Assembly (NCBI RefSeq): GCF_007859325.1 | Contig: NZ_VOHK01000001.1 | Coordinates: forward strand, 248,001 to 312,000 | Length of the DNA: 64,000 bases | Direction of reading: 5' to 3' | Origin: Luteimonas marina | GTDB taxonomy: Bacteria > Pseudomonadota > Gammaproteobacteria > Xanthomonadales > Xanthomonadaceae | Shown here: in pieces, positions 1 to 64,000 of the stretch | Layout of the letters: each line of letters opens with the position of its first letter | Numbering within the stretch: the first letter of the stretch is position 1 | Notes under the pieces: generated by a model | Told to the model about the DNA's origin: nothing | What the model saw: only the letters and a program-made list of their open reading frames with translations | Database searches by the model: none | Program-made: the position numbers and the translations under genes

Positions 1-2
1 GC

Positions 3-308
3 TGGGACTGGGTCGTGTTGAGCTATTTCGTCGGCTGCGGGGTCAGCCGGCTGGCGCGCTACAACGTCACCGCCGAGACCCTGGCCGACGGCGGCGACAA
101 GGTGAAGTATTTCGAAGGCACACCGATCCCGACCAGTCTGCTGATCGTGGTGCTGCTGGCCGTGGCCGCGTGGCAGGGTGCCATCGGCGACGCGATCTGG
201 TTCGGCCAGTGGCAGCTCGGCCCCTGGCAGTTGCATCCGCTGGTGCTGGTGTACGCGCTGTCGGGTTCGCTGATGATCAGCAAGACCGTCCGCATTCCGA
301 AACTCTGA
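3..308 (+). CDS. pssA: CDP-diacylglycerol-serine O-phosphatidyltransferase, C-terminal part
   Basis: This is the C-terminal ~101 residues of a CDP-alcohol phosphatidyltransferase, cut by the window start. The piece begins WDWVVLSYFVGCGVSRLARYN, the conserved helix after the catalytic region, and continues KYFEGTPIPTSLLIVVLL, which is typical of PssA enzymes that make phosphatidylserine from CDP-diacylglycerol and serine in the inner membrane. At least two further hydrophobic segments follow. The catalytic CDP-alcohol motif lies upstream of the window, so the call rests on the tail only. A PgsA-like relative is the alternative, but the FEGTPIP segment favours PssA. Confidence 0.75.
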   Translation, partial: WDWVVLSYFVGCGVSRLARYNVTAETLADGGDKVKYFEGTPIPTSLLIVVLLAVAAWQGAIGDAIWFGQWQLGPWQLHPLVLVYALSGSLMISKTVRIPKL

Positions 309-454
309 AGCCGCCGGGCCGCGCGGGCGGCGGCACGGGGCGGGATTCGCGGCGTCCACCCGGCCACGGGCCGGATTGGACATCCTGTCGCATCGATCCG
401 CCACTGGATCGACGCCTGCGGTTGCTATGATCGTGGCGCAACGCGGAGACAGGC

Positions 455-1603
455 ATGGCAAACGGATCGATGGCGGATTTCGAGCGGCTCGCCCGGCAGT
501 ACTGGGGCGCCTGGGGCGATGCGATGCGCGGCGCGGCGCCGGGCGGCGGGCAGCCGGGCATGCATGCCTGGCAGGACGCCATCGACTGGTGGACGCGCTA
601 TGCGCACGGCGGCCGCGAGGGCGTGAACGAGGCGCTGGGCCGGTTCAACGTGCAGGCGCGCGACTGGTACGGGCACATGCAGCAGGTGGCCGCGCAGTTC
701 GCGGGGCGCGACAACAGCGCCCGTGACGTCGCCGCCGCCTGGAAGCAGGCGCTGGGCGCGGCCGGCATGAACCCGTTCCCGGAAATGTTCCGCTCGATGC
801 GCGGCCACGGCCTGCAGGGGCTCGACCAGTGGGTCGAGGACGCGTCGCCCTGGCTCGACGCGATGCGCGGCGAGGGCATGTCCTGGCTGAAGCTGCCGGC
901 CTTCGGCGTCGGCCGCGAGCACCAGGAGCGGCTGCAGGCGCTGGCGCAGGCGCAGGTGGAGTACCAGGAGTGCAACAACGCCTACGGCGCGCTGATGCTG
1001 AAGGCCTCGCAGTCGGCGTTCGAGATCTTCGAGGACAAGCTGGTCGAACGCGAGGAACCGGGCCGGCAGATCGAATCGCCGCGCGCGCTGTTCGACCTGT
1101 GGATCGACGCGGCGGAGGAGGCGTACGCGGAGATCGCGCTGTCGAAGGAATTCCGCGAAGTCTACGGCAAGCTGGTCGACGCGCAGATGCGGCTGCGCGC
1201 CGGCGTGCAGCGCGAGGTGGAGCAGGCGAGCGCGCTGCTGGGCATGCCCACGCGCACCGAGGTCGACGCCGCGCACCGCAAGATCGTGGAACTCGAGCGC
1301 GCCCTGCGCCGCATGCGCGATGCCGCCGAGGCCGCGCCGCCGCGAGCGTCGGCGGGCAAGCCGCCCGAGGCCCCGGCGCCCAAGCGCGCCGAAGCCGCCC
1401 GCAAGCCGGCGGCCGCCGCGAAGCCCAAGCCCGCGCCATCGAAGAAACCGGCAGCGGCGAAGCGCGCAGCACGCAAGGTCGCGGCACGGCCGAGCGTTGC
1501 CAGCCGTCGCGCCCCCACCAACGGTTTCTCGAGCGCGATCCCGATGCCGGTCGCACCCCTGCCGCCGGACGATGCGGCGCGGTCGAAGAAGGAAGGACGC
1601 TGA
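455..1603 (+). CDS. phaE: Class III PHA synthase subunit PhaE
   Basis: The 382-residue product is the non-catalytic partner of the class III polyhydroxyalkanoate synthase. Its first ~280 residues are Trp-rich and helical (FERLARQYWGAWGDAMRG, then a coiled-coil-like stretch near 250-290), as in PhaE. The family assignment is strongly supported by phaC starting one base after its stop. Residues ~300-355 form an Ala/Lys/Pro/Arg-rich basic tail (KPAAAAKPKPAPSKK, AAAKRAARKVAARP) of the kind found in PhaF-type phasins and histone-H1-like proteins. The extreme C-terminus (GFSSAIPMPVAPLPPDD) is not basic. The start has a nearby purine-rich site (gcggagacagg). Confidence 0.85.
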   Translation: MANGSMADFERLARQYWGAWGDAMRGAAPGGGQPGMHAWQDAIDWWTRYAHGGREGVNEALGRFNVQARDWYGHMQQVAAQFAGRDNSARDVAAAWKQALGAAGMNPFPEMFRSMRGHGLQGLDQWVEDASPWLDAMRGEGMSWLKLPAFGVGREHQERLQALAQAQVEYQECNNAYGALMLKASQSAFEIFEDKLVEREEPGRQIESPRALFDLWIDAAEEAYAEIALSKEFREVYGKLVDAQMRLRAGVQREVEQASALLGMPTRTEVDAAHRKIVELERALRRMRDAAEAAPPRASAGKPPEAPAPKRAEAARKPAAAAKPKPAPSKKPAAAKRAARKVAARPSVASRRAPTNGFSSAIPMPVAPLPPDDAARSKKEGR

Positions 1604-1604
1604 C

Positions 1605-2675
1605 ATGACCGGACCGCTGAACATCTCCATCGAACGCACGGCCGAGGAGGCGATGCGCTTCCAGCAGAAGCTGGGCGCGGGCCTGCAGACGCTGCGCGAG
1701 GTCGGCGACTACGACTACGGCGCGACCGCGAAGGAGGAAGTCTGGCGCGACGGCAAGGTGGCGCTGTACCGCTTCCGCGGCGAGCGCACACCGACCGCGA
1801 AGGTGCCGCTGCTGATCAGCTACGCGCTGGTCAACCGACCGTACATGGTCGACCTGCAGGCGGACCGCTCAATCGTGAAGGGGCTGCTGGAGCGCGGCGA
1901 GGACGTCTACATCATCGACTGGGGCTACCCGGACCGCTCCGACCGCTTCCTGACGCTGGAGGACTACATCGAGCGCTTCCTCGGCGGCGCGGTGGACCAC
2001 CTGCGCCGCGCGCACGCGCTCGAATCGATCAACCTGCTCGGCATCTGCCAGGGCGGCGCGTTCTCGCTGTGCTACGCGGCGCTGAACCCGGGCAAGGTCC
2101 GCAACCTGATCACGATGGTCACGCCGGTCGATTTCCACACCGACGACAACATGCTGTCGAACTGGACCCGCGAGATGGACGTCGACCTGTTCGTCGACAC
2201 GCTGGGCAACGTGCCGGCGGACATGATGAACATGTGCTACCTGACGCTGAAGCCGTGGCGGCTGTTCGTGCAGAAGTACGTGGGCCTGGTCGACATCCTC
2301 GACGATCGCAAGGCGATCGAGGACTTCCTGCGCATGGAGAAGTGGATCTTCGATTCGCCCGACCAGGCCGGCGAGGCCTTCCGCCAGTTCATCAAGCAGT
2401 TCTACCAGGGCAACGGCTTCATCAACGGCGGCATCGACATCGGCGGGCGCGAAGTGGAGCTGGGCTTCGTCGACATGCCGGTGCTGAACATCTACGCCGA
2501 GCAGGACCACCTGGTGCCGCCGGACGCGTCGCGCGCGCTCAAGGGCGTGGTCGGCAGCGACGACTACTCCGAGCTGTCGTTCCGCGGCGGGCACATCGGC
2601 ATCTACGTGTCCGGCCGTGCGCAGAAGGAAGTGCCGACCGCGATCCACGACTGGCTGGCGGTGCGGGCAGGCTGA
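1605..2675 (+). CDS. phaC: Class III PHA synthase catalytic subunit PhaC
   Basis: This 356-residue alpha/beta-hydrolase polymerises hydroxyacyl-CoA into polyhydroxyalkanoate at the granule surface together with PhaE. The lipase-like box GICQGG carries the nucleophile Cys. The catalytic Asp is in AEQDHLVPP and the His in RGGHIGIYVSG. The length near 355 aa is that of class III PhaC rather than the ~560-600 aa of classes I and II. The ATG follows the phaE TGA by one base, so translation is probably coupled. The reductases and phaR that should act with it lie ~48 kb away in this window. No phaA thiolase is visible here. Confidence 0.95.
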   Translation: MTGPLNISIERTAEEAMRFQQKLGAGLQTLREVGDYDYGATAKEEVWRDGKVALYRFRGERTPTAKVPLLISYALVNRPYMVDLQADRSIVKGLLERGEDVYIIDWGYPDRSDRFLTLEDYIERFLGGAVDHLRRAHALESINLLGICQGGAFSLCYAALNPGKVRNLITMVTPVDFHTDDNMLSNWTREMDVDLFVDTLGNVPADMMNMCYLTLKPWRLFVQKYVGLVDILDDRKAIEDFLRMEKWIFDSPDQAGEAFRQFIKQFYQGNGFINGGIDIGGREVELGFVDMPVLNIYAEQDHLVPPDASRALKGVVGSDDYSELSFRGGHIGIYVSGRAQKEVPTAIHDWLAVRAG

Positions 2676-2768
2676 ACGGAGTCGGGCGCGAACCGCGGCG
2701 CCCGCGGCAAGCGAATCCTTCACAACCGCCGAGCTAGACTGCGGTCGCACCCACGGGGGATCGCCGCC

Positions 2769-2981
2769 ATGAGCCAGACAGCCGCCAAGCCATCCGGGTT
2801 GACCCGTTCGATCCACGACCGCGTGCTGGCCGGCGTCGTCGGCGGGATCGCGCACCGCTTCGGCTGGAGCCCGACCCTGCTGCGGATCCTGTACGTGGTG
2901 GTCTCGGTGCTGTCAGCGGCGTTCCCCGGCATCCTGGTCTACCTGGTGCTGTGGCTGCTGGTGCCGGAAGGCAACGATTGA
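2769..2981 (+). CDS. PspC-domain small membrane protein
   Basis: The 70-residue protein matches the short PspC domain: an N-terminal basic patch (LTRSIHDRVLAGVVGGIAHRFGW) followed by one hydrophobic helix (LRILYVVVSVLSAAFPGILVYLVLWLLV). In enterobacteria PspC signals envelope stress to PspA/PspF. No pspA, pspB or pspF is present here, so that function should not be assumed. Its stop overlaps a TTG start candidate of the next gene (TTGA), suggesting a two-gene operon. Confidence 0.8.
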   Translation: MSQTAAKPSGLTRSIHDRVLAGVVGGIAHRFGWSPTLLRILYVVVSVLSAAFPGILVYLVLWLLVPEGND

Positions 2982-3448
2982 TCGAGGCCGCGGCGTCCGC
3001 GCGCCGGTCGCGCCCGCTGCGCGTGGCGGCGATGCTGCTCGGAATCGCGTGGACGCTGCCGAATTCGCTGCTCGGCCTGCTCGCGGGCGCGGCAGGGCTT
3101 GCGTTCGGCGCGCACGCGCACCTGAACCGGCGCGAGTGCGCGATCGTGTTCCATCGCTGGCCCTGGGGGCCGGGCGGGGCGCTGACGCTGGGCAACGTGA
3201 TCCTGCACACCGGCGACACGCTCGATGCGAACTGCGTGACCTACGCGCATCGTGCCGGCCTGTGCGAGGAACCGGAGATCATGCTCGGCGACCACGAGCG
3301 CGCGCACGTCTACCAGTACATGGTGCTCGGCCCGCTGTTCCTGCCGCTGTACCTGCTGTGCGGCGGCGTCAGCGTGCGCAACCGCTTCGAGCGCGCGGCC
3401 GATCGCTATGCGCACACGGGCCGCGGCTGGTGGCCGTGGCCGGCGTGA
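2978..3448 (+). CDS. Small membrane protein with an HExxH motif, function unknown
   Basis: I do not recognise a named family. The product (156 aa from TTG at 2978, or 129 aa from ATG at 3032) has a hydrophobic N-terminus (AAMLLGIAWTLPNSLLGLLAG), a second segment (YMVLGPLFLPLYLLCGGV) and, just before it, HERAHVYQY, a sequence that fits the zinc-peptidase pattern HExxH. A conserved-looking FERAADRYAH follows near the C-terminus. The TTG start overlaps the stop of the PspC gene, which supports co-translation; the ATG is the conservative choice. Whether the HExxH binds metal is not shown. Confidence 0.65.
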   Translation: MIEAAASARRSRPLRVAAMLLGIAWTLPNSLLGLLAGAAGLAFGAHAHLNRRECAIVFHRWPWGPGGALTLGNVILHTGDTLDANCVTYAHRAGLCEEPEIMLGDHERAHVYQYMVLGPLFLPLYLLCGGVSVRNRFERAADRYAHTGRGWWPWPA

Positions 3449-3525
3449 ACGCGACGCGACATCGCCCGGCCGACGAACGGTCGCGAATTTTTACAATCAG
3501 ATAACAGCAACTGCGATAGGCTGTC

Positions 3526-3625
3526 CCCGTCGAAGAAAAAGCGGAAGGCGAAAGCCCGAAGCAATCGCTTCGACAAAAGGAAGGCTCAGCCGACCGGGTC
3601 AAACCGGGAGACTGGGCCTTCTGCT
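3526..3625 (+). ncRNA. Candidate structured RNA
   Basis: The gap 3449-3815 has an AT-rich patch with a possible promoter (TTTACA at 3490, GATAGG at 3515). It is followed by two well-formed helices. The first pairs GTCGAAG (3529-3535) with CTTCGAC (3568-3574) and encloses GGC-GAAA-GCC, a GNRA-capped hairpin at 3547-3556. The second pairs GAAGGCTCAG (3580-3589) with CTGGGCCTTC (3612-3621), ten pairs with one G-U, enclosing CCGG/CCGG at 3594/3604. No long U-tract follows, so it is either a 5' leader of the next gene or a processed sRNA. I do not match it to a known riboswitch. Confidence 0.35.
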
Positions 3626-3815
3626 TTGCGGGTCATGGCAGCCACCGGAAATGAGGTGGATACGCCTCGATACGCATGGCGATCATGCGCAATGCGGCGC
3701 AACTGCATGAATTCCGTGTTGCTTGCCATCGCGGCATGCGATGGCGCAGGCTTGCCCGACACTTGGCGAGTGCGTGCAGTGGCGCGCCACTTGCGATTGT
3801 CGTCTGGAGAAGGGC

Positions 3816-4316
3816 ATGAGCCGCAGCGGAATCCGCGATGATGTCGCCCCGTGGTCGTTCTTCCTGCCGGTGACGCTGGCGATCGTCGTCGGCGTCCTCG
3901 TGGCGGGATGGGTCCAGCGCGCGGTCGACGCCGTGTTCGGCGACGATCGTCGCGATGAGGCCACGGCGAGCGTGGTCGAGGCCGATCGCGCGGCTTCGGC
4001 CCGACCTGAGGCGGTTGAGGCGGACGCGGTGCAGGACGCGCAGATGCAGCCGGCCGCGCGAGCTGTCGCGACACCGGAGGTTGAGAGCATGCAGGAGCCG
4101 CCCGCATCGCCTGCGTCGACGCAGACGGGTTCCCGCACGACAGAAGAAGCGCCGCCGGTCCTGCCCGGTGCGATTGCCGCAAAGCGCGACGGTGCTCCCG
4201 AAGCCTGCATCAACGGCAGCATTGCGCTGCGCGACGCCAACGGTTGGCAGCAACTGCTGGAGAACGACGCACCGGTGCCCTGCACGGAACAGTCCGCCGC
4301 GCCGCACCAGGAATAG
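3816..4316 (+). CDS. Hypothetical protein with one N-terminal membrane anchor
   Basis: The 166-residue product is unrecognised. It has a short cytoplasmic N-terminus, one transmembrane helix at about 15-34 (SFFLPVTLAIVVGVLVAGWV), a long Ala/Glu/Pro-rich low-complexity linker, and a small terminal segment with two cysteines about 26 residues apart (EACING ... PVPCTEQ) that could form a disulfide in the periplasm. The start at 3816 is chosen because ggagaagggc precedes it; the frame is open further upstream but has no comparable site. The candidate RNA at 3526-3625 lies in its 5' region. Confidence 0.65.
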   Translation: MSRSGIRDDVAPWSFFLPVTLAIVVGVLVAGWVQRAVDAVFGDDRRDEATASVVEADRAASARPEAVEADAVQDAQMQPAARAVATPEVESMQEPPASPASTQTGSRTTEEAPPVLPGAIAAKRDGAPEACINGSIALRDANGWQQLLENDAPVPCTEQSAAPHQE

Positions 4317-4332
4317 ACCGGTAACAGGATAG

Positions 4333-4351
4333 GTCGGGGCTACGCCCCGAC
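4333..4351. repeat. Short palindrome, family E, between convergent genes
   Basis: GTCGGGGCTACGCCCCGAC is a near-perfect hairpin in the 39-bp gap between two convergent genes. The same core occurs at 16460 and 50344-50416. It could act as a bidirectional terminator. Confidence 0.7.
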
Positions 4352-4355
4352 ACTT

Positions 4356-5168
4356 TCAGCGTCCAGGCATTGCAACGCCCGTGATCGGCAGTTGCACGCA
4401 CGAGGTGCCGACGGCATTGCCTTCGGCATCGAACCGGCGTTCCGCGAACAGCAGGCCACCGGGTCCGGCCAGGACCACGCTGCTGCAGCGCGTGCCGTAG
4501 CGCGCATCGAGCACGAACGGCGGCGACAGCGCGCGTTCCAGCACCAGTCCGACGCCGGTGTCGGGCAGGTCGGCGTCGTCGGCGCGGGTGGTGTCGCGCA
4601 GGGCGGCGAGCAGCGGTTCGATCGCGGACGGCAGCGCCTCGTCCGCAACCTCGGCCGCCGGAGATTCCAGCCAGGCGGCCAGCGCACGCGTCGCCCGCGT
4701 GCTTTTCGGCCAGGTGGCGTCGAAGGCGCCGTTCGACATCGCATGCAGGCCGGGTTCGACCGGACGCGCGGCAAACGCGGGATGGTTGCCCGCGAAGGCC
4801 AGCGCATCGCCGTCCCAGACCAGCAGGTTGAATCGCCCGTGTTCGCTGGCCGTCCGCGCCAGCGACGCGCTGAAGTCCCCGGCGGGCAGGTCGCCGCGCA
4901 CGAAATCGCGCACCAGCCAGCCGCGCGACCGCGCCGCCGCCTCGGCCGTCAGGCCGGCGCGGACGTTGGTGACCGCGGCCAGGCGCCCGCGCGTGGACGC
5001 CTGCAGCCAGCCGCCGCCCTGCACGAGGTCGCGTCCGCCGTAGACCGACGGCGCGTCCGGATCGAACCCCGCCGGGGCCGAGGGCCGCGCGTGGAGTTCG
5101 TCGCGGTTGGCGATCAGCGCCAGCGGCCAGCGCGGATGCTTGCGCCATGCGAGCGCGACCAGGCACAT
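4356..5168 (-). CDS. NRDE-family (TANGO2-like) protein
   Basis: The 270-residue protein opens MCLVALAWRKHPRWPLALIANRDELHARP. The Cys at position 2 and the NRDE tetrad are the hallmarks of the NRDE/TANGO2 family. The family is Ntn-hydrolase-like in arrangement but its bacterial substrate is not established. The middle (GRLAAVTNVR, FNLLVWDG) and the C-terminal RYGTRCSSVVLAG are also family-typical. Its start lies 4 bp after the stop of the upstream aldehyde dehydrogenase on the same strand, so it is probably the last gene of that operon. Confidence 0.9.
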   Translation of the reverse strand: MCLVALAWRKHPRWPLALIANRDELHARPSAPAGFDPDAPSVYGGRDLVQGGGWLQASTRGRLAAVTNVRAGLTAEAAARSRGWLVRDFVRGDLPAGDFSASLARTASEHGRFNLLVWDGDALAFAGNHPAFAARPVEPGLHAMSNGAFDATWPKSTRATRALAAWLESPAAEVADEALPSAIEPLLAALRDTTRADDADLPDTGVGLVLERALSPPFVLDARYGTRCSSVVLAGPGGLLFAERRFDAEGNAVGTSCVQLPITGVAMPGR

Positions 5169-5172
5169 GCGC

Positions 5173-6645
5173 TCAGGCCGCCGGCTGGTCGCGGATCACC
5201 AGCAGCCGCGGTTCGGTCATGTCCTCGATCGCGTACTTCACGCCTTCGCGGCCGAGTCCCGACTGCTTCACGCCGCCGTAGGGCATGTTGTCGACGCGGA
5301 AGCTCGGCACGTCGCCGACGACCACGCCGCCGACCTCCAGCCGGTCCCAGGCGCGCATCGCGTGCGCGAGGTTGCCGGTGAACACGCCGGCCTGCAGGCC
5401 GAAGTCGCTGGCGTTGACGGTGTCGAGCGCCGATTCGAAATCGTCGAACGGCTGCAGGCAGGCGACCGGGCCGAAGACCTCCTGGCGGTACAGGTCGCTC
5501 TCGCGCGGCACCTTTTCCATCAGCGTCGCCGGCAGCATGTTGCCCACGCGCTCGCCGCCGGCGAGGCGCTTGGCGCCGCCCTTGCGCGCGGCGGCGATCC
5601 AGGACTCGATGCGCTTGGCCGCCGCCTCGTCGATCACCGGGCCGATGAAGGTCTTCTCGTCGCGCGGATCGCCCATCGCCAGCGCGCCGACGCGCGCCCT
5701 GAGCTTCTTGCGCACGCGTTCATACAGGTCGCGGTGCACGAGGATGTGCTGCACGCTGATGCAGCTCTGGCCGGACTGGTAGTAGGCGCCGAACACCAGC
5801 CGGTCGACGATGTGGTCGATCGGCGCGCCGGGATCGGCGTCGACGATGCAGGCGGCGTTGCCGCCGAGTTCCAGCGTGACCTTCTTGCGGCCGGCGCGCG
5901 CCTTCAGCTCCCAGCCGACGAGACCGCCGGTGAAGCTGAGCAGGGCGATGCGCTCGTCCTCGGTCAGCGCGGCGGCGTCTTCGTTGCTGCAGGCGAGGAT
6001 CGAGAACGCGCCTTTGGGCAGGTCGGTCTCGGCGAGGATCCCGCCGATGATCAGCGCGCCGACCGGGGTCTTCGCCGCCGGCTTGAGCACGAAGGGACAG
6101 CCGGCCGCGATCGCCGGCGCAACCTTGTGCGCGACCAGGTTCAGCGGGAAGTTGAACGGGGTGATGAAGCTGCACACGCCGATCGGCACGCGTTTGACCA
6201 GGCCGCGGTAGCCGCGGGTGCGCGCGGAGAGCTGCAGTTCGACGGCCCCGCCCTCGACCCGCGTCGCTTCGCCGGCGGCGATGCGGAAGGTGTCGATCAG
6301 GCGCTCGACTTCGCCGCGCGCGTCGCGGATCGGCTTGCCGGCCTCGATGCACAGCGCCAGCGCGAGTTCGTCGAAACGCTCCCGGAAGCGGCGGACGCAG
6401 TGTTCGAGCACGTCGCGACGTTTGTCGGGCGGGAAGGCTGCCATCGCCCCGCGCGCCCTGTGCGCGGCGACGATCGCCTTGCGCACCACGCCGGCGCCGA
6501 CGAAGGCGGTGCGCGTGGCGACCTTGCCGCTGTACTTGTCCAGCACCTCGAGGTCGGCGTTGGGCTGTATCGGCTCGTTGGCGAGGTAACAGGGATACCG
6601 TCGCGCAAGGCCCGATGCGTTGGGTTTCTTCTTGCTGCGTGCCAT
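5173..6645 (-). CDS. NAD(P)-dependent aldehyde dehydrogenase
   Basis: This is a 490-residue aldehyde dehydrogenase. It has the Rossmann cofactor region (ITPFNFPLNLVAHKVAPAIA, then SFTGG), the general-base Glu in LELGGNAA, the catalytic Cys in YYQSGQSCISVQH and the C-terminal FGLQAGVFT. It most resembles the lactaldehyde/phosphonoacetaldehyde/non-phosphorylating GAPDH branch; the substrate cannot be fixed from sequence. It starts 63 bp after the stop of the acetolactate-synthase-type gene on the same strand. That pairing suggests a shared route for a 2-oxoacid-derived aldehyde. Confidence 0.9.
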   Translation of the reverse strand: MARSKKKPNASGLARRYPCYLANEPIQPNADLEVLDKYSGKVATRTAFVGAGVVRKAIVAAHRARGAMAAFPPDKRRDVLEHCVRRFRERFDELALALCIEAGKPIRDARGEVERLIDTFRIAAGEATRVEGGAVELQLSARTRGYRGLVKRVPIGVCSFITPFNFPLNLVAHKVAPAIAAGCPFVLKPAAKTPVGALIIGGILAETDLPKGAFSILACSNEDAAALTEDERIALLSFTGGLVGWELKARAGRKKVTLELGGNAACIVDADPGAPIDHIVDRLVFGAYYQSGQSCISVQHILVHRDLYERVRKKLRARVGALAMGDPRDEKTFIGPVIDEAAAKRIESWIAAARKGGAKRLAGGERVGNMLPATLMEKVPRESDLYRQEVFGPVACLQPFDDFESALDTVNASDFGLQAGVFTGNLAHAMRAWDRLEVGGVVVGDVPSFRVDNMPYGGVKQSGLGREGVKYAIEDMTEPRLLVIRDQPAA

Positions 6646-6708
6646 GCATTGGCTCCTGGGGAATGGCGGGGAAGGGAAGGGCGGCGATCGTCGTGCGGTG
6701 CGCGCCGG

Positions 6709-8355
6709 TCAACGCACCGCCGCGGCGCGCTCGCCGATCTCGCGGTTGAGCAGGTCGTCGTCGCGGCCGTAGTCGACGGGGAGTTCGATCAGGTCGACCC
6801 CCGGCGCGTCCAGCGCCTGCCGCAGCAGTGCGGCGAAGTCGTCGATCGAACCGGCGCGATGCCCGCGCGCGCCGTAGCTCGCGGCGTAGCGGACGAAATC
6901 CGGGTTGCCGTAGTCCATGCCGAAACTGGCGTAGCCGTCGTGCGCCTGCTTCCACTTGATCATGCCGTAGGCATCGTCGCGCAGCACCAGCACGACCAGG
7001 TCGAGCCCGAGGCGCACCGCGGTCTCGAGTTCCTGCGAATTCATCATGAAGCCGCCGTCGCCGCAGACCGCGACGATCTTGCGGTCGGGATGCACCATCG
7101 CCGCGGCGATCGCCGACGGCAGCCCGGCGCCCATCGTCGCCAGCGCGTTGTCGAGCAGCAGGGTGTTGGGCAGGCGGCAGCGGGCGTGGCGCGCGAACCA
7201 GAGCTTGAACAGGCCGTTGTCGAGGCAGGCGATGTCCTGCGGCGACAGCGCCCGCGACAGTTCCGCCACCAGCCGCGGGACCGCCATCGGGAAACGCGCA
7301 TCCTCGCCGAGTTCGCGCACGTTCGCGCACAGCGCCTCGCGCACGCGGTCGAAGAAGGCGAAGTCCCAGTGCGGCTGCGGTTCCAGCAGCTCGGCCAGCT
7401 GCCAGACCGAGTTGGCGATGTCGCCGACCACTTCGATCTGCGGGAAGTACACCTGGTCGACCACCGCCGGCGAGTAGTTGACGTGGACCACCGTGCGCCG
7501 GCCGCGGTGCATCGAGAACGGCGGCTTCTCGATCACGTCGTGGCCGATGTTGACGATGCAGTCGGCGGCGTCGATCGCGCGGTGCACGAAATCCCCGTCC
7601 GACAGCGCCGCGGTGCCGAGCCACAGCGGTCCCGATTCGTCCAGCACGCCCTTGCCCATCTGCGTGCTGAAGAACGGGATGCCCAGCCTGTTGACGAAGG
7701 CGCGCAGCATCTTCGACGTGGTCTTGCGGTTGGCGCCGGCGCCGATCATCAGCAGCGGGTGGCGCGCGGCGCGGATCGCATCGGCCGCGGCGGCGACCGC
7801 CTTGTGTTCGGCGAGCGGGCGGCGCGAGTAGGTGGGCGGCAGCACGATGGCTTCGGTGTCGTCGCCGGCGATGTCCTGCGGCAGTTCCAGGTGGGTGGCG
7901 CCGGGCCGCTCCTCCTGCGAGCGGCGGATCGCTTCGCGCACCTGCGCGGGGATGCCGTCGGCCGACACCAGCTGGCGGGTGTACTTGGTCAGCGGCCGCA
8001 TCATGTCGACCACGTCGACGATCTGGAAATGCCCCTGGCGGCTGCTGCGGACCGGCTTCTGCCCGGTGATCATCAGCATCGGCATCGCGCCGAGCTGGGC
8101 GTAGGCCGCGGCGGTGACGAGGTTGGTCGCGCCCGGGCCGAGGGTGGCGAGGCAGACGCCGGTGCGGCCGGTGAGCCGGCCCCAGGTCGCGGCCATGAAG
8201 CCGGCGGCCTGCTCGTGCCGCGTCAGCACGAGGCGGATGCGCGAGTTGCGCAGCGATTCCAGCAGGGCCAGGGTTTCCTCGCCGGGAATGCCGAACACGT
8301 GGTCGACGCCTTCGGCTTCCAGCGCCTGGATGAACAGATCGGAGGCCTTGGTCAT
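6709..8355 (-). CDS. Acetolactate-synthase-like TPP enzyme
   Basis: The 548-residue enzyme has the three-domain plan of the ThDP decarboxylase/synthase family. The N-terminal PYR domain includes the activating Glu (VFGIPGEETLALLESL) and the flavin-type segment ATLGPGATNLVTAAAYAQLG. The central domain follows, and the C-terminal PP domain has the cofactor motif CGDGGFMMNSQELETAVRLG ending in MIKWKQ. It would condense pyruvate to acetolactate or act on a related 2-oxoacid. No regulatory subunit (ilvN/ilvH) is beside it, which fits a catabolic ALS. The start MTKASDLF at 8355 is preferred over the upstream in-frame ATG at 8373. Confidence 0.85.
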   Translation of the reverse strand: MTKASDLFIQALEAEGVDHVFGIPGEETLALLESLRNSRIRLVLTRHEQAAGFMAATWGRLTGRTGVCLATLGPGATNLVTAAAYAQLGAMPMLMITGQKPVRSSRQGHFQIVDVVDMMRPLTKYTRQLVSADGIPAQVREAIRRSQEERPGATHLELPQDIAGDDTEAIVLPPTYSRRPLAEHKAVAAAADAIRAARHPLLMIGAGANRKTTSKMLRAFVNRLGIPFFSTQMGKGVLDESGPLWLGTAALSDGDFVHRAIDAADCIVNIGHDVIEKPPFSMHRGRRTVVHVNYSPAVVDQVYFPQIEVVGDIANSVWQLAELLEPQPHWDFAFFDRVREALCANVRELGEDARFPMAVPRLVAELSRALSPQDIACLDNGLFKLWFARHARCRLPNTLLLDNALATMGAGLPSAIAAAMVHPDRKIVAVCGDGGFMMNSQELETAVRLGLDLVVLVLRDDAYGMIKWKQAHDGYASFGMDYGNPDFVRYAASYGARGHRAGSIDDFAALLRQALDAPGVDLIELPVDYGRDDDLLNREIGERAAAVR

Positions 8356-8406
8356 TGCGGGTCCATCTCCCATGCAGGGCGCGCGGGCGCCGTTCCGCGC
8401 GCGGGT

Positions 8407-9774
8407 TCAGTCTTCCGCACGTCGCTTCGTCGCGTCATCGATCGCCTCCACCCGCAGTTGCAATTGGCCGTCGACGAGGCGCGCCGACACCGGATCGCCC
8501 GCGGCGACATCGCGCGTGCTGCGCACGACGCGGCCGTCGTCGCGCTGCAGGATGCTGTAGCCGCGTCCGATCGTCGCCAGCGGGCTGACCGCCTCCAGCG
8601 AGCGCGCAAGCCCGCGCAGGTGCAGGGCGTCGCGCTGCAGGCGTCGAGCGATCGCCGCCTGCGGGCGCGGGCGCAGGACTGCGAGGCGCTCGTGCAGGGC
8701 CTGCAGCCGGCGCTGCGGGCGCGTGGCCTGGAGGACGGCATGCGCGTGGCGCAGGGTGGCGGCGTGCTGCTGCAGACGCAGTTGCCAGGCCGAGCGCAGG
8801 CGCCTCAGCGCGTCGTCGCGGCGTTGTGCGTAGGCCTGCAGCCGCGCCTGCGGGCGCAGCGCGTTCAGGCGCAGGGCGGCGCGGTCGCTGCGCTGCGCGA
8901 GCTGGCGCAGGTGGTTGGCCTGCAGCGCGGACAGGCGGCGCTGCAGGCCCGCAAGCCGGGTCGACAGGTCGCGCCCGTCCGGCACCAGCAGTTCGGCCGC
9001 GGCCGACGGCGTCGGCGCGCGCAGGTCGGCGGCGAAGTCGGACAGGCTGAAGTCGGTCTCGTGGCCGATCGCCGATACCACCGGCACCGGTGAGGCGGCG
9101 ATGGTCCGCGCCAGCGTCTCGTCGTTGAAGGCCCACAGGTCTTCCAGCGAACCGCCGCCGCGCGCGAGCAGGATCGTGTCGTAGCGGCCGCTGTCGCCGG
9201 CGCGTCGCAGCATCGCCGTGATCTGCGCGGCGGCCGCCTCGCCCTGCACCGGCACCGGCAGGATCTCGACCTCGACCAGCGGGAAGCGGCGCGACAGCAC
9301 GCTCAGCACGTCGCGCACCGCGGCGCCCGAGGGCGAGGTGATGACGGCGAGCCGGCGCACGTAATCCGGCAGCGAACGCTTGCGCGCGGCATCGAACACG
9401 CCCTCGGCCTGCAGCTTGGCCTTGAGCTGCTCGAACGCGCGGCGCAGCGCGCCTTCGCCGGCTTCCTCCAGCGAGTCGAGGATCAGCTGGTAGTCGCCGC
9501 GCGCCTCGTACAGCGTCAGGCGTCCGCGCGCGAGTACCTTCATGCCTTCGCGCGGCTGGAACCCCAGCCACTGGCTCTTGGGCTTGAACAGTGCGCAGCG
9601 CACCTGCGCGCGCGCGTCCTTCAGGGTGAAGTAGAGGTGGCCCGAGGCCGGGCGCGAGACGTTGCCCAGCTCGCCCTCGACGAACACCAGCGGGAAGGTG
9701 TCTTCCAGCAGGCTGCGGGCCAGCGTGTTCAGCTGGCTGGGCGTCAGGATTTCGCCGGTGACTGCGTCGGTCAT
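8407..9774 (-). CDS. xseA: Exodeoxyribonuclease VII large subunit
   Basis: XseA, 455 aa, is the catalytic subunit of the exonuclease that degrades single-stranded DNA to oligonucleotides. The N-terminal OB-fold ([23 protein letters not shown]) is followed by the catalytic core ([58 protein letters not shown]). A long Arg/Leu/Gln-rich coiled coil follows and then the terminal segment RGYSIL. The length is normal. xseB is not in the window. Confidence 0.97.
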
Positions 9775-9810
9775 GGCGGGCAGGATAGCCGTCGCGGCGT
9801 CACGGGCCCA

Positions 9811-10116
9811 TCACGCCGCGCTGCCGGTCCCGGCGTCGCGCCAGTGGACGACGAGTTCGCCCGCGCGCGCCATGCGCTGCAGATGGCTCTCGACGACGCC
9901 CTGGAAGCGTTCGACGGTCGCCGCGTCGGCGGCCTCGACCCGCACGTGCAGCTGGCGATCGTCCGCGCGAAGCCAGGCCGTGGTGGTGGCGTCGAACGGG
10001 ACGGTCGCGCTGGCGTCATCGAAGGTCACCGCCAGCTTGTGCGCCCAGTGGGTGCACAGGCGCTTGATCAGTCGGGAGGCTTCGGGGGTTTCGATGTCGG
10101 CGGTGGTGGCGGGCAT
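9811..10116 (-). CDS. DUF2218-like small protein
   Basis: The 101-residue protein (MPATTADIETPEASRLIKRLCTHWAHK...) fits the small DUF2218 group: a conserved start with RLCTHWAHK, an acidic middle and a terminal RFQGVVESHLQRMA...HW. Function is unknown. The frame is open to 10209 but that extension is the translation of a palindromic repeat, so the start at 10116 is used. It lies 36 bp upstream of xseA on the same strand. Confidence 0.75.
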   Translation of the reverse strand: MPATTADIETPEASRLIKRLCTHWAHKLAVTFDDASATVPFDATTTAWLRADDRQLHVRVEAADAATVERFQGVVESHLQRMARAGELVVHWRDAGTGSAA

Positions 10117-10145
10117 GGGGCACTTCGATTGTGATCGGACTTGTT

Positions 10146-10237
10146 CGTCATCCCGGCGAAAGCCGGGATCCATTTTGATTCTCGGCTCAACGGGAACAGC
10201 AACAGCCAAATGGATCCCGGCTTTCGCCGGGATGACG
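10146..10237. repeat. Paired inverted repeat, family A (92 bp)
   Basis: Two copies of a palindromic arm (CGTCATCCCGGCGAAAGCCG... and its reverse complement) flank a ~40-bp variable centre. The same arms recur at 51947-52038 (also 92 bp) and 61372-61464 (93 bp). The arm resembles the neisserial dRS3 repeat and REP elements. It separates the divergent DUF2218-like gene and ispG. Confidence 0.9.
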
Positions 10238-10413
10238 ACCGGGGCGGGATGATGGCCGGGGACGGGTAAGATCGGGTGGGGAAAGGAAGCGGCCCATTCT
10301 GGCGATGGCGCGGGGGCTCCGGGCGCGCGCGATCGAAACGGACCGTTGCAGGCCGTTCAGCGGGAGCGCGGCCGTGCGGGCGGGCGTCACCGGTTCGCGG
10401 GTAAAATGCCGCC

Positions 10414-11692
<1,279 letters not shown>

Positions 11693-11700
<8 letters not shown>

Positions 11701-12376
11701 GGCCGGCTGGCGGCGTGACGCCGTCGATGCCTGCGGCAGCCTCGCGCGCCGGCACGGCTGGAAGCTGGTCCTGCTGTTCATCGGCGTGCTGCTGCCGATG
11801 TGGGCGTTCATGGAGCTGGCCGACGAGGTGCACGAGGCCGAGGCGATTCCATTCGACGAGCCGATCCTGCTGTTCGCGCGCGCGATGGCGGGCGAGGGCT
11901 TCGATCGCGTGTTCCTGTTCTTCTCGCAGATCGGCTACGCGCGGGGCGTGGTGCCGGTCGACGTCGGCCTGGTGCTGGTCGCGCTGGCGCTGCGGCGCTG
12001 GCGCGAGGGCCTGTTCGCGGCGGTGGCGACCGGTGGCTCGGGGCTGCTCAACATCGCCACCAAGCAACTGTTCGCGCGCGAGCGCCCGGGCCTGTGGGAA
12101 TCGATCGCGCCGGAGACCAGCTACAGCTTCCCCAGCGGCCACGCGATGGGTTCGATGACCCTGGCCCTGGTGCTGGTGCTGCTGGCGTGGCCGACGCGTG
12201 CGCGCGGGTGGGTGGTCGCGGCGATGACGGTGTTCGTGCCGATGGTGGGACTGTCGCGGGTGTACCTCGGCGTGCATTACCCGTCCGACATCCTCGCAGG
12301 ATGGGCGGCGGCGTCGATCTGGACGGTGGGCGCGTGGCTGCTGGTGATGCGGGACGGGGCGCGGCCGGCAGGGTAG
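11693..12376 (+). CDS. PAP2-family membrane phosphatase
   Basis: The 227-residue integral membrane protein carries the three PAP2 signature motifs in order: [21 protein letters not shown] and [16 protein letters not shown]. It has about five to six membrane helices. Such enzymes remove phosphate from lipid substrates such as phosphatidate or undecaprenyl diphosphate; here the substrate is not determined. The overlap with ispG (ATG at 11693 inside the ispG end) suggests coupling. Since ispG makes isoprenoid precursor, an undecaprenyl or isoprenyl phosphate substrate is a reasonable guess only. Confidence 0.9.
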
Positions 12377-12402
12377 GGGCCACGGCCTTGCCGTTCCCTC
12401 TC

Positions 12403-12529
12403 CGTCATCCCCGCGAAGGCGGGGATCCAGCGTCTTTGCCGCAGAGGCCGCAGAGACGGCTGTGGCAAGACGGGCACCATTTGAGGTTGCCGAGAAAGAC
12501 GCTGGGTCCCCGCCTTTGCGGGGATGACG
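12403..12529. repeat. Paired inverted repeat, family A variant (127 bp)
   Basis: Arms CGTCATCCCCGCGAAGGCGG... and the inverse flank a ~70-bp centre. It lies between convergent genes and could terminate both. Sister copies are at 23747, 59042 and a single arm at 16270. Confidence 0.9.
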
Positions 12530-12564
12530 GTTCTTTGCACTTCGGGGGCGCGACGAATTCCTGT

Positions 12565-13461
12565 TCAGGGCGCCACGCAGACCCGGTCGCGCCCCTCGTG
12601 CTTGGCGCGGTACAGCGCGGCGTCGGCGGCGGCCAGCAGCGCGGAGCGGTTGCCTTCGGGCACCGCGAGCGAGGCGACGCCGACGCTGACGGTGATCCGC
12701 CGCGGCGATCCGCCCGGCGCGAAGCGGGCGTCCGCGATCGCGGCGCGCAGGCGCTCGGCGAAGGACTTCGCCGCCTCGGCATCGCATTCGGGCAGCAGCA
12801 CCGCGAACTCCTCGCCGCCGATGCGCGAGGCGATGTCGTCGCCGCGCACGTGCTCGCGGACGATCGCCGCGATCAGGCGCAGCACCTCATCGCCTGCGAT
12901 GTGGCCGAAGGTGTCGTTGACCGGCTTGAACAGGTCGACGTCGACGATGCACAGGGCGAGGTTGCGCCGGTGGCGCAGGGCGCGCGCGATCTCCTTGTCG
13001 AGCATCTCCATGAAGTGGCGGCGGTTGTACAGCTCGGTCAGCGCGTCGTGCGTGGCGAGCTGGTAGATCTCCTCGTGGTAGCGCGCCTCGACGCTGGTCT
13101 GGCCGATGAACTTGAGGATGCTTTCCCCGACCACGACGTGGTCGCCGTCGGCCAGCGTCGCGTCCTCGATCGGCGCATCGTTGAGCCGCGTGCGGTTGGT
13201 CGCGCCGAGGTCGAGGATGCGGTAGGCGTCGCCGTCGAGCCAGATGCGGCAGTGCTCGCGCGAGACGCTCTTGTGGGCGATGACCAGGTCGGCTTCCTGC
13301 GAGCGTCCGACCAGCACCGGCGCGGCGCCGATGTCGGCGCGGCGGCCGAGGCCTTCGCCGTGGATCACCACCACGCAGGCCGAACGCGGGCCGGGACGCA
13401 GCGGCCCGCCGCTGAGCAGGGTGCGCTGGGTGATGCCGGATGGATCGTCGGGCGTGGACAT
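12565..13461 (-). CDS. FHA-GGDEF diguanylate cyclase
   Basis: This 298-residue protein joins an N-terminal forkhead-associated domain (residues ~25-115: VLVGRSQEADLVI, KSVSREHCRIW, LGATNRTRLND) to a C-terminal GGDEF domain (THDALTELYNRRHF, IGGEEFAVLLPE). The GGEEF motif is intact and an RGDD inhibitory site lies five residues before it. It is therefore probably an active, product-inhibited c-di-GMP synthase that is recruited or switched by a phosphothreonine partner. The start MSTPDDP at 13461 is chosen over a longer open frame. It is divergent, 85 bp apart, from a Ser/Thr kinase that could provide that phosphothreonine. Confidence 0.92.
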   Translation of the reverse strand: MSTPDDPSGITQRTLLSGGPLRPGPRSACVVVIHGEGLGRRADIGAAPVLVGRSQEADLVIAHKSVSREHCRIWLDGDAYRILDLGATNRTRLNDAPIEDATLADGDHVVVGESILKFIGQTSVEARYHEEIYQLATHDALTELYNRRHFMEMLDKEIARALRHRRNLALCIVDVDLFKPVNDTFGHIAGDEVLRLIAAIVREHVRGDDIASRIGGEEFAVLLPECDAEAAKSFAERLRAAIADARFAPGGSPRRITVSVGVASLAVPEGNRSALLAAADAALYRAKHEGRDRVCVAP

Positions 13462-13546
13462 GGCAACCGATGAGTGTACCCGGTCACCGAAGCGGTGAGC
13501 CGTTTCCGCTAGGATGGCCGGCGCGACGTGGCCGACGGGGGGCGCC

Positions 13547-16255
13547 ATGACGATGCCGATCGATCACCAGGATCCGGACAGCACCGAGCTGCTGTCCACG
13601 CGTTCGCCGGGCGCATCGCCTGCGAACGGCGCGGCCTTGCCCGCCGGCACGCGGCTGGGCCGCTACCGCGTCGAGTCGCTGCTTGGCCGCGGCGGCATGG
13701 GCGAGGTGTACCGCGCGCAGCAGCTCGAACCGGTGCGGCGCACGGTCGCGCTCAAGCTGCTGCGCGCGCGGACGCTGGATGCGCGGCGCAAGGCCCATTT
13801 CGAGATCGAGCGCCAGGTGCTGGCGCAGATGCGGCATCCGGCGATCGCGCAGATCTACGACGCCGACACCACCGAGGACGGGCACCCGTTCTTCGCGATG
13901 GAATTCATCGACGGGCAGACGATCACCCGCTACTGCGAGGACAACGCGCTGCCGCTCGCGCGCCGCATCGAACTGTTCGTCCAGGCCTGCGAAGGCGTGC
14001 AGCACGCGCACCAGAAGGGCGTGATCCATCGCGACCTCAAGCCGGGCAACCTGCTGGTGGAGGAGGTGGACGGCCGCGCGCTGCCGAAGATCATCGACTT
14101 CGGCATCGCCACCGCGTCGACTCTGGCCGGCACGCACGAGGTCGCGGGCACGCCGGACTACATGAGCCCGGAGCAGGCCGCCGGCGACCAGTCGCTGGTC
14201 GACACGCGCAGCGACGTGTACTCGCTGGGCGTGGTCCTGTGCGAATTGCTGACCGGACAGCGGCCGAAGCTCGCCGGTGAAACCGTCACTGCGGACAGCC
14301 GCACCCTGCGTCGCCCGTCCGAACAACTGGACACCCTGCCGCCGGGCGAAGCGGACCGCGTCGCCGGCCGGCAGGGCCAACCGCTGGCGGCGATGCGGCG
14401 CGTGTTGCGCGGCGAGCTGGACTGGGTGGTGCTGAAGGCCATGCAGCACGACCGCGCCGACCGCTACCCGTCGGCTGCGGCGCTGGCCGACGACCTGCGC
14501 CGCTTCCTCGACGGCCGCACGGTGCTCGCCGTGCCCGCGTCGCGGCGCTACGCGTGGCGCAAGTTCGCACGCCGGCATCGCGCCGGACTGGCGGCGGCGG
14601 CGGTCGCGCTGGCGGCGCTGGTCGGCGGGCTGGCGCTGTCGCTGCACGGGCTGATGCAGGCGCGCGAGCAGCGCCGGGTGGCCGAGCAGCGCAGCAGTGA
14701 ATTGAAGAAGGTCGTGGATTTCCAGCAGTCGATGCTCGAATCACTGGACATGCAGGTGCTCGGCGCGCGCATGGGCGAGGCACTGGAGCAGCAGGTGGGC
14801 GCCGCCGCGCCGGACCAGGGCGACGACTTCCGCGCCCTGCTGGCCCGCGCCGACACCACCGACATCGCGCGCGGACTGGTCGACTACGGCCTGCTGTCGG
14901 GCGCGGAGGCGGCGTTGGACCGCGATTTCGCCGACGATCCGCAGCTGGCCGCCGAACTGCGCGAATCGGTGGCGCGCGTGCAGTCGGTGCTCGGGCTGGA
15001 CGCGAAGGCGGCGCGGACCTTCGCCAGCGTCGCCGACTACCGCGGCGCGGCGCTCGGCGAAGCCGCGCCCGAAACCCTGCGCGCGCGCCGGGCGCAGGTC
15101 GGCGCGCTGGTGGCCTCGGCCGAGTACGACGCCGCCGAAGCGGCGCTGCGGCGCAGCCTGCCGGAGCTGACACGACTGCCGGCGAACGATCCGACCCGGG
15201 TCGGGCTGGAGTTGGCGCAGGCCGAGATCGTGTACGCGCGCGGCGACCTGCAGGCCGCGCGCGCGACGCGCCAGTCGCTGCTGGATGGACTGCTCGAACG
15301 ATACGGCGAGGACGATCCGGCCGTGGCCTCCGCGCGCGGCGCGCTGGCGGCGTCGCAGCGGCAGATGGGCGAATTCGACGCCGCCGCCGGCAACCAGGAG
15401 AAGGTGGTCGCGTCGCGCCTGCGACAGCTCGGCCCGCGGCACGACGACACCCTGGACGCGCAGCGCAACCTCGCGGTGCTGCGCATGCAGTCCGGGCGCA
15501 GGTCCGAGGCGGTGCAGCTGCAGGAACAGGTGGCGCAGGCCACGGTGGCCCGCTACGGCAACGAACACCCGCGCAGCCTGGCCGCGCGCGCCACCCTGGG
15601 CACGATGTACGCCGACGCCCACCAGGCCGAAAAAGCGCTCCCGCTGCTGCAGTCCGTGCTGGAAGCGCGCGAACGCGTGCTCGGCCGTGAGCACCCCGAG
15701 ACCGTCCGCACCCGCCTCAACCTGGCGACCACGCACGCACGACTGGACGACTTTGCGGGCGCGCTGCCGCTGGAGCAGCAGGTGATCGAAACGCGCAGCC
15801 GGCGGCTGGGCGAACGCCATCCCGATACGCTGTCGATCGTCGTCAACCACGCCAGCACGCTGCGCTGGGCGGGACGCTACGGGGAAGCGCTGGAGCTGCT
15901 GCAGGACGCGGCCCCGCAGGTGCTCGAGACGCTGGGAGAGAGGCACCCGCTGCATCGGGCGGTGCTGTCGATACGCGCGGACACCCTGGTCAGGAGCGGT
16001 CGCCATGCGGAAGGCCTCGCCACGTTCCGCGAGGCGGTGGAGGTGCGCCAGCGCGTGCTCGGCGAGCGGCACCACGAAACGCTGCGAACGGTCTGGGAAC
16101 TGGTCGAGGCCTGCCGGCAGGCCGGCCGGGACGGCGAGGCCGAGCGCTGGTGGCAGAGTGACCTCGCGCCACTGCTGGCCGCGGACCCCGACACCCTGGA
16201 CGAACCGCTCGCCAACCTGGCCGGCGCGATCCGTTCGCGCACGGAAGCCCGCTGA
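13547..16255 (+). CDS. Ser/Thr protein kinase with TM helix and TPR_10/12 repeats
   Basis: The 902-residue protein has a Hanks-type kinase domain at ~38-330, with the glycine loop LLGRGGMGEVY, VALKLL Lys, HRDLKPGNLLV, DFG and the SPEQAAG activation-loop end. One membrane helix follows at ~345-370 (GLAAAAVALAALVGGLALSLHGL). The C-terminal half (~500-890) holds at least six kinesin-light-chain-type TPRs marked by H-P/D-x-T-L (REHPETVRTRLNLA, ERHPDTLSIVVNHA). The kinase is cytoplasmic and the TPR region probably periplasmic, so it may sense protein partners outside. ATG 13547 has a good ggggggcgcc site. Confidence 0.93.
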   Translation: MTMPIDHQDPDSTELLSTRSPGASPANGAALPAGTRLGRYRVESLLGRGGMGEVYRAQQLEPVRRTVALKLLRARTLDARRKAHFEIERQVLAQMRHPAIAQIYDADTTEDGHPFFAMEFIDGQTITRYCEDNALPLARRIELFVQACEGVQHAHQKGVIHRDLKPGNLLVEEVDGRALPKIIDFGIATASTLAGTHEVAGTPDYMSPEQAAGDQSLVDTRSDVYSLGVVLCELLTGQRPKLAGETVTADSRTLRRPSEQLDTLPPGEADRVAGRQGQPLAAMRRVLRGELDWVVLKAMQHDRADRYPSAAALADDLRRFLDGRTVLAVPASRRYAWRKFARRHRAGLAAAAVALAALVGGLALSLHGLMQAREQRRVAEQRSSELKKVVDFQQSMLESLDMQVLGARMGEALEQQVGAAAPDQGDDFRALLARADTTDIARGLVDYGLLSGAEAALDRDFADDPQLAAELRESVARVQSVLGLDAKAARTFASVADYRGAALGEAAPETLRARRAQVGALVASAEYDAAEAALRRSLPELTRLPANDPTRVGLELAQAEIVYARGDLQAARATRQSLLDGLLERYGEDDPAVASARGALAASQRQMGEFDAAAGNQEKVVASRLRQLGPRHDDTLDAQRNLAVLRMQSGRRSEAVQLQEQVAQATVARYGNEHPRSLAARATLGTMYADAHQAEKALPLLQSVLEARERVLGREHPETVRTRLNLATTHARLDDFAGALPLEQQVIETRSRRLGERHPDTLSIVVNHASTLRWAGRYGEALELLQDAAPQVLETLGERHPLHRAVLSIRADTLVRSGRHAEGLATFREAVEVRQRVLGERHHETLRTVWELVEACRQAGRDGEAERWWQSDLAPLLAADPDTLDEPLANLAGAIRSRTEAR

Positions 16256-16269
16256 GGTTTACCGCGCTC

Positions 16270-16300
16270 CGTCATCCCCGCGAAGGCGGGGACCCAGTGT
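16270..16300. repeat. Single arm of repeat family A
   Basis: One arm (CGTCATCCCCGCGAAGGCGG then GGACCCAGTG) without a partner follows the kinase gene. It may still serve as a hairpin terminator. Confidence 0.8.
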
Positions 16301-16348
16301 ATTCACTCTTCTCCCAAATGAGCAGGCAACCCCGGGACAAAAAAGCCT

Positions 16349-16424
16349 GTCATTTCGACCGCAGGGAGAAATCTTCCTTTCCCCTGCGCCGGAGACGAGA
16401 TTTCTCCCTGCGGTCGAAATGACA
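16349..16424. repeat. Paired inverted repeat, family B (76 bp)
   Basis: The arm TGTCATTTCGACCGCAGGGA with GAAATCT is repeated inverted at 16399-16424 around a short centre. A second copy of the family is at 45917-46043. Confidence 0.9.
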
Positions 16425-16459
16425 TGGTTTGCTTCCTGCGCTCGCGAGAAAGGGCATGC

Positions 16460-16483
16460 GTCGGGGGCGTAGCCCCGACCTAC
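16460..16483. repeat. Family E palindrome
   Basis: GTCGGGGGCGTAGCCCCGAC followed by CTAC; same core as at 4333 and 50344-50416. It lies just beyond the 3' end of the leftward DMT transporter gene. Confidence 0.75.
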
Positions 16484-16489
16484 GGACCG

Positions 16490-17419
16490 CTATTCGCCCG
16501 GCTTGGCCGCCTCCAGCGGCGCCTGCGTCGCCGCGCGCCGCTGCAGCGTCGCCTCGCGGTGCGCGATGTAGCCGTTGGCGCCGAGCACGATCGCGGCGCC
16601 GAGCATGGTCCAGGCGTCGATCGTCTCGCCGAACAGCCACCAGCCCAGCGCCACCAGCACGGGCAACTGCACGAAGCTGATCGGCTGCAGCGCCGAGACT
16701 TCGCCGAGCGCGATCGCCCGCGTCCACAGCAATTGGCCGAAGGTACCCATCACGCCGGTCGCGACCAGCCACAGCCAGGCGGTCGGGCCAGGCCAGGTCC
16801 ACTGGAACAGCGCCGGCAGCAGCGACATCGGCACCCAGAACGCGTAGGTGTAGAACACGACCGTGTCCGGCGCGTCGAAGCGCGAGAGCTGCTTGATCTG
16901 GATCGCGACGATGCCCGCGAACAGCGCGCCCATCAGGGCCACGATCATGCCCGGCGTGAAGCCGGTGCCCGGCCGCAGGATCACCAGCACGCCGGCGAAG
17001 CCCGCCGCCACCGCCATCCAGCGACGGATGCGCACCTTCTCGCCCAGCCACAGCACCGCGCCGATGGTGACGAACAGCGGCGTGGCGTAAGACAGCGACA
17101 CCGCCTGCGCCAGCGGCAGGTGGCCCACGGCCCAGAAGCCGCACAGCATCGAGGCCAGGCCGATGGTCGTGCGCACGAAGTAGCGCCCGAGGTGGCGCGT
17201 GCGCGGCAGGGCGGCGCCGCGGCGCAGGATCAGCGGCAGCAGCGCGGCCAGGCCGAAGAGGTTGCGGAAGAAGGCGATCTCGGTGGTCGGGATCGTGGCG
17301 GTGGCGAAGCGGATGGCCAGCGCCATCATCGCGAACGACAGCGTGCTACCCAGCATCAGCAGCGCGGCGCGGCCGTACACGGAGGTCGGCCATCGCAGTG
17401 GCGTCGCCCCGCTCACCAT
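16490..17419 (-). CDS. EamA/DMT-family transporter
   Basis: The 309-residue protein has about ten hydrophobic helices arranged as two EamA repeats (first half from LLMLGSTLSFAMMALAIRFA; second half from GMIVALMGALFAGIVAIQIKQL). Members export or import small metabolites; the substrate is unknown. The ATG at 17419 overlaps the last codons of murB by 7 bp, so it is probably translated with murB. A long open frame upstream of this start is the antisense/offset shadow of murB. Confidence 0.9.
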   Translation of the reverse strand: MVSGATPLRWPTSVYGRAALLMLGSTLSFAMMALAIRFATATIPTTEIAFFRNLFGLAALLPLILRRGAALPRTRHLGRYFVRTTIGLASMLCGFWAVGHLPLAQAVSLSYATPLFVTIGAVLWLGEKVRIRRWMAVAAGFAGVLVILRPGTGFTPGMIVALMGALFAGIVAIQIKQLSRFDAPDTVVFYTYAFWVPMSLLPALFQWTWPGPTAWLWLVATGVMGTFGQLLWTRAIALGEVSALQPISFVQLPVLVALGWWLFGETIDAWTMLGAAIVLGANGYIAHREATLQRRAATQAPLEAAKPGE

Positions 17420-18453
17420 CGTTCGCCGACGATCCGCGGCTCCGGCTCGAGTGCCACGCCGAAGCGCTCCCGCACCGAAGCGGCGATCCGCCGCGCCAGC
17501 GCCAGCAGCTGCGCGCCGGTGGCCCCGCCGTGGTTGACCAGGACCAGCGCGTGCTGCGCCGACACGCCGGCATCGCCGTCGCGATGGCCCTTCCAGCCGC
17601 AGGCGTCGATCAGCCAGGCCGCCGAGAGCTTGCGGGTGGCCTCGTCGCCGGTGTGGAACTGCGGCAGCTGCGGATGTGCGCTGGCGAGCGCATCGGCCCG
17701 GGCGGTCGCCACGATCGGATTCTTGAAGAAGCTGCCGGCGTTGCCGATCGCGGCCGGGTCGGGCAGCTTGCGGCGGCGGATGGTGCACACGGCCTCGAAG
17801 ACCTGCATCGGCGTCGGCGACTCGATGCCGTCCGCCGCCAGCGCCTCGCGCACGCCGGCATAGTCGATGCGCACCGCGGCTTCGCGCGGCAGGCGGAACT
17901 CGACCGCGGTGACGATGAAGCGGTCGGTTTCGCGCTTGAACAGGCTGTCGCGGTAGGCAAAGGCGCAATCCGCACGCGCGAGCCGCAGGCGGTCGCCGCT
18001 GGCCGGCTCGAAGGCTTCGACGAGGTGGACGAACTCCTGCACTTCGACGCCGTAGGCGCCGATGTTCTGGATCGGCGCCGCGCCGACCGTGCCCGGGATC
18101 AGCGCGAGGTTCTCCAGGCCCGACAGGCCCTGGTCGAGCGTCCAGCGCACGAAGGCGTGCCAGTGGGCGCCGGCGTCGGCGCGGACGATCGCGTGCGTGC
18201 CGTCGTCCGCGGTGATGCGCATGCCGGCGGCCTGCAGCGACAGCACCACGCCGGCCGGATCGCCCGCGAACAGCAGGTTGCTGCCGCCGCCGAGCACCAG
18301 CGGCGGAAGGCCTGCGGGCACGTGCCGCGCGAAGACTTCGGCGAGGCCGGAGGCATCGTCGACTTCGACCAGCACCGGCGCGCGTGCGGCCACCCCGAAG
18401 GTGTTGCGCGCGCGCAGGTCGGCGTCACGGGACACGCGGCAGGCGACGCTCAT
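17413..18453 (-). CDS. murB: UDP-N-acetylenolpyruvoylglucosamine reductase
   Basis: MurB, 346 aa, is the FAD/NADPH enzyme completing UDP-MurNAc. FAD-binding motifs LVLGGGSNLLFAGD and ENLALIPGTVGAAPIQNIGAYGVE are present, as is the catalytic-Ser segment GNAGSFFKNP. The long Tyr-loop/insert (IDYAGVREAL) and C-terminal Glu region (EPEPRIVGERW) identify the type I E. coli-like form. It begins 7 bp after the pyrD stop on the same strand. Confidence 0.97.
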   Translation of the reverse strand: MSVACRVSRDADLRARNTFGVAARAPVLVEVDDASGLAEVFARHVPAGLPPLVLGGGSNLLFAGDPAGVVLSLQAAGMRITADDGTHAIVRADAGAHWHAFVRWTLDQGLSGLENLALIPGTVGAAPIQNIGAYGVEVQEFVHLVEAFEPASGDRLRLARADCAFAYRDSLFKRETDRFIVTAVEFRLPREAAVRIDYAGVREALAADGIESPTPMQVFEAVCTIRRRKLPDPAAIGNAGSFFKNPIVATARADALASAHPQLPQFHTGDEATRKLSAAWLIDACGWKGHRDGDAGVSAQHALVLVNHGGATGAQLLALARRIAASVRERFGVALEPEPRIVGERW

Positions 18454-18460
18454 CAGATGC

Positions 18461-19516
18461 TCACAGGCTCGGCAGGTTGCCCCGGCTCGGCGCTTCCTTG
18501 CGCCGGCGGATGGCTTCCACGCATTCCCCGATCAGGCTCGGCCCGCGGTAGATCAGGCCGGTGTAGACCTGCACCAGCGAGGCGCCGGCCGCCATCTTCT
18601 TCACCGCGTCGGCGCCGGAGAGGATGCCGCCGACGCCCACCAGCGGGATCGCCTCGGGCATGCGCGTGCGCAGCATCCGCAGCACCGCGGTGGACTTGTT
18701 CATCAGCGGCTCGCCGGACAGGCCGCCGGTCTCGCGCGAGCTCGGATCGTCCTGCACGCTGATGCGCGAGACCGTGGTGTTGGTGGCGATCACGCCGTCG
18801 ACCTGCAGGTCGCTCAGCACGCGCGCGGCGGCGTGCACGTCGTCGTCGGACAGGTCCGGCGCGATCTTGACCAGCATCGGCACGCGCTTGCCGTGTTTCG
18901 CGCCCAGCCGCTCCTGCGCCTCGCGCAGCGTGCCGACCAGGCGCCGCAGCGCCTGCTCCTCCTGCAGTTCGCGCAGGCCGGCGGTGTTGGGCGAGGAGAT
19001 GTTGACCGTCACGTAGTCCGCCAGCGGGTAGACGCGCTCCAGGCAGTGCAGGTAGTCGCGGTCGGCAGATTCGTTGGGCGTGTCCTTGTTCTTGCCGATG
19101 TTGATGCCGAGCGGGCCGGTGCGCCTGTGTGCGCGCCCGACGTTGGCCACCAGCGCGTCGACGCCCTCGTTGTTGAAACCGAGCCGGTTGATCAGCGCGC
19201 GATGGCGCGGCAGCCGGAACATGCGCGGCTGCGGGTTGCCCGGCTGCGCGCGCGGGGTGACCGTGCCGATCTCGACGAAGCCGAAGCCGAGCGCGAACAG
19301 GGCATCGACGTGGGCGCCGTTCTTGTCGAGGCCGGCGGCGAGACCGACGGGGTTGGGGAAGGTCAGCCCGAGGACTCGGGTCGGGAACGGCTGGGCCCGA
19401 CCGCCCAGCAGGGGCACCAGGCCGAGGCGCCGGACGGCATCGAGCGAGCGCAGTCCGAGCGCGTGCGCCCGCTCGGCTTCCAGCGCGAACAGCAGGGGGC
19501 GTGCGAGGCCGTACAT
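18461..19516 (-). CDS. pyrD: Dihydroorotate dehydrogenase (quinone)
   Basis: This is a class 2 DHODH, 351 aa, membrane-associated through its N-terminal helices ([20 protein letters not shown]). It oxidises dihydroorotate to orotate with quinone. Signatures are [54 protein letters not shown] (catalytic Ser) and IATNTTVSR. The start at 19516 is one base from the preceding gene's stop. Confidence 0.97.
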
Positions 19517-19517
19517 C

Positions 19518-19799
19518 TCAGGCGTTGAACCCCAGCCAGACCAGGCCACCGAAGAACAGGAGCAGCACGACGATGCCGACCAGGCTCAGCGCGAGCATGG
19601 CGTAGCCCAGGATCAGGCCGGCGAGCGCCAGGCCGTCGCCCTCGAATCGGTCCGGTGCGCGCCGGATCTCGCCGCGCGCCATGTGCCCGGTGACGATCGC
19701 GACGATGCTGCCGATCCACGGCACGAGGGTCCAGCCAAGGATGCCGGAGATGAGGCTGGTGATTGCGAGGGCGCTGGTCTGGCGGGGCGGGAGATTCAT
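19518..19799 (-). CDS. DUF4190-like two-helix membrane protein
   Basis: The 93-residue protein fits the small DUF4190 group: a short leader ([20 protein letters not shown]), a first helix ending in the conserved [13 protein letters not shown] motif, and a second helix ([30 protein letters not shown]). Function is unknown. It precedes pyrD by one base. Confidence 0.85.
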
Positions 19800-19842
19800 G
19801 GGCGGGTCTCGGCGGCGGGCGTTCGATGCGGGTGGTCCGGGC

Positions 19843-20016
19843 TCATCCCGGAAGGCGTCCGTGGCGCAGCGCTTCGACCCGTTCCCCGCGCCCGCGATCC
19901 TGCGCCAGGCGTGCGGCCGGCGCAGGGGCGTGGTCGACGGCCAGCAGGTCCGCGCGCCAGGCGCCGCTGACGCGTTGCAGCATCGCATATCGCGTCGCGT
20001 GATGCCCGCTTTGCAT
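19843..20016 (-). CDS. Possible small protein, 57 aa
   Basis: A 57-codon frame starting MQSGHHATRYAMLQRVSGAW fills the gap between the ALDH7 gene and the DUF4190-like gene on the same strand. Its codons follow the local high-GC third-position pattern. I do not recognise the sequence and the ribosome site is weak, so it may not be expressed. Confidence 0.35.
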   Translation of the reverse strand: MQSGHHATRYAMLQRVSGAWRADLLAVDHAPAPAARLAQDRGRGERVEALRHGRLPG

Positions 20017-20037
20017 GGCCTGCGGAGGAAGCCGCCG

Positions 20038-21573
20038 TCAGAGGTCGAACTTGATGCCCTGCGCCAGCGGCAGTGCGTCCGAGTAGTTGACGGTGTTGGT
20101 CTGCCGGCGCATGTAGGCCCGCCACGCATCCGAACCCGATTCGCGGCCGCCGCCGGTCTCCTTCTCGCCGCCGAAGGCGCCGCCGATCTCGGCGCCCGAG
20201 GTGCCCATGTTGACGTTGGCGATGCCGCAGTCCGAGCCGGTCGCGGCCAGGAAGGCCTCGGCCGCCTTGAGGTCGGTGGTGAAGATCGCCGAGGACAGGC
20301 CCTGCGGCACGGCGTTCTGCTGGTCGATGGCCTCGTCCAGCTCGCGGTACTTCATTACGTACAGGATCGGCGCGAAAGTCTCGGTCTGCACCACCTCGGC
20401 GTCGTTGGACAGGCCGGTGACGATGGTCGGCAGCACGAAGTTGCCCTTGCGGTCGTCGAGCGCGGCGCCGCCGGTCTCGACGGTGCCGCCGGCCGCCTTC
20501 GCCTTCGCGACCGCGTCGAGGTAGGCATCGACCGCGTCGCGGCTGTTGAGCGGGCCCATCAGGTTGGCCGGGTCGGTGGGATCGCCGATCTTCTTTTCGA
20601 CCTGTTTGTAGGCGGTGACCAGCTTGCCCAGCACGTCGTCGTGGATCGACTCGTGCACGAACAGGCGGCGCGTGGTGGTGCAGCGCTGGCCGGCGGTGCC
20701 GACCGCGCCGAACACGATCGCCGGGATCGCGAGCTTCAGGTCCGCGCTGGGGTCGACGATGATCGCGTTGTTGCCGCCGAGCTCCAGCAGGCTGCGGCCC
20801 ATGCGCCGCGCGACGCGTTCGCCGACCGTGCGGCCCACCCTGGTCGAACCGGTGAAGCTGACCAGGGCGATGCGCCGGTCGTCGACGAATTCCTGCGCCA
20901 GTTCGGTGCCGGCGTCGTTGAACAGGAAGAAGATGTCGGGGAAGCCGGCCTTGCGCAGGGCCTCGTTGCAGATCTTCATCGAGGCGATCGCCGACAGCGG
21001 GGTCTTGGGCGAGGGCTTCCAGATCGAGATGTCACCGCAGACCGCGGCGATGAAGCTGTTCCAGGCCCAGACCGCGACCGGGAAGTTGAACGCGCTGATG
21101 ATGCCGACCAGGCCCAGCGGGTGCCACTGTTCGTACATGCGGTGGCCGGGGCGTTCGGAATGCATGGTCAGGCCATAGAGCTGGCGCGAGAGGCCGACGG
21201 CGAATTCGCCGATGTCGATCATCTCCTGCACCTCGCCGTCGCCCTCGGGCTTGGACTTGCCCATCTCCAGCGCCACCAGCGAACCCAGCGCGTCCTTGTG
21301 CGTGCGCAGCGCGTCGGCGCACAGGCGGATCGCCTCGCCGCGGCGCGGCGCGGGCGTGCTGCGCCAGACCTTGAACGCGGCCTGCGCGCGCTCGACGATC
21401 AGGTCGTAGTCGGCCCGGCTCGATGCCTGGACGCGGCCCAGCACCTCGCCGGTGGTGGGATTGACCGGCTCGATCACGCCGGCGTCGGCGGTCTTCGACC
21501 ATTCGCCGCTGCCGAGGTAGGTGCCGGATTCGTTCGCGCCGAGGCCGAGGGCGGTGAGGACGGGGTGGGTCAT
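20038..21573 (-). CDS. ALDH7-type aldehyde dehydrogenase (aminoadipate semialdehyde dehydrogenase-like)
   Basis: This 511-residue ALDH belongs to the ALDH7/AmaB group that oxidises alpha-aminoadipate semialdehyde in lysine catabolism. Features are [36 protein letters not shown] (NAD loop), [13 protein letters not shown] (Glu base), [16 protein letters not shown] (catalytic Cys) and the C-terminal [34 protein letters not shown] typical of ALDH7. The start MTHPV at 21573 is used; the upstream extension is low-complexity. It is the second aldehyde dehydrogenase of the window, from a different subfamily. Confidence 0.92.
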
Positions 21574-21639
21574 GGCGGTGCGTACTCCTGTACGCCGCGG
21601 CGGCCGCGGGGGCGGCCAGGCGCGGCGGCTCTGCATGGG

Positions 21640-21716
21640 TGGCGCCCCCGGCGCGATTCGAACGCACGACCTTCCCCTTAGGAGGGGGACGCTCTATCCA
21701 GCTGAGCTACGGGGGC
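21640..21716 (-). tRNA. tRNA-Arg (CCT anticodon)
   Basis: On the minus strand the sequence folds as a 77-nt tRNA with a GCCCCCG acceptor, D-arm GCTCAGCTGGATAGAGC, anticodon stem TCCCC/GGGGA around loop CTCCTAA (anticodon CCT), T-arm GTTCGAATC and encoded CCA. It reads AGG codons. Confidence 0.95.
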
Positions 21717-21796
21717 GGAAACCCCGATTTTCGCATGACCGCCCGGACATGCCAAAGCACCTGTCCGCGGGCAGACTCCCGGCGTCGGGAATTCCC

Positions 21797-21869
21797 GGAG
21801 CGCCTTCAGGCGCGACCCGCCGTCCGACGAAGTGTCCGTCTCCCGGGGGCGCGGCCGAAGCCGCGCCGG
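21797..21869. repeat. Degenerate family D repeat
   Basis: GGAGCGCCTTCAGGCGCGAC and a diverged inverse arm (GCGCGGCCGAAGCCGCGCC) lie downstream of azurin. It resembles the intact copies at 38157 and 62182 and may serve as the azurin terminator. Confidence 0.55.
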
Positions 21870-21888
21870 ATCCGTGCCGGGCGTCCGC

Positions 21889-22344
21889 TCAGGGCGCCAC
21901 CACCACCTTGCCGCGCATCAGCGCCGAGTGGCCGGGGAAGGAGCAGAAGAAGCTGTACTCGCCGCCGGCCTTGAGCGCGCCACCGGGGATGGAGGCCGTC
22001 GCGCTCTCGCCGCCGCCGATCATCTTCGTCGCGCCCAGGACGCGCTTGTCGCCTGCCGGGAGATAACCGCTGGCGGCGCCGGCCTTGATGCCGTCCTTGG
22101 CGACGGCATCGGCGTCGGCGGAGGCGGTGACGACGATGTTGTGCCCCATGGCAGCGACCGGCAGCTTGCCGGTGTGCTGCAGTTCGAGGCTGATGCTCTT
22201 GCAGGCGGCCGAGACCGTGACCGTCTTCTGGTCGAACTGCATGTTGTCGCCGCCCTGGAGCTTGATCGTGCAGTTGGGCGCGGCCTGGACCAGGCCGGCG
22301 CAGCCGAGCAGGGCGAGGGCGAGCAGGGATTTGCGGATGTTCAT
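21889..22344 (-). CDS. azu: Azurin
   Basis: This 151-residue blue copper protein has a Sec signal peptide (MNIRKSLLALALLGCAGLVQA) and the type I copper ligands in order: His in MGHNIVVT, then Cys, His and Met in FFCSFPGHSALMRG. The N-terminal disulfide pair (NCTIKL ... ACKSISL) is present. Azurin carries electrons in the periplasm and can donate to copper nitrite reductase, which fits nirK at 43391-44560. An FNR-type box at 22418-22431 lies upstream; 41.5 bp from its centre gives a start at 22383 with GATCAT as -10 and a 39-nt leader. Confidence 0.97.
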   Translation of the reverse strand: MNIRKSLLALALLGCAGLVQAAPNCTIKLQGGDNMQFDQKTVTVSAACKSISLELQHTGKLPVAAMGHNIVVTASADADAVAKDGIKAGAASGYLPAGDKRVLGATKMIGGGESATASIPGGALKAGGEYSFFCSFPGHSALMRGKVVVAP

Positions 22345-22417
22345 GATGCTTTGCTCCGTGGGGGTTTCAGGTGTTTCAGGTCTGGCGCCATGATCGGACA
22401 TCGCGTCGCAGGATGCC

Positions 22418-22431
22418 TTGATCTGGATCAC
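22418..22431 (-). promoter_or_regulatory. FNR/Anr-type box for azurin
   Basis: TTGATctggATCAc matches TTGAT-N4-ATCAA at all but the last base. It lies between azurin and the divergent truncated haemoglobin. The -10 hexamer at the class II distance is good on the azurin side (GATCAT) and poor on the globin side. Confidence 0.75.
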
Positions 22432-22518
22432 CCGGCGGCCATGCGCGCCTGGAAAACGGCCTCCTGCAGGAATCCGGATGAGTTTGGCATCATCGACGTC
22501 CATCGTATCGGAGTCGAC

Positions 22519-22914
22519 ATGCCCCCATCCCCGCAACAGGACCCCGCGCCCGGCCCGGGCCTGTGCAGCGAGGAGGAAGTGACGCGGCTGGTGCACGCAT
22601 TCTACGCGCGCGTGCGCGCCGATCCGCGGCTGGGGCCGGTGTTCGACGCGCACGTGGACGACTGGCCGGCGCATCTGGCGACCCTGGTCGACTTCTGGTC
22701 GGCGATGCTGCGCGGCACGCGCCGGTTCAGCGGGGCGCCGGTGCAGCGGCACAACGCGCTGCCGGGGCTGGACGCGGCGATGTTTGAACGCTGGCTGACG
22801 CTGTTCGCCGCCACCACCGCGGAGCTGGGGAATCCGCCGATGCAGCAGCTGGCCGACGAGATGGCGACGCGCGTGGCCGGAACGCTGCTGGCCCGCTACC
22901 GCGCTGCCGAATAG
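22519..22914 (+). CDS. Group III truncated haemoglobin
   Basis: The 131-residue protein matches the TrHbIII family: EEEVTRLVHAFYARVRADPRLGPVF (helix B/E start), HLATLVDFWSAMLRGTRRFSGAPVQRHNAL with the proximal-His region, and FERWLTLFAATTAE. Such globins bind O2 and NO and often occur with microaerobic respiration genes, as here. It is divergent from azurin, and the FNR-type box between them may also influence it. ATG 22519 is preferred to an in-frame ATG at 22441. Confidence 0.85.
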   Translation: MPPSPQQDPAPGPGLCSEEEVTRLVHAFYARVRADPRLGPVFDAHVDDWPAHLATLVDFWSAMLRGTRRFSGAPVQRHNALPGLDAAMFERWLTLFAATTAELGNPPMQQLADEMATRVAGTLLARYRAAE

Positions 22915-22954
22915 GGCGGGCCTGGGCCCGCCGCGCGGAGCACGTCGTCCACCC

Positions 22955-23680
22955 CTACACGGGCAACGGCCGACAGCCCAGGGCAGCGAGGAAGTCATGC
23001 AGCGCAGGCACCCGCATCAGCCACGGCGCCGCAATCGTCAGCAGCCCCATGGCCAGCACGATGCCGGCGGCCAGCGCCTTCAGCCGCGGGCGCTGCAGCC
23101 AGCGGCCCATGCGCTGGCCCGACCAGGTCAGCGGCAGCATCACCGGCAGGGTGCCGAGGCCGAAGGCGAGCATGGTCAGCGCGCCGTTGCGCGGGCTGGC
23201 CTGCAGCCAGGCCACGGTCAGCAGGCTGAAGCTCAGGCCGCAGGGCAGCCAGCCCCAGAGCGCGCCGATGCCCAGTCGCCGCAGCGGCGTGTCCGCCGGC
23301 AGCAGGCGCCGCTGCAGCGGCTGCAGCCACGCCCAGGCGCGCGCGCCGGGGCGGGCGAGGAAGCCGGGCAGGGCGCGCACGCCGAGCAGGCGCAGCGCCA
23401 CCACCACCAGCGCGGCGCCGACGAGTGCACGCAGGGCGATGCCGATCCACGGATCGCGCAGCAGCGCCACCAGCCCGTGCCCGAACGCGCCGACGATCGC
23501 GCCGGCCAGCACGTAGCCGCCGACCCGCCCGAAGTTGAGCTGCAGCGCGCCCGGCCAGCCGCCGCCCGGCGCCGTGGCCGACAGCCCGGTGGCGATGCCG
23601 CCGCACATCGCGGCGCAGTGCAGGCCGCCGAGCAGGCCGCTGGCCAGCGCGGCGAGCAGCACCAGCCAGTCAATCGGCAT
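22955..23680 (-). CDS. Sulfite exporter TauE/SafE-family (CcoI-associated) membrane protein
   Basis: The 241-residue protein is the short SafE-like form found with cbb3 oxidase assembly genes: MPIDWLVLLAALASGLLGGLHCAAMCGGIA opens it with the conserved HC..MCGG motif. Further helices include GALWGWLPCGLSFSLL, with a second conserved Cys, and GTLPVMLPL. Relatives (CcoA neighbours, SenC/YwiC-type loci) are implicated in copper supply to the oxidase; that is inference here. Its ATG overlaps the ccoS stop by 11 bp. Confidence 0.85.
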   Translation of the reverse strand: MPIDWLVLLAALASGLLGGLHCAAMCGGIATGLSATAPGGGWPGALQLNFGRVGGYVLAGAIVGAFGHGLVALLRDPWIGIALRALVGAALVVVALRLLGVRALPGFLARPGARAWAWLQPLQRRLLPADTPLRRLGIGALWGWLPCGLSFSLLTVAWLQASPRNGALTMLAFGLGTLPVMLPLTWSGQRMGRWLQRPRLKALAAGIVLAMGLLTIAAPWLMRVPALHDFLAALGCRPLPV

Positions 23681-23996
23681 CCGGGGTCCCTGCGCCCTGG
23701 TAGCGCTGCGTGGTTGTTGTGGCTTCGGAAGGGTCGGAATATGGATCGTCATCCCCGCGAAGGCGGGGACCCAGCGTCTTGGCCTGTCGTGGAGCAACGA
23801 CGCTGGGTCCCCGCCTTCGCGGGGATGACGGATCGTGCTCGCGCTGCTCATCCTCGTCCCCGTCGTCGGCGAGGATGTCCAGCGCCGGTGTGTCGAGGTC
23901 GTCGAACTGGCCGCGCCGCACCGCCCAGACGAAGGCCCAGATCGCGACGCCCAGCAGCACCAGGCTGATCGGCACGAGCAGCAGCAGGCTCCTCAT
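23670..23996 (-). CDS. ccoS: cbb3 oxidase maturation protein CcoS with repeat-derived tail
   Basis: Residues 1-55 are a normal CcoS: a single N-terminal helix (LLLLVPISLVLLGVAIWAFVWAV) then RRGQFDDLDTPALDILADD, which is the family hallmark. CcoS is needed for copper/haem insertion into CcoN. The frame then runs straight through a family A repeat (23747-23830, 84 bp, exactly 28 codons), adding SSPRRRGPSVV ... LGPRLRGDDD and a short tail before stopping at 23670. The total of 108 aa is about twice the usual length. It overlaps ccoI by 4 bp (ATGA-type). Confidence 0.88.
   Translation of the reverse strand: MRSLLLLVPISLVLLGVAIWAFVWAVRRGQFDDLDTPALDILADDGDEDEQREHDPSSPRRRGPSVVAPRQAKTLGPRLRGDDDPYSDPSEATTTTQRYQGAGTPDAD
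23747..23830. repeat. Paired inverted repeat, family A variant (84 bp), inside the ccoS frame
   Basis: Arms CGTCATCCCCGCGAAGGCGG... and inverse around a short centre. It is read in frame by ccoS, and its length is a multiple of three. Confidence 0.9.
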
Positions 23997-26416
23997 GAAG
24001 GACTCCGGGCCAGTCGCAGGGCGTTGAGCGTGACCACCAGCGACGATCCTGCCATGCCCAGCGCCGCGATCCACGGCGTGACCAGGCCGGCGGCCGCCAG
24101 CGGCACCGCCAGCAGGTTGTAGCCCAGCGCCCAGGCGAAGTTTTGGCCGATGACGCGCCGGGTCGCGCGCGCCACCCGCACCGCGGCCGGGATCCGCAGC
24201 AGCGTCGGCCCGGTCATGACCAGGTCGGCCGCGCGCTGCGCCAGCGCCGCGCCGGTGTCCATCGCCAGCGAAACGTCGGCGCCGGCGAGCACCGGGGCGT
24301 CGTTGAGGCCGTCGCCGACCATCGCCACGATCCGGCCTTCCGACTGCAGCCGCCGCACCAGCGCCAGCTTGTCCTCGGGACGCTGGCGGGCGTGGGCGTC
24401 GGCGATGCCGAGCGCTTGCGCGAGCGTGCCGACCGGCGCGGCGGCATCGCCGCTCGACAGGTGCACACGCAGGCCGAGCGCGCGCAGCGCCTGCAGCGCG
24501 GCCGGGGCATCGGCGCGGATCGATTCGCGCAGCACGAAGCGCGCGGAGGCGTGCGCGCCGTCGCCGAGCCAGAGCGCGCCGTCGTCGGCGCCGCCGCAGG
24601 CGTACTCGGCGCGGCCGAGCCGCCAGCGCCGGCCGTCGACGACGCCTTCCACGCCCTGTCCGGCGACGGCGAGGACCGAGGTCGCCCTCGTCCCGTCCCC
24701 GGCCTGCGCGAACGCGGCCGCGAGCGGATGGTTGGCGTCGCGTTCGAGCGCCGCGGCGATGCGCAGCGCCTGCGCTTGCGCTTGCGCGAAATCGTCGAAA
24801 ACCTCGACCTGCGCCAGCGCCGGCCGGTCGTCGCTGAGCGTGCCGGTCTTGTCGAACACGATGTCGGTGGCGGTGGCCAGTGTTTCCATCGCGTCCGCGC
24901 GCGTGGCCAGCACGCCCGCGCGGGCCAGCGCACCGTGCGCGGCGGCGAGCGCGGTCGGCACCGCCAGCGACAGCGCGCAGGGGCAGCTGATCACCAGCAG
25001 CGCCAGCGTCACCTCGAACGCGCGCGAGGGATCGTGCAGGCGCCAGCCGGCGTAGACCAGCACGGCGACGAACAGCAGCGACACCACGAAGCGGCTGCCG
25101 ATCCGGTCCGCCACCCGCGCCAGCCGCGGCCGGTGCGACTGCGCCTCCTCGACCAGCCGCGTCAGCTGCGACAGGCGCGTCTCGGGCCCGGTGCAGGTGA
25201 TGCGGATGCGCGCCGGCGCCTCGCGGTTCACCGTGCCGGCGTAGACCGCGTCGCCCGGCGACTTGCGCACCGCGCCGGACTCGCCCGTCAGCAGCGATTC
25301 CTCGAGCCAGGCCTCGCCATCGAGCAGCACGCCGTCGGCCGGCACCGATTCGGCGATCGCGACGCAGGCGACGTCGCCCGCGTGCAGGTCGGCGAGCGCC
25401 ACAGATTCGCGCGCCCCGTCGGTGGTTTCGCGGGTCGCGAACGCGGGACGCGCGCGCGCCAGCGCGTCGACCTGGGCGCTGGCGACGTTGCGCGCGCGCT
25501 GCTCCAGCATGCGCGCCGCCAGCAGCAGGAACACGAACATCACCGCCGCGTCGAACCAGACGTGCGCGCCGCCGCGGATCGTCTCGACCAGGCTGGCGAA
25601 GTAGGCGAGCAGGGTCGAGGTGGCGATCAGCGTGTCCATGCCGACGTGGCGCATGCGCAGCTCGCGCCACATGCCGGCGAGGAACGGCCAGCCGGAGTAG
25701 AACACCACGGGCGTCGACAGCAGGAAGGCGAGCCAGCGGAAGAAGTCGCGCGTCGCCGCCGGCATCTGGTGGTCGAAGTCCAGGTACAGCGCCTCGGCCA
25801 GCATCATCGCCTGCAGCGTGCCGAGGCCGGCGATGCCCAGGCGCAGCAGCCAGCGGTTGCGTTCGGCGGTGCGGGCGCGCTCGCGCGCGTCACCGCCGGC
25901 CAGGTAGGGGCGGTAGCCGAGCGAGGCGAGTCGCTGCAGGACCTGCGACAGCGGCGCGCGCGCCGGGTCCCAGTCGATGCGGATGCGGCCGGTGACGGCG
26001 TTGGCGGTGACCTCGCGCACGCCCGGCTCGCGCGCCAGCGCCTTCTGGATCAGCCAGGCGCAGGCGGCGCAGCGCATGCCGTCGCTGAGCAGGGTGATGC
26101 GGCGCCCGCCCTCGATCGTGTGCGCGTGCTCGCGCAGCACGTCCTCGCGGTCCCAGACCGACAGGTCAACGTGGTCGCCGCCGACGCGGCCGGCGGCGGC
26201 CGTGCGCAGGCGGTAGTAGTCGCCCAGATTGGCGTCGCGGATCCAGCGCGCGGCGGCGGCGCAGCCGTCGCAGCAGTAGGCGCGGCCGTCGCCGTCGATG
26301 GCGCGCTGCGCGGGCTCGCGCGGCAGGGGCTCGCTGCAGTGGTGGCAGGAGGGTGTGGATGCCACCTCAGCGGCCGAAGCGTCATGCCATGCCAGCGCTG
26401 GGCGTTGACCTGTCAT
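23993..26416 (-). CDS. ccoI: Copper-translocating P-type ATPase CcoI/FixI
   Basis: This ~807-residue P1B ATPase supplies copper for cbb3 oxidase. The N-terminus has a putative metal site (CHHCSEPL, CCDGCAAAA), then an HMA domain (GMRCAACAWLIQKAL). The transporter core has CPC in VISCPCALSLAVPTA, the phosphorylation site VFDKTGTL, HP in DANHPLAAA, and MVGDGLNDAPVLAGADVSLAM. The start is unsure: ATG 26416 is the first conservative one and lies in a family C repeat; a GTG about 17 codons later (just before ASTPSCHHC) is possible. Confidence 0.93.
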   Translation of the reverse strand: MTGQRPALAWHDASAAEVASTPSCHHCSEPLPREPAQRAIDGDGRAYCCDGCAAAARWIRDANLGDYYRLRTAAAGRVGGDHVDLSVWDREDVLREHAHTIEGGRRITLLSDGMRCAACAWLIQKALAREPGVREVTANAVTGRIRIDWDPARAPLSQVLQRLASLGYRPYLAGGDARERARTAERNRWLLRLGIAGLGTLQAMMLAEALYLDFDHQMPAATRDFFRWLAFLLSTPVVFYSGWPFLAGMWRELRMRHVGMDTLIATSTLLAYFASLVETIRGGAHVWFDAAVMFVFLLLAARMLEQRARNVASAQVDALARARPAFATRETTDGARESVALADLHAGDVACVAIAESVPADGVLLDGEAWLEESLLTGESGAVRKSPGDAVYAGTVNREAPARIRITCTGPETRLSQLTRLVEEAQSHRPRLARVADRIGSRFVVSLLFVAVLVYAGWRLHDPSRAFEVTLALLVISCPCALSLAVPTALAAAHGALARAGVLATRADAMETLATATDIVFDKTGTLSDDRPALAQVEVFDDFAQAQAQALRIAAALERDANHPLAAAFAQAGDGTRATSVLAVAGQGVEGVVDGRRWRLGRAEYACGGADDGALWLGDGAHASARFVLRESIRADAPAALQALRALGLRVHLSSGDAAAPVGTLAQALGIADAHARQRPEDKLALVRRLQSEGRIVAMVGDGLNDAPVLAGADVSLAMDTGAALAQRAADLVMTGPTLLRIPAAVRVARATRRVIGQNFAWALGYNLLAVPLAAAGLVTPWIAALGMAGSSLVVTLNALRLARSPS

Positions 26417-26485
26417 CTCGAGCGTAGCGAGAGATCTGCCCTCGGACAGACCCCGCACAGATCCCTCACTTCGTTCGGGATGACA
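26411..26485. repeat. Paired inverted repeat, family C, overlapping the ccoI start
   Basis: TGTCATCTCGAGCGTAGCGA with GAGATCT and the inverse AGATCCCTCACTTCGTTCGG with GATGACA span 75 bp between ccoH and ccoI. The other clear copy is at 54884-54958. Confidence 0.8.
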
Positions 26486-26557
26486 CGTTTGATGTCATCC
26501 GGAAAGGCGGGACGGCCGGACTTGCCTCCGGGCTTGCGGAACACGACATCGGACCCC

Positions 26558-27070
26558 TCATGGCACCAGCGACGGCGCAAGCCGCGTCGCATGCTGCTGT
26601 TTCGGCAGGCGACCGTGCAGGCGCCATTTGCCGTCTGCCGGGGACAGCTGCACGATCCAGTCATGGCCGTCGTCGAGCGGCTGTTCGATGCGCCAGCCGG
26701 CGCCGGCGGGGGCGAGTTCGAGTTCGAGGTCTTCCCGCGTGCGGCTGGGATGCTGCAGCACCAGTCGCAGCGGCGCCTGGCGGCGGAAGTCGCCGGTGGC
26801 CGGGATCACTTCCAGCACGCCCTCGTCCGCGCGCAGCACCGCGCTCAGGCCGAGCGCGCGCGCCTGTTCGTCGGGGCCGAGGTCGGTGGTCTGGATCTGC
26901 GAGACGCGCTGCACGTCGTCGCGCACCACGTCGGCGCCGCCGCTGCGGGTGGCGATGACCACCAGCGCCATGCTGGCGAAGACCGACGCCGTCGGCAGGC
27001 CGATCACCAGCCACATCATCGCGGTCTTCCAGAAGGGCTTGGGCGCTTCCCGGGGGGGCTGCTGTTCCAT
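26558..27070 (-). CDS. ccoH: cbb3 oxidase accessory protein CcoH/FixH
   Basis: The 170-residue FixH-family protein has one N-terminal membrane helix (KTAMMWLVIGLPTASVFASMALVVIA) and a periplasmic beta-rich domain (LRLVLQHPSRTREDLELELAPAG ... LSPADGKWRLHGRLP). It is required for assembly of active cbb3 oxidase in other bacteria. The ATG at 27070 overlaps the ccoG stop by one base (TGATG); an in-frame GTG at 27073 is less likely. Confidence 0.9.
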   Translation of the reverse strand: MEQQPPREAPKPFWKTAMMWLVIGLPTASVFASMALVVIATRSGGADVVRDDVQRVSQIQTTDLGPDEQARALGLSAVLRADEGVLEVIPATGDFRRQAPLRLVLQHPSRTREDLELELAPAGAGWRIEQPLDDGHDWIVQLSPADGKWRLHGRLPKQQHATRLAPSLVP

Positions 27071-28620
27071 CACATCGGTCCGAAGAAGCTGCTGTCGACG
27101 ACCTCGCGGGACGCGCCGTCGTCGCTTTCGACGATGAAGCGGATGTCCTTGCGACCGGAGACGCCGTCGCGTGCGATCAGCACGACCGGAACGGAGACCA
27201 CGGCTTCGGCCTTCGCGTGCAGCGGGCCGTCATTGTCGCGCAGTTCGATGCCGTGCGTGGCCGATTCGACCGAAATGCGGAAATCGCGGTCGCGGTCGGA
27301 TTTGTTGACCAGCTTCAGCGTGTAGCCGTTCTCGATGGCGCCGTCGGCGGTCTCGCGGTACAGCGCGTTGCGGTCGCGCAGGGCCTCGACGATCAGGTCG
27401 CTGCGGGTGCCCACGCCCACCGCCCAGGCGACGATGCAGCCCAGCAGCAGCAGGCCGTAGACGAAGATCCGCGGACGCAGCACGCGCGTGGACTTGCCGT
27501 CGATCGCGTTCTGGGTGGAGTAGCGGATCAGGCCCTTGGGATAGCCGACCTTGGCCATCACCTCGTCGCAGGCGTCGATGCAGGCGCCGCAGGCGATGCA
27601 TTCGTACTGCAGGCCGTTGCGGATGTCGATGCCGGTGGGGCAGACCTGCACGCAGATCGTGCAGTCGATGCAGTCGCCCAGTGCTTCGGGCGCGAACTTC
27701 GGCAGCGGCTTCACCTCGCCCAGTTCGCCGTCCCAGGTGATCGTGCCGGTGGCGTGCGCGGCCTGCGTGGCCGCGGAAGGATGCTTTCCGGCGCGGAAGA
27801 CGTAATCGTAGGCGGTGGCCATGTCGAGCAGGCCGCGCGCGCGCCCGAGCACGCTGCCCAGGCCGCGCTTGCGCGGGCCGCGCGGTTCGCCGCGCATCGG
27901 GTCGTAGGCGATGATCAGGGTGTTGCGGTCGAACATCGCGCTCTGGAAGCGCGCGTAGGGGCACATGTACTTGCACACCTGCTCGCGCAGGAAGCCGGCG
28001 TTGCCCCAGGTGGCGAGCGCGTAGAACAGCACCCAGAAGGTTTCCCATCCGCCCCAGGACAGCGAGGGCAGGCGCGCGGCGAGTTCGGTGATCGGTGTGA
28101 AGAAGCCGACGAAGGTGAAGCCGGTCCACAGCGCGAACACCGCCCACAGCGCGTGCTTGGCGCCCTTGCGCAGCAGCTTCTCGCGCGTCCACGGCCCGGC
28201 GTCGAGCTTCATCCGCTTCGGCCGGTCGCCCTCGGTCCAGCGCTCCATCCACAGGAAGACCTCGGTCCACACCGTCTGCGGGCAGGCGTAGCCGCAGAAC
28301 AGCCGGCCGGCGAGTGCCGTGAAGAAGAACAGTGCCAGCGCGGCGATGATCAGCAGCAGCGCGAGAAACAAAAAGTCCTGCGGCCAGAAGGTCAGGCCGA
28401 AGACGTGGAACTTGCGCGCGGGCAGGTCGAACAGCACCGCCTGGCGGCCGTCCCAGCGCAGCCACGGGAACAGGTAGAACATGCCCAGCAGCCAGAACAC
28501 CGCCGCCACGCGCAGGCGGTTGAGCGGGCCGGAGACGTCGCGCGGATAGACCTTGCGCTCCTTGACGTAGAGCGAGTTGCCGCCCTCGTCGACGACGTCG
28601 ATGGGGATGCCGCGACTCAT
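27070..28620 (-). CDS. ccoG: cbb3 oxidase accessory iron-sulfur protein CcoG/RdxA
   Basis: CcoG, 516 aa, is a membrane ferredoxin proposed to reduce Cu(II) before delivery to CcoN. N-terminal helices contain the FCGYACPQTVWTEVF and CKYMCPYARFQ cysteine motifs. Then come two 4Fe-4S binding sites (CIDCTICVQVCPTG and ECIACGACIDACD), a last helix (IFVYGLLLLGCIVAWAVGV) and a periplasmic Ig-like domain (FRISVESATHGIELRDN). All hallmarks are intact. Confidence 0.95.
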   Translation of the reverse strand: MSRGIPIDVVDEGGNSLYVKERKVYPRDVSGPLNRLRVAAVFWLLGMFYLFPWLRWDGRQAVLFDLPARKFHVFGLTFWPQDFLFLALLLIIAALALFFFTALAGRLFCGYACPQTVWTEVFLWMERWTEGDRPKRMKLDAGPWTREKLLRKGAKHALWAVFALWTGFTFVGFFTPITELAARLPSLSWGGWETFWVLFYALATWGNAGFLREQVCKYMCPYARFQSAMFDRNTLIIAYDPMRGEPRGPRKRGLGSVLGRARGLLDMATAYDYVFRAGKHPSAATQAAHATGTITWDGELGEVKPLPKFAPEALGDCIDCTICVQVCPTGIDIRNGLQYECIACGACIDACDEVMAKVGYPKGLIRYSTQNAIDGKSTRVLRPRIFVYGLLLLGCIVAWAVGVGTRSDLIVEALRDRNALYRETADGAIENGYTLKLVNKSDRDRDFRISVESATHGIELRDNDGPLHAKAEAVVSVPVVLIARDGVSGRKDIRFIVESDDGASREVVDSSFFGPM

Positions 28621-28832
28621 TGCCCGTTACCGTCGGGTGGGGGCGGGGCGGTGCTGGCGGGAGGATCGTGGAGGACGGGATTCATTCGCTTGGCTCCACC
28701 GTGCGCTGCGCGGTGTGGCTGGAGATGCCGTGGTCGGCGGCCGGGATCAGTATGGGGACCGGTCGCCGCGGCAACAGCGACAGAATGTCCCAGGGGCTGC
28801 CGGACCAGCCGCGTCGCTTCGCCGTGCCCGCC
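28621..28832. other. Untranslated gap in the cco operon, 212 bp
   Basis: No convincing gene, palindromic repeat or FNR box is visible. It is the only sizeable gap within the cco run and could hold an internal promoter for ccoG-H-I-S. Confidence 0.5.
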
Positions 28833-29129
28833 TCATTCCGGCGGCAGTCCGCGGTTGAAGCGACTCGACGGCCGCAGCAGGATCCAGGTGAACAGGCTCG
28901 ACGAGGCGGTTGCCAGCCAGAACATGAAGAAGCCGAGGGTGTAGCCGAGTTCGCGCGTGAGCGGCAGGTCGGGGAAGGTCATGTCGCGCAGTTCGATCGG
29001 GTCGATGAAGGCGAAGAACACCATCGTGCACACGCCCGCGGCGAAGAAGCTCGGCCACGCGATCGCCCCCACCCGCTGCGCCATCGGGCGCGGCGGGTGG
29101 TCGAAGCGCGGCTCGGTGAAATCGGTCAT
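28833..29129 (-). CDS. Two-TM membrane protein inside the cco operon, unknown function
   Basis: The 98-residue protein (MTDFTEPRFDHPPRPMAQRV...) has two membrane helices (AWPSFFAAGVCTMVFFAFI and YTLGFFMFWLATASSSLFTWILL) separated by a short loop with ELRDMTFP. I do not recognise it as a standard cco gene. It overlaps ccoP by 4 bp and precedes ccoG, which makes it a candidate extra assembly or stability factor of the oxidase. Confidence 0.8.
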   Translation of the reverse strand: MTDFTEPRFDHPPRPMAQRVGAIAWPSFFAAGVCTMVFFAFIDPIELRDMTFPDLPLTRELGYTLGFFMFWLATASSSLFTWILLRPSSRFNRGLPPE

Positions 29130-30070
29130 GGCATTCCGGGAGGGGCCTCGGTCCCCCCCGAGTTTGACAGCGACCAGACGTAGGCCGCCACCAGCCGCGC
29201 GCGGGTCTCGCCGAGCAGGTCGCGGTGCGCGGGCATGCTGCCGTGGCGGCCGTCGACGATGGTCTTGCGGATGCTGTCGAGCGTGTTCGGGTACAGGGTG
29301 TTGCGCACGGTCAGGTCGGGCGCGCCGAGGTCCTGGTTGCCCTTGCCCTCGGGGCCGTGGCAGGCCACGCACAGGCTGTCGAAGTACTTCTTGCCGCGCG
29401 CGGCCATGTAGTCGTTGCGCAGCGTGGCCTCGATGTCGTCCGTGCGCAGCGCGCGCACGTAGGCCGCGGCCTGGGTGATGGAGACGTCGCCGCCGATGCC
29501 CTGCATCACCGTGCCCAGCGGCGGCATGACGCCCTCGCGGCCGTCGAGCACCGTGGCCAGGATCTGCGCGGGCTCGCCGCCCCAGTTCCAGGTGTCGTCG
29601 GTCAGGTTGGGATAGCCGGGCGCGCCCTGCGCCGACGAGCCGTGGCAGGCGGCGCAGGTGTTGGCGAAGATCGATCGGCCCAGTTCCATCGCGGCCGGGT
29701 CACCGGCCAGCTGGGCGAAGGGCCGGTCGGCGTACACGCCGAAGGTTTCCTCGAGCTGCGCATCGCGGCGCGCCTTCTCGAGGTCGTGTTCGCCGGCCGA
29801 GGTCCAGCCGCTGGTGCCGGCGAAGTTGCCGAAGCCGGGATACCAGACCAGGTAGCCGATGCTGAAGAGGATGGTGAGGTAGAACAGGTTGATCCACCAC
29901 TTCGGCAGCGGCTTGTTGTATTCGGTGATGTCGCCATCCCAGATGTGGCTGGTGTCTTCCGGCTTCGGGTCGCCGGGGCGGCGGCGCGCGGTCCACATCA
30001 GCAGCCAGGCGCAGCCGCCGATGTTGAGCACGACGAGGAAGATGACGTACCACGACCACGCGTTGCTCAC
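29126..30070 (-). CDS. ccoP: cbb3 cytochrome oxidase dihaem subunit CcoP
   Basis: CcoP, 314 aa, delivers electrons to CcoO/CcoN. There is an N-terminal FixP-type domain with two helices around DGDITEYNKPLPKWWINLFYLTI, then two cytochrome c modules with CAACH and CVACH haem motifs. The methionine ligand regions are GVMPPLG and HGSMPAH. The start is GTG at 30070 ([11 protein letters not shown]), overlapping ccoQ by 4 bp; no ATG is suitably placed. Confidence 0.95.
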   Translation of the reverse strand: MSNAWSWYVIFLVVLNIGGCAWLLMWTARRRPGDPKPEDTSHIWDGDITEYNKPLPKWWINLFYLTILFSIGYLVWYPGFGNFAGTSGWTSAGEHDLEKARRDAQLEETFGVYADRPFAQLAGDPAAMELGRSIFANTCAACHGSSAQGAPGYPNLTDDTWNWGGEPAQILATVLDGREGVMPPLGTVMQGIGGDVSITQAAAYVRALRTDDIEATLRNDYMAARGKKYFDSLCVACHGPEGKGNQDLGAPDLTVRNTLYPNTLDSIRKTIVDGRHGSMPAHRDLLGETRARLVAAYVWSLSNSGGTEAPPGMP

Positions 30071-30204
30071 GGCGCCTCCCCGTCGTCGGACAGCGGCAGT
30101 CGCGCCGCGGCGTCGAAGTCGCGCTTGCGCTTCGGGCTCCAGGCCCAGATCCAGCCGCCGATGAAGCACAGCAGCAGGATCGCGGTGACGATGCCGGAGA
30201 TCAT
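30067..30204 (-). CDS. ccoQ: cbb3 oxidase small subunit CcoQ/FixQ
   Basis: This is a 45-residue single-helix subunit: [20 protein letters not shown] followed by [21 protein letters not shown], the typical CcoQ tail. It overlaps ccoO and ccoP by 4 bp on each side. Confidence 0.93.
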
Positions 30205-30839
30205 CGGGCTTGTCCTCCCTTGGGTGCGTGTCGGCCCAGGCCCTGCAGGTAGGCGACCACGGCGTCGAGTTCGCTCTTGCCGGCCAGCGCCTCGGGCGCC
30301 TGGGCGAGGTCCTCGTCGCTGTACGGGTCGCCGAGCCGCTTGAGCGCGCGCATGTTGCGCAGCGTCTGGTCGCGGTCGACGCCGCGCTCGGCCAGCCAGG
30401 GGTAGGCGGGCATGTTCGATTCGGGCACCACGTCGCGCGGGTTGATCAGGTGCACGCGGTGCCAGTCGTCGGAGTAGCGGCCGCCGATGCGGGCCAGGTC
30501 CGGGCCGGTGCGCTTGCTGCCCCACTGGAACGGGCGGTCGTAGACCGACTCGCCGGCCAGCGAATAGTGGCCGTAGCGTTCGGACTCGAAGCGCAGCGTG
30601 CGCACCATCTGCGAGTGGCAGTTGTAGCAGCCCTCGCGGACGTAGACGTCGCGGCCGGCGAGTTCGAGCGCGGGGTAGGGCTTGACGCCCGGCAGCGGCT
30701 CGATCGCCTCGGCCTGGTACATCAGCGGCACGATCTCGGCCAGGCCGCCGAAGGACACCACCACCGCGATCAGCACCGCCATCAGGCCGATGTTCTTCTC
30801 GACCTTCTCGTGGGCGTTGGGGTTTCCGTTCCCGCTCAT
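30201..30839 (-). CDS. ccoO: cbb3 oxidase monohaem subunit CcoO
   Basis: CcoO, 212 aa, is anchored by an N-terminal helix ([24 protein letters not shown]) and carries one haem c at [18 protein letters not shown]. The partner segment is [22 protein letters not shown], with the axial-Met region in [16 protein letters not shown]. It starts at ATG 30839 in an ATGA overlap with ccoN. Confidence 0.96.
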
Positions 30840-32311
30840 GCCTGGCCTCCTGCGCGGGCCTGCGCAGGCGCGATGGCCTGGCTGGGGTCGGGGGGCAGCA
30901 CCGGCTGGTCGGCGGCGACCGCCTGTCCCATCCTGTAGGTCTTCCACATGTTCAATACCATCAGCAGCATGCCGGCCAGCACCACCACGCCGCCGAGCAG
31001 GCGCACGAAGTAGTAGGGGTAGGTGGCGTTGAGGGCTTCGACGAAGCTGTAGGTCAGCGTGCCGTCGTCGTTGGTGGCGCGCCACATCAGGCCCTGCATC
31101 ACGCCGGCGATCCACATCGAGGCGATGTACAGCACCACGCCGACGGTGTGCAGCCAGAAGTGGGTGTCGATCCACTTGGTCGAGTACATCTCGCGCAGGC
31201 CGAGCAGGCGCGGCAGCAGCGCGTAGATCGAGCCGATCGAGATCATCGCCACCCAGCCCAGCGCGCCGGCGTGGACGTGGCCGACCGTCCAGTCGGTGTA
31301 GTGCGACAGCGAGTTGACGGTCTTGATCGACATCATCGGCCCCTCGAAGGTGGCGATCATGTAGAAGCTGATCGCGACGATGAGGAACTTCAGGATCGGA
31401 TCGGTGCGCAGTTTGTGCCACACCCCCGACAGGGTCATGATGCCGTTCATCGCGCCGCCCCAGCTCGGCGCCAGCAGGATCAGCGAGAACACCATGCCCA
31501 CCGACTGCGCCCAGTCGGGCAGCGCGGTGTACTGCAGGTGGTGCGGGCCGGCCCACATGTACACCGCGATCAGCGCCCAGAAGTGCACGATCGACAGCCG
31601 GTAGGAGTACACCGGGCGCCCGGCCTGCTTGGGCACGAAGTAGTACATCATCCCGAGGAAACCCGCGGTCAGCAGGAAGCCGACCGCGTTGTGGCCGTAC
31701 CACCACTGCACCATCGCGTCGACGGCGCCGCTGTAGACCGGGTAGGACTTGGCCAGCCCGGACGGGATCGAGATGTTGTTGACGATGTGCAGCAGGGCGA
31801 TGGCGATGATGTAGGCGGCGTAGAACCAGTTGGCCACGTAGATGTGCTTGACCTTGCGGATCGCGATGGTGCCGAGGAACAGCACCGCGTAGGCCACCCA
31901 GACCACCGTGATCAGCAGGTCGATCGGCCACTCCAGCTCCGCGTATTCCTTGCCCTGGGTCCAGCCCAGCGGCAGGGTGATCGCGGCGGCCACGATCACC
32001 GCCTGCCAGCCCCAGAACACGAAGGCCGCCAGCTTGTCGGAGATCAGCCGCACGTGGCAGGTGCGCTGGACCACGTGCAGGCTGGTGGCGAACAGGGCGC
32101 AGCCGCCGAAGGCGAAGATCACCGCATTGGTGTGCAGCGGGCGCAGGCGGCCGTAGCTGAGCCAGGAAATGCCGTGGGTCAGGTCCGGCCAGTACAGCTG
32201 GGCGGCGATGACCACGCCCACCAGCATGCCGACCACGCCCCAGACCACGGTCATCACCGCGAACTGGCGCACCACCTTGTCGTTGTATGTCGTTGCCGCG
32301 GCCTGCTGCAT
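30836..32311 (-). CDS. ccoN: cbb3 oxidase catalytic subunit CcoN
   Basis: CcoN, 491 aa, is the high-affinity haem-copper oxidase core that reduces O2 under microaerobic conditions. It has about twelve helices. Metal-ligand histidines are in [43 protein letters not shown] (Cu-B His pair) and [13 protein letters not shown]. The cross-link Tyr region ([13 protein letters not shown]) is present. The start [11 protein letters not shown] at 32311 fits the family. A perfect FNR box is centred 67 bp upstream; the predicted -10 is TACCCT with a ~26-nt leader. Confidence 0.97.
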
Positions 32312-32371
32312 GGGCCATCCCCGGGGGTATCGATCGGCGCGAAGGGTAGTCCGGCCGGCCCCCGGGCGTCG

Positions 32372-32385
32372 TTGATCTGGATCAA
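32372..32385 (-). promoter_or_regulatory. Perfect FNR/Anr box upstream of ccoN
   Basis: TTGATctggATCAA is an exact match to the TTGAT-N4-ATCAA consensus. A TACCCT hexamer at 32343-32348 (minus strand) lies at the -10 of a class II promoter. Confidence 0.9.
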
Positions 32386-32475
32386 GGTGGTCCGGGCGGC
32401 GTTCGTGCAAGGCTCCACAATCCCGGGGATCCGGCAGGCCCCGATCTCCTGCGGGGATTGGGCCGGGCCGGCGGC

Positions 32476-32489
32476 TTGATCCGGGTCAA
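32476..32489 (+). promoter_or_regulatory. FNR/Anr-type box upstream of hemN
   Basis: TTGATccggGTCAA, one mismatch from consensus. Its centre is 42.5 bp before the A of the hemN ATG, and GATACT at 32512-32517 sits exactly at the -10. That gives a predicted transcription start one base before the ATG. Confidence 0.85.
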
Positions 32490-32524
32490 GGCGGGCCCCG
32501 GACGACCTTCGGATACTGCCGCCC

Positions 32525-33940
32525 ATGCAGACGAGCTCTCCCGTCATCCCCGAGCGGAACTGGCGTTTCGACGCCGGCCTGCTGCGCCGCTACGACCGGC
32601 CGGGGCCGCGCTACACCTCGTACCCGACCGCGCCGAACTTCGCCGAGGGTTTCGGCGAGGTCGATTTCCGCGACATCGCCCGGCGCAGCAACGAGGACCC
32701 GATCCCGCGCCAGATCTCGCTGTACGTGCACATCCCCTATTGCCAGAGCCCCTGCTTCTACTGCGGCTGCAACCGGGTCATCACCCGCGACGAGGCGAAG
32801 GGCCGCATCTACCTCGACCGCCTGCAGCGCGAGATCGCCCTGGTCGCGCCGCTGTTCGACCGCGACCGCGAAGTGGTGCAGCTGCACCTGGGCGGCGGCA
32901 CCCCCAACTTCCTCGCCCCGCGCCTGCTGGGCGAACTGGTCGGCAGCCTCGGCCGCCAGTTCAGCTTCAGCCACGCGCTGGACCGCGACTTCTCGATCGA
33001 GCTGGACCCGCGCTTCGTCACCCCGGCCGACGTCGAGGTGCTGTCGGCGATCGGCTTCAACCGCACCAGCCTCGGCGTGCAGGACTTCGATCCCGAAGTG
33101 CAGAAGGCGGTCAACCGCGAGCAGGGGATCGACGAAACCCTCGCCATCATCGACGCCTGCCGCCGCTTCGGCATGCGCTCGGTGAACGTCGACCTGATCT
33201 ACGGCCTGCCGAAGCAGACCCTGGCCGGCTTCGCGCGCACGCTCGACACCGTGATCGCCGCGCGTCCCGACCGGCTGGCGATCTACGGCTACGCGCACAT
33301 GCCGCGGCTGTTCAAGGCGCAGAAGCAGATCCGCGACGAGGACCTGCCGAGCGCCGAGGGCAAGCTCGCGCTGCTGGAGCTGGCGGTGCAGCGGCTGGGC
33401 GACGCCGGCTACGAATACATCGGCATGGACCACTTCGCGCTGCCCGGCGACGAGCTGGCCCGCGCCCAGCGCGAGGGCAGCCTGCACCGCAATTTCATGG
33501 GCTACACCACCCACGCCCAGACCGACCTGGTCGGCTTCGGCGTGAGCGCGATCAGCCACGTCGGCGACAGCTTCACCCAGAACCACCGCGACCTGCCGTC
33601 GTGGGAGGCCGCGGTCGACGCGGGGCGCCTGCCGATCTGGCGCGGCCTGATGCTGGGCAACGACGACGTGCTGCGCGCCGACCTGATCCAGCAGCTGATG
33701 TGCCGGGGCGAGATCGACGTACGTCGCGTGGAGAAGGCCTACGGCATCGATTTCGGCGAGTACTTCGCCGACGCGCTGGACGCGCTGCGCCCGCTGCAGG
33801 ACGACGGCCTGGTGCAGTGCCCGCCGGGAACGATCCGCGCCACGCCCCGCGGGCGCGCGCTGTTGCGTATCATTGCCATGTGCTTCGACCGGTATCTCGG
33901 GAATCCCGCGGAAGGAGTGCGCTATTCCCGGACCATCTGA
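32525..33940 (+). CDS. hemN: Oxygen-independent coproporphyrinogen III oxidase
   Basis: HemN, 471 aa, is the radical-SAM enzyme that decarboxylates coproporphyrinogen III without O2. The 4Fe-4S site is in YCQSPCFYCGCNRVI. LHLGGGTPNFL and SLGVQDFDPEVQKAVNREQ are typical, and the C-terminal HemN domain ends with ATPRGRALLRIIAMCFDRYL. The start region MQTSSPVIPERNWRFDAGLLRRYDRPGPRYTSYPTA fits E. coli HemN. The transcript is predicted to be essentially leaderless (see the FNR box at 32476). Confidence 0.97.
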   Translation: MQTSSPVIPERNWRFDAGLLRRYDRPGPRYTSYPTAPNFAEGFGEVDFRDIARRSNEDPIPRQISLYVHIPYCQSPCFYCGCNRVITRDEAKGRIYLDRLQREIALVAPLFDRDREVVQLHLGGGTPNFLAPRLLGELVGSLGRQFSFSHALDRDFSIELDPRFVTPADVEVLSAIGFNRTSLGVQDFDPEVQKAVNREQGIDETLAIIDACRRFGMRSVNVDLIYGLPKQTLAGFARTLDTVIAARPDRLAIYGYAHMPRLFKAQKQIRDEDLPSAEGKLALLELAVQRLGDAGYEYIGMDHFALPGDELARAQREGSLHRNFMGYTTHAQTDLVGFGVSAISHVGDSFTQNHRDLPSWEAAVDAGRLPIWRGLMLGNDDVLRADLIQQLMCRGEIDVRRVEKAYGIDFGEYFADALDALRPLQDDGLVQCPPGTIRATPRGRALLRIIAMCFDRYLGNPAEGVRYSRTI

Positions 33941-33962
33941 AGCGTCAGGCAGGACAGCAAGC

Positions 33963-34715
33963 GTGCGCGAGCCACCATTGACAGTGCTGTCCGGGACACC
34001 GATCGCGGACGACGGTGACGAATTCACCTTCTGCAGCACCTGCGCCTTCTCGGCGGCCTGCCTGTCGGAGGGCTACGACAAGAGCCAGCTGCGCGACCTG
34101 CACGTGCTGGTCGAGCACGTCGGCCCGTTCCGCGAAGGCGACCACGTCTTCCGCGAGGGCGATCCGTTCAACGCCATCGCCGCGGTGCGCGCCGGCACGG
34201 TCAAGACCTACGTCAACGACGCCAGCGGCCGCGAGCAGGTGCTGGGCTTCTTCCTGCCGGGCGAGGTGATCGGCCTCAACGCCATCGCCAGCTCGCGCTA
34301 TCCGTGCAACGCGGTGGCGCTGGACACGGTGACGCTGTGCCGGTTCTCGTTCCCGATGATGGCCACGCTCGCCAGCCGCATGCCCGGCCTGCAGCGGCAC
34401 CTGTTCAACCTGCTCAGCCAGGACATCGGCAAGGCCTCGCTGCTGTCGGGCAACTTCACCGCCGACGAACGCCTGGCCGCGTTCCTGGTGATGCTGTCGC
34501 GCCGCTTCGCCGAGCGCGGCTTCTCGCCGAACCGGATGCGGCTGACGATGGCGCGCACCGACATCGCCAACTACCTGCGCCTGGCGCCGGAAACGGTCAG
34601 CCGCGTCCTGCGCCGCCTGCAGGACGAAGGCGTGCTGAAGGTCGACCGCCGCGACATGGAGATCCTGCAGCCGGCCGTGCTGGACGAACTGGCCCACCAC
34701 GTCCTGCGCGACTGA
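33963..34715 (+). CDS. fnr: FNR/Anr-type oxygen-responsive regulator
   Basis: This 250-residue Crp/Fnr protein has the 4Fe-4S ligands of true FNR: Cys24, Cys27 and Cys33 in FCSTCAFSAACL and Cys115 in SSRYPCNAV. The effector domain carries REGDPFNAIAAVRAG and the HTH reads LAPETVSRVLRRLQDEG, whose ETVSR recognition helix binds TTGAT half-sites. It is thus the likely user of the seven boxes in this window. The GTG start at 33963 follows the hemN stop by 22 bp with an aggaca site, so it is cotranscribed with hemN and would be autoregulated. Confidence 0.95.
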   Translation: MREPPLTVLSGTPIADDGDEFTFCSTCAFSAACLSEGYDKSQLRDLHVLVEHVGPFREGDHVFREGDPFNAIAAVRAGTVKTYVNDASGREQVLGFFLPGEVIGLNAIASSRYPCNAVALDTVTLCRFSFPMMATLASRMPGLQRHLFNLLSQDIGKASLLSGNFTADERLAAFLVMLSRRFAERGFSPNRMRLTMARTDIANYLRLAPETVSRVLRRLQDEGVLKVDRRDMEILQPAVLDELAHHVLRD

Positions 34716-34725
34716 CCCGCTTTCG

Positions 34726-34764
34726 CTCCCTCCCCCGCTTGCGGGGGAGGGTTGGGGAGGGGGT
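34726..34764. repeat. Family F palindrome after fnr
   Basis: CTCCCTCCCCCGCTTGCGGG continuing into GGGAGGGTTGGGGAGGGGG; a strong hairpin between convergent fnr and the CopD-like gene, probably a terminator. Sister copies are at 35321 and 37833. Confidence 0.8.
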
Positions 34765-34805
34765 GCTTTTCGCGACGCAAGCAGGGGAGGCGCCAAACCC
34801 CTGCA

Positions 34806-35249
34806 TCACCAGCCCAGGTGGAACATCCCCTTGGCCAGCAGCACGATCCCCACCATGTGCCAGAACAGGCTCAGGTGCAGCCGGCGCGACACGCTGCCCA
34901 GCAGGCGCCCGCGCCGCTGCAGCCACATCGCGGTGGCGAAATGCCCGGCCACGCCCAGCGCCAGTGCGATCTTGAGCGTCAGCATCAGCGCGAACCCGCT
35001 GGAGAACGGCTGCGCCAGCGCCGCCCGGTACTGCCAGGCCATGCCGATCCCGCTGCCGTAGAGCACCAGCAGCACCCACGGCATGATCCGGCGCGCGCGC
35101 CGGCCGATGCCGGCCTCGACCAGGTGCATGGCGTTCTTCGGCACGTGCCGGCGCACCTTGTCGAGGATCAGCACCTCGAAGAACACCGTGCCCACGAACA
35201 GCAGCGCGGCGAACAGGTGCAGGAGTAGCAGGATGGCGTAAGGGCGCAT
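34806..35249 (-). CDS. CopD-like four-helix membrane protein
   Basis: The 147-residue protein has four membrane helices with conserved-looking histidines (ILLLLHLFAALLFVGTVFFEV; MPWVLLVLYGSGIGMAWQY; LKIALALGVAGHFATAMWL; LFWHMVGIVLLAKGMFHLGW). This resembles CopD-family and cytochrome-b-like small membrane proteins. A copper or haem role is inference. An FNR-type box is centred 44.5 bp upstream of its ATG, so it probably belongs to the low-oxygen regulon, again with almost no leader. Confidence 0.75.
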   Translation of the reverse strand: MRPYAILLLLHLFAALLFVGTVFFEVLILDKVRRHVPKNAMHLVEAGIGRRARRIMPWVLLVLYGSGIGMAWQYRAALAQPFSSGFALMLTLKIALALGVAGHFATAMWLQRRGRLLGSVSRRLHLSLFWHMVGIVLLAKGMFHLGW

Positions 35250-35286
35250 GGCAAGACCATGCTGATGTCGCGCGATTGGCGGTGCG

Positions 35287-35300
35287 ATGACCTGGATCAA
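35287..35300 (-). promoter_or_regulatory. FNR-type box upstream of the CopD-like gene
   Basis: On the minus strand TTGATccagGTCAT (two mismatches). A class II start would fall at 35252, three bases before the ATG at 35249, with CAGCAT as the -10. Confidence 0.65.
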
Positions 35301-35320
35301 GGGGAGCATTGGCGCGTTGG

Positions 35321-35370
35321 CCCCCACCCCAGCCCTCCCCCGCAAGCGGGGGAGGGTTGGGGTGGGGGTG
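35321..35370. repeat. Family F palindrome
   Basis: CCCCCACCCCAGCCCTCCCC ... GGGAGGGTTGGGGTGGGGG is a 50-bp near-perfect inverted repeat between the CopD-like gene and norB. Confidence 0.85.
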
Positions 35371-35461
35371 AGTCAGCGACAGTCCCCCATCAGCAAACCC
35401 GTAAAAAAGCACCCGGAAGAAGGACCCGTTCGAGGGCAGGCGACCACCGCCCGCCTTCGGC

Positions 35462-35475
35462 TTGACGCAGGTCAA
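35462..35475 (+). promoter_or_regulatory. FNR/Dnr-type box upstream of norB
   Basis: TTGACgcagGTCAA is a perfect palindrome of the TTGAC type. The class II start is 35510 with GACCAT (35498-35503) as the -10, which overlaps the upstream candidate ATG at 35502 and decides for the start at 35532. Confidence 0.85.
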
Positions 35476-35531
35476 GGTCGCCCGCACCCGCCCGCAAGAC
35501 CATGCCGCGGACCCTGCAAGAGGCCCGCAAG

Positions 35532-37814
35532 ATGAACTCCACACGCAAGCTCTGGACAGGATTGGCGATCCTGCTGCTCAGCTCCTTCGCCGTATTGCTC
35601 TGGGTGGGCAGCGAAGTCCACCGCCAGGCGCCGCCGATGCCCGAACGGGTGGTCTCCACCGACGGCAGCGTCGTCTACACCCGCGCCGACATCGAGACCG
35701 GCCGCCAGGTCTGGCAGTCGATCGGCGGCCAGCAGCTCGGCTCGATCTGGGGCCACGGCGCCTACGTCGCTCCCGACTGGGGCGCGGACTGGCTGCACCG
35801 CGAGGCCGAGGCGATCCTCGACCTCTGGGCGCAGCGCGAGCACGGGCTGGAGAGCTACAGGCAGCTCGACGCTCCCGCGCAGGCGGCCTACGCCAGCCGC
35901 GTGCAGGCGCTGCTGCGGCCCAACACCTGGGACGAGGCCTCGCAGACGATCACCCTCGATGCCGACCGCGTCGCGGCGATGCAGTCGGTGGCCGCGCACT
36001 ACACCAGCCTGTTCGGCAACGAACCGGACACCGCGGAACTGCGCGAAGCCTACGCCATGCGCAACAACACCGTGGGCACGCAGGAGCACCGCGAGGCGCT
36101 GACCGCGTTCTTCTGGTGGGCGGCGTGGGCGTCGGTGACCGAGCGTCCCGGACAGGAGATCAGCTACACCGCCAACTGGCCGGCCGACAAGCTGGTCGGC
36201 AACACGCCGCCGCCCAGCGCCTTCCTGTGGACGGTGTTCAGCGTGCTGTTCCTGATCGCCGGCGTGGCGCTGCTGGGCTGGCACTACGCGGTCAGCCACG
36301 GCGACGAGATGGTGCCGGTGCTGCCGAAGTCCGACCCGCTGGCGGGCATCACCGTCACGCCCTCGATGCGCGCCACGGCGAAGTACTTCTGGGTGGTGAT
36401 GGCGCTGTTCCTGGTGCAGATCCTGCTCGGCGCCACCACCGCGCACTACCAGGTGGAAGGGCAGGAGGCCTACGGCTTCGCGCTGGCGGAGATCCTGCCG
36501 TACTCGCTCACGCGTACCTGGCACACGCAGCTGGCGGTGCTGTGGATCGCGACCGCGTGGCTGGGCATGGGCCTGTACATCGGCCCGGCGATCTCCGGGC
36601 ACGAACCGCGGTTCCAGCGGCTGGGCGTGAACTTCCTGTGGGTCTGCCTGATCGTGATCGTGGTCGGTTCGTTCGCGGGCCAGTGGTTCGCGGTGATGCA
36701 GAAGCTGGGGCTGGCGAAGAACTTCTGGTTCGGCCACCAGGGCTGGGAGTACGTCGACATCGGCCGCTTCTGGCAGTGGTTCCTGTTCATCGGCCTGATG
36801 CTGTGGCTGACCCTGGTCGGGCGCGCGCTGTGGCCGGCGATCCGGAGCGGCGGCGAATCGAAGTCGATCGTCAGCCTGCTGTTCCTGTCGGTGGTGGCGA
36901 TCGGCATCTTCTACGCCGCCGGGCTGATGTGGGGCGAGCACACGCACCTGTCGATGGTCGAGTACTGGCGCTGGTGGGTGGTGCACCTGTGGGTGGAGGG
37001 CTTCTTCGAGGTGTTCGCGGTGGCGGTGATCGCCTTCCTGTTCACCCGCCTGGGGCTGCTGCAGGTGAAGTCGGCGACGATCGCGGTGCTGTTCGCGACC
37101 ATCGTGTTCATGGCCGGCGGCGTGCTCGGCACGCTGCACCACCTGTACTTCGCCGGCACGCCGACCGCGGTGATCGCCATCGGCGCCAGCTTCTCGGCGC
37201 TGGAGGTGGTGCCGCTGGCCTACGTTGGCTTCGAGGCCTACCACAGCTACAGGCTGGGCAAGGCCACGCCGTGGATGCAGAAGTACCGGTGGCCGATCAT
37301 GTTCTTCATCGCGGTCGCGTTCTGGAACCTCGTCGGCGCAGGGCTGTTCGGCTTCCTGATCAACCCGCCGCTGCCGCTGTACTACATGCAGGGCCTGAAC
37401 CTCACGCCGCTGCACGGGCACACCGCGCTGTTCGGGGTGTACGGCATGCTCGGCGTCGGCCTGATGCTGTTCTGCCTGCGCGGGCTGAAGCCGGACGTGG
37501 CCTGGAACGACCGCGCACTGAAGGTCTCGTTCTGGGCCTTCAACATCGGCCTGGCCGGGATGGCGCTGCTGACCCTGCTGCCGATCGGCGTGCTGCAGCT
37601 CAACGCCGCGCTCAAGCACGGCTACTGGTACGCTCGGTCGGCCGAGTTCATGCAGCAGCCGCTGATCGAGCTGCTGGTATGGCTGCGCGTGCCGGGCGAC
37701 ACGATCTTCAGCGTCGGCGCGCTGGCGCTGGCCTGGTTCATGCTGCGGCTGTGGATCGTGCCGAAGCGGCGGACGGTGGCGGCGGGCGAGCCCGCGGCGG
37801 AGACCGGCCTCTGA
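35532..37814 (+). CDS. norB: Quinol-dependent nitric oxide reductase (qNOR)
   Basis: NorB/NorZ, 760 aa, reduces NO to N2O. It is the long single-subunit form: a periplasmic N-terminal extension (residues ~30-220, TRADIETGRQVWQSIGGQQLGSIWGHGAYVAPDWGADW) replaces NorC, followed by about twelve helices of the haem-copper superfamily. Key regions are RTWHTQLAVLWIATAWLGMGLY, HLWVEGFFEVFAVAVIAFLF with the Fe-B glutamates, TLHHLYFAG and TPLHGHTALFGVYG. MNSTRK at 35532 is chosen because its -10 would contain the earlier ATG; AAGAGG precedes it. No norC is present. Confidence 0.96.
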   Translation: MNSTRKLWTGLAILLLSSFAVLLWVGSEVHRQAPPMPERVVSTDGSVVYTRADIETGRQVWQSIGGQQLGSIWGHGAYVAPDWGADWLHREAEAILDLWAQREHGLESYRQLDAPAQAAYASRVQALLRPNTWDEASQTITLDADRVAAMQSVAAHYTSLFGNEPDTAELREAYAMRNNTVGTQEHREALTAFFWWAAWASVTERPGQEISYTANWPADKLVGNTPPPSAFLWTVFSVLFLIAGVALLGWHYAVSHGDEMVPVLPKSDPLAGITVTPSMRATAKYFWVVMALFLVQILLGATTAHYQVEGQEAYGFALAEILPYSLTRTWHTQLAVLWIATAWLGMGLYIGPAISGHEPRFQRLGVNFLWVCLIVIVVGSFAGQWFAVMQKLGLAKNFWFGHQGWEYVDIGRFWQWFLFIGLMLWLTLVGRALWPAIRSGGESKSIVSLLFLSVVAIGIFYAAGLMWGEHTHLSMVEYWRWWVVHLWVEGFFEVFAVAVIAFLFTRLGLLQVKSATIAVLFATIVFMAGGVLGTLHHLYFAGTPTAVIAIGASFSALEVVPLAYVGFEAYHSYRLGKATPWMQKYRWPIMFFIAVAFWNLVGAGLFGFLINPPLPLYYMQGLNLTPLHGHTALFGVYGMLGVGLMLFCLRGLKPDVAWNDRALKVSFWAFNIGLAGMALLTLLPIGVLQLNAALKHGYWYARSAEFMQQPLIELLVWLRVPGDTIFSVGALALAWFMLRLWIVPKRRTVAAGEPAAETGL

Positions 37815-37832
37815 CGGGGCCGGCGCCCATGC

Positions 37833-37854
37833 CTTCCCCCGCCCGCGGGGGAAG
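37833..37854. repeat. Family F short palindrome after norB
   Basis: CTTCCCCCGC followed by CCGCGGGGGAAG forms a perfect hairpin 18 bp after the norB stop; a likely terminator or attenuator before the next gene. Confidence 0.75.
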
Positions 37855-37902
37855 AGCCTGCCCTGAGCGTAGCCGAAGGCACGAAAAAAACGGGAGAGGA
37901 CG

Positions 37903-38160
37903 ATGTCCGGGAACAAGCGCATCGACATCGACGTCAATCCGGTCGTGGAGATCGACGGCGCCTTCGTGGCGCAGGGCCTGGGCCTGGAGGTCGCGGAGTT
38001 CCAGCGGCTGATGGAGTCGCACGGGATTTCGATCCTGTGCGAACGCGGCACCGGCGAGGACGAAGGCCTGTACCGCGCGAGCTTCTACCACGGCGACCGC
38101 CGCGTGCGCCTGGTCGTCGACCGCAACGGTGCCCCCGTCGATCCACGCCACAAACTGTAG
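37903..38160 (+). CDS. DUF6522-like small soluble protein
   Basis: The 85-residue protein (MSGNKRIDIDVNPVVEIDGAF...) has no membrane segment and one Cys (SILCERGTGEDEG). I place it tentatively with the DUF6522 family seen near NO-related genes. Its function is unknown. It lies between norB and nnrS on the same strand. Its TAG stop is the first triplet of a family D repeat. Confidence 0.7.
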   Translation: MSGNKRIDIDVNPVVEIDGAFVAQGLGLEVAEFQRLMESHGISILCERGTGEDEGLYRASFYHGDRRVRLVVDRNGAPVDPRHKL

Positions 38161-38228
38161 GAGCGCCTTCAGGCGCAACCATCCGACGGGCGCGTCGAAC
38201 GTCCGGTCGCGGCTGAAGCCGCTCCTAC
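38157..38228. repeat. Paired inverted repeat, family D, supplying a stop codon
   Basis: GTAGGAGCGCCTTCAGGCGC and the inverse GCGGCTGAAGCCGCTCCTAC flank a ~32-bp centre. The stop TAG (38158-38160) of the preceding gene lies inside its left end. Confidence 0.9.
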
Positions 38229-38259
38229 AGGGAAGGGTCGGTGCCGATTCCAACCCGCA

Positions 38260-38358
38260 TGTCATTCCGAACCCGCGAAGCGGGTGAGGAATCTCCTGTC
38301 CGGCCATGTCCGCACGGTGCGGGCACGGCAGAGCCCTCGCCTGCGGCTCGGGATGACA
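38260..38358. repeat. Diverged family C repeat
   Basis: TGTCATTCCGAACCCGCGAA ... CTGCGGCTCGGGATGACAG with diverged arms and a second GC-rich hairpin between. It fills much of the gap before nnrS. Confidence 0.6.
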
Positions 38359-38449
38359 GGCAAAGCGCCTGACGGCGTTCGCGGCGACAGGCCGCCGAGC
38401 GTGCTCGATCAACAGCCGCGGCAATCCTCCGGCCAGCGGCGCCCGCGAC

Positions 38450-38463
38450 TTGACCTGCGTCAA
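38450..38463 (+). promoter_or_regulatory. FNR/Dnr-type box upstream of nnrS
   Basis: TTGACctgcGTCAA. Its centre is 42.5 bp before the ATG at 38499, the same distance as at hemN. GAAGAT at 38486-38491 is the -10 candidate. Confidence 0.8.
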
Positions 38464-38498
38464 CGCCCGAAGCGCTCCCTTCGACGAAGATGCCGGGC

Positions 38499-39722
38499 AT
38501 GACGACGCCCGCTCCCGCGCCTTCTCCGAGCCTGCTGGCCGCCGCCCCGCACCGGCTGATGTTCTTCATCGGCGCCGGCAACGTGCTGCTGGCGATGGCA
38601 TGGTGGGCGGCCTGGCTGGCCGCGCAGCGTTGGCCGGGGCTGCTGCAGGTGCCGCAGGCGGCGACGTATCCCGGCTGGCTGCACGCTTTCGTGATGCAGT
38701 ACCAGGTGCTGCCCAGCTTCTTCTTCGGCTTCCTGCTGACGGTGTTCCCGCGCTGGATGGGCCTGCCCGAGGTGCCGCGCTGGCGCTATGTGCCGGTGGG
38801 CGTGGGCATGTTCGGCGGGCAGGCGATGATGCTGCTCGGCGCGCTGGGGCTGGAGGTGGCGCTGGTCGTGGGCCTGTTCATGACGCTGGCGGGGTGGGGC
38901 AGCGGCGTGTGGATCCTCGGCCGGCTGGTGCTGGCCGAGCGCGGCCGCACCTGGCACGCGCGCTCGTGCTTCGCGGCGATGCTGCTGGGGCTGGCCGGCG
39001 TGCTCTGTTTCGGCCTGTTCCTCGCCACCGGCTCGCCGTGGTGGGTGCTGGGCGGGATCAAGCTCGGCACCTTCGGTCTGCTGTTGCCGGTGTACCTGAC
39101 CGTCGCGCACCGGATGTTCCCGTTCTTCGCCGGCAACGCGGTGCCCGGCTACGTCGCATGGCGGCCGATGTGGGTGCTGGCCGCGGTCTGGCTGCTGGCG
39201 ATGGCGCACCTGGTGCTGGAACTGCTGCACGCCTACGGATGGTTGTGGCTGGTGGACCTGCCGATGCTGGCGCTCTCGCTGTACGTGCTGTGGCGCTGGT
39301 GGCCGCGCGGCGCCGCGCCGGGGCTGCTGTGGGTGCTGTTCGTCGGCCTGCTGTGGTGGCCGGTGACGTTCCTGCTGTTCTCGGCGCAGAGCCTGGTGTT
39401 TCTCGGATCGGACGAGTTCCTGCTCGGCCGCGCGCCGGCGCACGCATTGTTCATCGGCCTGTTCGGCAGCCTGCTGGTGGCGATGGTGAGCCGGGTGACG
39501 CAGGGCCACTCCGGGCGGCCGCTGAGGATGTACGGCCTGGCCTGGTTCGCCTTCGTCGGCATCCAGGCGGTCGCGGCGATGCGAATCGCCGCCGAGGTGA
39601 TGCCCGACGTGCTGCTGTGGCAGGCGCTGTCGGCGATCGGCTGGCTGCTGGTGCTGTCGCCGTGGGTGCTGCGGATCGGCGCGATCTACCTGTCGCCGCG
39701 CGTGGACGGCAAGCCTGGATGA
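38499..39722 (+). CDS. nnrS: NnrS-family membrane haem-copper protein
   Basis: NnrS, ~407 aa with about twelve helices, protects against NO and is induced in NO-handling regulons. Family features include the N-terminal HRLMFFIGAGNVLLAMAWWAAW, MQYQVLPSFFFGFLLTVFPRWMG, KLGTFGLLLPVYLTVAHRMFPFFAGNAVPG and VSRVTQGHSGRPL. The start could be ATG 38490 or 38499. The latter is chosen because it reproduces the hemN box-to-ATG spacing; that choice also implies a leaderless transcript. Confidence 0.95.
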   Translation: MTTPAPAPSPSLLAAAPHRLMFFIGAGNVLLAMAWWAAWLAAQRWPGLLQVPQAATYPGWLHAFVMQYQVLPSFFFGFLLTVFPRWMGLPEVPRWRYVPVGVGMFGGQAMMLLGALGLEVALVVGLFMTLAGWGSGVWILGRLVLAERGRTWHARSCFAAMLLGLAGVLCFGLFLATGSPWWVLGGIKLGTFGLLLPVYLTVAHRMFPFFAGNAVPGYVAWRPMWVLAAVWLLAMAHLVLELLHAYGWLWLVDLPMLALSLYVLWRWWPRGAAPGLLWVLFVGLLWWPVTFLLFSAQSLVFLGSDEFLLGRAPAHALFIGLFGSLLVAMVSRVTQGHSGRPLRMYGLAWFAFVGIQAVAAMRIAAEVMPDVLLWQALSAIGWLLVLSPWVLRIGAIYLSPRVDGKPG

Positions 39723-39774
39723 GGAGTGTCCAGGGGGTTCCGGGCGGTGTCCAACGGCTACCATCGGTGAATCG

Positions 39775-40176
39775 ATGATCGAGTTCTACCCGCAGATCAA
39801 GCACGCCCACATCGGCCTCGCCCTGCTCAGCGGCAGCCTGTTCGCGCTGCGCGGCGCGCTGCTGCTGGCCGGCGCGCGCTGGCCCGGTGCGGCGCCGGTA
39901 CGCTACCTCAGCTACACCATCGACACCGCGCTGCTGACCGCGGCGATGATGCTGCTCACCATCCTCCCCGGCGCGCTGTACGCCAACGGCTGGCTGGCGG
40001 TGAAGGTCGCGCTGCTGGTCGTGTACGTGGTGCTCGGCGTGTTCGCCCTGCGCCGCGGGCGGACGACGCAGGCACGCGCGGTCTGCTATGTCGCCGCGCT
40101 GCTGGTCTTCGCACAGATGTACTTCATAGCGAGGACGCACCATCCTTTCGGGGTGTTCTATTTGCTTGGCTGGTGA
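39775..40176 (+). CDS. SirB2-family membrane protein
   Basis: The 133-residue protein has four helices and fits SirB2: MIEFYPQIKHAHIGLALLSGSLFALRG, YLSYTIDTALLTAAMMLLTI, LAVKVALLVVYVVLGVFALRRG and VCYVAALLVFAQMYFIART, ending HHPFGVFYLLGW. The invasion-regulator name is historical; the conserved histidines suggest a haem or metal site. It lies 52 bp after nnrS and is probably cotranscribed. Confidence 0.88.
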   Translation: MIEFYPQIKHAHIGLALLSGSLFALRGALLLAGARWPGAAPVRYLSYTIDTALLTAAMMLLTILPGALYANGWLAVKVALLVVYVVLGVFALRRGRTTQARAVCYVAALLVFAQMYFIARTHHPFGVFYLLGW

Positions 40177-40521
40177 GCGGGATTGCCAAAGGGCGTGCCA
40201 AAGGGGAAGGAGGCAATTAACCGGCCTTGGGACGTTTGGCAAGGGCGTATGTGCGCGAAGCGACGTGTTAGAGGCCGGGTGGAGTCTGGTATCAATGTAT
40301 CGGCCGGCGGCATTGCGGGGGTGTGAAATGAGGAGCGATGCAAGGGGAAAGCCCGCTTAATTCCCTCCGTCCCCTCTGTTGCCTTTGTTGGTCCCCTTTG
40401 TTGCCGGCTATGCCGGACGTTGCGGAGCGCTTCGCGGGAACACACTGCTGGGAAAGCCGCCTGCACAATGCGGAGGTGGCGTCCGGCAGCGTGGATGAGG
40501 GACGAGTTCCATGGGAAGCGT
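40177..40521. other. Gene-free gap of ~345 bp with lower GC
   Basis: No convincing gene is visible. GC is clearly lower than the surroundings, and short direct repeats occur (TGCCAAAGGG at about 40187 and 40197; CCTTTGTTG/CCCTTTGTTG near 40383-40398). It separates the convergent sirB2 and nitronate monooxygenase units and looks like a junction or decayed sequence. Confidence 0.5.
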
Positions 40522-41607
40522 TCAATCGCCCAGCAATCGCGCCTCCACCTCATCGATCAGCGCTGCCGTAAGCGCCGACGCGCTTCGATGCCGCAGCAAC
40601 GGCGCCGATTGCCCCGCCCACAGCGGCATCAGGTCGGCGCGCCCCTGGGCGATGGCGGCCTGCCGCATGGCGCCGGTCAGCCAGCTCTGCACCGGATAGG
40701 GAGGCAGCGCGTTCTCCCGGCCGCGCATCCGCGTCATCAGCGGATTCACGAGTCCGCGCGCCAGGCGACCGCTGAAGGCGCGGGTCAGCCCGGTGCGCTT
40801 CGCCTCGTCCCCGAACAGGCGTTCGCGATGCAGCGCGCTGGCGTTCGACTCGTCGCAGGCAAGGAACGCGGTGCCGATCTGCGCCGCCTGCGCGCCGAGC
40901 GACAGCGCGGCGAGGATGCCACGCCCGTCCGCAATGCCGCCGGCAGCGATCACCGGCGCGCGCACCGCATCGGCGACCTGCGGGATCAGCGACAGGCCAC
41001 CGGTCAGACAGTCCTCGGGTTGGCGAAGGAACGAGACGCGATGACCGCCGGCTTCGAAACCCGTGGCGACGATCAGGTCGACGCCGGCGCGGTCGAGCGC
41101 GATGGCTTCGTCCGGCGTGGTGACCGCTCCGATGGTGGCGATCCCCAGCGTTCGGCAGCGGTCCAGGATCGCCGGCGGCGGCACGCCGAAGACGAAGCTG
41201 AAGGCGGCGGGGCGCGCGTCGAGGAGGGCTTCGATCTGGTCTTCGAAGCGGGGCGTGAAGCGTTCGGGACGCGGCGGCGGATCGATGCCCAGTTCGGCGT
41301 AGTACGGCGCGAGCAGTGCGGCATGGTTCGCGTAGGCGTCGTCGTCGATCGGCGGATCGTCGCTGTCTTCGAAGGGCAGCCAGAGATTCAGGGCGAACGG
41401 ACGGTTCGTCCGGGCGCGGATCGCCGCCGCCACGCCGGCGATGCCGGCGGCATCCAGGTGATGCGCACCGAACGATCCGAGGCCGCCGGCCTCCGACACC
41501 GCCACCACCAGGTCCACGGAGGACAGGCCCCCGCCGAACGGACCCTGCACGATCGGCCGGACGAGGCCGAGCCGCTGCGCGACCTTGCCGCGGGTCCATG
41601 CCTTCAT
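40522..41607 (-). CDS. Nitronate monooxygenase
   Basis: The 361-residue FMN-dependent TIM-barrel enzyme (2-nitropropane dioxygenase family) oxidises alkyl nitronates to carbonyls and nitrite. Signatures include RPIVQGPFGGGLSSVDLVVAVSEAGGLGSFGA, FALNLWLPF, ATGFEAGGHRVSF with the catalytic His region, and APVIAAGGIADGRGILAALSLGAQAAQIGTAFLACDES. Its ATG overlaps the GST stop (ATGA). Released nitrite could be handled by NirK encoded 1.8 kb away, but that link is inference. Confidence 0.9.
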   Translation of the reverse strand: MKAWTRGKVAQRLGLVRPIVQGPFGGGLSSVDLVVAVSEAGGLGSFGAHHLDAAGIAGVAAAIRARTNRPFALNLWLPFEDSDDPPIDDDAYANHAALLAPYYAELGIDPPPRPERFTPRFEDQIEALLDARPAAFSFVFGVPPPAILDRCRTLGIATIGAVTTPDEAIALDRAGVDLIVATGFEAGGHRVSFLRQPEDCLTGGLSLIPQVADAVRAPVIAAGGIADGRGILAALSLGAQAAQIGTAFLACDESNASALHRERLFGDEAKRTGLTRAFSGRLARGLVNPLMTRMRGRENALPPYPVQSWLTGAMRQAAIAQGRADLMPLWAGQSAPLLRHRSASALTAALIDEVEARLLGD

Positions 41608-42212
41608 GCCGGCATCCCCTCGGCGCGCATGGCCTCCTGCACCGCGGGCCTGGCGGCGATGCCGGAGAGGAAGTCCTGGAGATGGCGCAGGTCGGCCAGG
41701 TCCGGACCGACAAGGCGCGACCAGCCCGCGACGGTGAACAGGTAGGCGTCGGCGAGCGTGAAGTGCGAACCGTGCAGGAAGCCGCGGTCCGCCAGTTGCG
41801 CATCGATCCAGACGAACTTTCGCCGCAGTTCGGCCAGGAACACCTGCCTGCTGGCAGGGTCGAGCGCCGGGTTGAACAGCGGACTGAAACACTTGTGCAG
41901 TTCGCTGGAGATATAGGCCTGCCACTCCAGGACGCGGTAGCGGGACGGATCGCCGGTGTCCGGGAGCAGCGCGCGGTCCCCGGCCCGCTCGGCAATGAAC
42001 TGGGCGATGACCGGGCCCTCGGTGAGGCGGCGCCCGTCGGCCAGTTCCAGGACGGGGACCTTCCCCTTGGGATTCACCGCGTGCAGGTCGCCTTCGCCTT
42101 CGATGAGGTGGCGCTTCAGGTCGACCCTGGCCAGCGAGAACGGGGTGCCCGTCTCGCGCAGGAGGATGTGGGGGACGAGGGAGCAGGTGCCTGGCGCGTA
42201 GTAGAGCTTCAT
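41604..42212 (-). CDS. Beta-class-like glutathione S-transferase
   Basis: This is a 202-residue GST with an N-terminal thioredoxin fold MKLYYAPGTCSLVPHILLRE; Cys10 is the beta-class catalytic residue. NPKGKVPVLEL holds the cis-Pro, followed by LTEGPVIAQFIAE. The all-helical C-terminal domain includes FTLADAYLFTVAGWS. It is the first gene of a two-gene operon with the nitronate monooxygenase, divergent from a LysR regulator. Confidence 0.93.
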   Translation of the reverse strand: MKLYYAPGTCSLVPHILLRETGTPFSLARVDLKRHLIEGEGDLHAVNPKGKVPVLELADGRRLTEGPVIAQFIAERAGDRALLPDTGDPSRYRVLEWQAYISSELHKCFSPLFNPALDPASRQVFLAELRRKFVWIDAQLADRGFLHGSHFTLADAYLFTVAGWSRLVGPDLADLRHLQDFLSGIAARPAVQEAMRAEGMPA

Positions 42213-42283
42213 GGACGGGTCCGGGAAGGGGTCGCCGACGATGCTATTCAGGACTTCTGAGTCAATAAATGGCCCATAATCAA

Positions 42284-42302
42284 CTTCATTCATTACATGA
42301 AG
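42284..42302. promoter_or_regulatory. Candidate LysR operator
   Basis: CTTCATtcattacATGAAG is a perfect 6-bp inverted repeat with a 7-bp spacer in the 97-bp divergent gap, ending 7 bp before the lysR ATG. LysR proteins bind T-N11-A-type palindromes and usually repress their own gene. The gap is AT-rich compared with the window. Confidence 0.55.
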
Positions 42303-42309
42303 TGAATGC

Positions 42310-43236
42310 ATGTCGCGCCATCTGGACGATCTGATGCTCGGGACCCTGGAGCTGTTCTGTCTCGCGGCCGAGCACGGCAGCTTCGTCGCCGCGGCCCGGC
42401 GCGCCGGGGTCACGCCCGCCGCCGTGAGCCGGACGATCGCGCGCCTGGAGTCGCGCCTCGGGACCCGCCTGTTCGCGCGCACCACGCGGCGGATCCGCCT
42501 GACCGAACAAGGCGAGGCCTACTACGCCCGCTGCCGGCAGGCGTTGACCCAACTGGTCGAGGCGGAGCGCGAACTGAGCGGCCGGCAGGTGCGGCCCGGG
42601 GGCACGATCCGCATCAGCCTGCCCACGCCCCTGGCGCACCTGCGCATCCTGCCGCTGCTGCCGGAGTTCCGGCAGCGCTATCCGGACGTGGCGCTGGACG
42701 TCCACGTGAGCAACCGGAACATCGATTTCGTCGCAGAGGGCTTCGACCTGGCGGTGCGCGGCCGGAATCCGCCGGACTCGGGCCTTGTCGCGCGTCGATT
42801 GCTGGATGATCCGCTGGTGGTCGTCGCCGCACCCGGCTACCTTGCCGACGCCGGAACGCCCGCCACGCTGGAAGACCTGGCAGGACACGAATGCATCCAG
42901 TTCGACCTGCCGAGCAGCGGACAGCGCGTGCCTTGGCTGTTCCGGCGGGAAGGCGTGGATGTCGACGTGCCGGCGGGGGGCGGGTTGCGCTGTTCGGACG
43001 ATCTGCTCGCCACCATCACGCTCGCGCGACACGGCGGCGGATTGATCCAGGTGCCGCGCTTCATGGTCGAGGAGGATCTGCGCCGTGGTGTCCTGGTGGA
43101 GGTGATGCGGAGTCATGCCGGCAGGACAAGATCCTTCTCGCTGCTGTATCCGGCCAATCGCCATATGCCGTTGCGCACGCGCGTGTTCATCGACTTCCTG
43201 CTGGAACGCATCGCCGGGACAGCGGGGAGCGGGTAG
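42310..43236 (+). CDS. LysR-family transcriptional regulator
   Basis: The 308-residue LTTR has an N-terminal winged HTH (LELFCLAAEHGSFVAAARRAGVTPAAVSRTIARLESRLGTRLFARTTRRIRLTEQG) and a substrate-binding domain (GTIRISLPTPLAHLRILPLLPEF, LDVHVSNRNIDFVAEGFDLAVRG) of the CrgA/DsdC-like subgroup. It is divergent from the GST-nitronate monooxygenase operon and probably controls it. Confidence 0.95.
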   Translation: MSRHLDDLMLGTLELFCLAAEHGSFVAAARRAGVTPAAVSRTIARLESRLGTRLFARTTRRIRLTEQGEAYYARCRQALTQLVEAERELSGRQVRPGGTIRISLPTPLAHLRILPLLPEFRQRYPDVALDVHVSNRNIDFVAEGFDLAVRGRNPPDSGLVARRLLDDPLVVVAAPGYLADAGTPATLEDLAGHECIQFDLPSSGQRVPWLFRREGVDVDVPAGGGLRCSDDLLATITLARHGGGLIQVPRFMVEEDLRRGVLVEVMRSHAGRTRSFSLLYPANRHMPLRTRVFIDFLLERIAGTAGSG

Positions 43237-43331
43237 CGAGCGCCGGTTCTCTATCGACCTTCTTGCCGCTCGAGTGTGGGCGAGGCGCGCGGCATGCACG
43301 CGCCGAACCTCCATCGCTGAAATCCGGATGC

Positions 43332-43368
43332 AAAAAAAGCCATCCCCGCATTGCGCGGGGACGGTTTT
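43332..43368 (-). terminator. Terminator of nirK
   Basis: On the minus strand CCGTCCCCGCGCAATGCGGG then GATGG is followed by CTTTTTTT. The hairpin starts about 25 bp after the nirK stop. On the plus strand it may also stop lysR (GGACGGTTTTC). Confidence 0.85.
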
Positions 43369-43390
43369 CGGCGATGCAGATGCTACGGGA

Positions 43391-44560
43391 CTACTTCGCG
43401 ACCGGCAGCGACAGATCGGTGTCCGGCTTGATCGCCCCGACCGGCGAAGGCGTCGTCATCAGGTCGTGGTTCCACTTGTCGCCGTCGACCTTGATGTGCG
43501 CGGCCGCGCCGAGCAGTACCGCCTCGATCAGGTTGTGGTTGAGGTACACGTGCAGGCCGGGCTGGTGGAAGGTGTACAGCGCCGCGCCCGCCGAGCCGCC
43601 GCGGATGAACCAGGTCTCGAGGTCCTTGAGCGGGGCGTTGTTGAACTTGCCTTCTTCCCACACGTAGTCGCCGTGGCCGCCGATCAGGTGCGGACGGGTA
43701 TCGCGGTTGGCCTGCGAGTGCACCAGCAGCAGCGTCTCGCCGACCTTGCTGGTCATCGCGTTGTCGCCGGCCAGCGCGCCGACGGCGCCGTTGAAGACGA
43801 TGTGCGAAGGCACCAGCCCCTTCATCGCGGCGAGCGTGTCGGGCAGCGATTCGGCGTGCGAGGCGTAGGACTTGAAGTTGCCGTTGGCGTCGCGCGGGAT
43901 GTAGAACTCGGTCTCGCCGACGTAATAGGCGCGGTCGTAGCGCAGCGGCTTGCCGTCGCCGTCCTTCAGGCCGTCGCGCGGCAGCACCATGATCGTGCCG
44001 TGCATGCCGGCGACCACGTGCCACGGCGTCATCGGGCCGCCCGGGGCGCAGTGGTAGACGAAGGTGCCCGGGCGCGTGGCCTTCCAGCGCAGGGTGACTT
44101 CCTCGCCGGGCTGGATGACGGTCAGGTCGCCGCCGCCGAGCGCGCCGGTCGCGGCGTGGAAGTCGATGTTGTGCGGCATCGCGTTGCTGGCGAGGTTGAC
44201 CAGGGTCACTTCGACGTAGTCGCCCTCGTGCACCACCATCAGCGGGCCGGGGATCGAGCCGCCGAAGGTCATCGCGTGCATCTTCGTGCCTTCGCCGTCG
44301 ATCACGATTTCCTCCTCGACAATCGGCAGGGTGAACTGCACCACCTTCGGCCCGCCTTTGGCGACCTGGTCGTGGTCGTGGACGAACGGCGGCCGCTTGA
44401 GCTGGACCTGCTGGCGGGGCAGGGCGGCCAGGTCGGAGGCCTGGTCGAGGGTCGCGTTGACGAGTTCGAGCGCGTCGACGGCGTGCGCGGGCGAGGGTGC
44501 GCCGGCGGCGGCCGCGAGCGCGAGGGCCGATGCCAGTACGCTTGTCTGCAGCAGTTTCAT
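43391..44560 (-). CDS. nirK: Copper-containing nitrite reductase
   Basis: NirK, 389 aa, reduces nitrite to NO in the periplasm. A signal peptide ([20 protein letters not shown] ... AHA) precedes two cupredoxin domains. Type 1 copper ligands are in [10 protein letters not shown] (His), YHCAPGG (Cys) and [11 protein letters not shown] (His, Met). Type 2 ligands are the second His of MPHNIDFH, the His of YHC and the His in [13 protein letters not shown]; catalytic Asp is in HNIDFH and His in [12 protein letters not shown]. No fused cytochrome or extra cupredoxin. The -10 CACGAT and 30-nt leader follow from the box at 44625. Confidence 0.97.
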
Positions 44561-44624
44561 GGGAGGCTCCTGATGTGCTCCGTGGTGTCTGGAGCCATCG
44601 TGGAACCGGGCCTTGCGGCGACCA

Positions 44625-44638
44625 TTGATCGAGATCAA
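44625..44638 (-). promoter_or_regulatory. Perfect FNR/Anr box, nirK promoter-proximal
   Basis: TTGATcgagATCAA is an exact consensus match. A class II start is predicted at 44590, with CACGAT (minus strand, 44597-44602) as the -10 and ggagcctccc as the ribosome site before the ATG at 44560. Confidence 0.9.
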
Positions 44639-44684
44639 TCCCGGCGCGCGGATGCTGCCTTGCGGGCGGGAGAGTGCAACGCGC

Positions 44685-44698
44685 TTGACATGGATCAA
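44685..44698 (-). promoter_or_regulatory. Second FNR/Dnr-type box, exactly 60 bp upstream
   Basis: TTGACatggATCAA lies centred at -101.5 relative to the predicted nirK start, just after the patatin-gene stop. The tandem arrangement suggests binding of two family members (O2 and NO sensing) or of two FNR dimers. Confidence 0.75.
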
Positions 44699-44704
44699 GC
44701 GCAC

Positions 44705-45748
44705 TCAGCCGCAGGGCTTGTCCTTCGCGAACGGGTTGAGCCGGCGCACCCAGCTGTCGCCGCAGTCGATGTCGACCGGTGCCTGCGCCGCGGCCTGGAC
44801 GGCCGCCTGTTGCGTCGCCTCGTCGCGCCGCGCCTGCTCGACGGCGGCGATCCTCGCGCGGATCTGCGGCAGCGCCGCCAGCGCCGCGCGTTCGCCTTCG
44901 AGGATGGCGGCGTTGCGCTGCTCGAAGCTGACCGGGCCGATCTCGTTGACCTGCGGCTGGATCACCACGTCGGCGCGCGCCAGCTCCTGCCGGCCGAGGG
45001 TCTGGCCCATGATCGTGATCGACTGGTTGACGATGCCGGCCATGCCGGTGGGCGTGCGGCCGCCGGCCTTGCTGGAGATGTCGATGGCGATGACCAGGTC
45101 GGCGCCGAGCTGGCGCGCGGCGTCCACCGGCACCGGGCTGACCACGCCGCCGTCGACGTAGCTGCGCTCGCCGATGCGCACCGGCTCGAACACGCCCGGC
45201 ACGCTGCTCGAGGCGCGCACCGCCTGCCCGGTGTTGCCGCGCACGAACACCACGCGGTCGCCGGTGTCCAGACGGGTGGCGACGGCGGCGAAGGGCTTCT
45301 TCATGCGCTCGATCGGCAGCCGGCCCACTTCGCCGTTGACGTAGTCCTGCAGCGCCTGGCCCTGTACCAGCCCGCCGGAGAACAGGCGCACGTCGCGCAG
45401 CGTGGATTCGTCCAGCGCCATCGCGCGCTCCTGCATGCGGAATGGATCCATGCCGCTGGCGTAGAGCGCGCCGACCACGCTGCCGGCGCTGGTGCCGGCG
45501 ACGACGTCGGCGCGGATGCCGTTGGCCTCGAGCATCTTGATCGCACCGATGTGGGCGAAGCCCTTGGCCGCACCGCCGCCGAGGGCGAAGCCGATGCGCA
45601 GCGGCGGAGCCTGCGGCGCGGGTGCGACGACGGCCGGGGCGGGCGGCGGATCGGCGCGGGTCGCGTCACGGCCGCCGCAGGCGGCGAGTGCGGCGAGCAG
45701 CAGGCCGGCGACAAACGAACGACAGGGAAGGCGGGCGGGCAGGCGCAT
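44705..45748 (-). CDS. Patatin-like phospholipase lipoprotein
   Basis: The 347-residue protein has a lipoprotein signal ending in the lipobox LLLAALAACGG, then a patatin domain. The oxyanion loop is GFALGGGAAKGFAHIG, the nucleophile is in AGTSAGSVVGALYASG and the catalytic Asp in YVDGGVVSPVPV. These enzymes hydrolyse acyl lipids. A Cys-containing C-terminal tail (DCGDSWVRRLNPFAKDKPCG) follows. It is on the same strand as nirK and just upstream, but two FNR-type boxes lie between them, so nirK has its own promoter. Confidence 0.92.
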   Translation of the reverse strand: MRLPARLPCRSFVAGLLLAALAACGGRDATRADPPPAPAVVAPAPQAPPLRIGFALGGGAAKGFAHIGAIKMLEANGIRADVVAGTSAGSVVGALYASGMDPFRMQERAMALDESTLRDVRLFSGGLVQGQALQDYVNGEVGRLPIERMKKPFAAVATRLDTGDRVVFVRGNTGQAVRASSSVPGVFEPVRIGERSYVDGGVVSPVPVDAARQLGADLVIAIDISSKAGGRTPTGMAGIVNQSITIMGQTLGRQELARADVVIQPQVNEIGPVSFEQRNAAILEGERAALAALPQIRARIAAVEQARRDEATQQAAVQAAAQAPVDIDCGDSWVRRLNPFAKDKPCG

Positions 45749-45916
45749 GGCGGGTCGCGGGCGGGAAGCGTCGGCAGCATAGCCGCCGCCGGCCTGTCGC
45801 CAGCTGAAGCGGAGTCCGGACAAGAGCGATTCCGGTCCAGACACGAATCGTCATTCCCGATCAGGCGGCACGGTCCCGAAGCGGGGGACCGCAACCTGTC
45901 ATTCCGGTATCCGACC

Positions 45917-46043
45917 TGTCATTTCGACCGAAGGGAGAAATCTCCGGCCCGGGGATGCGAACCGGAAACAGCTGCAGGAGGGGTCTCGACAGGACGGTCG
46001 GGCTTCGGCGTTGCGGAGATTTCTCCCTTCGGTCGAAATGACA
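45917..46043. repeat. Paired inverted repeat, family B (127 bp)
   Basis: TGTCATTTCGACCGAAGGGA with GAAATCT and the inverse AGATTTCTCCCTTCGGTCGA with AATGACA flank a ~70-bp centre. Flanking half-copies (CATTCC..., CGGTCGAACGACAGG) suggest nested or decayed elements. Confidence 0.88.
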
Positions 46044-46185
46044 GGCTTCGGTCGAACGACAGGCGGGAAGGTGTGCCTGAAGCCCTGTCAGCGCACGGGA
46101 TTAAGTCGGGCGGGGGCGCCCGCATCGATGACAGGCCCCAACCCCCTTGAAAGCAAAAGCCGCCCGAAGGCGGCTTCTGGAATGG

Positions 46186-46261
<76 letters not shown>

Positions 46262-46275
46262 ACGGCAGGCGGCGA

Positions 46276-47409
46276 TTATACGGATGTCGCGCTGGCCTCG
46301 CCAGCCACCTCCAGCAGCGGCGACAGCGACGGTTCGAGTTCGGCGCGGCGCCAGCCCGAGAGCACGCCCGGCCAGTCCTCGCCGTCGAGCAGGGTCTCCA
46401 GCCAGCGGCGCGAGGCCAGCACGCCGTCGGGCAGGCCGAGTTCGACGCTGCGCGCGGACACCGCGTCCTGCAGCCGCCGCAGGGCCTTGCGGTCGCGTTC
46501 GCTGGTGCGCGGCGCGGGCGCGTCGTCCTCGTCCGGCAGGGGCGTGTCGAGCGCGGTCCAGATCGCGGCGGCGAGCTTGCGCGGGGACCTGGGGTGCGCG
46601 TCGAGCAGGCGTTCGAGCTCGCCGCGGTCGCGCGGCGCTTCGCGCGCGAGCGTGGTCGCGAGTTCGTTGTCCAGCACCCAGTTGCGCGGGCGGTCGCTGC
46701 GCCGCGCCTGCACGTCGCGCCAGCGCAGCAGGCGCAGCAGGCGGCGGCGGCCGTCGTCGTCGAGGAACTGCGCGCTGCGCAGCGACAGGTGCGGCCAGCG
46801 TTCGCCGTCGTCGCTGCGGGCGTTGTCGACCATCCGCGCGCAGTCCTCGGCGAACCAGCCGTCGCGCCCGAGCGCGCGCAGCTTCGCGTCCAGCGCGTCG
46901 TGCACGGCGAACAGGTGGCGCACGTCGTCCGCGGCGTAGGCCAGCTGCGCCGGCGACAGCGGACGCTTCATCCAGTCCGAGCGCGTCTCGCCCTTGTCGA
47001 CCGCGATGCCGAGCAGGTCCTGCACCAGGCGCTGGTAGCCCAGGCCCGCGCCGACGCCGGCCAGCGCGGCGGCGATCTGGGTGTCGAACAGCGGGTCGGG
47101 GACCACGCCGCAGGCGTGCTGGAACGCGACCAGGTCCTCGCTCGCGCTGTGCATGATCTTGAGGATCGAGGTGTCCGCCAGCAGCGGCCCGAGCGCGTCG
47201 GTCATGCCCGGTGCGAGCATGTCGAGCAGCAGGATGGTCGGCGCATCGGCCGAGGGGACCTCGATCGCGACCTGCGCCAGCGACAGCTGCGGCCAGTAGG
47301 TCCGCTCGCGGATGAATTCGGTATCGACCGCGACGCGCTTGCCGGCGTTTGCGAGATGGGTCTGGAGGAGGGCGGGGTCGGTGACCCAGAGCGCTGGCGA
47401 TGACGACAT
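46276..47409 (-). CDS. rnd: Ribonuclease D
   Basis: RNase D, 377 aa, trims tRNA 3' ends. The DEDD exonuclease domain has [15 protein letters not shown] (Asp, Glu), [11 protein letters not shown] (Asp), and [16 protein letters not shown] (Tyr/Asp). Two HRDC-like helical regions follow ([32 protein letters not shown]). It ends 14 bp before tRNA-Ala(CGC) on the same strand. Confidence 0.96.
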
Positions 47410-47519
47410 GGGGCCGCAGCCTAACGGCGCATGGGTCGTCGTGGCAATCCTGAAGCGGTGCGGAGTGCCGCATCCACCGGGTTTCGCGCGCCTTGGCGCG
47501 ATGGCTTAATCTGGTACGG

Positions 47520-49391
47520 ATGCTATCGAGGGAGCCTGGCTTGCGTGGAATCTGGATCGCGTTGGCGTTCTGCGCGGCGTTCTGCGCGGCATGCACGCGC
47601 GACGCCGGCAACGGCGCCCGCCCGCAGGAAGACGCGGCGTCCGCGGACGCCGCGGAAGGCAGCGTCACCATCAGCGGCGACGACCGCGACGCCGCGGGCC
47701 TGACCTGGCCGGTGCCGGCGGTCGAGGCCACGGAGGAGAACGCGGCCGAACTGCGCCGGCGCGCGACGGCCGCGCTGTCCGAAGGCCGCCTGCACGAGGA
47801 TGCGGACGCCGCGATCCCGATCTATCTCGCGCTGTCGACCCTGCCCGACCACGCCCGGTTCGCGGAAGCGGGCCTGCAGCGTGCGCTGCCGCGGGTGCTG
47901 GCGCGCGGCGACGAGGCGCTCACCGGGGCGGACGAGGACATCGAGGCGCTGCGGCGCGCCGCGCAGCTGGCGGCGGTGGCGCGCACGGTCGATGCCGAAG
48001 ACGCGGCGGTGGTCGACTTCCTGCAGCGGCTCGACCTCGCCGAGCGCGTCCGGGCGCTCAACGAGGCCGGCGAGAAGGCGCTCGCCGCCGGCACGCTCGG
48101 CGAAACCGGCGGCGGCGCGCTGGCCGCCTTCCGCGAGGCGCTCGAACTGCATCCCCGGCAGCCGCGCGCCCGGCAGGGCATGGCCGCGGTCGAGAGCGCG
48201 CTGATCCGGCGCGCCGAGGACGCGGCGCAGGCGGCGGATTTCGAGCTCGCCCAGCGCTGGCTGGCGCACGCGGCGGAAGTGCGCCCGGATGAGGGCATGG
48301 AAACCGTGACTGACGCGCTGGCCCGCGTCGCGCAACTGCGCGCCACGCGCGTCACGCGACTGCGCGACCTCGGCATCGCGGCGCTGCCGAAGTTCGGCGG
48401 CGTCGATCTCGCGCGCCGCCACCTGGTGGAGATGCTGCGCATCGCGCGCCCGGGCGACCCGGCCGCGGCCGAACTGCGCGAGCGCATCGACCTGGCGGTG
48501 CACTACGGCCTGTACGCGCCCGGCCAGGTGTTCACCGACGCGCTGCAGACCGGCGGCCGCGGCCCGCAGATGGCGGTGGTGCCGCACGGCGCGTTCACCA
48601 TGGGCGCGGCCGACGGCGAACGCGACGCCAGCGACTACGAGCGGCCCGCGCATCCGATCCGCTTCGGGCGCGGCTTCGGCATGTCGATCCGCGAGATCAC
48701 CGTTGGCGAATTCCGCCGCTTCATCGCGGCCACCGGGCACCGCACCCGCGCCGAACGCCGCGGCTTCTCGATGGTCTACGACGAGCGCAGCGGCAATTTC
48801 GTGCGCCGCAGCGGCGTCGGCTGGCATTCGGACTACCTCGGCGTGCCGGCCGACGACGGCCTGCCGGTGCTGCACGTCAGCGCCCGCGACGCCCAGGCCT
48901 ACGTGGAATGGCTGGCCGAGCAGACCGGCCGGCGCTATCGCCTGCCGAGCGAGGCGGAGTTCGAATACGCGCTGCGCGCCGGCGGCAGCGGCCGCTATCC
49001 CTGGGGCGACGGGCCGCCGTCGCCGGGGCAGGCCAACACCACCGGCGCGAACGACCGTTCCCCCGCCGGCCGGACCTGGGCGAACGCGTTCCCCGACTAC
49101 GGCGACGGCCACTGGGGACCGGCCCCGGTCGGCAGCATGGCGGCCAATTCATGGGGCCTGCACGACCTCGATGGCAACGTCAGCGAATGGGTGGCCGATT
49201 GCTGGCACCATAGCTACCGGCGGGCGCCGAAGGACGGCTCGGCCTGGGTCAATCCCGGCTGCCGCGACCAGGTCATCCGCGGCGGCTCCTGGGCGAGTTC
49301 GCCGGCGCAGACGCGCTCGGCGTGGCGGGCCCCGGCATCGGTGGATACCACCAATGCGCGGATCGGTTTCCGCGTGGTGCGTGATTTGTAA
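47520..49391 (+). CDS. SUMF1/FGE-fold lipoprotein without the catalytic cysteines
   Basis: The 623-residue product has a signal peptide ending in a lipobox (ALAFCAAFCAACTRD), a helical repeat region (~60-350, Ala/Glu/Arg-rich, TPR-like) and a C-terminal formylglycine-generating-enzyme fold (~355-620: MAVVPHGAFTMGAADGERDASDYERPAHPIRF, YRLPSEAEFEYALRAGG, DLDGNVSEWVADCWHHSY, VIRGGSWASSPAQTRSAWRAP). True FGE needs cysteines after RGGSW; here Ser/Ala/Gln occupy those positions, so sulfatase activation is unlikely. ATG 47520 is used; TTG at 47538 is possible. Confidence 0.88.
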   Translation: MLSREPGLRGIWIALAFCAAFCAACTRDAGNGARPQEDAASADAAEGSVTISGDDRDAAGLTWPVPAVEATEENAAELRRRATAALSEGRLHEDADAAIPIYLALSTLPDHARFAEAGLQRALPRVLARGDEALTGADEDIEALRRAAQLAAVARTVDAEDAAVVDFLQRLDLAERVRALNEAGEKALAAGTLGETGGGALAAFREALELHPRQPRARQGMAAVESALIRRAEDAAQAADFELAQRWLAHAAEVRPDEGMETVTDALARVAQLRATRVTRLRDLGIAALPKFGGVDLARRHLVEMLRIARPGDPAAAELRERIDLAVHYGLYAPGQVFTDALQTGGRGPQMAVVPHGAFTMGAADGERDASDYERPAHPIRFGRGFGMSIREITVGEFRRFIAATGHRTRAERRGFSMVYDERSGNFVRRSGVGWHSDYLGVPADDGLPVLHVSARDAQAYVEWLAEQTGRRYRLPSEAEFEYALRAGGSGRYPWGDGPPSPGQANTTGANDRSPAGRTWANAFPDYGDGHWGPAPVGSMAANSWGLHDLDGNVSEWVADCWHHSYRRAPKDGSAWVNPGCRDQVIRGGSWASSPAQTRSAWRAPASVDTTNARIGFRVVRDL

Positions 49392-49410
49392 GGCCTGGAG
49401 AAACGACACG

Positions 49411-50301
49411 ATGCGACGCGATCCTTTCGGCGGAAGCCAGCAACAGCCCTCCGCGCGCCGGCGCGGCATCAATCCGCGCTTCCTGATCCTGCTGCTGTTC
49501 GCCGGCTACGGCGTCTACTACTACTTCTCCAACCAGTCGATCGACGCGGTCACCGGCGAGTCGGTGCTGATCGACAAGTCGCTGTCGATCGAGGACGAGA
49601 AGTCGCTGGGCCTGCAGGCCTACCAGGAGATCCTGCAGCAGGAGCGGCCGGTCGATCCGAATTCGCAGATCGCGCAGCAGGTGCGCAGCATCGCGCAGCG
49701 GCTGATCGCCAAGGTGCCCGAGGTCGAGGCGGCGCTGGCGGCCGAGCACAACCAGGCGGCGCCCACGTTCTCGCGCGGCTTCGAATGGGAGGTCAATGTC
49801 ATCCAGTCCGAGCAGGCCAACGCCTTCTGCCTGCCCGGCGGCAAGATGGCGGTCTACACCGGACTGGTGCCGGTGGCGCAGAACGAGAACGCGATGGCGG
49901 TGGTGATGGGCCACGAGATCGCCCATGCCCTGCTGCGGCACGGCGCGCAACGCATGGCGCAGCAGAAGCTGAGCCAGGTGGGGCAGATGGCCGGCGCGAT
50001 GAGCGGCATGGATCCGCAGCAGCAGCAGATGATCATGGCCGCGATGGGCTACGGCTACCTGCTGCCGTACGCGCGCAAGCACGAGACCCAGGCCGACGAG
50101 GTCGGACTGATGCTCGCCGCCGCGGCCTGCTTCGACCCGCGCGAGTCGGTGCCGCTGTGGGAGCGCATGAGCGAGGCCAGCGGTGGCCAGGCGCCGCCCG
50201 AGTTCTCCTCGACGCATCCCAACCCGGGCACGCGCATCGCCAACCTGCAGTCGCTGATGCCCAAGGCGCTGGAGTACCGCCAGCGGTTCTGCAAGCAATG
50301 A
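49411..50301 (+). CDS. M48-family metalloprotease with N-terminal anchor
   Basis: The 296-residue protein has one N-terminal helix (RFLILLLFAGYGVYYYFSN) and an M48 peptidase domain. It has NAFCLPGGKMAVYTGLVP, the zinc motif VVMGHEIAHALLRHGAQR and the third-ligand region HETQADEVGLMLAAAACFDPRESVPLWERM, then STHPNPGTRIANLQSLMPKA. This is the LoiP/YcaL-like envelope quality-control group. It begins 19 bp after the SUMF1-like gene with a ggag site and is probably cotranscribed. Confidence 0.93.
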   Translation: MRRDPFGGSQQQPSARRRGINPRFLILLLFAGYGVYYYFSNQSIDAVTGESVLIDKSLSIEDEKSLGLQAYQEILQQERPVDPNSQIAQQVRSIAQRLIAKVPEVEAALAAEHNQAAPTFSRGFEWEVNVIQSEQANAFCLPGGKMAVYTGLVPVAQNENAMAVVMGHEIAHALLRHGAQRMAQQKLSQVGQMAGAMSGMDPQQQQMIMAAMGYGYLLPYARKHETQADEVGLMLAAAACFDPRESVPLWERMSEASGGQAPPEFSSTHPNPGTRIANLQSLMPKALEYRQRFCKQ

Positions 50302-50313
50302 ACGTGGCCATCT

Positions 50314-50416
50314 TGTAGCGCCTTCAGGCGCTCCCTTCGCGGTCGTAGGTCGGCCCTACGTGGCCGACGCCGTGGCCGCCGATCGCCGGGCGTCGGGGGC
50401 GTAGCCCCGACCTACG
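50314..50416. repeat. Family D half-element plus family E pair
   Basis: TGTAGCGCCTTCAGGCGCTC is a half D element; it is followed by an inverted pair of family E arms (CGTAGGTCGGCCCTACG at 50344 and GCGTAGCCCCGACCTACG ending 50416). It lies between convergent genes. Confidence 0.75.
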
Positions 50417-50443
50417 TGCCATGTCATTGAACGCGAGTGGGTA

Positions 50444-51184
50444 TCAGAACCCCATGTACAGCCCGCCGTTGACGGGGATGTTGGCGCCGGTGATGTAGCC
50501 GGCGTCGTCGGCGCTGAGGAAGGCGACGGTGCGCGCGATCTCCTCCGGCTGCCCGAGCCGGCCCACCGGCACCTTGTCGACGATGCCCTGGCGGATGTCC
50601 TCGGGGATCGCCGCGACCAGCGCGGTCTCGCAGTAGCCCGGCGACACCGAGTTGACGGTCACGCCCTTGCGCGCCACCTCGCGCGCCAGCGCCATCGTGA
50701 AGCCGTGCATGCCGGCCTTGGCCGCGGAGTAGTTGGTCTGGCCGAACTGGCCGGTCTGGCCGTTGACCGAGCTGATGTTGACGATGCGGCCGAAGCCGCG
50801 CCCGCTCATGCCGTCGACCGCGTGCCGGCACAGGTTGAACACGCTGTCGAGGTTGACGTTCATCACCGAATCCCACTGCACGCGATCCATCTTGCGCAGC
50901 GTGGTGTCGCGGGTGATGCCGGCGGCGTTGACCAGGATGTCGAGCGAACCGTGCCGTGCCTGCACCTCGTCCACGAAGGCGCCGCAGGCGTCGAAGTCGG
51001 AGACGTCGAGCGGCGCGAAGCGGATGTCGTGGCCGTCGACCTCGTGCTCGAAGCGCGCGACTCGCTCCGGGTTCGATCCCAGGTCGGCGGCGACGACGCT
51101 GCGTCCGGCGCGGGCGAGCGCGACGCAGATGGCCGTGCCCAGTCCGCCGATGCCGCCGGTGACGACGGCCGTGCGTTTGCTCAT
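50444..51184 (-). CDS. phaB: Acetoacetyl-CoA reductase (PhaB-type SDR), copy 1
   Basis: This 246-residue short-chain dehydrogenase has cofactor loop TGGIGGLGTAICVAL, catalytic Ser in VNISSVNGQTGQFGQTNYSAAKAGMHGF (Tyr-x3-Lys) and SPGYCETALVAAIPEDI. The NGQTGQFGQTNYSAAKAGMHGF segment is characteristic of PhaB enzymes that make 3-hydroxybutyryl-CoA for PHA synthesis. It is about 55% like copy 2 by eye and lies downstream of phaR on the same strand. Confidence 0.88.
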   Translation of the reverse strand: MSKRTAVVTGGIGGLGTAICVALARAGRSVVAADLGSNPERVARFEHEVDGHDIRFAPLDVSDFDACGAFVDEVQARHGSLDILVNAAGITRDTTLRKMDRVQWDSVMNVNLDSVFNLCRHAVDGMSGRGFGRIVNISSVNGQTGQFGQTNYSAAKAGMHGFTMALAREVARKGVTVNSVSPGYCETALVAAIPEDIRQGIVDKVPVGRLGQPEEIARTVAFLSADDAGYITGANIPVNGGLYMGF

Positions 51185-51257
51185 GGTGTTGGCTGGATGC
51201 GGGAGAAGGAGGGAGGCCGGCCGCGGTTCCCCTGCGGCGGGCGGCGGGCGCGGGCGG

Positions 51258-51731
51258 TCAGCGACCGCGGCGATCCGGGTCCGGCTTCTGGCCGACGCTG
51301 CCGATCAGGTTCTTCTGGAATTCCTTCCACAGGTCCATGTTGCGTTCGGTCAGCTGGTTCATCATCGCCCACGGCGTCTGCCCCAGCAGGCCGCCCATCT
51401 GCTGCCGGAACTGCTGCTGCTGGTCCAGGAAGGCCTGCATCGAGTGCTCGAGGTAGTTGCCCATGAAGCCCTGCAGCGAATCGCCGTAGAAACGGATGAT
51501 CTGGCTGAGCAACTGGGTCGACAGCACCGGCTCGCCGTCGGACTCATGCTCGGCGATGATCTGCAGCAGGACCGAGCGGGTGAGGTCATCGCCGGACTTG
51601 GCGTCGCGCACCTCGAATTCCTCGCCGTCGACGATCAGCTGGCGCACGTCCTCGATCGTGATGTAGCTCGAGATCTCGGTGTCGTAGAGGCGGCGGTTGG
51701 GATACTTCTTGATGATGCGCGTCGCGGCCAT
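51258..51731 (-). CDS. phaR: Polyhydroxyalkanoate synthesis repressor PhaR
   Basis: PhaR, 157 aa, represses phasin and PHA genes and binds granules. It has the N-terminal PHB accumulation regulatory domain (RIIKKYPNRRLYDTEISSYITIEDVRQLIVDGEEFEVRDAKSG), a second conserved segment (LTRSVLLQIIAEHES) and a Gln/Met-rich granule-binding C-terminus (FLDQQQQFRQQMGGLLGQTPWAMM). The start MAATRIIKK at 51731 is used. It sits between two phaB genes. Confidence 0.95.
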   Translation of the reverse strand: MAATRIIKKYPNRRLYDTEISSYITIEDVRQLIVDGEEFEVRDAKSGDDLTRSVLLQIIAEHESDGEPVLSTQLLSQIIRFYGDSLQGFMGNYLEHSMQAFLDQQQQFRQQMGGLLGQTPWAMMNQLTERNMDLWKEFQKNLIGSVGQKPDPDRRGR

Positions 51732-51896
51732 GGAGCAAATGCTCAAGTGATGGTGCCGCGCAGCATGGCGCAGCGCAGCACGGCTTGCAAGCCGGCCGGT
51801 TCAGGAGGCAGCGCCGCCGGGCCGGCTGCAGTCCGCGGCGGTCGCCGGAACATGCTGCGCAACATACGCCGGGGTCCGGGCGGTGACCGGCGCAGC

Positions 51897-51921
51897 AAAA
51901 AGGCCGGCGATGCCGGCCTTT
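51897..51921 (-). terminator. Terminator after phaB copy 2
   Basis: AAAAAGGCCGGCGATGCCGG followed by CCTTT; on the minus strand the hairpin ends in a T-run. It separates phaB copy 2 from phaR. Confidence 0.88.
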
Positions 51922-51946
51922 CGCGGTGCAGCCCCAGCCTTCCTGC

Positions 51947-52038
51947 CGTCATCCCGGCGAAAGCCGGGATCCATCCTGATCCTGCCGTTCAATGGCGCCG
52001 GGAACCGCAAATGGATCCCGGCTTTCGCCGGGATGACG
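51947..52038. repeat. Paired inverted repeat, family A (92 bp)
   Basis: Same arms as at 10146 and 61372. It lies between the phaB stop and its terminator, within the 3' untranslated region. Confidence 0.9.
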
Positions 52039-52056
52039 ACCGGGAGGGAGCCCGCC

Positions 52057-52797
52057 TCACCACCCCATGTGGTGCCCACCGTTGATGTCGAGGTTGGAGC
52101 CGGTGATCCACGCCGCCTGCTCGTCGACCAGGAAGGCCACGGCGTAGGCGATCTCCTCGGGCTTGCCCAGGCGCCCGGTGGGAATGTCGGCGGCGATCTT
52201 GGCGCGGACTTCCTCGGGTACCGCCATCACCATGTCGGTGGCGACGTAGCCGGGCGAGACGGTGTTGACGGTGATGCCGAGCTTGGCGTTCTCGCGCGCC
52301 AGCGAGATGGTGAAGCCGTGCATGCCGGCCTTGGCGGCGGCGTAGTTGGCCTGCCCGTACTGGCCCTTGAGGCCGTTGATCGAGCTGATCTGGATGATCC
52401 GGCCCCACTTGCGCCCGCGCATGCCCTCGATCACCGGGCGGGTGACGTTGAACACCGAGTTGAGGTTGGTGTTGATGACGTCGCCCCACTGCGCGGCGCT
52501 CATCTTGTGGAAGGTGCCGTCGCGGGTGATGCCGGCGTTGTTGACCAGGATGTCGATGGGGCCGAGCGTCTTCTCGACCTCGCGCACCATCGCCTCGGCC
52601 TCGTCCGGCGAGGTGACGTCGCCCTTGACCAGGGCGAAGTCGTAGCCGTCGGCCTTCATCTGCGCCTGCCAGGCCTTCGCCTTCTCCTCGCTGCGGTAGT
52701 TGGTCGCCACCTTGTGGCCCTGGTCCGCAAGCTTCTTGCAGATCGCCGTGCCGATGCCACCGGTGCCGCCGGTCACCAGAGCCACGCGTGTCGTCAT
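52057..52797 (-). CDS. phaB: Acetoacetyl-CoA reductase PhaB, copy 2
   Basis: This 246-residue SDR is the more typical PhaB: VALVTGGTGGIGTAICKKLADQGHKVATNYRSEEKA (the NYRS/TNxR after beta-2 favours NADPH), IQISSINGLKGQYGQANYAAAKAGMHGFTISLARE (Ser, Tyr, Lys) and SPGYVATDMVMAVPEEV. It supplies (R)-3-hydroxybutyryl-CoA. It is followed by its own terminator, so it is not in one operon with phaR. Confidence 0.94.
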   Translation of the reverse strand: MTTRVALVTGGTGGIGTAICKKLADQGHKVATNYRSEEKAKAWQAQMKADGYDFALVKGDVTSPDEAEAMVREVEKTLGPIDILVNNAGITRDGTFHKMSAAQWGDVINTNLNSVFNVTRPVIEGMRGRKWGRIIQISSINGLKGQYGQANYAAAKAGMHGFTISLARENAKLGITVNTVSPGYVATDMVMAVPEEVRAKIAADIPTGRLGKPEEIAYAVAFLVDEQAAWITGSNLDINGGHHMGW

Positions 52798-52840
52798 GTC
52801 GTCCACTCCGTTTCGCCGCTGCCGCGGCACCGGCGACAGT

Positions 52841-53761
52841 CTAGTCGCCGTTTGCGACGGATGCGTTGTGCATCGCGGCGTGAAGCGGCGCCGGCGCGCG
52901 CGGAATGCGCGAGGGGTCGAAGGAGGCGATGGCCGACGACAGGAAGGCGTCCACGTCCGCCGCCGCGGCGACCGAGGCTTCGGTCTGGCCGAGGGCCTGC
53001 CACGCGCGGCGCAGCGCGGGCAGGGGCGCGTCGTCGTCGACCGGCAGGGCGGCCGCGGATTTCGACAGCTTGTGGCCGGCGTCGTCGAGCACCAGCGGCA
53101 GGTGGGCATGGCGCGGCGTCGGCAAACCGAGCAACTGCTGCAGCAGGATCTGCCGCGGCGTGGAGTCGAGCAGGTCGGCGCCGCGGACCACGTCGGTGAT
53201 GCCCTGGGCGGCATCGTCGACCACCACCGCCAGCTGGTAGGCCCATGGGCCGTCGGCGCGGCGCAGGACGAAGTCGCCGACCTCGTTGGCCACGTCCTGG
53301 CGGACGCGGCCGTGGAGGGCGTCGTCGAAGGCGATCACGCAGCCGTCGGGCACGCGCAGGCGGATGGCGGGATCGTCGCGCTGGGCGCCGGGCACGCAGC
53401 GGCGGTGGACGCCGCCGCTTTTGGCCAGCGCGGCGCGGCTGCAGTGGCAGGCGAAGGCGTCGCCGCTGGCCAGCAGGTGGTCCAGCGCCGCCTGGTACAG
53501 TGCGCCGCGCGCACGCTGGTGGAGCACGGGGCCGTCGCCGTGCAGGCCGAACGCGGCCAGCGTGCGCAACTGCCGCTGCGCCGCGCCGGGAACCTCGCGC
53601 GGCGGATCGAGGTCCTCCACGCGCACCAGCCACGCGCCCTTGGCCCGGCGCGCCATCAGCCAGCTGCCCAGCGCGGCCACCAGCGACCCGAAATGCAGCG
53701 GGCCGGTGGGCGAGGGGGCGAAGCGGCCGCGGTAGGGTGGGCGCGGGAACGGATCGGGCAT
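52841..53761 (-). CDS. gluQ: Glutamyl-queuosine tRNA(Asp) synthetase
   Basis: GluQRS, 306 aa, attaches Glu to queuosine in tRNA-Asp. It is a truncated GluRS: the HIGH-type motif [33 protein letters not shown], a zinc region ([10 protein letters not shown] ... RRCVPG), [24 protein letters not shown] and the KMSKS-type HKLSKSAAA. It lacks the anticodon-binding domain, as expected. The start [14 protein letters not shown] at 53761 is preferred. Confidence 0.94.
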
Positions 53762-53901
53762 GGACGGCGACTGAATGGAACGGCTGGTGACGCACGCTCC
53801 GCGGGGCGATGCCGGCGCATGCGACTTGAATTTCACCTTGCGCAACCATAATCGATCCCTGCGACGGGCGCCCGACGACGCCCGCCAGGAAAGACACGAC
53901 C

Positions 53902-54789
53902 ATGTTCAAGCGCATCACCCTGTTCCTGCTCACCAACCTCGCGGTGCTGGCCCTGGTCAGCATCGTCATGGCGATCTTCGGCGTGACCCCGTCCACCTTC
54001 GCCGGCCTGCTGGTCTTCGCCGCGCTGTTCGGCTTCGGCGGCTCCCTGATCTCGCTGTTCCTGTCGAAATGGACCGCCAAGCGCTTCAGCGGCGCGCAGG
54101 TGATCGAGCAGCCGCGCAACGAGGTCGAGCGCTGGCTGGTCGAGACCGTGCGCCGGCAGGCGCAGGCCGCCGGCATCGGCATGCCGGAGGTGGCGGTCTA
54201 CGACGCGCCCGAGATCAACGCCTTCGCCACCGGCGCCAACCGCAACAACGCCCTGGTCGCGGTGTCGACCGGCCTGCTGCGGGCGATGGACCGCGACGAG
54301 GCCGAGGCGGTGCTGGCGCATGAGGTCAGCCACGTCGCCAACGGCGACATGGTGACCATGGCCCTGCTGCAGGGCGTGCTCAACACCTTCGTGATCGTGC
54401 TGGCGCGAGTGGTGGCGCGCGCGCTGAGCAACTACATGGGGCGCGACATGGGCGGGATCGCCTACTTCGCCGTCGTGTTCGTGCTCGACATGATTTTCGG
54501 CCTGTTCGCGAGCATGATCGCGATGTGGTTCTCGCGCCAGCGCGAGTTCCGCGCCGACGCCGGCGGCGCCGCGCTGGCCGGCAAGCCGAAGATGATCGCC
54601 GCGCTGGAGCGGCTGGCGCAGAACCACGGTCAGAACACGCTGCCCAAGCAGATTGCCGCGTTCGGCATCAGCGGCGGCATCGGCCACGGCCTGAAGCGGC
54701 TGCTGATGAGCCACCCGCCGCTGGAGGAGCGCATCGCCGCGTTGCGCAATGCGCAGCCGGAGACACTGCGGCAGGGGGTGGTGGCCTGA
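53902..54789 (+). CDS. htpX: Membrane protease HtpX
   Basis: HtpX, 295 aa, is an inner-membrane zinc protease for damaged membrane proteins. Two N-terminal helices ([46 protein letters not shown]) precede [22 protein letters not shown], the zinc motif [15 protein letters not shown] and two more helices. The third-ligand segment is [26 protein letters not shown] good aggaaag site precedes the ATG. Confidence 0.96.
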
Positions 54790-54817
54790 GTGGATCTTGG
54801 TCGCAGAGCTGCAATCG

Positions 54818-54844
54818 AAAGGCCCGCCTTCGGCGGGCCTTTTT
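54818..54844 (+). terminator. Terminator of htpX
   Basis: AAAGGCCCGCCTTCGGCGGG then CCTTTTT, a classic intrinsic terminator 28 bp after the stop. Confidence 0.93.
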
Positions 54845-54883
54845 ATGGCTTGGGGATCGGGGATCCGGCAGCTTGCGAGGCCT

Positions 54884-54958
54884 TGTCATCCCGAGCGCAG
54901 CGAGGGATCTGGCATCCGCAGGCCGGAAACAAGATCCCTCGCTGCGCTCGGGATGACA
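54884..54958. repeat. Paired inverted repeat, family C (75 bp)
   Basis: TGTCATCCCGAGCGCAGCGA with GGGATCT and its inverse around a 22-bp centre. Confidence 0.92.
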
Positions 54959-54973
54959 GCGTCATGTTTTTCG

Positions 54974-55001
54974 ATTCCCGATTCCCGATTCCCGATTCCC
55001 G
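54974..55001. repeat. Tandem 7-mer repeat, four copies
   Basis: ATTCCCG is repeated four times without interruption, ending 3 bp before the fimX stop codon (minus strand). The unit is not a multiple of three and the tract is outside the gene. Confidence 0.85.
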
Positions 55002-55004
55002 GCT

Positions 55005-57095
55005 TCACTCGAAGTCGTAGTTCATCACCGGACTCGACGTCGCCAGGAAGTGCCCCTCCACATAGTCCACGCCCGACGAGAACAGGATCGACATGCTGGC
55101 CGCATCCTGCACGTATTCGGCGATGGTGCGGATGCCGAGTTCGCGCGCGCGCTTGGCGATGTCGCGGACGCGGGTCTGGTTCTCCTCGTTGCGCGGCAGG
55201 TCCTCGATGAAGCTGCGGTCGATCTTGAGCATGTTCGGCTTGAGGTGGGCCAGCAGCTGGAACGAATCCAGGCCGACGCCGAACTGCTCCAGCGCCAGGC
55301 GCGAGTCGTAGCGGCCGATCGCCTCGGCGAAGGCCTGGGTCGCCTTGAGGTGGGTGAACACCTTGGCCTCGGGCAATTGCAGGACGAGGTACTCACCGGG
55401 GACGCCGTGCGCCGCCAGCTGCTCGCCGATGAAGGCGGCCAGGCCGGGGTCGTCGAGCGCGGCCTGGCTGACCTTGACCAGCAGCGTGGTCGGGCGGCTG
55501 GCCTGGATGCGCTGGCCGATCACCGCGATCGCCTGCCCGAGCACGGCGCGGTCGATCTCGCCGAGCAGGGCGTGCTCCTCGGCGATCTGCATGAAGTTGC
55601 CGGGCAGGATCAGCTGGCCGTCGCCGGGATCGAGCCGCATCAGCGCCTCGTAGGTCGCGCCGGTGTCGCCCTGCAGGTTGATGATCGGCTGGTAGTGCAG
55701 CACGAAGCGCTGGTTGTCGAGCGCTTCGCGCAGGCGCGCCACCCAGGCGCGCACGTGCTCTTCCTCGGCGCGGTCCATGGCCGCCGGGTCGAAGACCTCG
55801 AAGCGGTTGCCGCCGACGTCGCTGGACGACTCCACGCCCTGCGTGGCCTTGGCCAGCACCTGCGAGACGCTGGCGATCTTCTCGCCGATCTGCACGCCGC
55901 CGATGCTGGCGGTGATGACGCTCGAGCGCGTGCCGATCGAGAACACGTCGGCGGAGAAGGCGGCGAGGATCTGCTCGGCCAGCGCCGAGGTGCCGGCGTA
56001 GTCGCTGCCGCGCAGCAGCACCGCCAGGGTGTGCTCGGAGAAGCGGGCGCCGATCGCGCGGCCGGCCAGCGCCTTGTCCTGCAGCACCGCCTGCAGCCGC
56101 TCGCCGATCGCGGCCAGCAGCGCGTCGGCCGAGTCCAGGCCGATGTCCTGCAGCAGGCGGTGGTAGTGGTCGGGCGCGATCATCAGCAGGCCGTGCTGGC
56201 CGTTGTTCTGGCCGGCGTCGTCGACCGCGTCCTCCAGCGAGCGCAGGAAGGTCGGGCGGTTGAGCAGGCCGGTGACCTGGTCGCGCTGGCGCAGTTCCTC
56301 CAGCTCCTGCGCCAGCTCCGGGTCGAACTCCTGGCGGCGCAGCACCAGCTGCAGGCAGGTCTCGCCCTCGTACTGGGCCTGGGTGAACTCCATCGACGCC
56401 GGGAAGGCGTTGCCCTCGAGGTCGCGCGCCTCCAGTTCGTAGCGCGGCGGCGGCGGGTCGCCCTTGGCCAGCGACTTGAGCAACTGCTTGAAGTCCTCGA
56501 CGTGCTGCGGGCCGACCATGTCCAGCAGCGACATGCCCTCGATGTCCTCGAAGCTGTCGTAGCCGAACATCTCCAGGTAGGCGGCGTTGGCGCGGATGTG
56601 CATGCCCTCGTGCACGTAGGCGATCGGGTCGCGCGAGGATTCGATCAGCGCGTCGCAGCGGCGCTCGGTCTCGCGCACGCGCGCCTCCAGGCGGCGCTGG
56701 GCGCGGCGCGCCTCCAGGTCGGCCCATTCGTTGTGGACCTGCGACAGCACCTGCTGCGGCCGGTGGCGCAGGGCGACGGCGCGCGCGCCGGCGGACAGCA
56801 CGGCGTCGTACTGCGCCTCCTCGAGGCGTTCGGCGATCGCGATCACCGGCAGGTCCTTGCCGCTGCCGGTGACCAGCTGCATGGTGTCCTCGAACGGCAG
56901 CGACTGCGCGGCCAGCGCGGCCAGCACCAGGTCGGCGGGGCCCGACAGCGCGGTGGTGAGTTCGTCGGCGGTGGCTGCGCGCACCGGGCGCACGGCGATG
57001 CCGGCGTTGCGCAGGCCGCTGACCAGCGCTTCGGCGTCCTCGACGCGCTCGTCGACGATCAGCAGGCGCAGGGCGTTGTCGGGCTTTTTCGACAT
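55005..57095 (-). CDS. fimX: FimX-type REC-PAS-GGDEF-EAL protein (c-di-GMP receptor)
   Basis: The 696-residue protein has a degenerate receiver (~8-125: LLIVDERVEDAEALV), a PAS domain (~145-260), a GGDEF domain whose signature is replaced by RFSEHTLAVLL, and an EAL domain (~460-690). EAL itself is kept in TYEALMRL, but the metal-binding DDFG is LEQFGVG, so phosphodiesterase activity is unlikely. This pattern and length match FimX, which binds c-di-GMP and controls type IV pilus assembly with PilZ and PilB. No pil genes are in the window. Confidence 0.92.
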   Translation of the reverse strand: MSKKPDNALRLLIVDERVEDAEALVSGLRNAGIAVRPVRAATADELTTALSGPADLVLAALAAQSLPFEDTMQLVTGSGKDLPVIAIAERLEEAQYDAVLSAGARAVALRHRPQQVLSQVHNEWADLEARRAQRRLEARVRETERRCDALIESSRDPIAYVHEGMHIRANAAYLEMFGYDSFEDIEGMSLLDMVGPQHVEDFKQLLKSLAKGDPPPPRYELEARDLEGNAFPASMEFTQAQYEGETCLQLVLRRQEFDPELAQELEELRQRDQVTGLLNRPTFLRSLEDAVDDAGQNNGQHGLLMIAPDHYHRLLQDIGLDSADALLAAIGERLQAVLQDKALAGRAIGARFSEHTLAVLLRGSDYAGTSALAEQILAAFSADVFSIGTRSSVITASIGGVQIGEKIASVSQVLAKATQGVESSSDVGGNRFEVFDPAAMDRAEEEHVRAWVARLREALDNQRFVLHYQPIINLQGDTGATYEALMRLDPGDGQLILPGNFMQIAEEHALLGEIDRAVLGQAIAVIGQRIQASRPTTLLVKVSQAALDDPGLAAFIGEQLAAHGVPGEYLVLQLPEAKVFTHLKATQAFAEAIGRYDSRLALEQFGVGLDSFQLLAHLKPNMLKIDRSFIEDLPRNEENQTRVRDIAKRARELGIRTIAEYVQDAASMSILFSSGVDYVEGHFLATSSPVMNYDFE

Positions 57096-57159
57096 GCTGT
57101 CCTCCGGTGGAACCGGGGTTTATGCCACGGGCCGGGCGTCGTCGTCCATCGCGAGGGGG

Positions 57160-58158
<999 letters not shown>

Positions 58159-58245
58159 TGGCGGTCAGATTTCTTCGGCCCGGCGGCGCCGGACCCTCGA
58201 TTCCCACCATTCTAGCCGCCCGCGGGCGGCCCAGCAGGAGACCCC

Positions 58246-58812
58246 ATGGCCAGTTTGGGCATGAACGACGTCAAGAACGGCCAGAAGATCCTGGTCAACA
58301 ACGAACCGGCGATCATCACCGAGACCGACTACGTCAAGCCCGGCAAGGGCCAGGCCTTCACCCGCGTGCGCTACCGCCTGATCAAGTCGGGCCGGGTGCA
58401 GGAAATCACCATGAAGTCGACCGACTCGGTCGAGGCCGCGGACGTGGTCGACACCGACATGCAGTACCTCTACAGCGACGGCGAGTACTGGCACTTCATG
58501 AACCCGGAGAGCTTCGAGCAGGTGCAGGCCGACGAGGCCGGCATGGGCGGCGCCGAGAAGTGGCTCAAGGGCGAGGAGACCTGCGTGGTCACCCTGTGGA
58601 ACGGCAATCCGATCGCCGTGACCCCGCCGAATTTCGTCGAATTGCTGATCACCGAGACCGATCCCGGCGTGAAGGGCGATACCGCCGGCACGGGCGGCAA
58701 GCCGGCGACGCTGGAAACCGGGGCCGTGGTCCGCGTGCCGCTGTTCGTCGGCCAGGATGAGGTGATCAAGGTCGACACCCGCTCGGGCGAGTACGTCAGC
58801 CGGGTGAAGTGA
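58246..58812 (+). CDS. efp: Elongation factor P
   Basis: EF-P, 188 aa, relieves ribosome stalling at polyproline. The modified Lys34 sits in [14 protein letters not shown], the exact beta-lysylation site form, matching the adjacent epmB. Three beta-barrel domains of normal length and the C-terminal signature [11 protein letters not shown] are present. It has a good caggaga site and is followed by a hairpin that overlaps its stop. Confidence 0.98.
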
Positions 58813-58854
58813 CGCAATGGCCTGCGCGCGCAGCGCGCAGCTGCCATTGCGTCA
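58810..58854. terminator. Long hairpin overlapping the efp stop codon
   Basis: TGACGCAATGGC pairs with GCCATTGCGTCA at 58843-58854, with CGCGCG/CGCGCG inside. There is no T-run. It includes the stop TGA and merges into a family C repeat. Confidence 0.65.
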
Positions 58855-58950
58855 TCCCGAGCCAAAGGCGAGGGATCTTGCCGCCGTCGTCGGGATGCCC
58901 TGCCGAAGGAGCAGATTCCTCCCCCGCTGCGCGGGCTCGGAATGACAGGA
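58851..58950. repeat. Family C repeat, diverged pair, plus a half-copy at 58963-58994
   Basis: GTCATCCCGAGCCAAAGGCG with AGGGATCT, an imperfect inverse arm ending CGGAATGACAG at ~58949, then a further arm TTGTCATCCCGAGCCGCAGG. Confidence 0.7.
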
Positions 58951-59041
58951 AGAAATGACATTGTCATCCCGAGCCGCAGGCGAGGGATCTTGCCTGATGG
59001 CCGACGTGCCCACCGCAAGCCAGGTTCTTCACCAGTCAGGC

Positions 59042-59118
59042 CGACATCCCCGCGAAGGCGGGGACCCAGTGTCTTTGCACGAAGATCAACATGGATCCCC
59101 GCTTTCGCGGGGATGACG
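59042..59118. repeat. Hybrid family A repeat (77 bp)
   Basis: The left arm (CATCCCCGCGAAGGCGGGGA, then CCCAG) is of the GAAGGC variant and the right arm (GATCCCCGCTTTCGCGGGGA then TGACG) of the GAAAGC variant. Confidence 0.8.
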
Positions 59119-59218
59119 TCGGGCTGAATACAGTTCCGGCGCCGCCAAACCGCGCCGGAACGGCGACACACGCGACCCCGTCATCCGCATCGCCCGCAAG
59201 GGATGACAAAATGGTGCG

Positions 59219-60562
59219 ATGACGAATCCCCAAGCCCCCCAAACCTGCGATCTCCTGATCGAAGCCGGTTTCGTCGTCCCGGTCGAACCGCACGGCGTGG
59301 TGCTCGAAGACCACGCGGTTGCCGTGGACGGCGGCGTGATCCTCGCCGTCCTGCCCATCGCCGAGGCGCGCGCCCGCTACGCGCCGAAGGAAACGGTCTC
59401 GCGCCCCGACGCGGCCCTGATCCCCGGCCTGGTCAACGCCCACACCCACAACCCGATGACCCTGCTGCGCGGCGTCGCCGACGACCTGCCGCTCAAGGTC
59501 TGGCTGCAGCAGCACATCTGGCCGATCGAGGCTGCGGTGATCAGCCCTGCGTTCGTCGAGGACGGCGTCACCCTGGCCATCGCCGAACTGCTGCGCGGCG
59601 GCGTGACCTGCGTCAACGAGAACTACTTCTTCCCCGACGTGCAGGCCGCGACCTATCGCAGGCACGGTTTCCGCGCCCGCATCGGCCTGCCGGTGATCGA
59701 TTTCCCCACGGCATGGGCGAAATCGGACGACGAATACTTCGACAAGGCCGGCGAGGTCCACGACCAGTGGCGCGGCGATCCGCTGGTCGCCACCGCGTTC
59801 GCGCCGCACGCGCCGTACACGGTCAACGACGCCAACTTCGAGCGCGTGCGCATGCTCGCCGACCAGCTCGACCTGCCCGTGCATCTGCACCTGCACGAGA
59901 CCGCGCAGGAAGTCGCGCAGTCGATCGACGAGCACGGCCAGCGCCCGATCGCGCGTCTCGACCGGCTCGGCCTGATCAACGACCGCCTGATCGCGGTGCA
60001 CATGACCCAGCTGACCGAGGCCGAGATCCACCTCTGCGCCGAACGCGGCGTGAGCGTGGTGCACTGCCCGGAGTCGAACCTGAAGCTGGCCTCCGGGTTC
60101 TGCCCGGCCTGCGCGCTGGCCCGCGCCGGCGTCACGCTCGCCATCGGCACCGACGGCGTCGCCAGCAACAACGACCTCGACATGTTCGGCGAGACCCGCA
60201 CCGCCGCGATCCTGGCCAAGACCGTGGCCGACGACGCGGCCGCGCTGGACGCGTTCGCGGCGCTGCGCGCGGCGACGCTCGGCGGTGCGAAGGCAATCGG
60301 CTTCGACCACATCGTCGGCACGATCGAAGCCGGCAAGCAGGCCGACCTCGCCTGCGTCGACCTGTCGGCGCTGGAGACCCAGCCGCTGCACCACGTGGTG
60401 TCGCAGCTGGTCTACGCGACCGGCCGCCACCAGGTCGGCGACGTCTGGATCGCCGGCCGCCACAAGCTGCGCGAACGCGTGCTGGTGGACATGGATGCGG
60501 CCGGGATCGTCGCCAATGCCCGCCAGTGGCGTGAGCGCATCGCCGCGGTCCGGACCTCCTGA
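59219..60562 (+). CDS. mtaD: TRZ/ATZ-family hydrolase, MTA/SAH deaminase type
   Basis: The 447-residue amidohydrolase has the metal site LVNAHTHNPMTLLRGVADDLPLKVWLQQHIWPIEA, the second His in LHLHLHETAQEV, His in AVHMTQLTEAEI, CPESNLKLASGFCP and catalytic Asp in IGTDGVASNNDLDMF. These are MtaD features for deaminating 5'-methylthioadenosine or S-adenosylhomocysteine. It precedes ubiG, a SAM-dependent methyltransferase whose product SAH may be its substrate. Confidence 0.92.
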   Translation: MTNPQAPQTCDLLIEAGFVVPVEPHGVVLEDHAVAVDGGVILAVLPIAEARARYAPKETVSRPDAALIPGLVNAHTHNPMTLLRGVADDLPLKVWLQQHIWPIEAAVISPAFVEDGVTLAIAELLRGGVTCVNENYFFPDVQAATYRRHGFRARIGLPVIDFPTAWAKSDDEYFDKAGEVHDQWRGDPLVATAFAPHAPYTVNDANFERVRMLADQLDLPVHLHLHETAQEVAQSIDEHGQRPIARLDRLGLINDRLIAVHMTQLTEAEIHLCAERGVSVVHCPESNLKLASGFCPACALARAGVTLAIGTDGVASNNDLDMFGETRTAAILAKTVADDAAALDAFAALRAATLGGAKAIGFDHIVGTIEAGKQADLACVDLSALETQPLHHVVSQLVYATGRHQVGDVWIAGRHKLRERVLVDMDAAGIVANARQWRERIAAVRTS

Positions 60563-60571
60563 CCCTTCCAC

Positions 60572-60599
60572 CGTCATTCCAGCTTGCGCTGGAATGACG
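60572..60599. repeat. Single palindrome between mtaD and ubiG
   Basis: CGTCATTCCAGCTTGCGCTG then GAATGACG; one compact hairpin related to family A by its GTCATTCC ends. Confidence 0.8.
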
Positions 60600-60619
60600 A
60601 CTCAACGAGATATGACGGC

Positions 60620-61336
60620 ATGACCAGCGCATCCGCCCCAGGCACCAACTTCCGCCAGGAAGAACTCGACAAGTTCGCCGCGCTGGCGAACCGCTGGTGG
60701 GACCCGGACGGCCCGCAGAAGCCGCTGCACGCGCTGAACCCTGCGCGGCTAGGCTACGTCGCCGCGCGCGCGCCGCTGCAGGGCGCGACCGTGGCCGACA
60801 TCGGTTGCGGTGGCGGCCTGCTCAGCGAGGCGATGGCGAAGGAAGGCGCCGACGTCACCGCGATCGACCTCGCGCCCGACCTGGTCAAGGTGGCGCGGCT
60901 GCACGGCCTGGAGTCCGGAGTGAAGGTCGACTACCGCGTGCAGGCAGTGGAGGACCTCGCCGCGGAGCGCCCCGGCGCCTTCGACGTCGTGACCTGCATG
61001 GAGATGCTGGAGCACGTGCCCGACCCGGCGGCGATCCTGCGCGCCTGCGCGGCGCTGCTCAGGCCCGGCGGCCGCCTGTTCGTATCCACGCTCAACCGCA
61101 CCCCGGCGGCGTTCGCGCTGGCGATCGTGGGCGCCGAATACATCGCGCGGCTGCTGCCGACCGGCACCCACAGGTACAGCGAGTTCATCAAGCTTTCCGA
61201 ACTGGCGGCGTGGCTGCGCGCGGCCGGGCTGCAGCTGGAGGACGTGAGCGGCCTGATGTACGAGCCGTGGCGGAATGCGGCGCGGATCGTGTCGCGGACG
61301 GACGTGAATTACATCGGCTGTGCGGTGAAGCCGTGA
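60620..61336 (+). CDS. ubiG: Ubiquinone biosynthesis O-methyltransferase
   Basis: UbiG, 238 aa, does both O-methylations of ubiquinone. Markers are [29 protein letters not shown] (family N-terminus), the SAM motif [43 protein letters not shown], and [31 protein letters not shown] 60620 is the start; an upstream in-frame ATG would translate repeat DNA. Confidence 0.96.
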
Positions 61337-61510
61337 TTGGTGATTCGTAATTCGTGATTTGTAATTGGAGCCGTCGTCCCGGCGAAAGCCGGGATCCATC
61401 TTGATCTTGCCTTTCGGCAAATAACGACAGAAGCACATGGATCCCGGCTTTCGCCGGGATGACGAGCCGACAAGAAACCAATGACCGAATCACCAATCAC
61501 CAATCACCAA
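61334..61510. repeat. Nested repeat: family A element (61372-61464) within AT-rich inverted repeats
   Basis: A normal family A pair (93 bp) is flanked on the left by TGATTGGTGATTCGTAATTC and on the right by AATCACCAATCACCAATCAC, which are complementary AT-rich repeats. The right flank contains three tandem 8-mers (ATCACCA-type). Confidence 0.85.
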
Positions 61511-62185
61511 TCACGATCCTTCCCCCGCGGCGTCCTGTTCGACCTCGACGGCACCCTCCTCGACAGCGCACCGGACATGCTGGCCACGGTCAACCGCATG
61601 CGCGTGGCGCGGGGCAGGGCGGCGATGACGCTCGCGGGCATCCGCCCGCACGTCTCGCGCGGTGCGCGCGCGATGGCGTCCGCGGCGTTCCCCGACGTAC
61701 CGCCCGAGCGCGTGCCGGAGCTGGTGCCGGAGTTCCTCGGCATCTATCGCGAGGAACTCGGCCGCCATGGCCGGCCCTTCGACGGCGTCGAGGCGATGCT
61801 GGCCGCGCTGGAGGCGGATGGCGCGCGCTGGGGCATCGTCACCAACAAGCCCGAGTCGCTGGCGCGCGATCTGCTGCCGCAGCTCGGCTGGGACACGCGC
61901 AGCGGCGTGCTGGTCGGCGGTGATTCGCTGTCCGAGCGCAAGCCGCATCCGCTGCCGCTGCTGCACGCGGCGCAGGTGATCGGCATCGCGCCGGCCGATT
62001 GCGTCTACGTCGGCGACGACCGCCGCGACATCGACGCCGCACGTGCGGCCGGCATGCTCTCGGTGGTCGCGCTGTGGGGCTACCGGCTGGACGACGACGA
62101 TCCCGCCGCGTGGCAGGGAGACGCGATGATCGCGCAGCCCGTCGATCTCCTCGATCCCTCGGCCTGGCCCCGTCCGCGACCGTAG
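61481..62185 (+). CDS. gph: Phosphoglycolate phosphatase (HAD family)
   Basis: This is a 234-residue HAD phosphatase: GVLFDLDGTLLDSAPDM (nucleophile), IVTNKPESLA, the Lys region SERKPHPLPLLHAA and VYVGDDRRDIDAARAAGMLSVV. Following ubiG, it is the usual Gph/MupP-like gene. The N-terminus TESPITNHQSRS is encoded by AT-rich repeat DNA, and no better start exists before FPRGVLFDLDG. The TAG stop is supplied by a family D repeat. A MupP (MurNAc-6-P phosphatase) role is an alternative. Confidence 0.9.
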   Translation: MTESPITNHQSRSFPRGVLFDLDGTLLDSAPDMLATVNRMRVARGRAAMTLAGIRPHVSRGARAMASAAFPDVPPERVPELVPEFLGIYREELGRHGRPFDGVEAMLAALEADGARWGIVTNKPESLARDLLPQLGWDTRSGVLVGGDSLSERKPHPLPLLHAAQVIGIAPADCVYVGDDRRDIDAARAAGMLSVVALWGYRLDDDDPAAWQGDAMIAQPVDLLDPSAWPRPRP

Positions 62186-62263
62186 GCGCGCCTTCGGGCG
62201 CGATCCCCGCTTTCTTCGGCCCTCGGCCCTTCGAAAAGCATCGCGCCTGAAGGCGCTCCTACA
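62182..62263. repeat. Paired inverted repeat, family D, supplying the gph stop
   Basis: GTAGGCGCGCCTTCGGGCGC and the inverse GCGCCTGAAGGCGCTCCTAC. The stop TAG (62183-62185) lies in the left arm, as at 38158. Confidence 0.85.
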
Positions 62264-62288
62264 ATGTCGGGATGAGGAGCATGGCGTG

Positions 62289-62957
62289 ATGACGGGTTCT
62301 GACTCGCTCGACAGTTTCGTCGACAAGTGGCGCGCGCGCTGGCCGGAATGGGTCGCGCTGCTGGTCTTCGTGCCGGCGGCGCAGCGCCCGGCGGCGGCAG
62401 CCTGGTTCTCGCTGCTGCAGGAACTGCGCGACGCCGCCTGGAGCGGCAGCGATCCGGCCCCGGGGCTGGCGAAGCTGGCCTGGTGGCAGGAGGAACTGCG
62501 CGGCTGGGCGAAGGGCGCGCGTCGCCACCCGCTGGGCGAGGCGCTGGCGCCGCTGCAGGCGCCCTGGGACGCGCTGGGAGGCGCGCTGTCGGTGCTGCCG
62601 GCCACCCGTGCGCCGGGGTCGGGAGACGACGACACGGCAGCGCTGGAGGCCTTTGCCGGCAGCCTGCTGGCCTGCGAGGCGGCGCTGTTCGGCGGAACTG
62701 ATCCGCAGCCCAGCCAGATCGCCGGCGCGACCGCCGGCCTGCGCGCCGAGCGCGCGCTGTCGCAGGGCGACCGCGAGGCGGCGGCCGGCCTGCGCCGGTT
62801 GCTGGACGCGTCCACCGCTGCGCCGACCCGCCCCCGGCGCCTGCAGCAGGTCGTCGTCCGCGAGCGCCTGCGCCTGCTGGCGGCGGGCGCGGCGCCGTCC
62901 CGTCGCACGCCGCTGCGGCTGCTGTTCGCCGCCTGGCGCGCCGCGCGCGGCGGCTGA
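62289..62957 (+). CDS. Squalene/phytoene synthase-like protein
   Basis: The 222-residue helical protein includes LAKLAWWQEELRGWAKGARRHPLGEAL, a segment like the conserved helix of squalene/phytoene synthases. The Asp-rich DxxxD prenyl-diphosphate sites of active enzymes are not evident, so it may be a degenerate, non-catalytic relative. ATG 62289 is taken; GTG 62286 is adjacent. Confidence 0.7.
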   Translation: MTGSDSLDSFVDKWRARWPEWVALLVFVPAAQRPAAAAWFSLLQELRDAAWSGSDPAPGLAKLAWWQEELRGWAKGARRHPLGEALAPLQAPWDALGGALSVLPATRAPGSGDDDTAALEAFAGSLLACEAALFGGTDPQPSQIAGATAGLRAERALSQGDREAAAGLRRLLDASTAAPTRPRRLQQVVVRERLRLLAAGAAPSRRTPLRLLFAAWRAARGG

Positions 62958-63032
62958 GGGCAACGCTCCGTTGCATCGCCGTTGCGCGGGCTCCCGTTAA
63001 ACTGTCGGCGTTTTCCCACCGTTCGAAGCATC

Positions 63033-63956
63033 GTGACCACTTCCTCCCCCCGCGAACTGCCCGACGTCGCCGGCGATGCCGCCCGCGCGGCGCGCGCGCT
63101 CGACTGGGTCGGCATGGACCGCATCGCCCTGCCGGTGCGGGTCGCGGGCGCGGACGGCGACGCGCCGATCCTGGTGCCGGCTTCGGTCGACGTGGCCGTG
63201 GATCTGCGCGATCCCGACGCCCGCGGCATCCACATGTCGCGCCTGTACCTGCGGCTGCAGGACGCACTCGCCGCGGAGCCGCCCGGCCACGCCGCGCTGC
63301 GGCGCGTGCTGCAGGACTGCATCGACTCGCAGCAGGGCCTGTCGACCCGCGCGCGGATCGTGATCCGCTACGGACACATGCTGCGGCGCCCGGCCCTGGC
63401 CAGCGACAACGCCGGCTGGAAGACCTACCCGGTGGAACTGGTGGCGGAGCTGGCCGACGGCCACCTCGCGCTCGACCTGTCGTTCGCGGTCGAATACTCC
63501 AGCACCTGTCCGGCCTCGGCGGCGCTGTCGCGGCAGCTCAACGCGCAGCGCTTCGCCGCGGATTTCGCCGCCGCCAAGCCGCTGTCCACCGGCGTCGTGC
63601 GCGACTGGCTGGCCTCCGAGCGCGGCCTGGCCGCCACGCCGCACGCGCAGCGCAGCCGTGCCGACGTCATCGTGCGTCTGCGCCCGGCCTTCGACCAGTT
63701 GCCGCTGGCCGAACTGGTGGATGCGATCGAGGACGCACTCGGCACGCCGGTGCAGACCGCGGTCAAGCGCGAGGACGAGCAGGCCTTCGCCGCGCTCAAC
63801 GCCGCCAACCTGATGTTCTGCGAGGACGCCGCGCGCCGCGTGGCGGCGGCGCTGGCCGCGGACGCGCGCGTGGAGCGCTTCGACGCCACGGTCTCGCACT
63901 TCGAGAGCCTGCACGCGCACGACGCGGTCGCCCGGGTGAGTTCGGCTCCGCGCTGA
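63033..63956 (+). CDS. folE2: GTP cyclohydrolase FolE2
   Basis: FolE2 (type IB), 307 aa, forms dihydroneopterin triphosphate. The start is GTG 63033 (VTTSSPRELPDVAG). DWVGMDRIALPVRV at the front, SFAVEYSSTCPASAALSRQ with the metal-binding Cys, and the C-terminal MFCEDAARRVAAAL ... SHFESLHAHDAVARV identify it. FolE2 can use metals other than zinc and is often induced by zinc limitation; no Zur box is obvious upstream. Confidence 0.96.
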   Translation: MTTSSPRELPDVAGDAARAARALDWVGMDRIALPVRVAGADGDAPILVPASVDVAVDLRDPDARGIHMSRLYLRLQDALAAEPPGHAALRRVLQDCIDSQQGLSTRARIVIRYGHMLRRPALASDNAGWKTYPVELVAELADGHLALDLSFAVEYSSTCPASAALSRQLNAQRFAADFAAAKPLSTGVVRDWLASERGLAATPHAQRSRADVIVRLRPAFDQLPLAELVDAIEDALGTPVQTAVKREDEQAFAALNAANLMFCEDAARRVAAALAADARVERFDATVSHFESLHAHDAVARVSSAPR

Positions 63957-64000
63957 AACGTGACCGCGGCACGATCCGGCCGTGAAAGCGATCGGCTACG

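Follow-up and report, generated by a model that had tools for sequence, protein, structure and literature searches.

Predicted leaderless hemN and nnrS transcripts within an FNR-type regulon of Luteimonas marina and its relatives

FNR boxes and genes of the locus

The stretch of Luteimonas marina DNA considered here, 64,000 nucleotides in length and termed the window, harbours 19 FNR boxes of the pattern TTGAY-N4-RTCAA (TTGAT-N4-ATCAA type) when up to one mismatch is allowed. This number compares with 4.68 expected and is reached in none of 100 shuffles; across the whole genome, 22 exact boxes are present against one for the reversed control pattern. Within the window, exact cores are found at hemN, nnrS and norB.

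The gene hemN, encoding oxygen-independent coproporphyrinogen III oxidase (32525..33940, + strand; TIGR00538, 556.5 bits against a cut-off of 324.95), is preceded by the FNR box TTGATCCGGGTCAA (32476..32489, +) and by the −10 element GATACT (32512..32517, +). Position 32525 is the one start codon available to the window gene ahead of the conserved motif; further upstream, a reading-frame check revealed no ATG, GTG or TTG start. Beside hemN lies a gene for an Fnr-like regulator (33963..34715, +; GTG start assumed), which scores 188.3 bits with NF008365, below the cut-off of 228. It carries the cluster cysteines, with a C-x2-C-x5-C arrangement and one more Cys at 115, and has ETVSR as its helix motif.

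At the nnrS gene (PF05940; 38499..39722, +), the box TTGACCTGCGTCAA (38450..38463, +) has an exact core and is followed by the −10 element GAAGAT (38486..38491, +). A correction applies to this start: an alternative in-frame ATG at 38490 lies inside the −10, at a distance of 33.5 bp from the box, and also occurs in the three nearest loci of the same genus (L032–L034). The predicted leaderless start at 38499 is favoured because most of the other nnrS loci compared that have a box carry their ATG at 41.5–43.5 bp and lack this decoy, which could be used if the RNA starts upstream.

A CopD-like protein (gene at 34806..35249, − strand) matched neither a Pfam nor an NCBIfam profile at E 0.001; the box of its gene has one mismatch (35287..35300, −), with the −10 CAGCAT at 35264–35259. 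Four further genes complete the set. The norB box (35462..35475, +) and −10 GACCAT (35498–35503) precede norB (35532..37814, +). The box of ccoN, whose ATG is at 32311, lies at 32372..32385 (−). The proximal box of nirK, a gene recognized by TIGR02376 with its ATG at 44560, occupies 44625..44638 (−), and azurin (ATG at 22344) has an FNR-like box with one mismatch (22418..22431, −) and the −10 GATCAT in register.

Box-to-ATG geometry in the window

The sequence-only reading of this DNA had placed the box centre 42.5 bp before the ATG of hemN and nnrS and 44.5 bp before that of the CopD-like gene, and re-measurement returned the same values. The corresponding distances are 63.5 bp for norB, 67.5 bp for ccoN, 71.5 bp for nirK and 80.5 bp for azurin. 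With transcription starting 41.5 bp past the box centre, the predicted leaders amount to 1 nt for hemN and nnrS and 3 nt for the CopD-like gene, in agreement with the start sites proposed earlier, and to 22, 26, 30 and 39 nt for norB, ccoN, nirK and azurin, respectively. The three −10 elements named in that reading (GATACT, GAAGAT, CAGCAT) are all in register, so that its observation on the geometry of box, −10 and ATG is confirmed. Its further statement, that the leaders of 22–39 nt contain ribosome sites, stands for the lengths and for norB, where a Shine-Dalgarno-like AAGAGG is present; it needs correcting for ccoN, whose window leader has no clear Shine-Dalgarno site and whose −10 (TACCCT) has to be shifted by 1 bp to fit.

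Conservation of spacing among relatives

The hemN sample comprised 147 rows from Xanthomonadaceae and near relatives, with L098–L124 left out. Starts were scored by a permissive rule, accepting any in-frame ATG 40.5–44.5 bp from the box centre, and by a blind rule, under which the start was chosen without the box. A spaced ATG was present in 143 of 147 hemN rows by the former and 136 by the latter, and one further row has a GTG at 40–45 bp. Free drift of the distance among relatives, the outcome set against the original proposal, thus did not occur. Within the family of the window, 81 of 82 rows and all 27 sampled genera fit; among rows labelled Lysobacteraceae the score is 60/60 (15 genera, plus nine rows with no genus given), and 20 lower-ranking rows of the family, 16 of them DNA new to the analysis, fit without exception.

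The pattern for nnrS is less uniform: the spaced ATG, always an ATG at this register, occurs in 64 of 84 rows by the permissive rule and 45 by the blind one. The arrangement is absent in 20 rows, 17 of which have no box at 150 bp or less from the chosen start. A search of the genus for further leaderless FNR targets, with box-N34–37-ATG as pattern, matched 18 of 21 genomes; in the 30 such loci read, some of them duplicates, the frames resembling the query proteins of the window are hemN or nnrS. Leaderless spacing is found in 0/84 norB rows by the permissive or the box-blind rule, although these rows come mostly from the same clusters as those of hemN and nnrS, and in 0/17 ccoN rows by the same permissive rule. 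The division into leadered and leaderless members proposed from the window therefore recurs in relatives, and the interpretation offered in the sequence-only reading is supported, with different translation under anoxia as a possible further step. The CopD-like gene is not upheld as a third firm leaderless member: its geometry in the window is as described, and an ATG 41.5–44.5 bp from a box occurs in 8 of the 30 loci examined, among them that of the window.

Among 26 hemN rows from other families of the class, 12 show a longer, leadered distance, 11 have no usable box and three are leaderless. Parsimony on a FastTree tree, in which many rows are partial or long-branched, requires at least nine changes between the leaderless and leadered states. 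These changes and the three matching rows from other families indicate that the leaderless trait was not one clean switch, and an origin in a single step is not supported.

A common promoter register

The −10 element (xAxxxT) occupies one box-relative register in 132/143 hemN, 58/64 nnrS and 68/75 norB rows, compared with 0–4% at 21 other offsets from the box. This register is common to hemN, nnrS, norB and ccoN of the relatives; hemN, nnrS and norB therefore all have the appearance of class II FNR promoters and differ in nothing but how far the start codon lies from the box. Immediately before the ATG stands a C in 93% of hemN rows and 97% of nnrS rows. For ccoN, Shine-Dalgarno motifs were counted in 6 of 12 rows, a sample too small to use. 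Double leaderless promoters, with a single box and a spaced ATG on both sides, were considered and rejected: in all five seen, one side has no in-register −10.

Proposed mechanism and alternatives

It is proposed, with a probability of roughly 87%, that hemN and nnrS are each read from a class II FNR promoter and that transcription begins right at the start codon. The TTGAY-N4-RTCAA box would be bound by an Fnr-type dimer, and RNA polymerase would use the −10, with its A and T 30.5 and 34.5 bp away from the centre of the box. The RNA would begin 6–8 bp past this element. In a refinement of the earlier start, its first base is probably the A of the AUG itself, predicted for hemN at 32525 (or 32524). 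An mRNA with a 5′-terminal AUG and no Shine-Dalgarno site would need to follow a leaderless translation route. In the window, the norB, nirK and azurin promoters share the same register, and ccoN does so with a 1-bp shift, but their predicted leaders measure 22–39 nt. The sequences themselves show the boxes, the −10 register, the spacing, the scarcity of Shine-Dalgarno motifs and the conservation, whereas FNR activation, the mRNA 5′ end and the translation route are inferred.

It is improbable that the boxes repress, or that hemN and nnrS are read from a promoter further upstream, with leadered mRNAs and a box-to-ATG distance caused otherwise. A second FNR box does lie 104 bp upstream of the hemN box of the window, but no −10 is in register towards hemN, the hexamer there being CAAGGC. 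Shine-Dalgarno motifs are nearly absent (4/143 hemN and 0/64 nnrS rows, against 69/75 for norB), and the conserved −10 sits at the activator register.

Somewhat less probable again is a spacing inherited by common descent alone, without selection. The rows are related and sequences within a genus are close, yet spacer identity is at the level expected from composition (0.353 versus 0.340 for hemN, 0.348 versus 0.333 for nnrS): the length of the spacer is held while its sequence drifts. On the HemN tree of 184 rows the spacing changes at least 58 times within 40.5–44.5 bp, although staying inside is partly by construction, the rows counted as leaderless having been selected by a 40–45 window. 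The norB distance, by comparison, varies from 58.5 to 69.5 bp in 76 of 84 rows.

The least probable alternative, an internal translation start that would make the first part of the frame an artefact and the true mRNA leadered, could draw on the 70 of 147 hemN rows that, with a spaced ATG, have another in-frame ATG, GTG or TTG up- or downstream, but it is opposed by the 77 rows with one possible start before the conserved motif, 73 of which have an ATG at 40–45 bp, and by profile alignments that begin at residue 15 of HemN (TIGR00538) and residue 13 of NnrS (PF05940).

Implications and known systems

Low oxygen and nitric oxide are the conditions in which hemN and nnrS are both expected to be active, and nitric oxide had less effect on a leaderless reporter than on a Shine-Dalgarno one in Mycobacterium tuberculosis (PMC8485053). 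A tentative and rather unlikely extension is that, in Xanthomonadaceae and close families, selection divides the FNR regulon by mode of translation, with hemN, nnrS and, in part, the CopD-like gene kept leaderless so that their translation goes on while anoxia or nitric oxide lowers initiation at Shine-Dalgarno sites. If true, this would place a second switch, at the level of the ribosome, within a single transcription regulon. Boxes of one kind, one promoter register and, often, a single gene cluster give rise to predicted leaderless (hemN, nnrS) and leadered (norB, ccoN) mRNAs, a state kept over many genera: these genes form a natural matched set for the question of why some bacterial genes stay leaderless. 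They also provide exact start-site predictions and a warning on start-codon annotation.

In class II FNR/CRP promoters the activator is centred ∼41.5 bp before the start, the −10 is in its usual place and a leader usually follows; hemN and nnrS have the same placing of activator and −10, and differ in that their start codon falls on the predicted transcription start. In phage lambda, PRM-cI is an activator-dependent promoter whose transcript begins at the AUG. It serves a phage repressor gene, whereas the bacterial regulon of hemN and nnrS has predicted leadered as well as leaderless members.

A literature search found no earlier report of an FNR regulon split into leadered and leaderless members. 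The Anr core regulon of Pseudomonas includes hemN as a core Fnr-type target, beside the regulator gene in some species, and the word leaderless is absent from the available portion of that text (PMC6588701); the comparison of leadered and leaderless hemN made here draws instead on the 26 rows from other families of the class. The accessible part of a paper on nitrogen-oxide regulons (PMC1274295) contains neither leaderless nor Xanthomonas and nothing decisive, and that of PMC12340547 covers leaderless genes in Deinococcus-Thermus, again with nothing decisive.

Zheng et al. (2011; PMC3160421) had already predicted leaderless genes in Xanthomonadales, and their account, as far as it was accessible, describes genes that resemble hemN and nnrS in having a TANNNT −10 ∼12 bp before the start codon. 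That study deals with whole genomes; here an activator box fixes the start within one regulon, and the layout persists across many genera in two named genes but not in their co-regulated neighbours. Other genes in the loci examined have TANNNT 6 nt before the first ATG in 28 of 617 cases, against 0–9 at other offsets, an excess which suggests that leaderless starts are general in these genomes.

Spacing between FNR box and start codon

The predicted leaderless FNR genes constitute a real sequence pattern, which is conserved and specific to particular genes. The sequence-only reading had proposed that hemN, nnrS and a CopD-like gene are FNR controlled and leaderless, with norB, ccoN, nirK and azurin carrying leaders. 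Its distances from box centre to ATG were correct: 42.5 bp for both hemN and nnrS, 44.5 bp for the CopD-like gene, 63.5 bp for norB, 67.5 bp for ccoN, 71.5 bp for nirK and 80.5 bp for azurin. A second in-frame ATG of nnrS (window 38490) is located within the −10, 33.5 bp from the box centre. Likewise, norB harbours an in-frame ATG at window 35502, 33.5 bp from its box centre and within its −10, and comparable in-frame ATGs occur in hemN of relatives L406–L408 and L413. Gene callers that select the first ATG would overextend these proteins.

One proposed check was conservation of this spacing in relatives. Regions upstream of hemN, nnrS, norB and ccoN were gathered from the family (Xanthomonadaceae) and from named genomes, the nearest being Luteimonas saliphila (91%); for hemN, the class and order were also sampled. 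Two rules served to assign starts. The blind rule ignored the box and took the closest ATG on the upstream side of a conserved residue; the permissive rule admitted every in-frame ATG and every box of at most one mismatch. After duplicate removal the hemN set comprised 173 rows, 26 of which (L098–L124) derive from other families of the class. Under the blind rule, 138 rows fell at 40.5–44.5 bp, 25 elsewhere and 10 had no box within 150 bp; to these last two groups L098–L124 contribute 16 and eight rows, respectively. The other nine displaced rows include eight with an alternative ATG at 40–45 bp, L236 being the one without. When L098–L124 are set aside, the spacing held in 136 of 147 rows (blind) and 143 of 147 (permissive). 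As the family rows fetched first were the best-scoring ones, 20 lower-ranking family hemN rows were added (16 new DNA, four already in the named set), and all 20 show an ATG at 40.5–42.5 bp.

For nnrS, 45 of 84 rows lay at 41.5–44.5 bp, 22 elsewhere and 17 lacked a box under the blind rule; the permissive rule placed 64 at leaderless spacing. Neither rule placed any of the 84 norB or 17 ccoN rows at 40–45 bp: norB distances are 58.5–69.5 bp in 76 rows and ccoN distances 61.5–67.5 bp in 11.

Promoter register and predicted transcription start

Rows chosen for distances of 40–45 bp (hemN, nnrS) or 55–75 bp (norB, ccoN) were aligned on the box centre. All four genes display an A at +30.5 and a T at +34.5 in 91–93% of rows. 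The two bases occur jointly in 132/143 hemN, 58/64 nnrS and 68/75 norB rows, compared with 0–4% at 21 other offsets; judged by its position, this pair is the predicted −10 element of a class II promoter whose box is centred at −41.5. When a 1-bp shift is allowed, the −10 is found in 142/143 hemN and 64/64 nnrS rows. The ATG follows it after 6–8 nt in every one of these hemN rows; of the nnrS rows, 60 share that interval, three have 9 nt and one has 5 nt. The base preceding the ATG is C in 93% of hemN and 97% of nnrS rows, suggesting that the A of the ATG is likely to be the first nucleotide of both RNAs. Since C is also common at this position in norB (81%), the point is no more than suggestive. 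The earlier proposal of a 1-nt leader is refined in this way to a likely start at the A. Shine–Dalgarno tetramers are present in 4/143 hemN and 0/64 nnrS rows versus 69/75 norB and 6/12 ccoN rows. Identity in the hemN spacer is at chance level (0.353 versus 0.340).

Taxonomic distribution

Leaderless hemN spacing was found in 81 of 82 sampled rows of the window's family, covering all 27 sampled genera; the named Lysobacteraceae show it in 60/60 rows (15 genera). Elsewhere in the order the families differ, with 27 leaderless rows, 17 leadered and 11 without a usable box: f172 (3/3), f181 (5/6) and f182 (15/16) are leaderless, f175, f176 and f178–f180 are together leadered in 13/13 rows, and f173, f174 and f177 are mixed or without a box. 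Among the best-scoring rows from other families of the class, three are leaderless, 12 leadered and 11 without a usable box. The median distance from box to the conserved RYDRP motif is 83.5 in leaderless rows versus 130.5 in 16 other-family rows. On a FastTree HemN tree of 238 rows, 48 of them less than half filled, the minimum number of changes is 58 for spacing, counted over the 184 leaderless rows, and nine for the leaderless/leadered state. Fifteen nnrS rows from other families of the class comprise one at 43.5 bp, one nearer, five at 60.5–70.5 bp and eight boxless within 160 bp.

FNR boxes in the window and genome

The window contains 19 boxes of the form TTGAN6TCAA (up to one mismatch) versus 4.68 expected, an excess. 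The exact pattern TTGAY-N4-RTCAA occurs 22 times in the genome and its reverse once. Seven of the 22 share the palindromic core TTGATAAGCGTCAA or near variants (contigs C15, C16, C17 and C19; loci L071–L075, L329 and L332). These sites match the pattern but are disfavoured as FNR sites: a −10 in register is absent from all four inspected, the remaining three being left out as their flanks are identical. The seven resemble, and probably are, a dispersed repeat.

Functional reading

Start-site maps of Xanthomonas exist, and are absent among the literature matches listed. No paper linking leaderless transcripts, FNR and hemN was found, and titles and abstract openings among those matches do not name a leaderless/leadered split of the FNR regulon, most subscription journals lying outside coverage. 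Published reports link YchF and IF3 to leaderless translation under stress in Escherichia coli (PMC8138138) and describe a smaller effect of nitric oxide on a leaderless reporter in Mycobacterium tuberculosis (PMC8485053); they make a translational role of the split possible.

Probable leaderless starts in other genes, and the CopD-like gene

Among 617 other genes (named loci L165–L244 plus the window, query window proteins excluded; many mutually homologous), 28 have TANNNT 6 nt upstream of the first ATG, a sharp peak compared with 0–9 at other offsets. This peak suggests that these genomes probably use leaderless starts as a general, if minor, mode, consistent with Zheng et al. 2011 (PMC3160421), and points to further leaderless genes in the family.

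The CopD-like protein (window 34806–35249) has no match in Pfam or NCBIfam at E 0.001. Relatives at E ≤ 1e-8 occur in 31 of 247 family genomes, and leaderless spacing is seen at eight of 30 loci. By eye, two copies of a GC-rich repeat (ccctcccccgc...gcgggggaggg type) flank the gene at about window 34725–34775 and 35323–35370.
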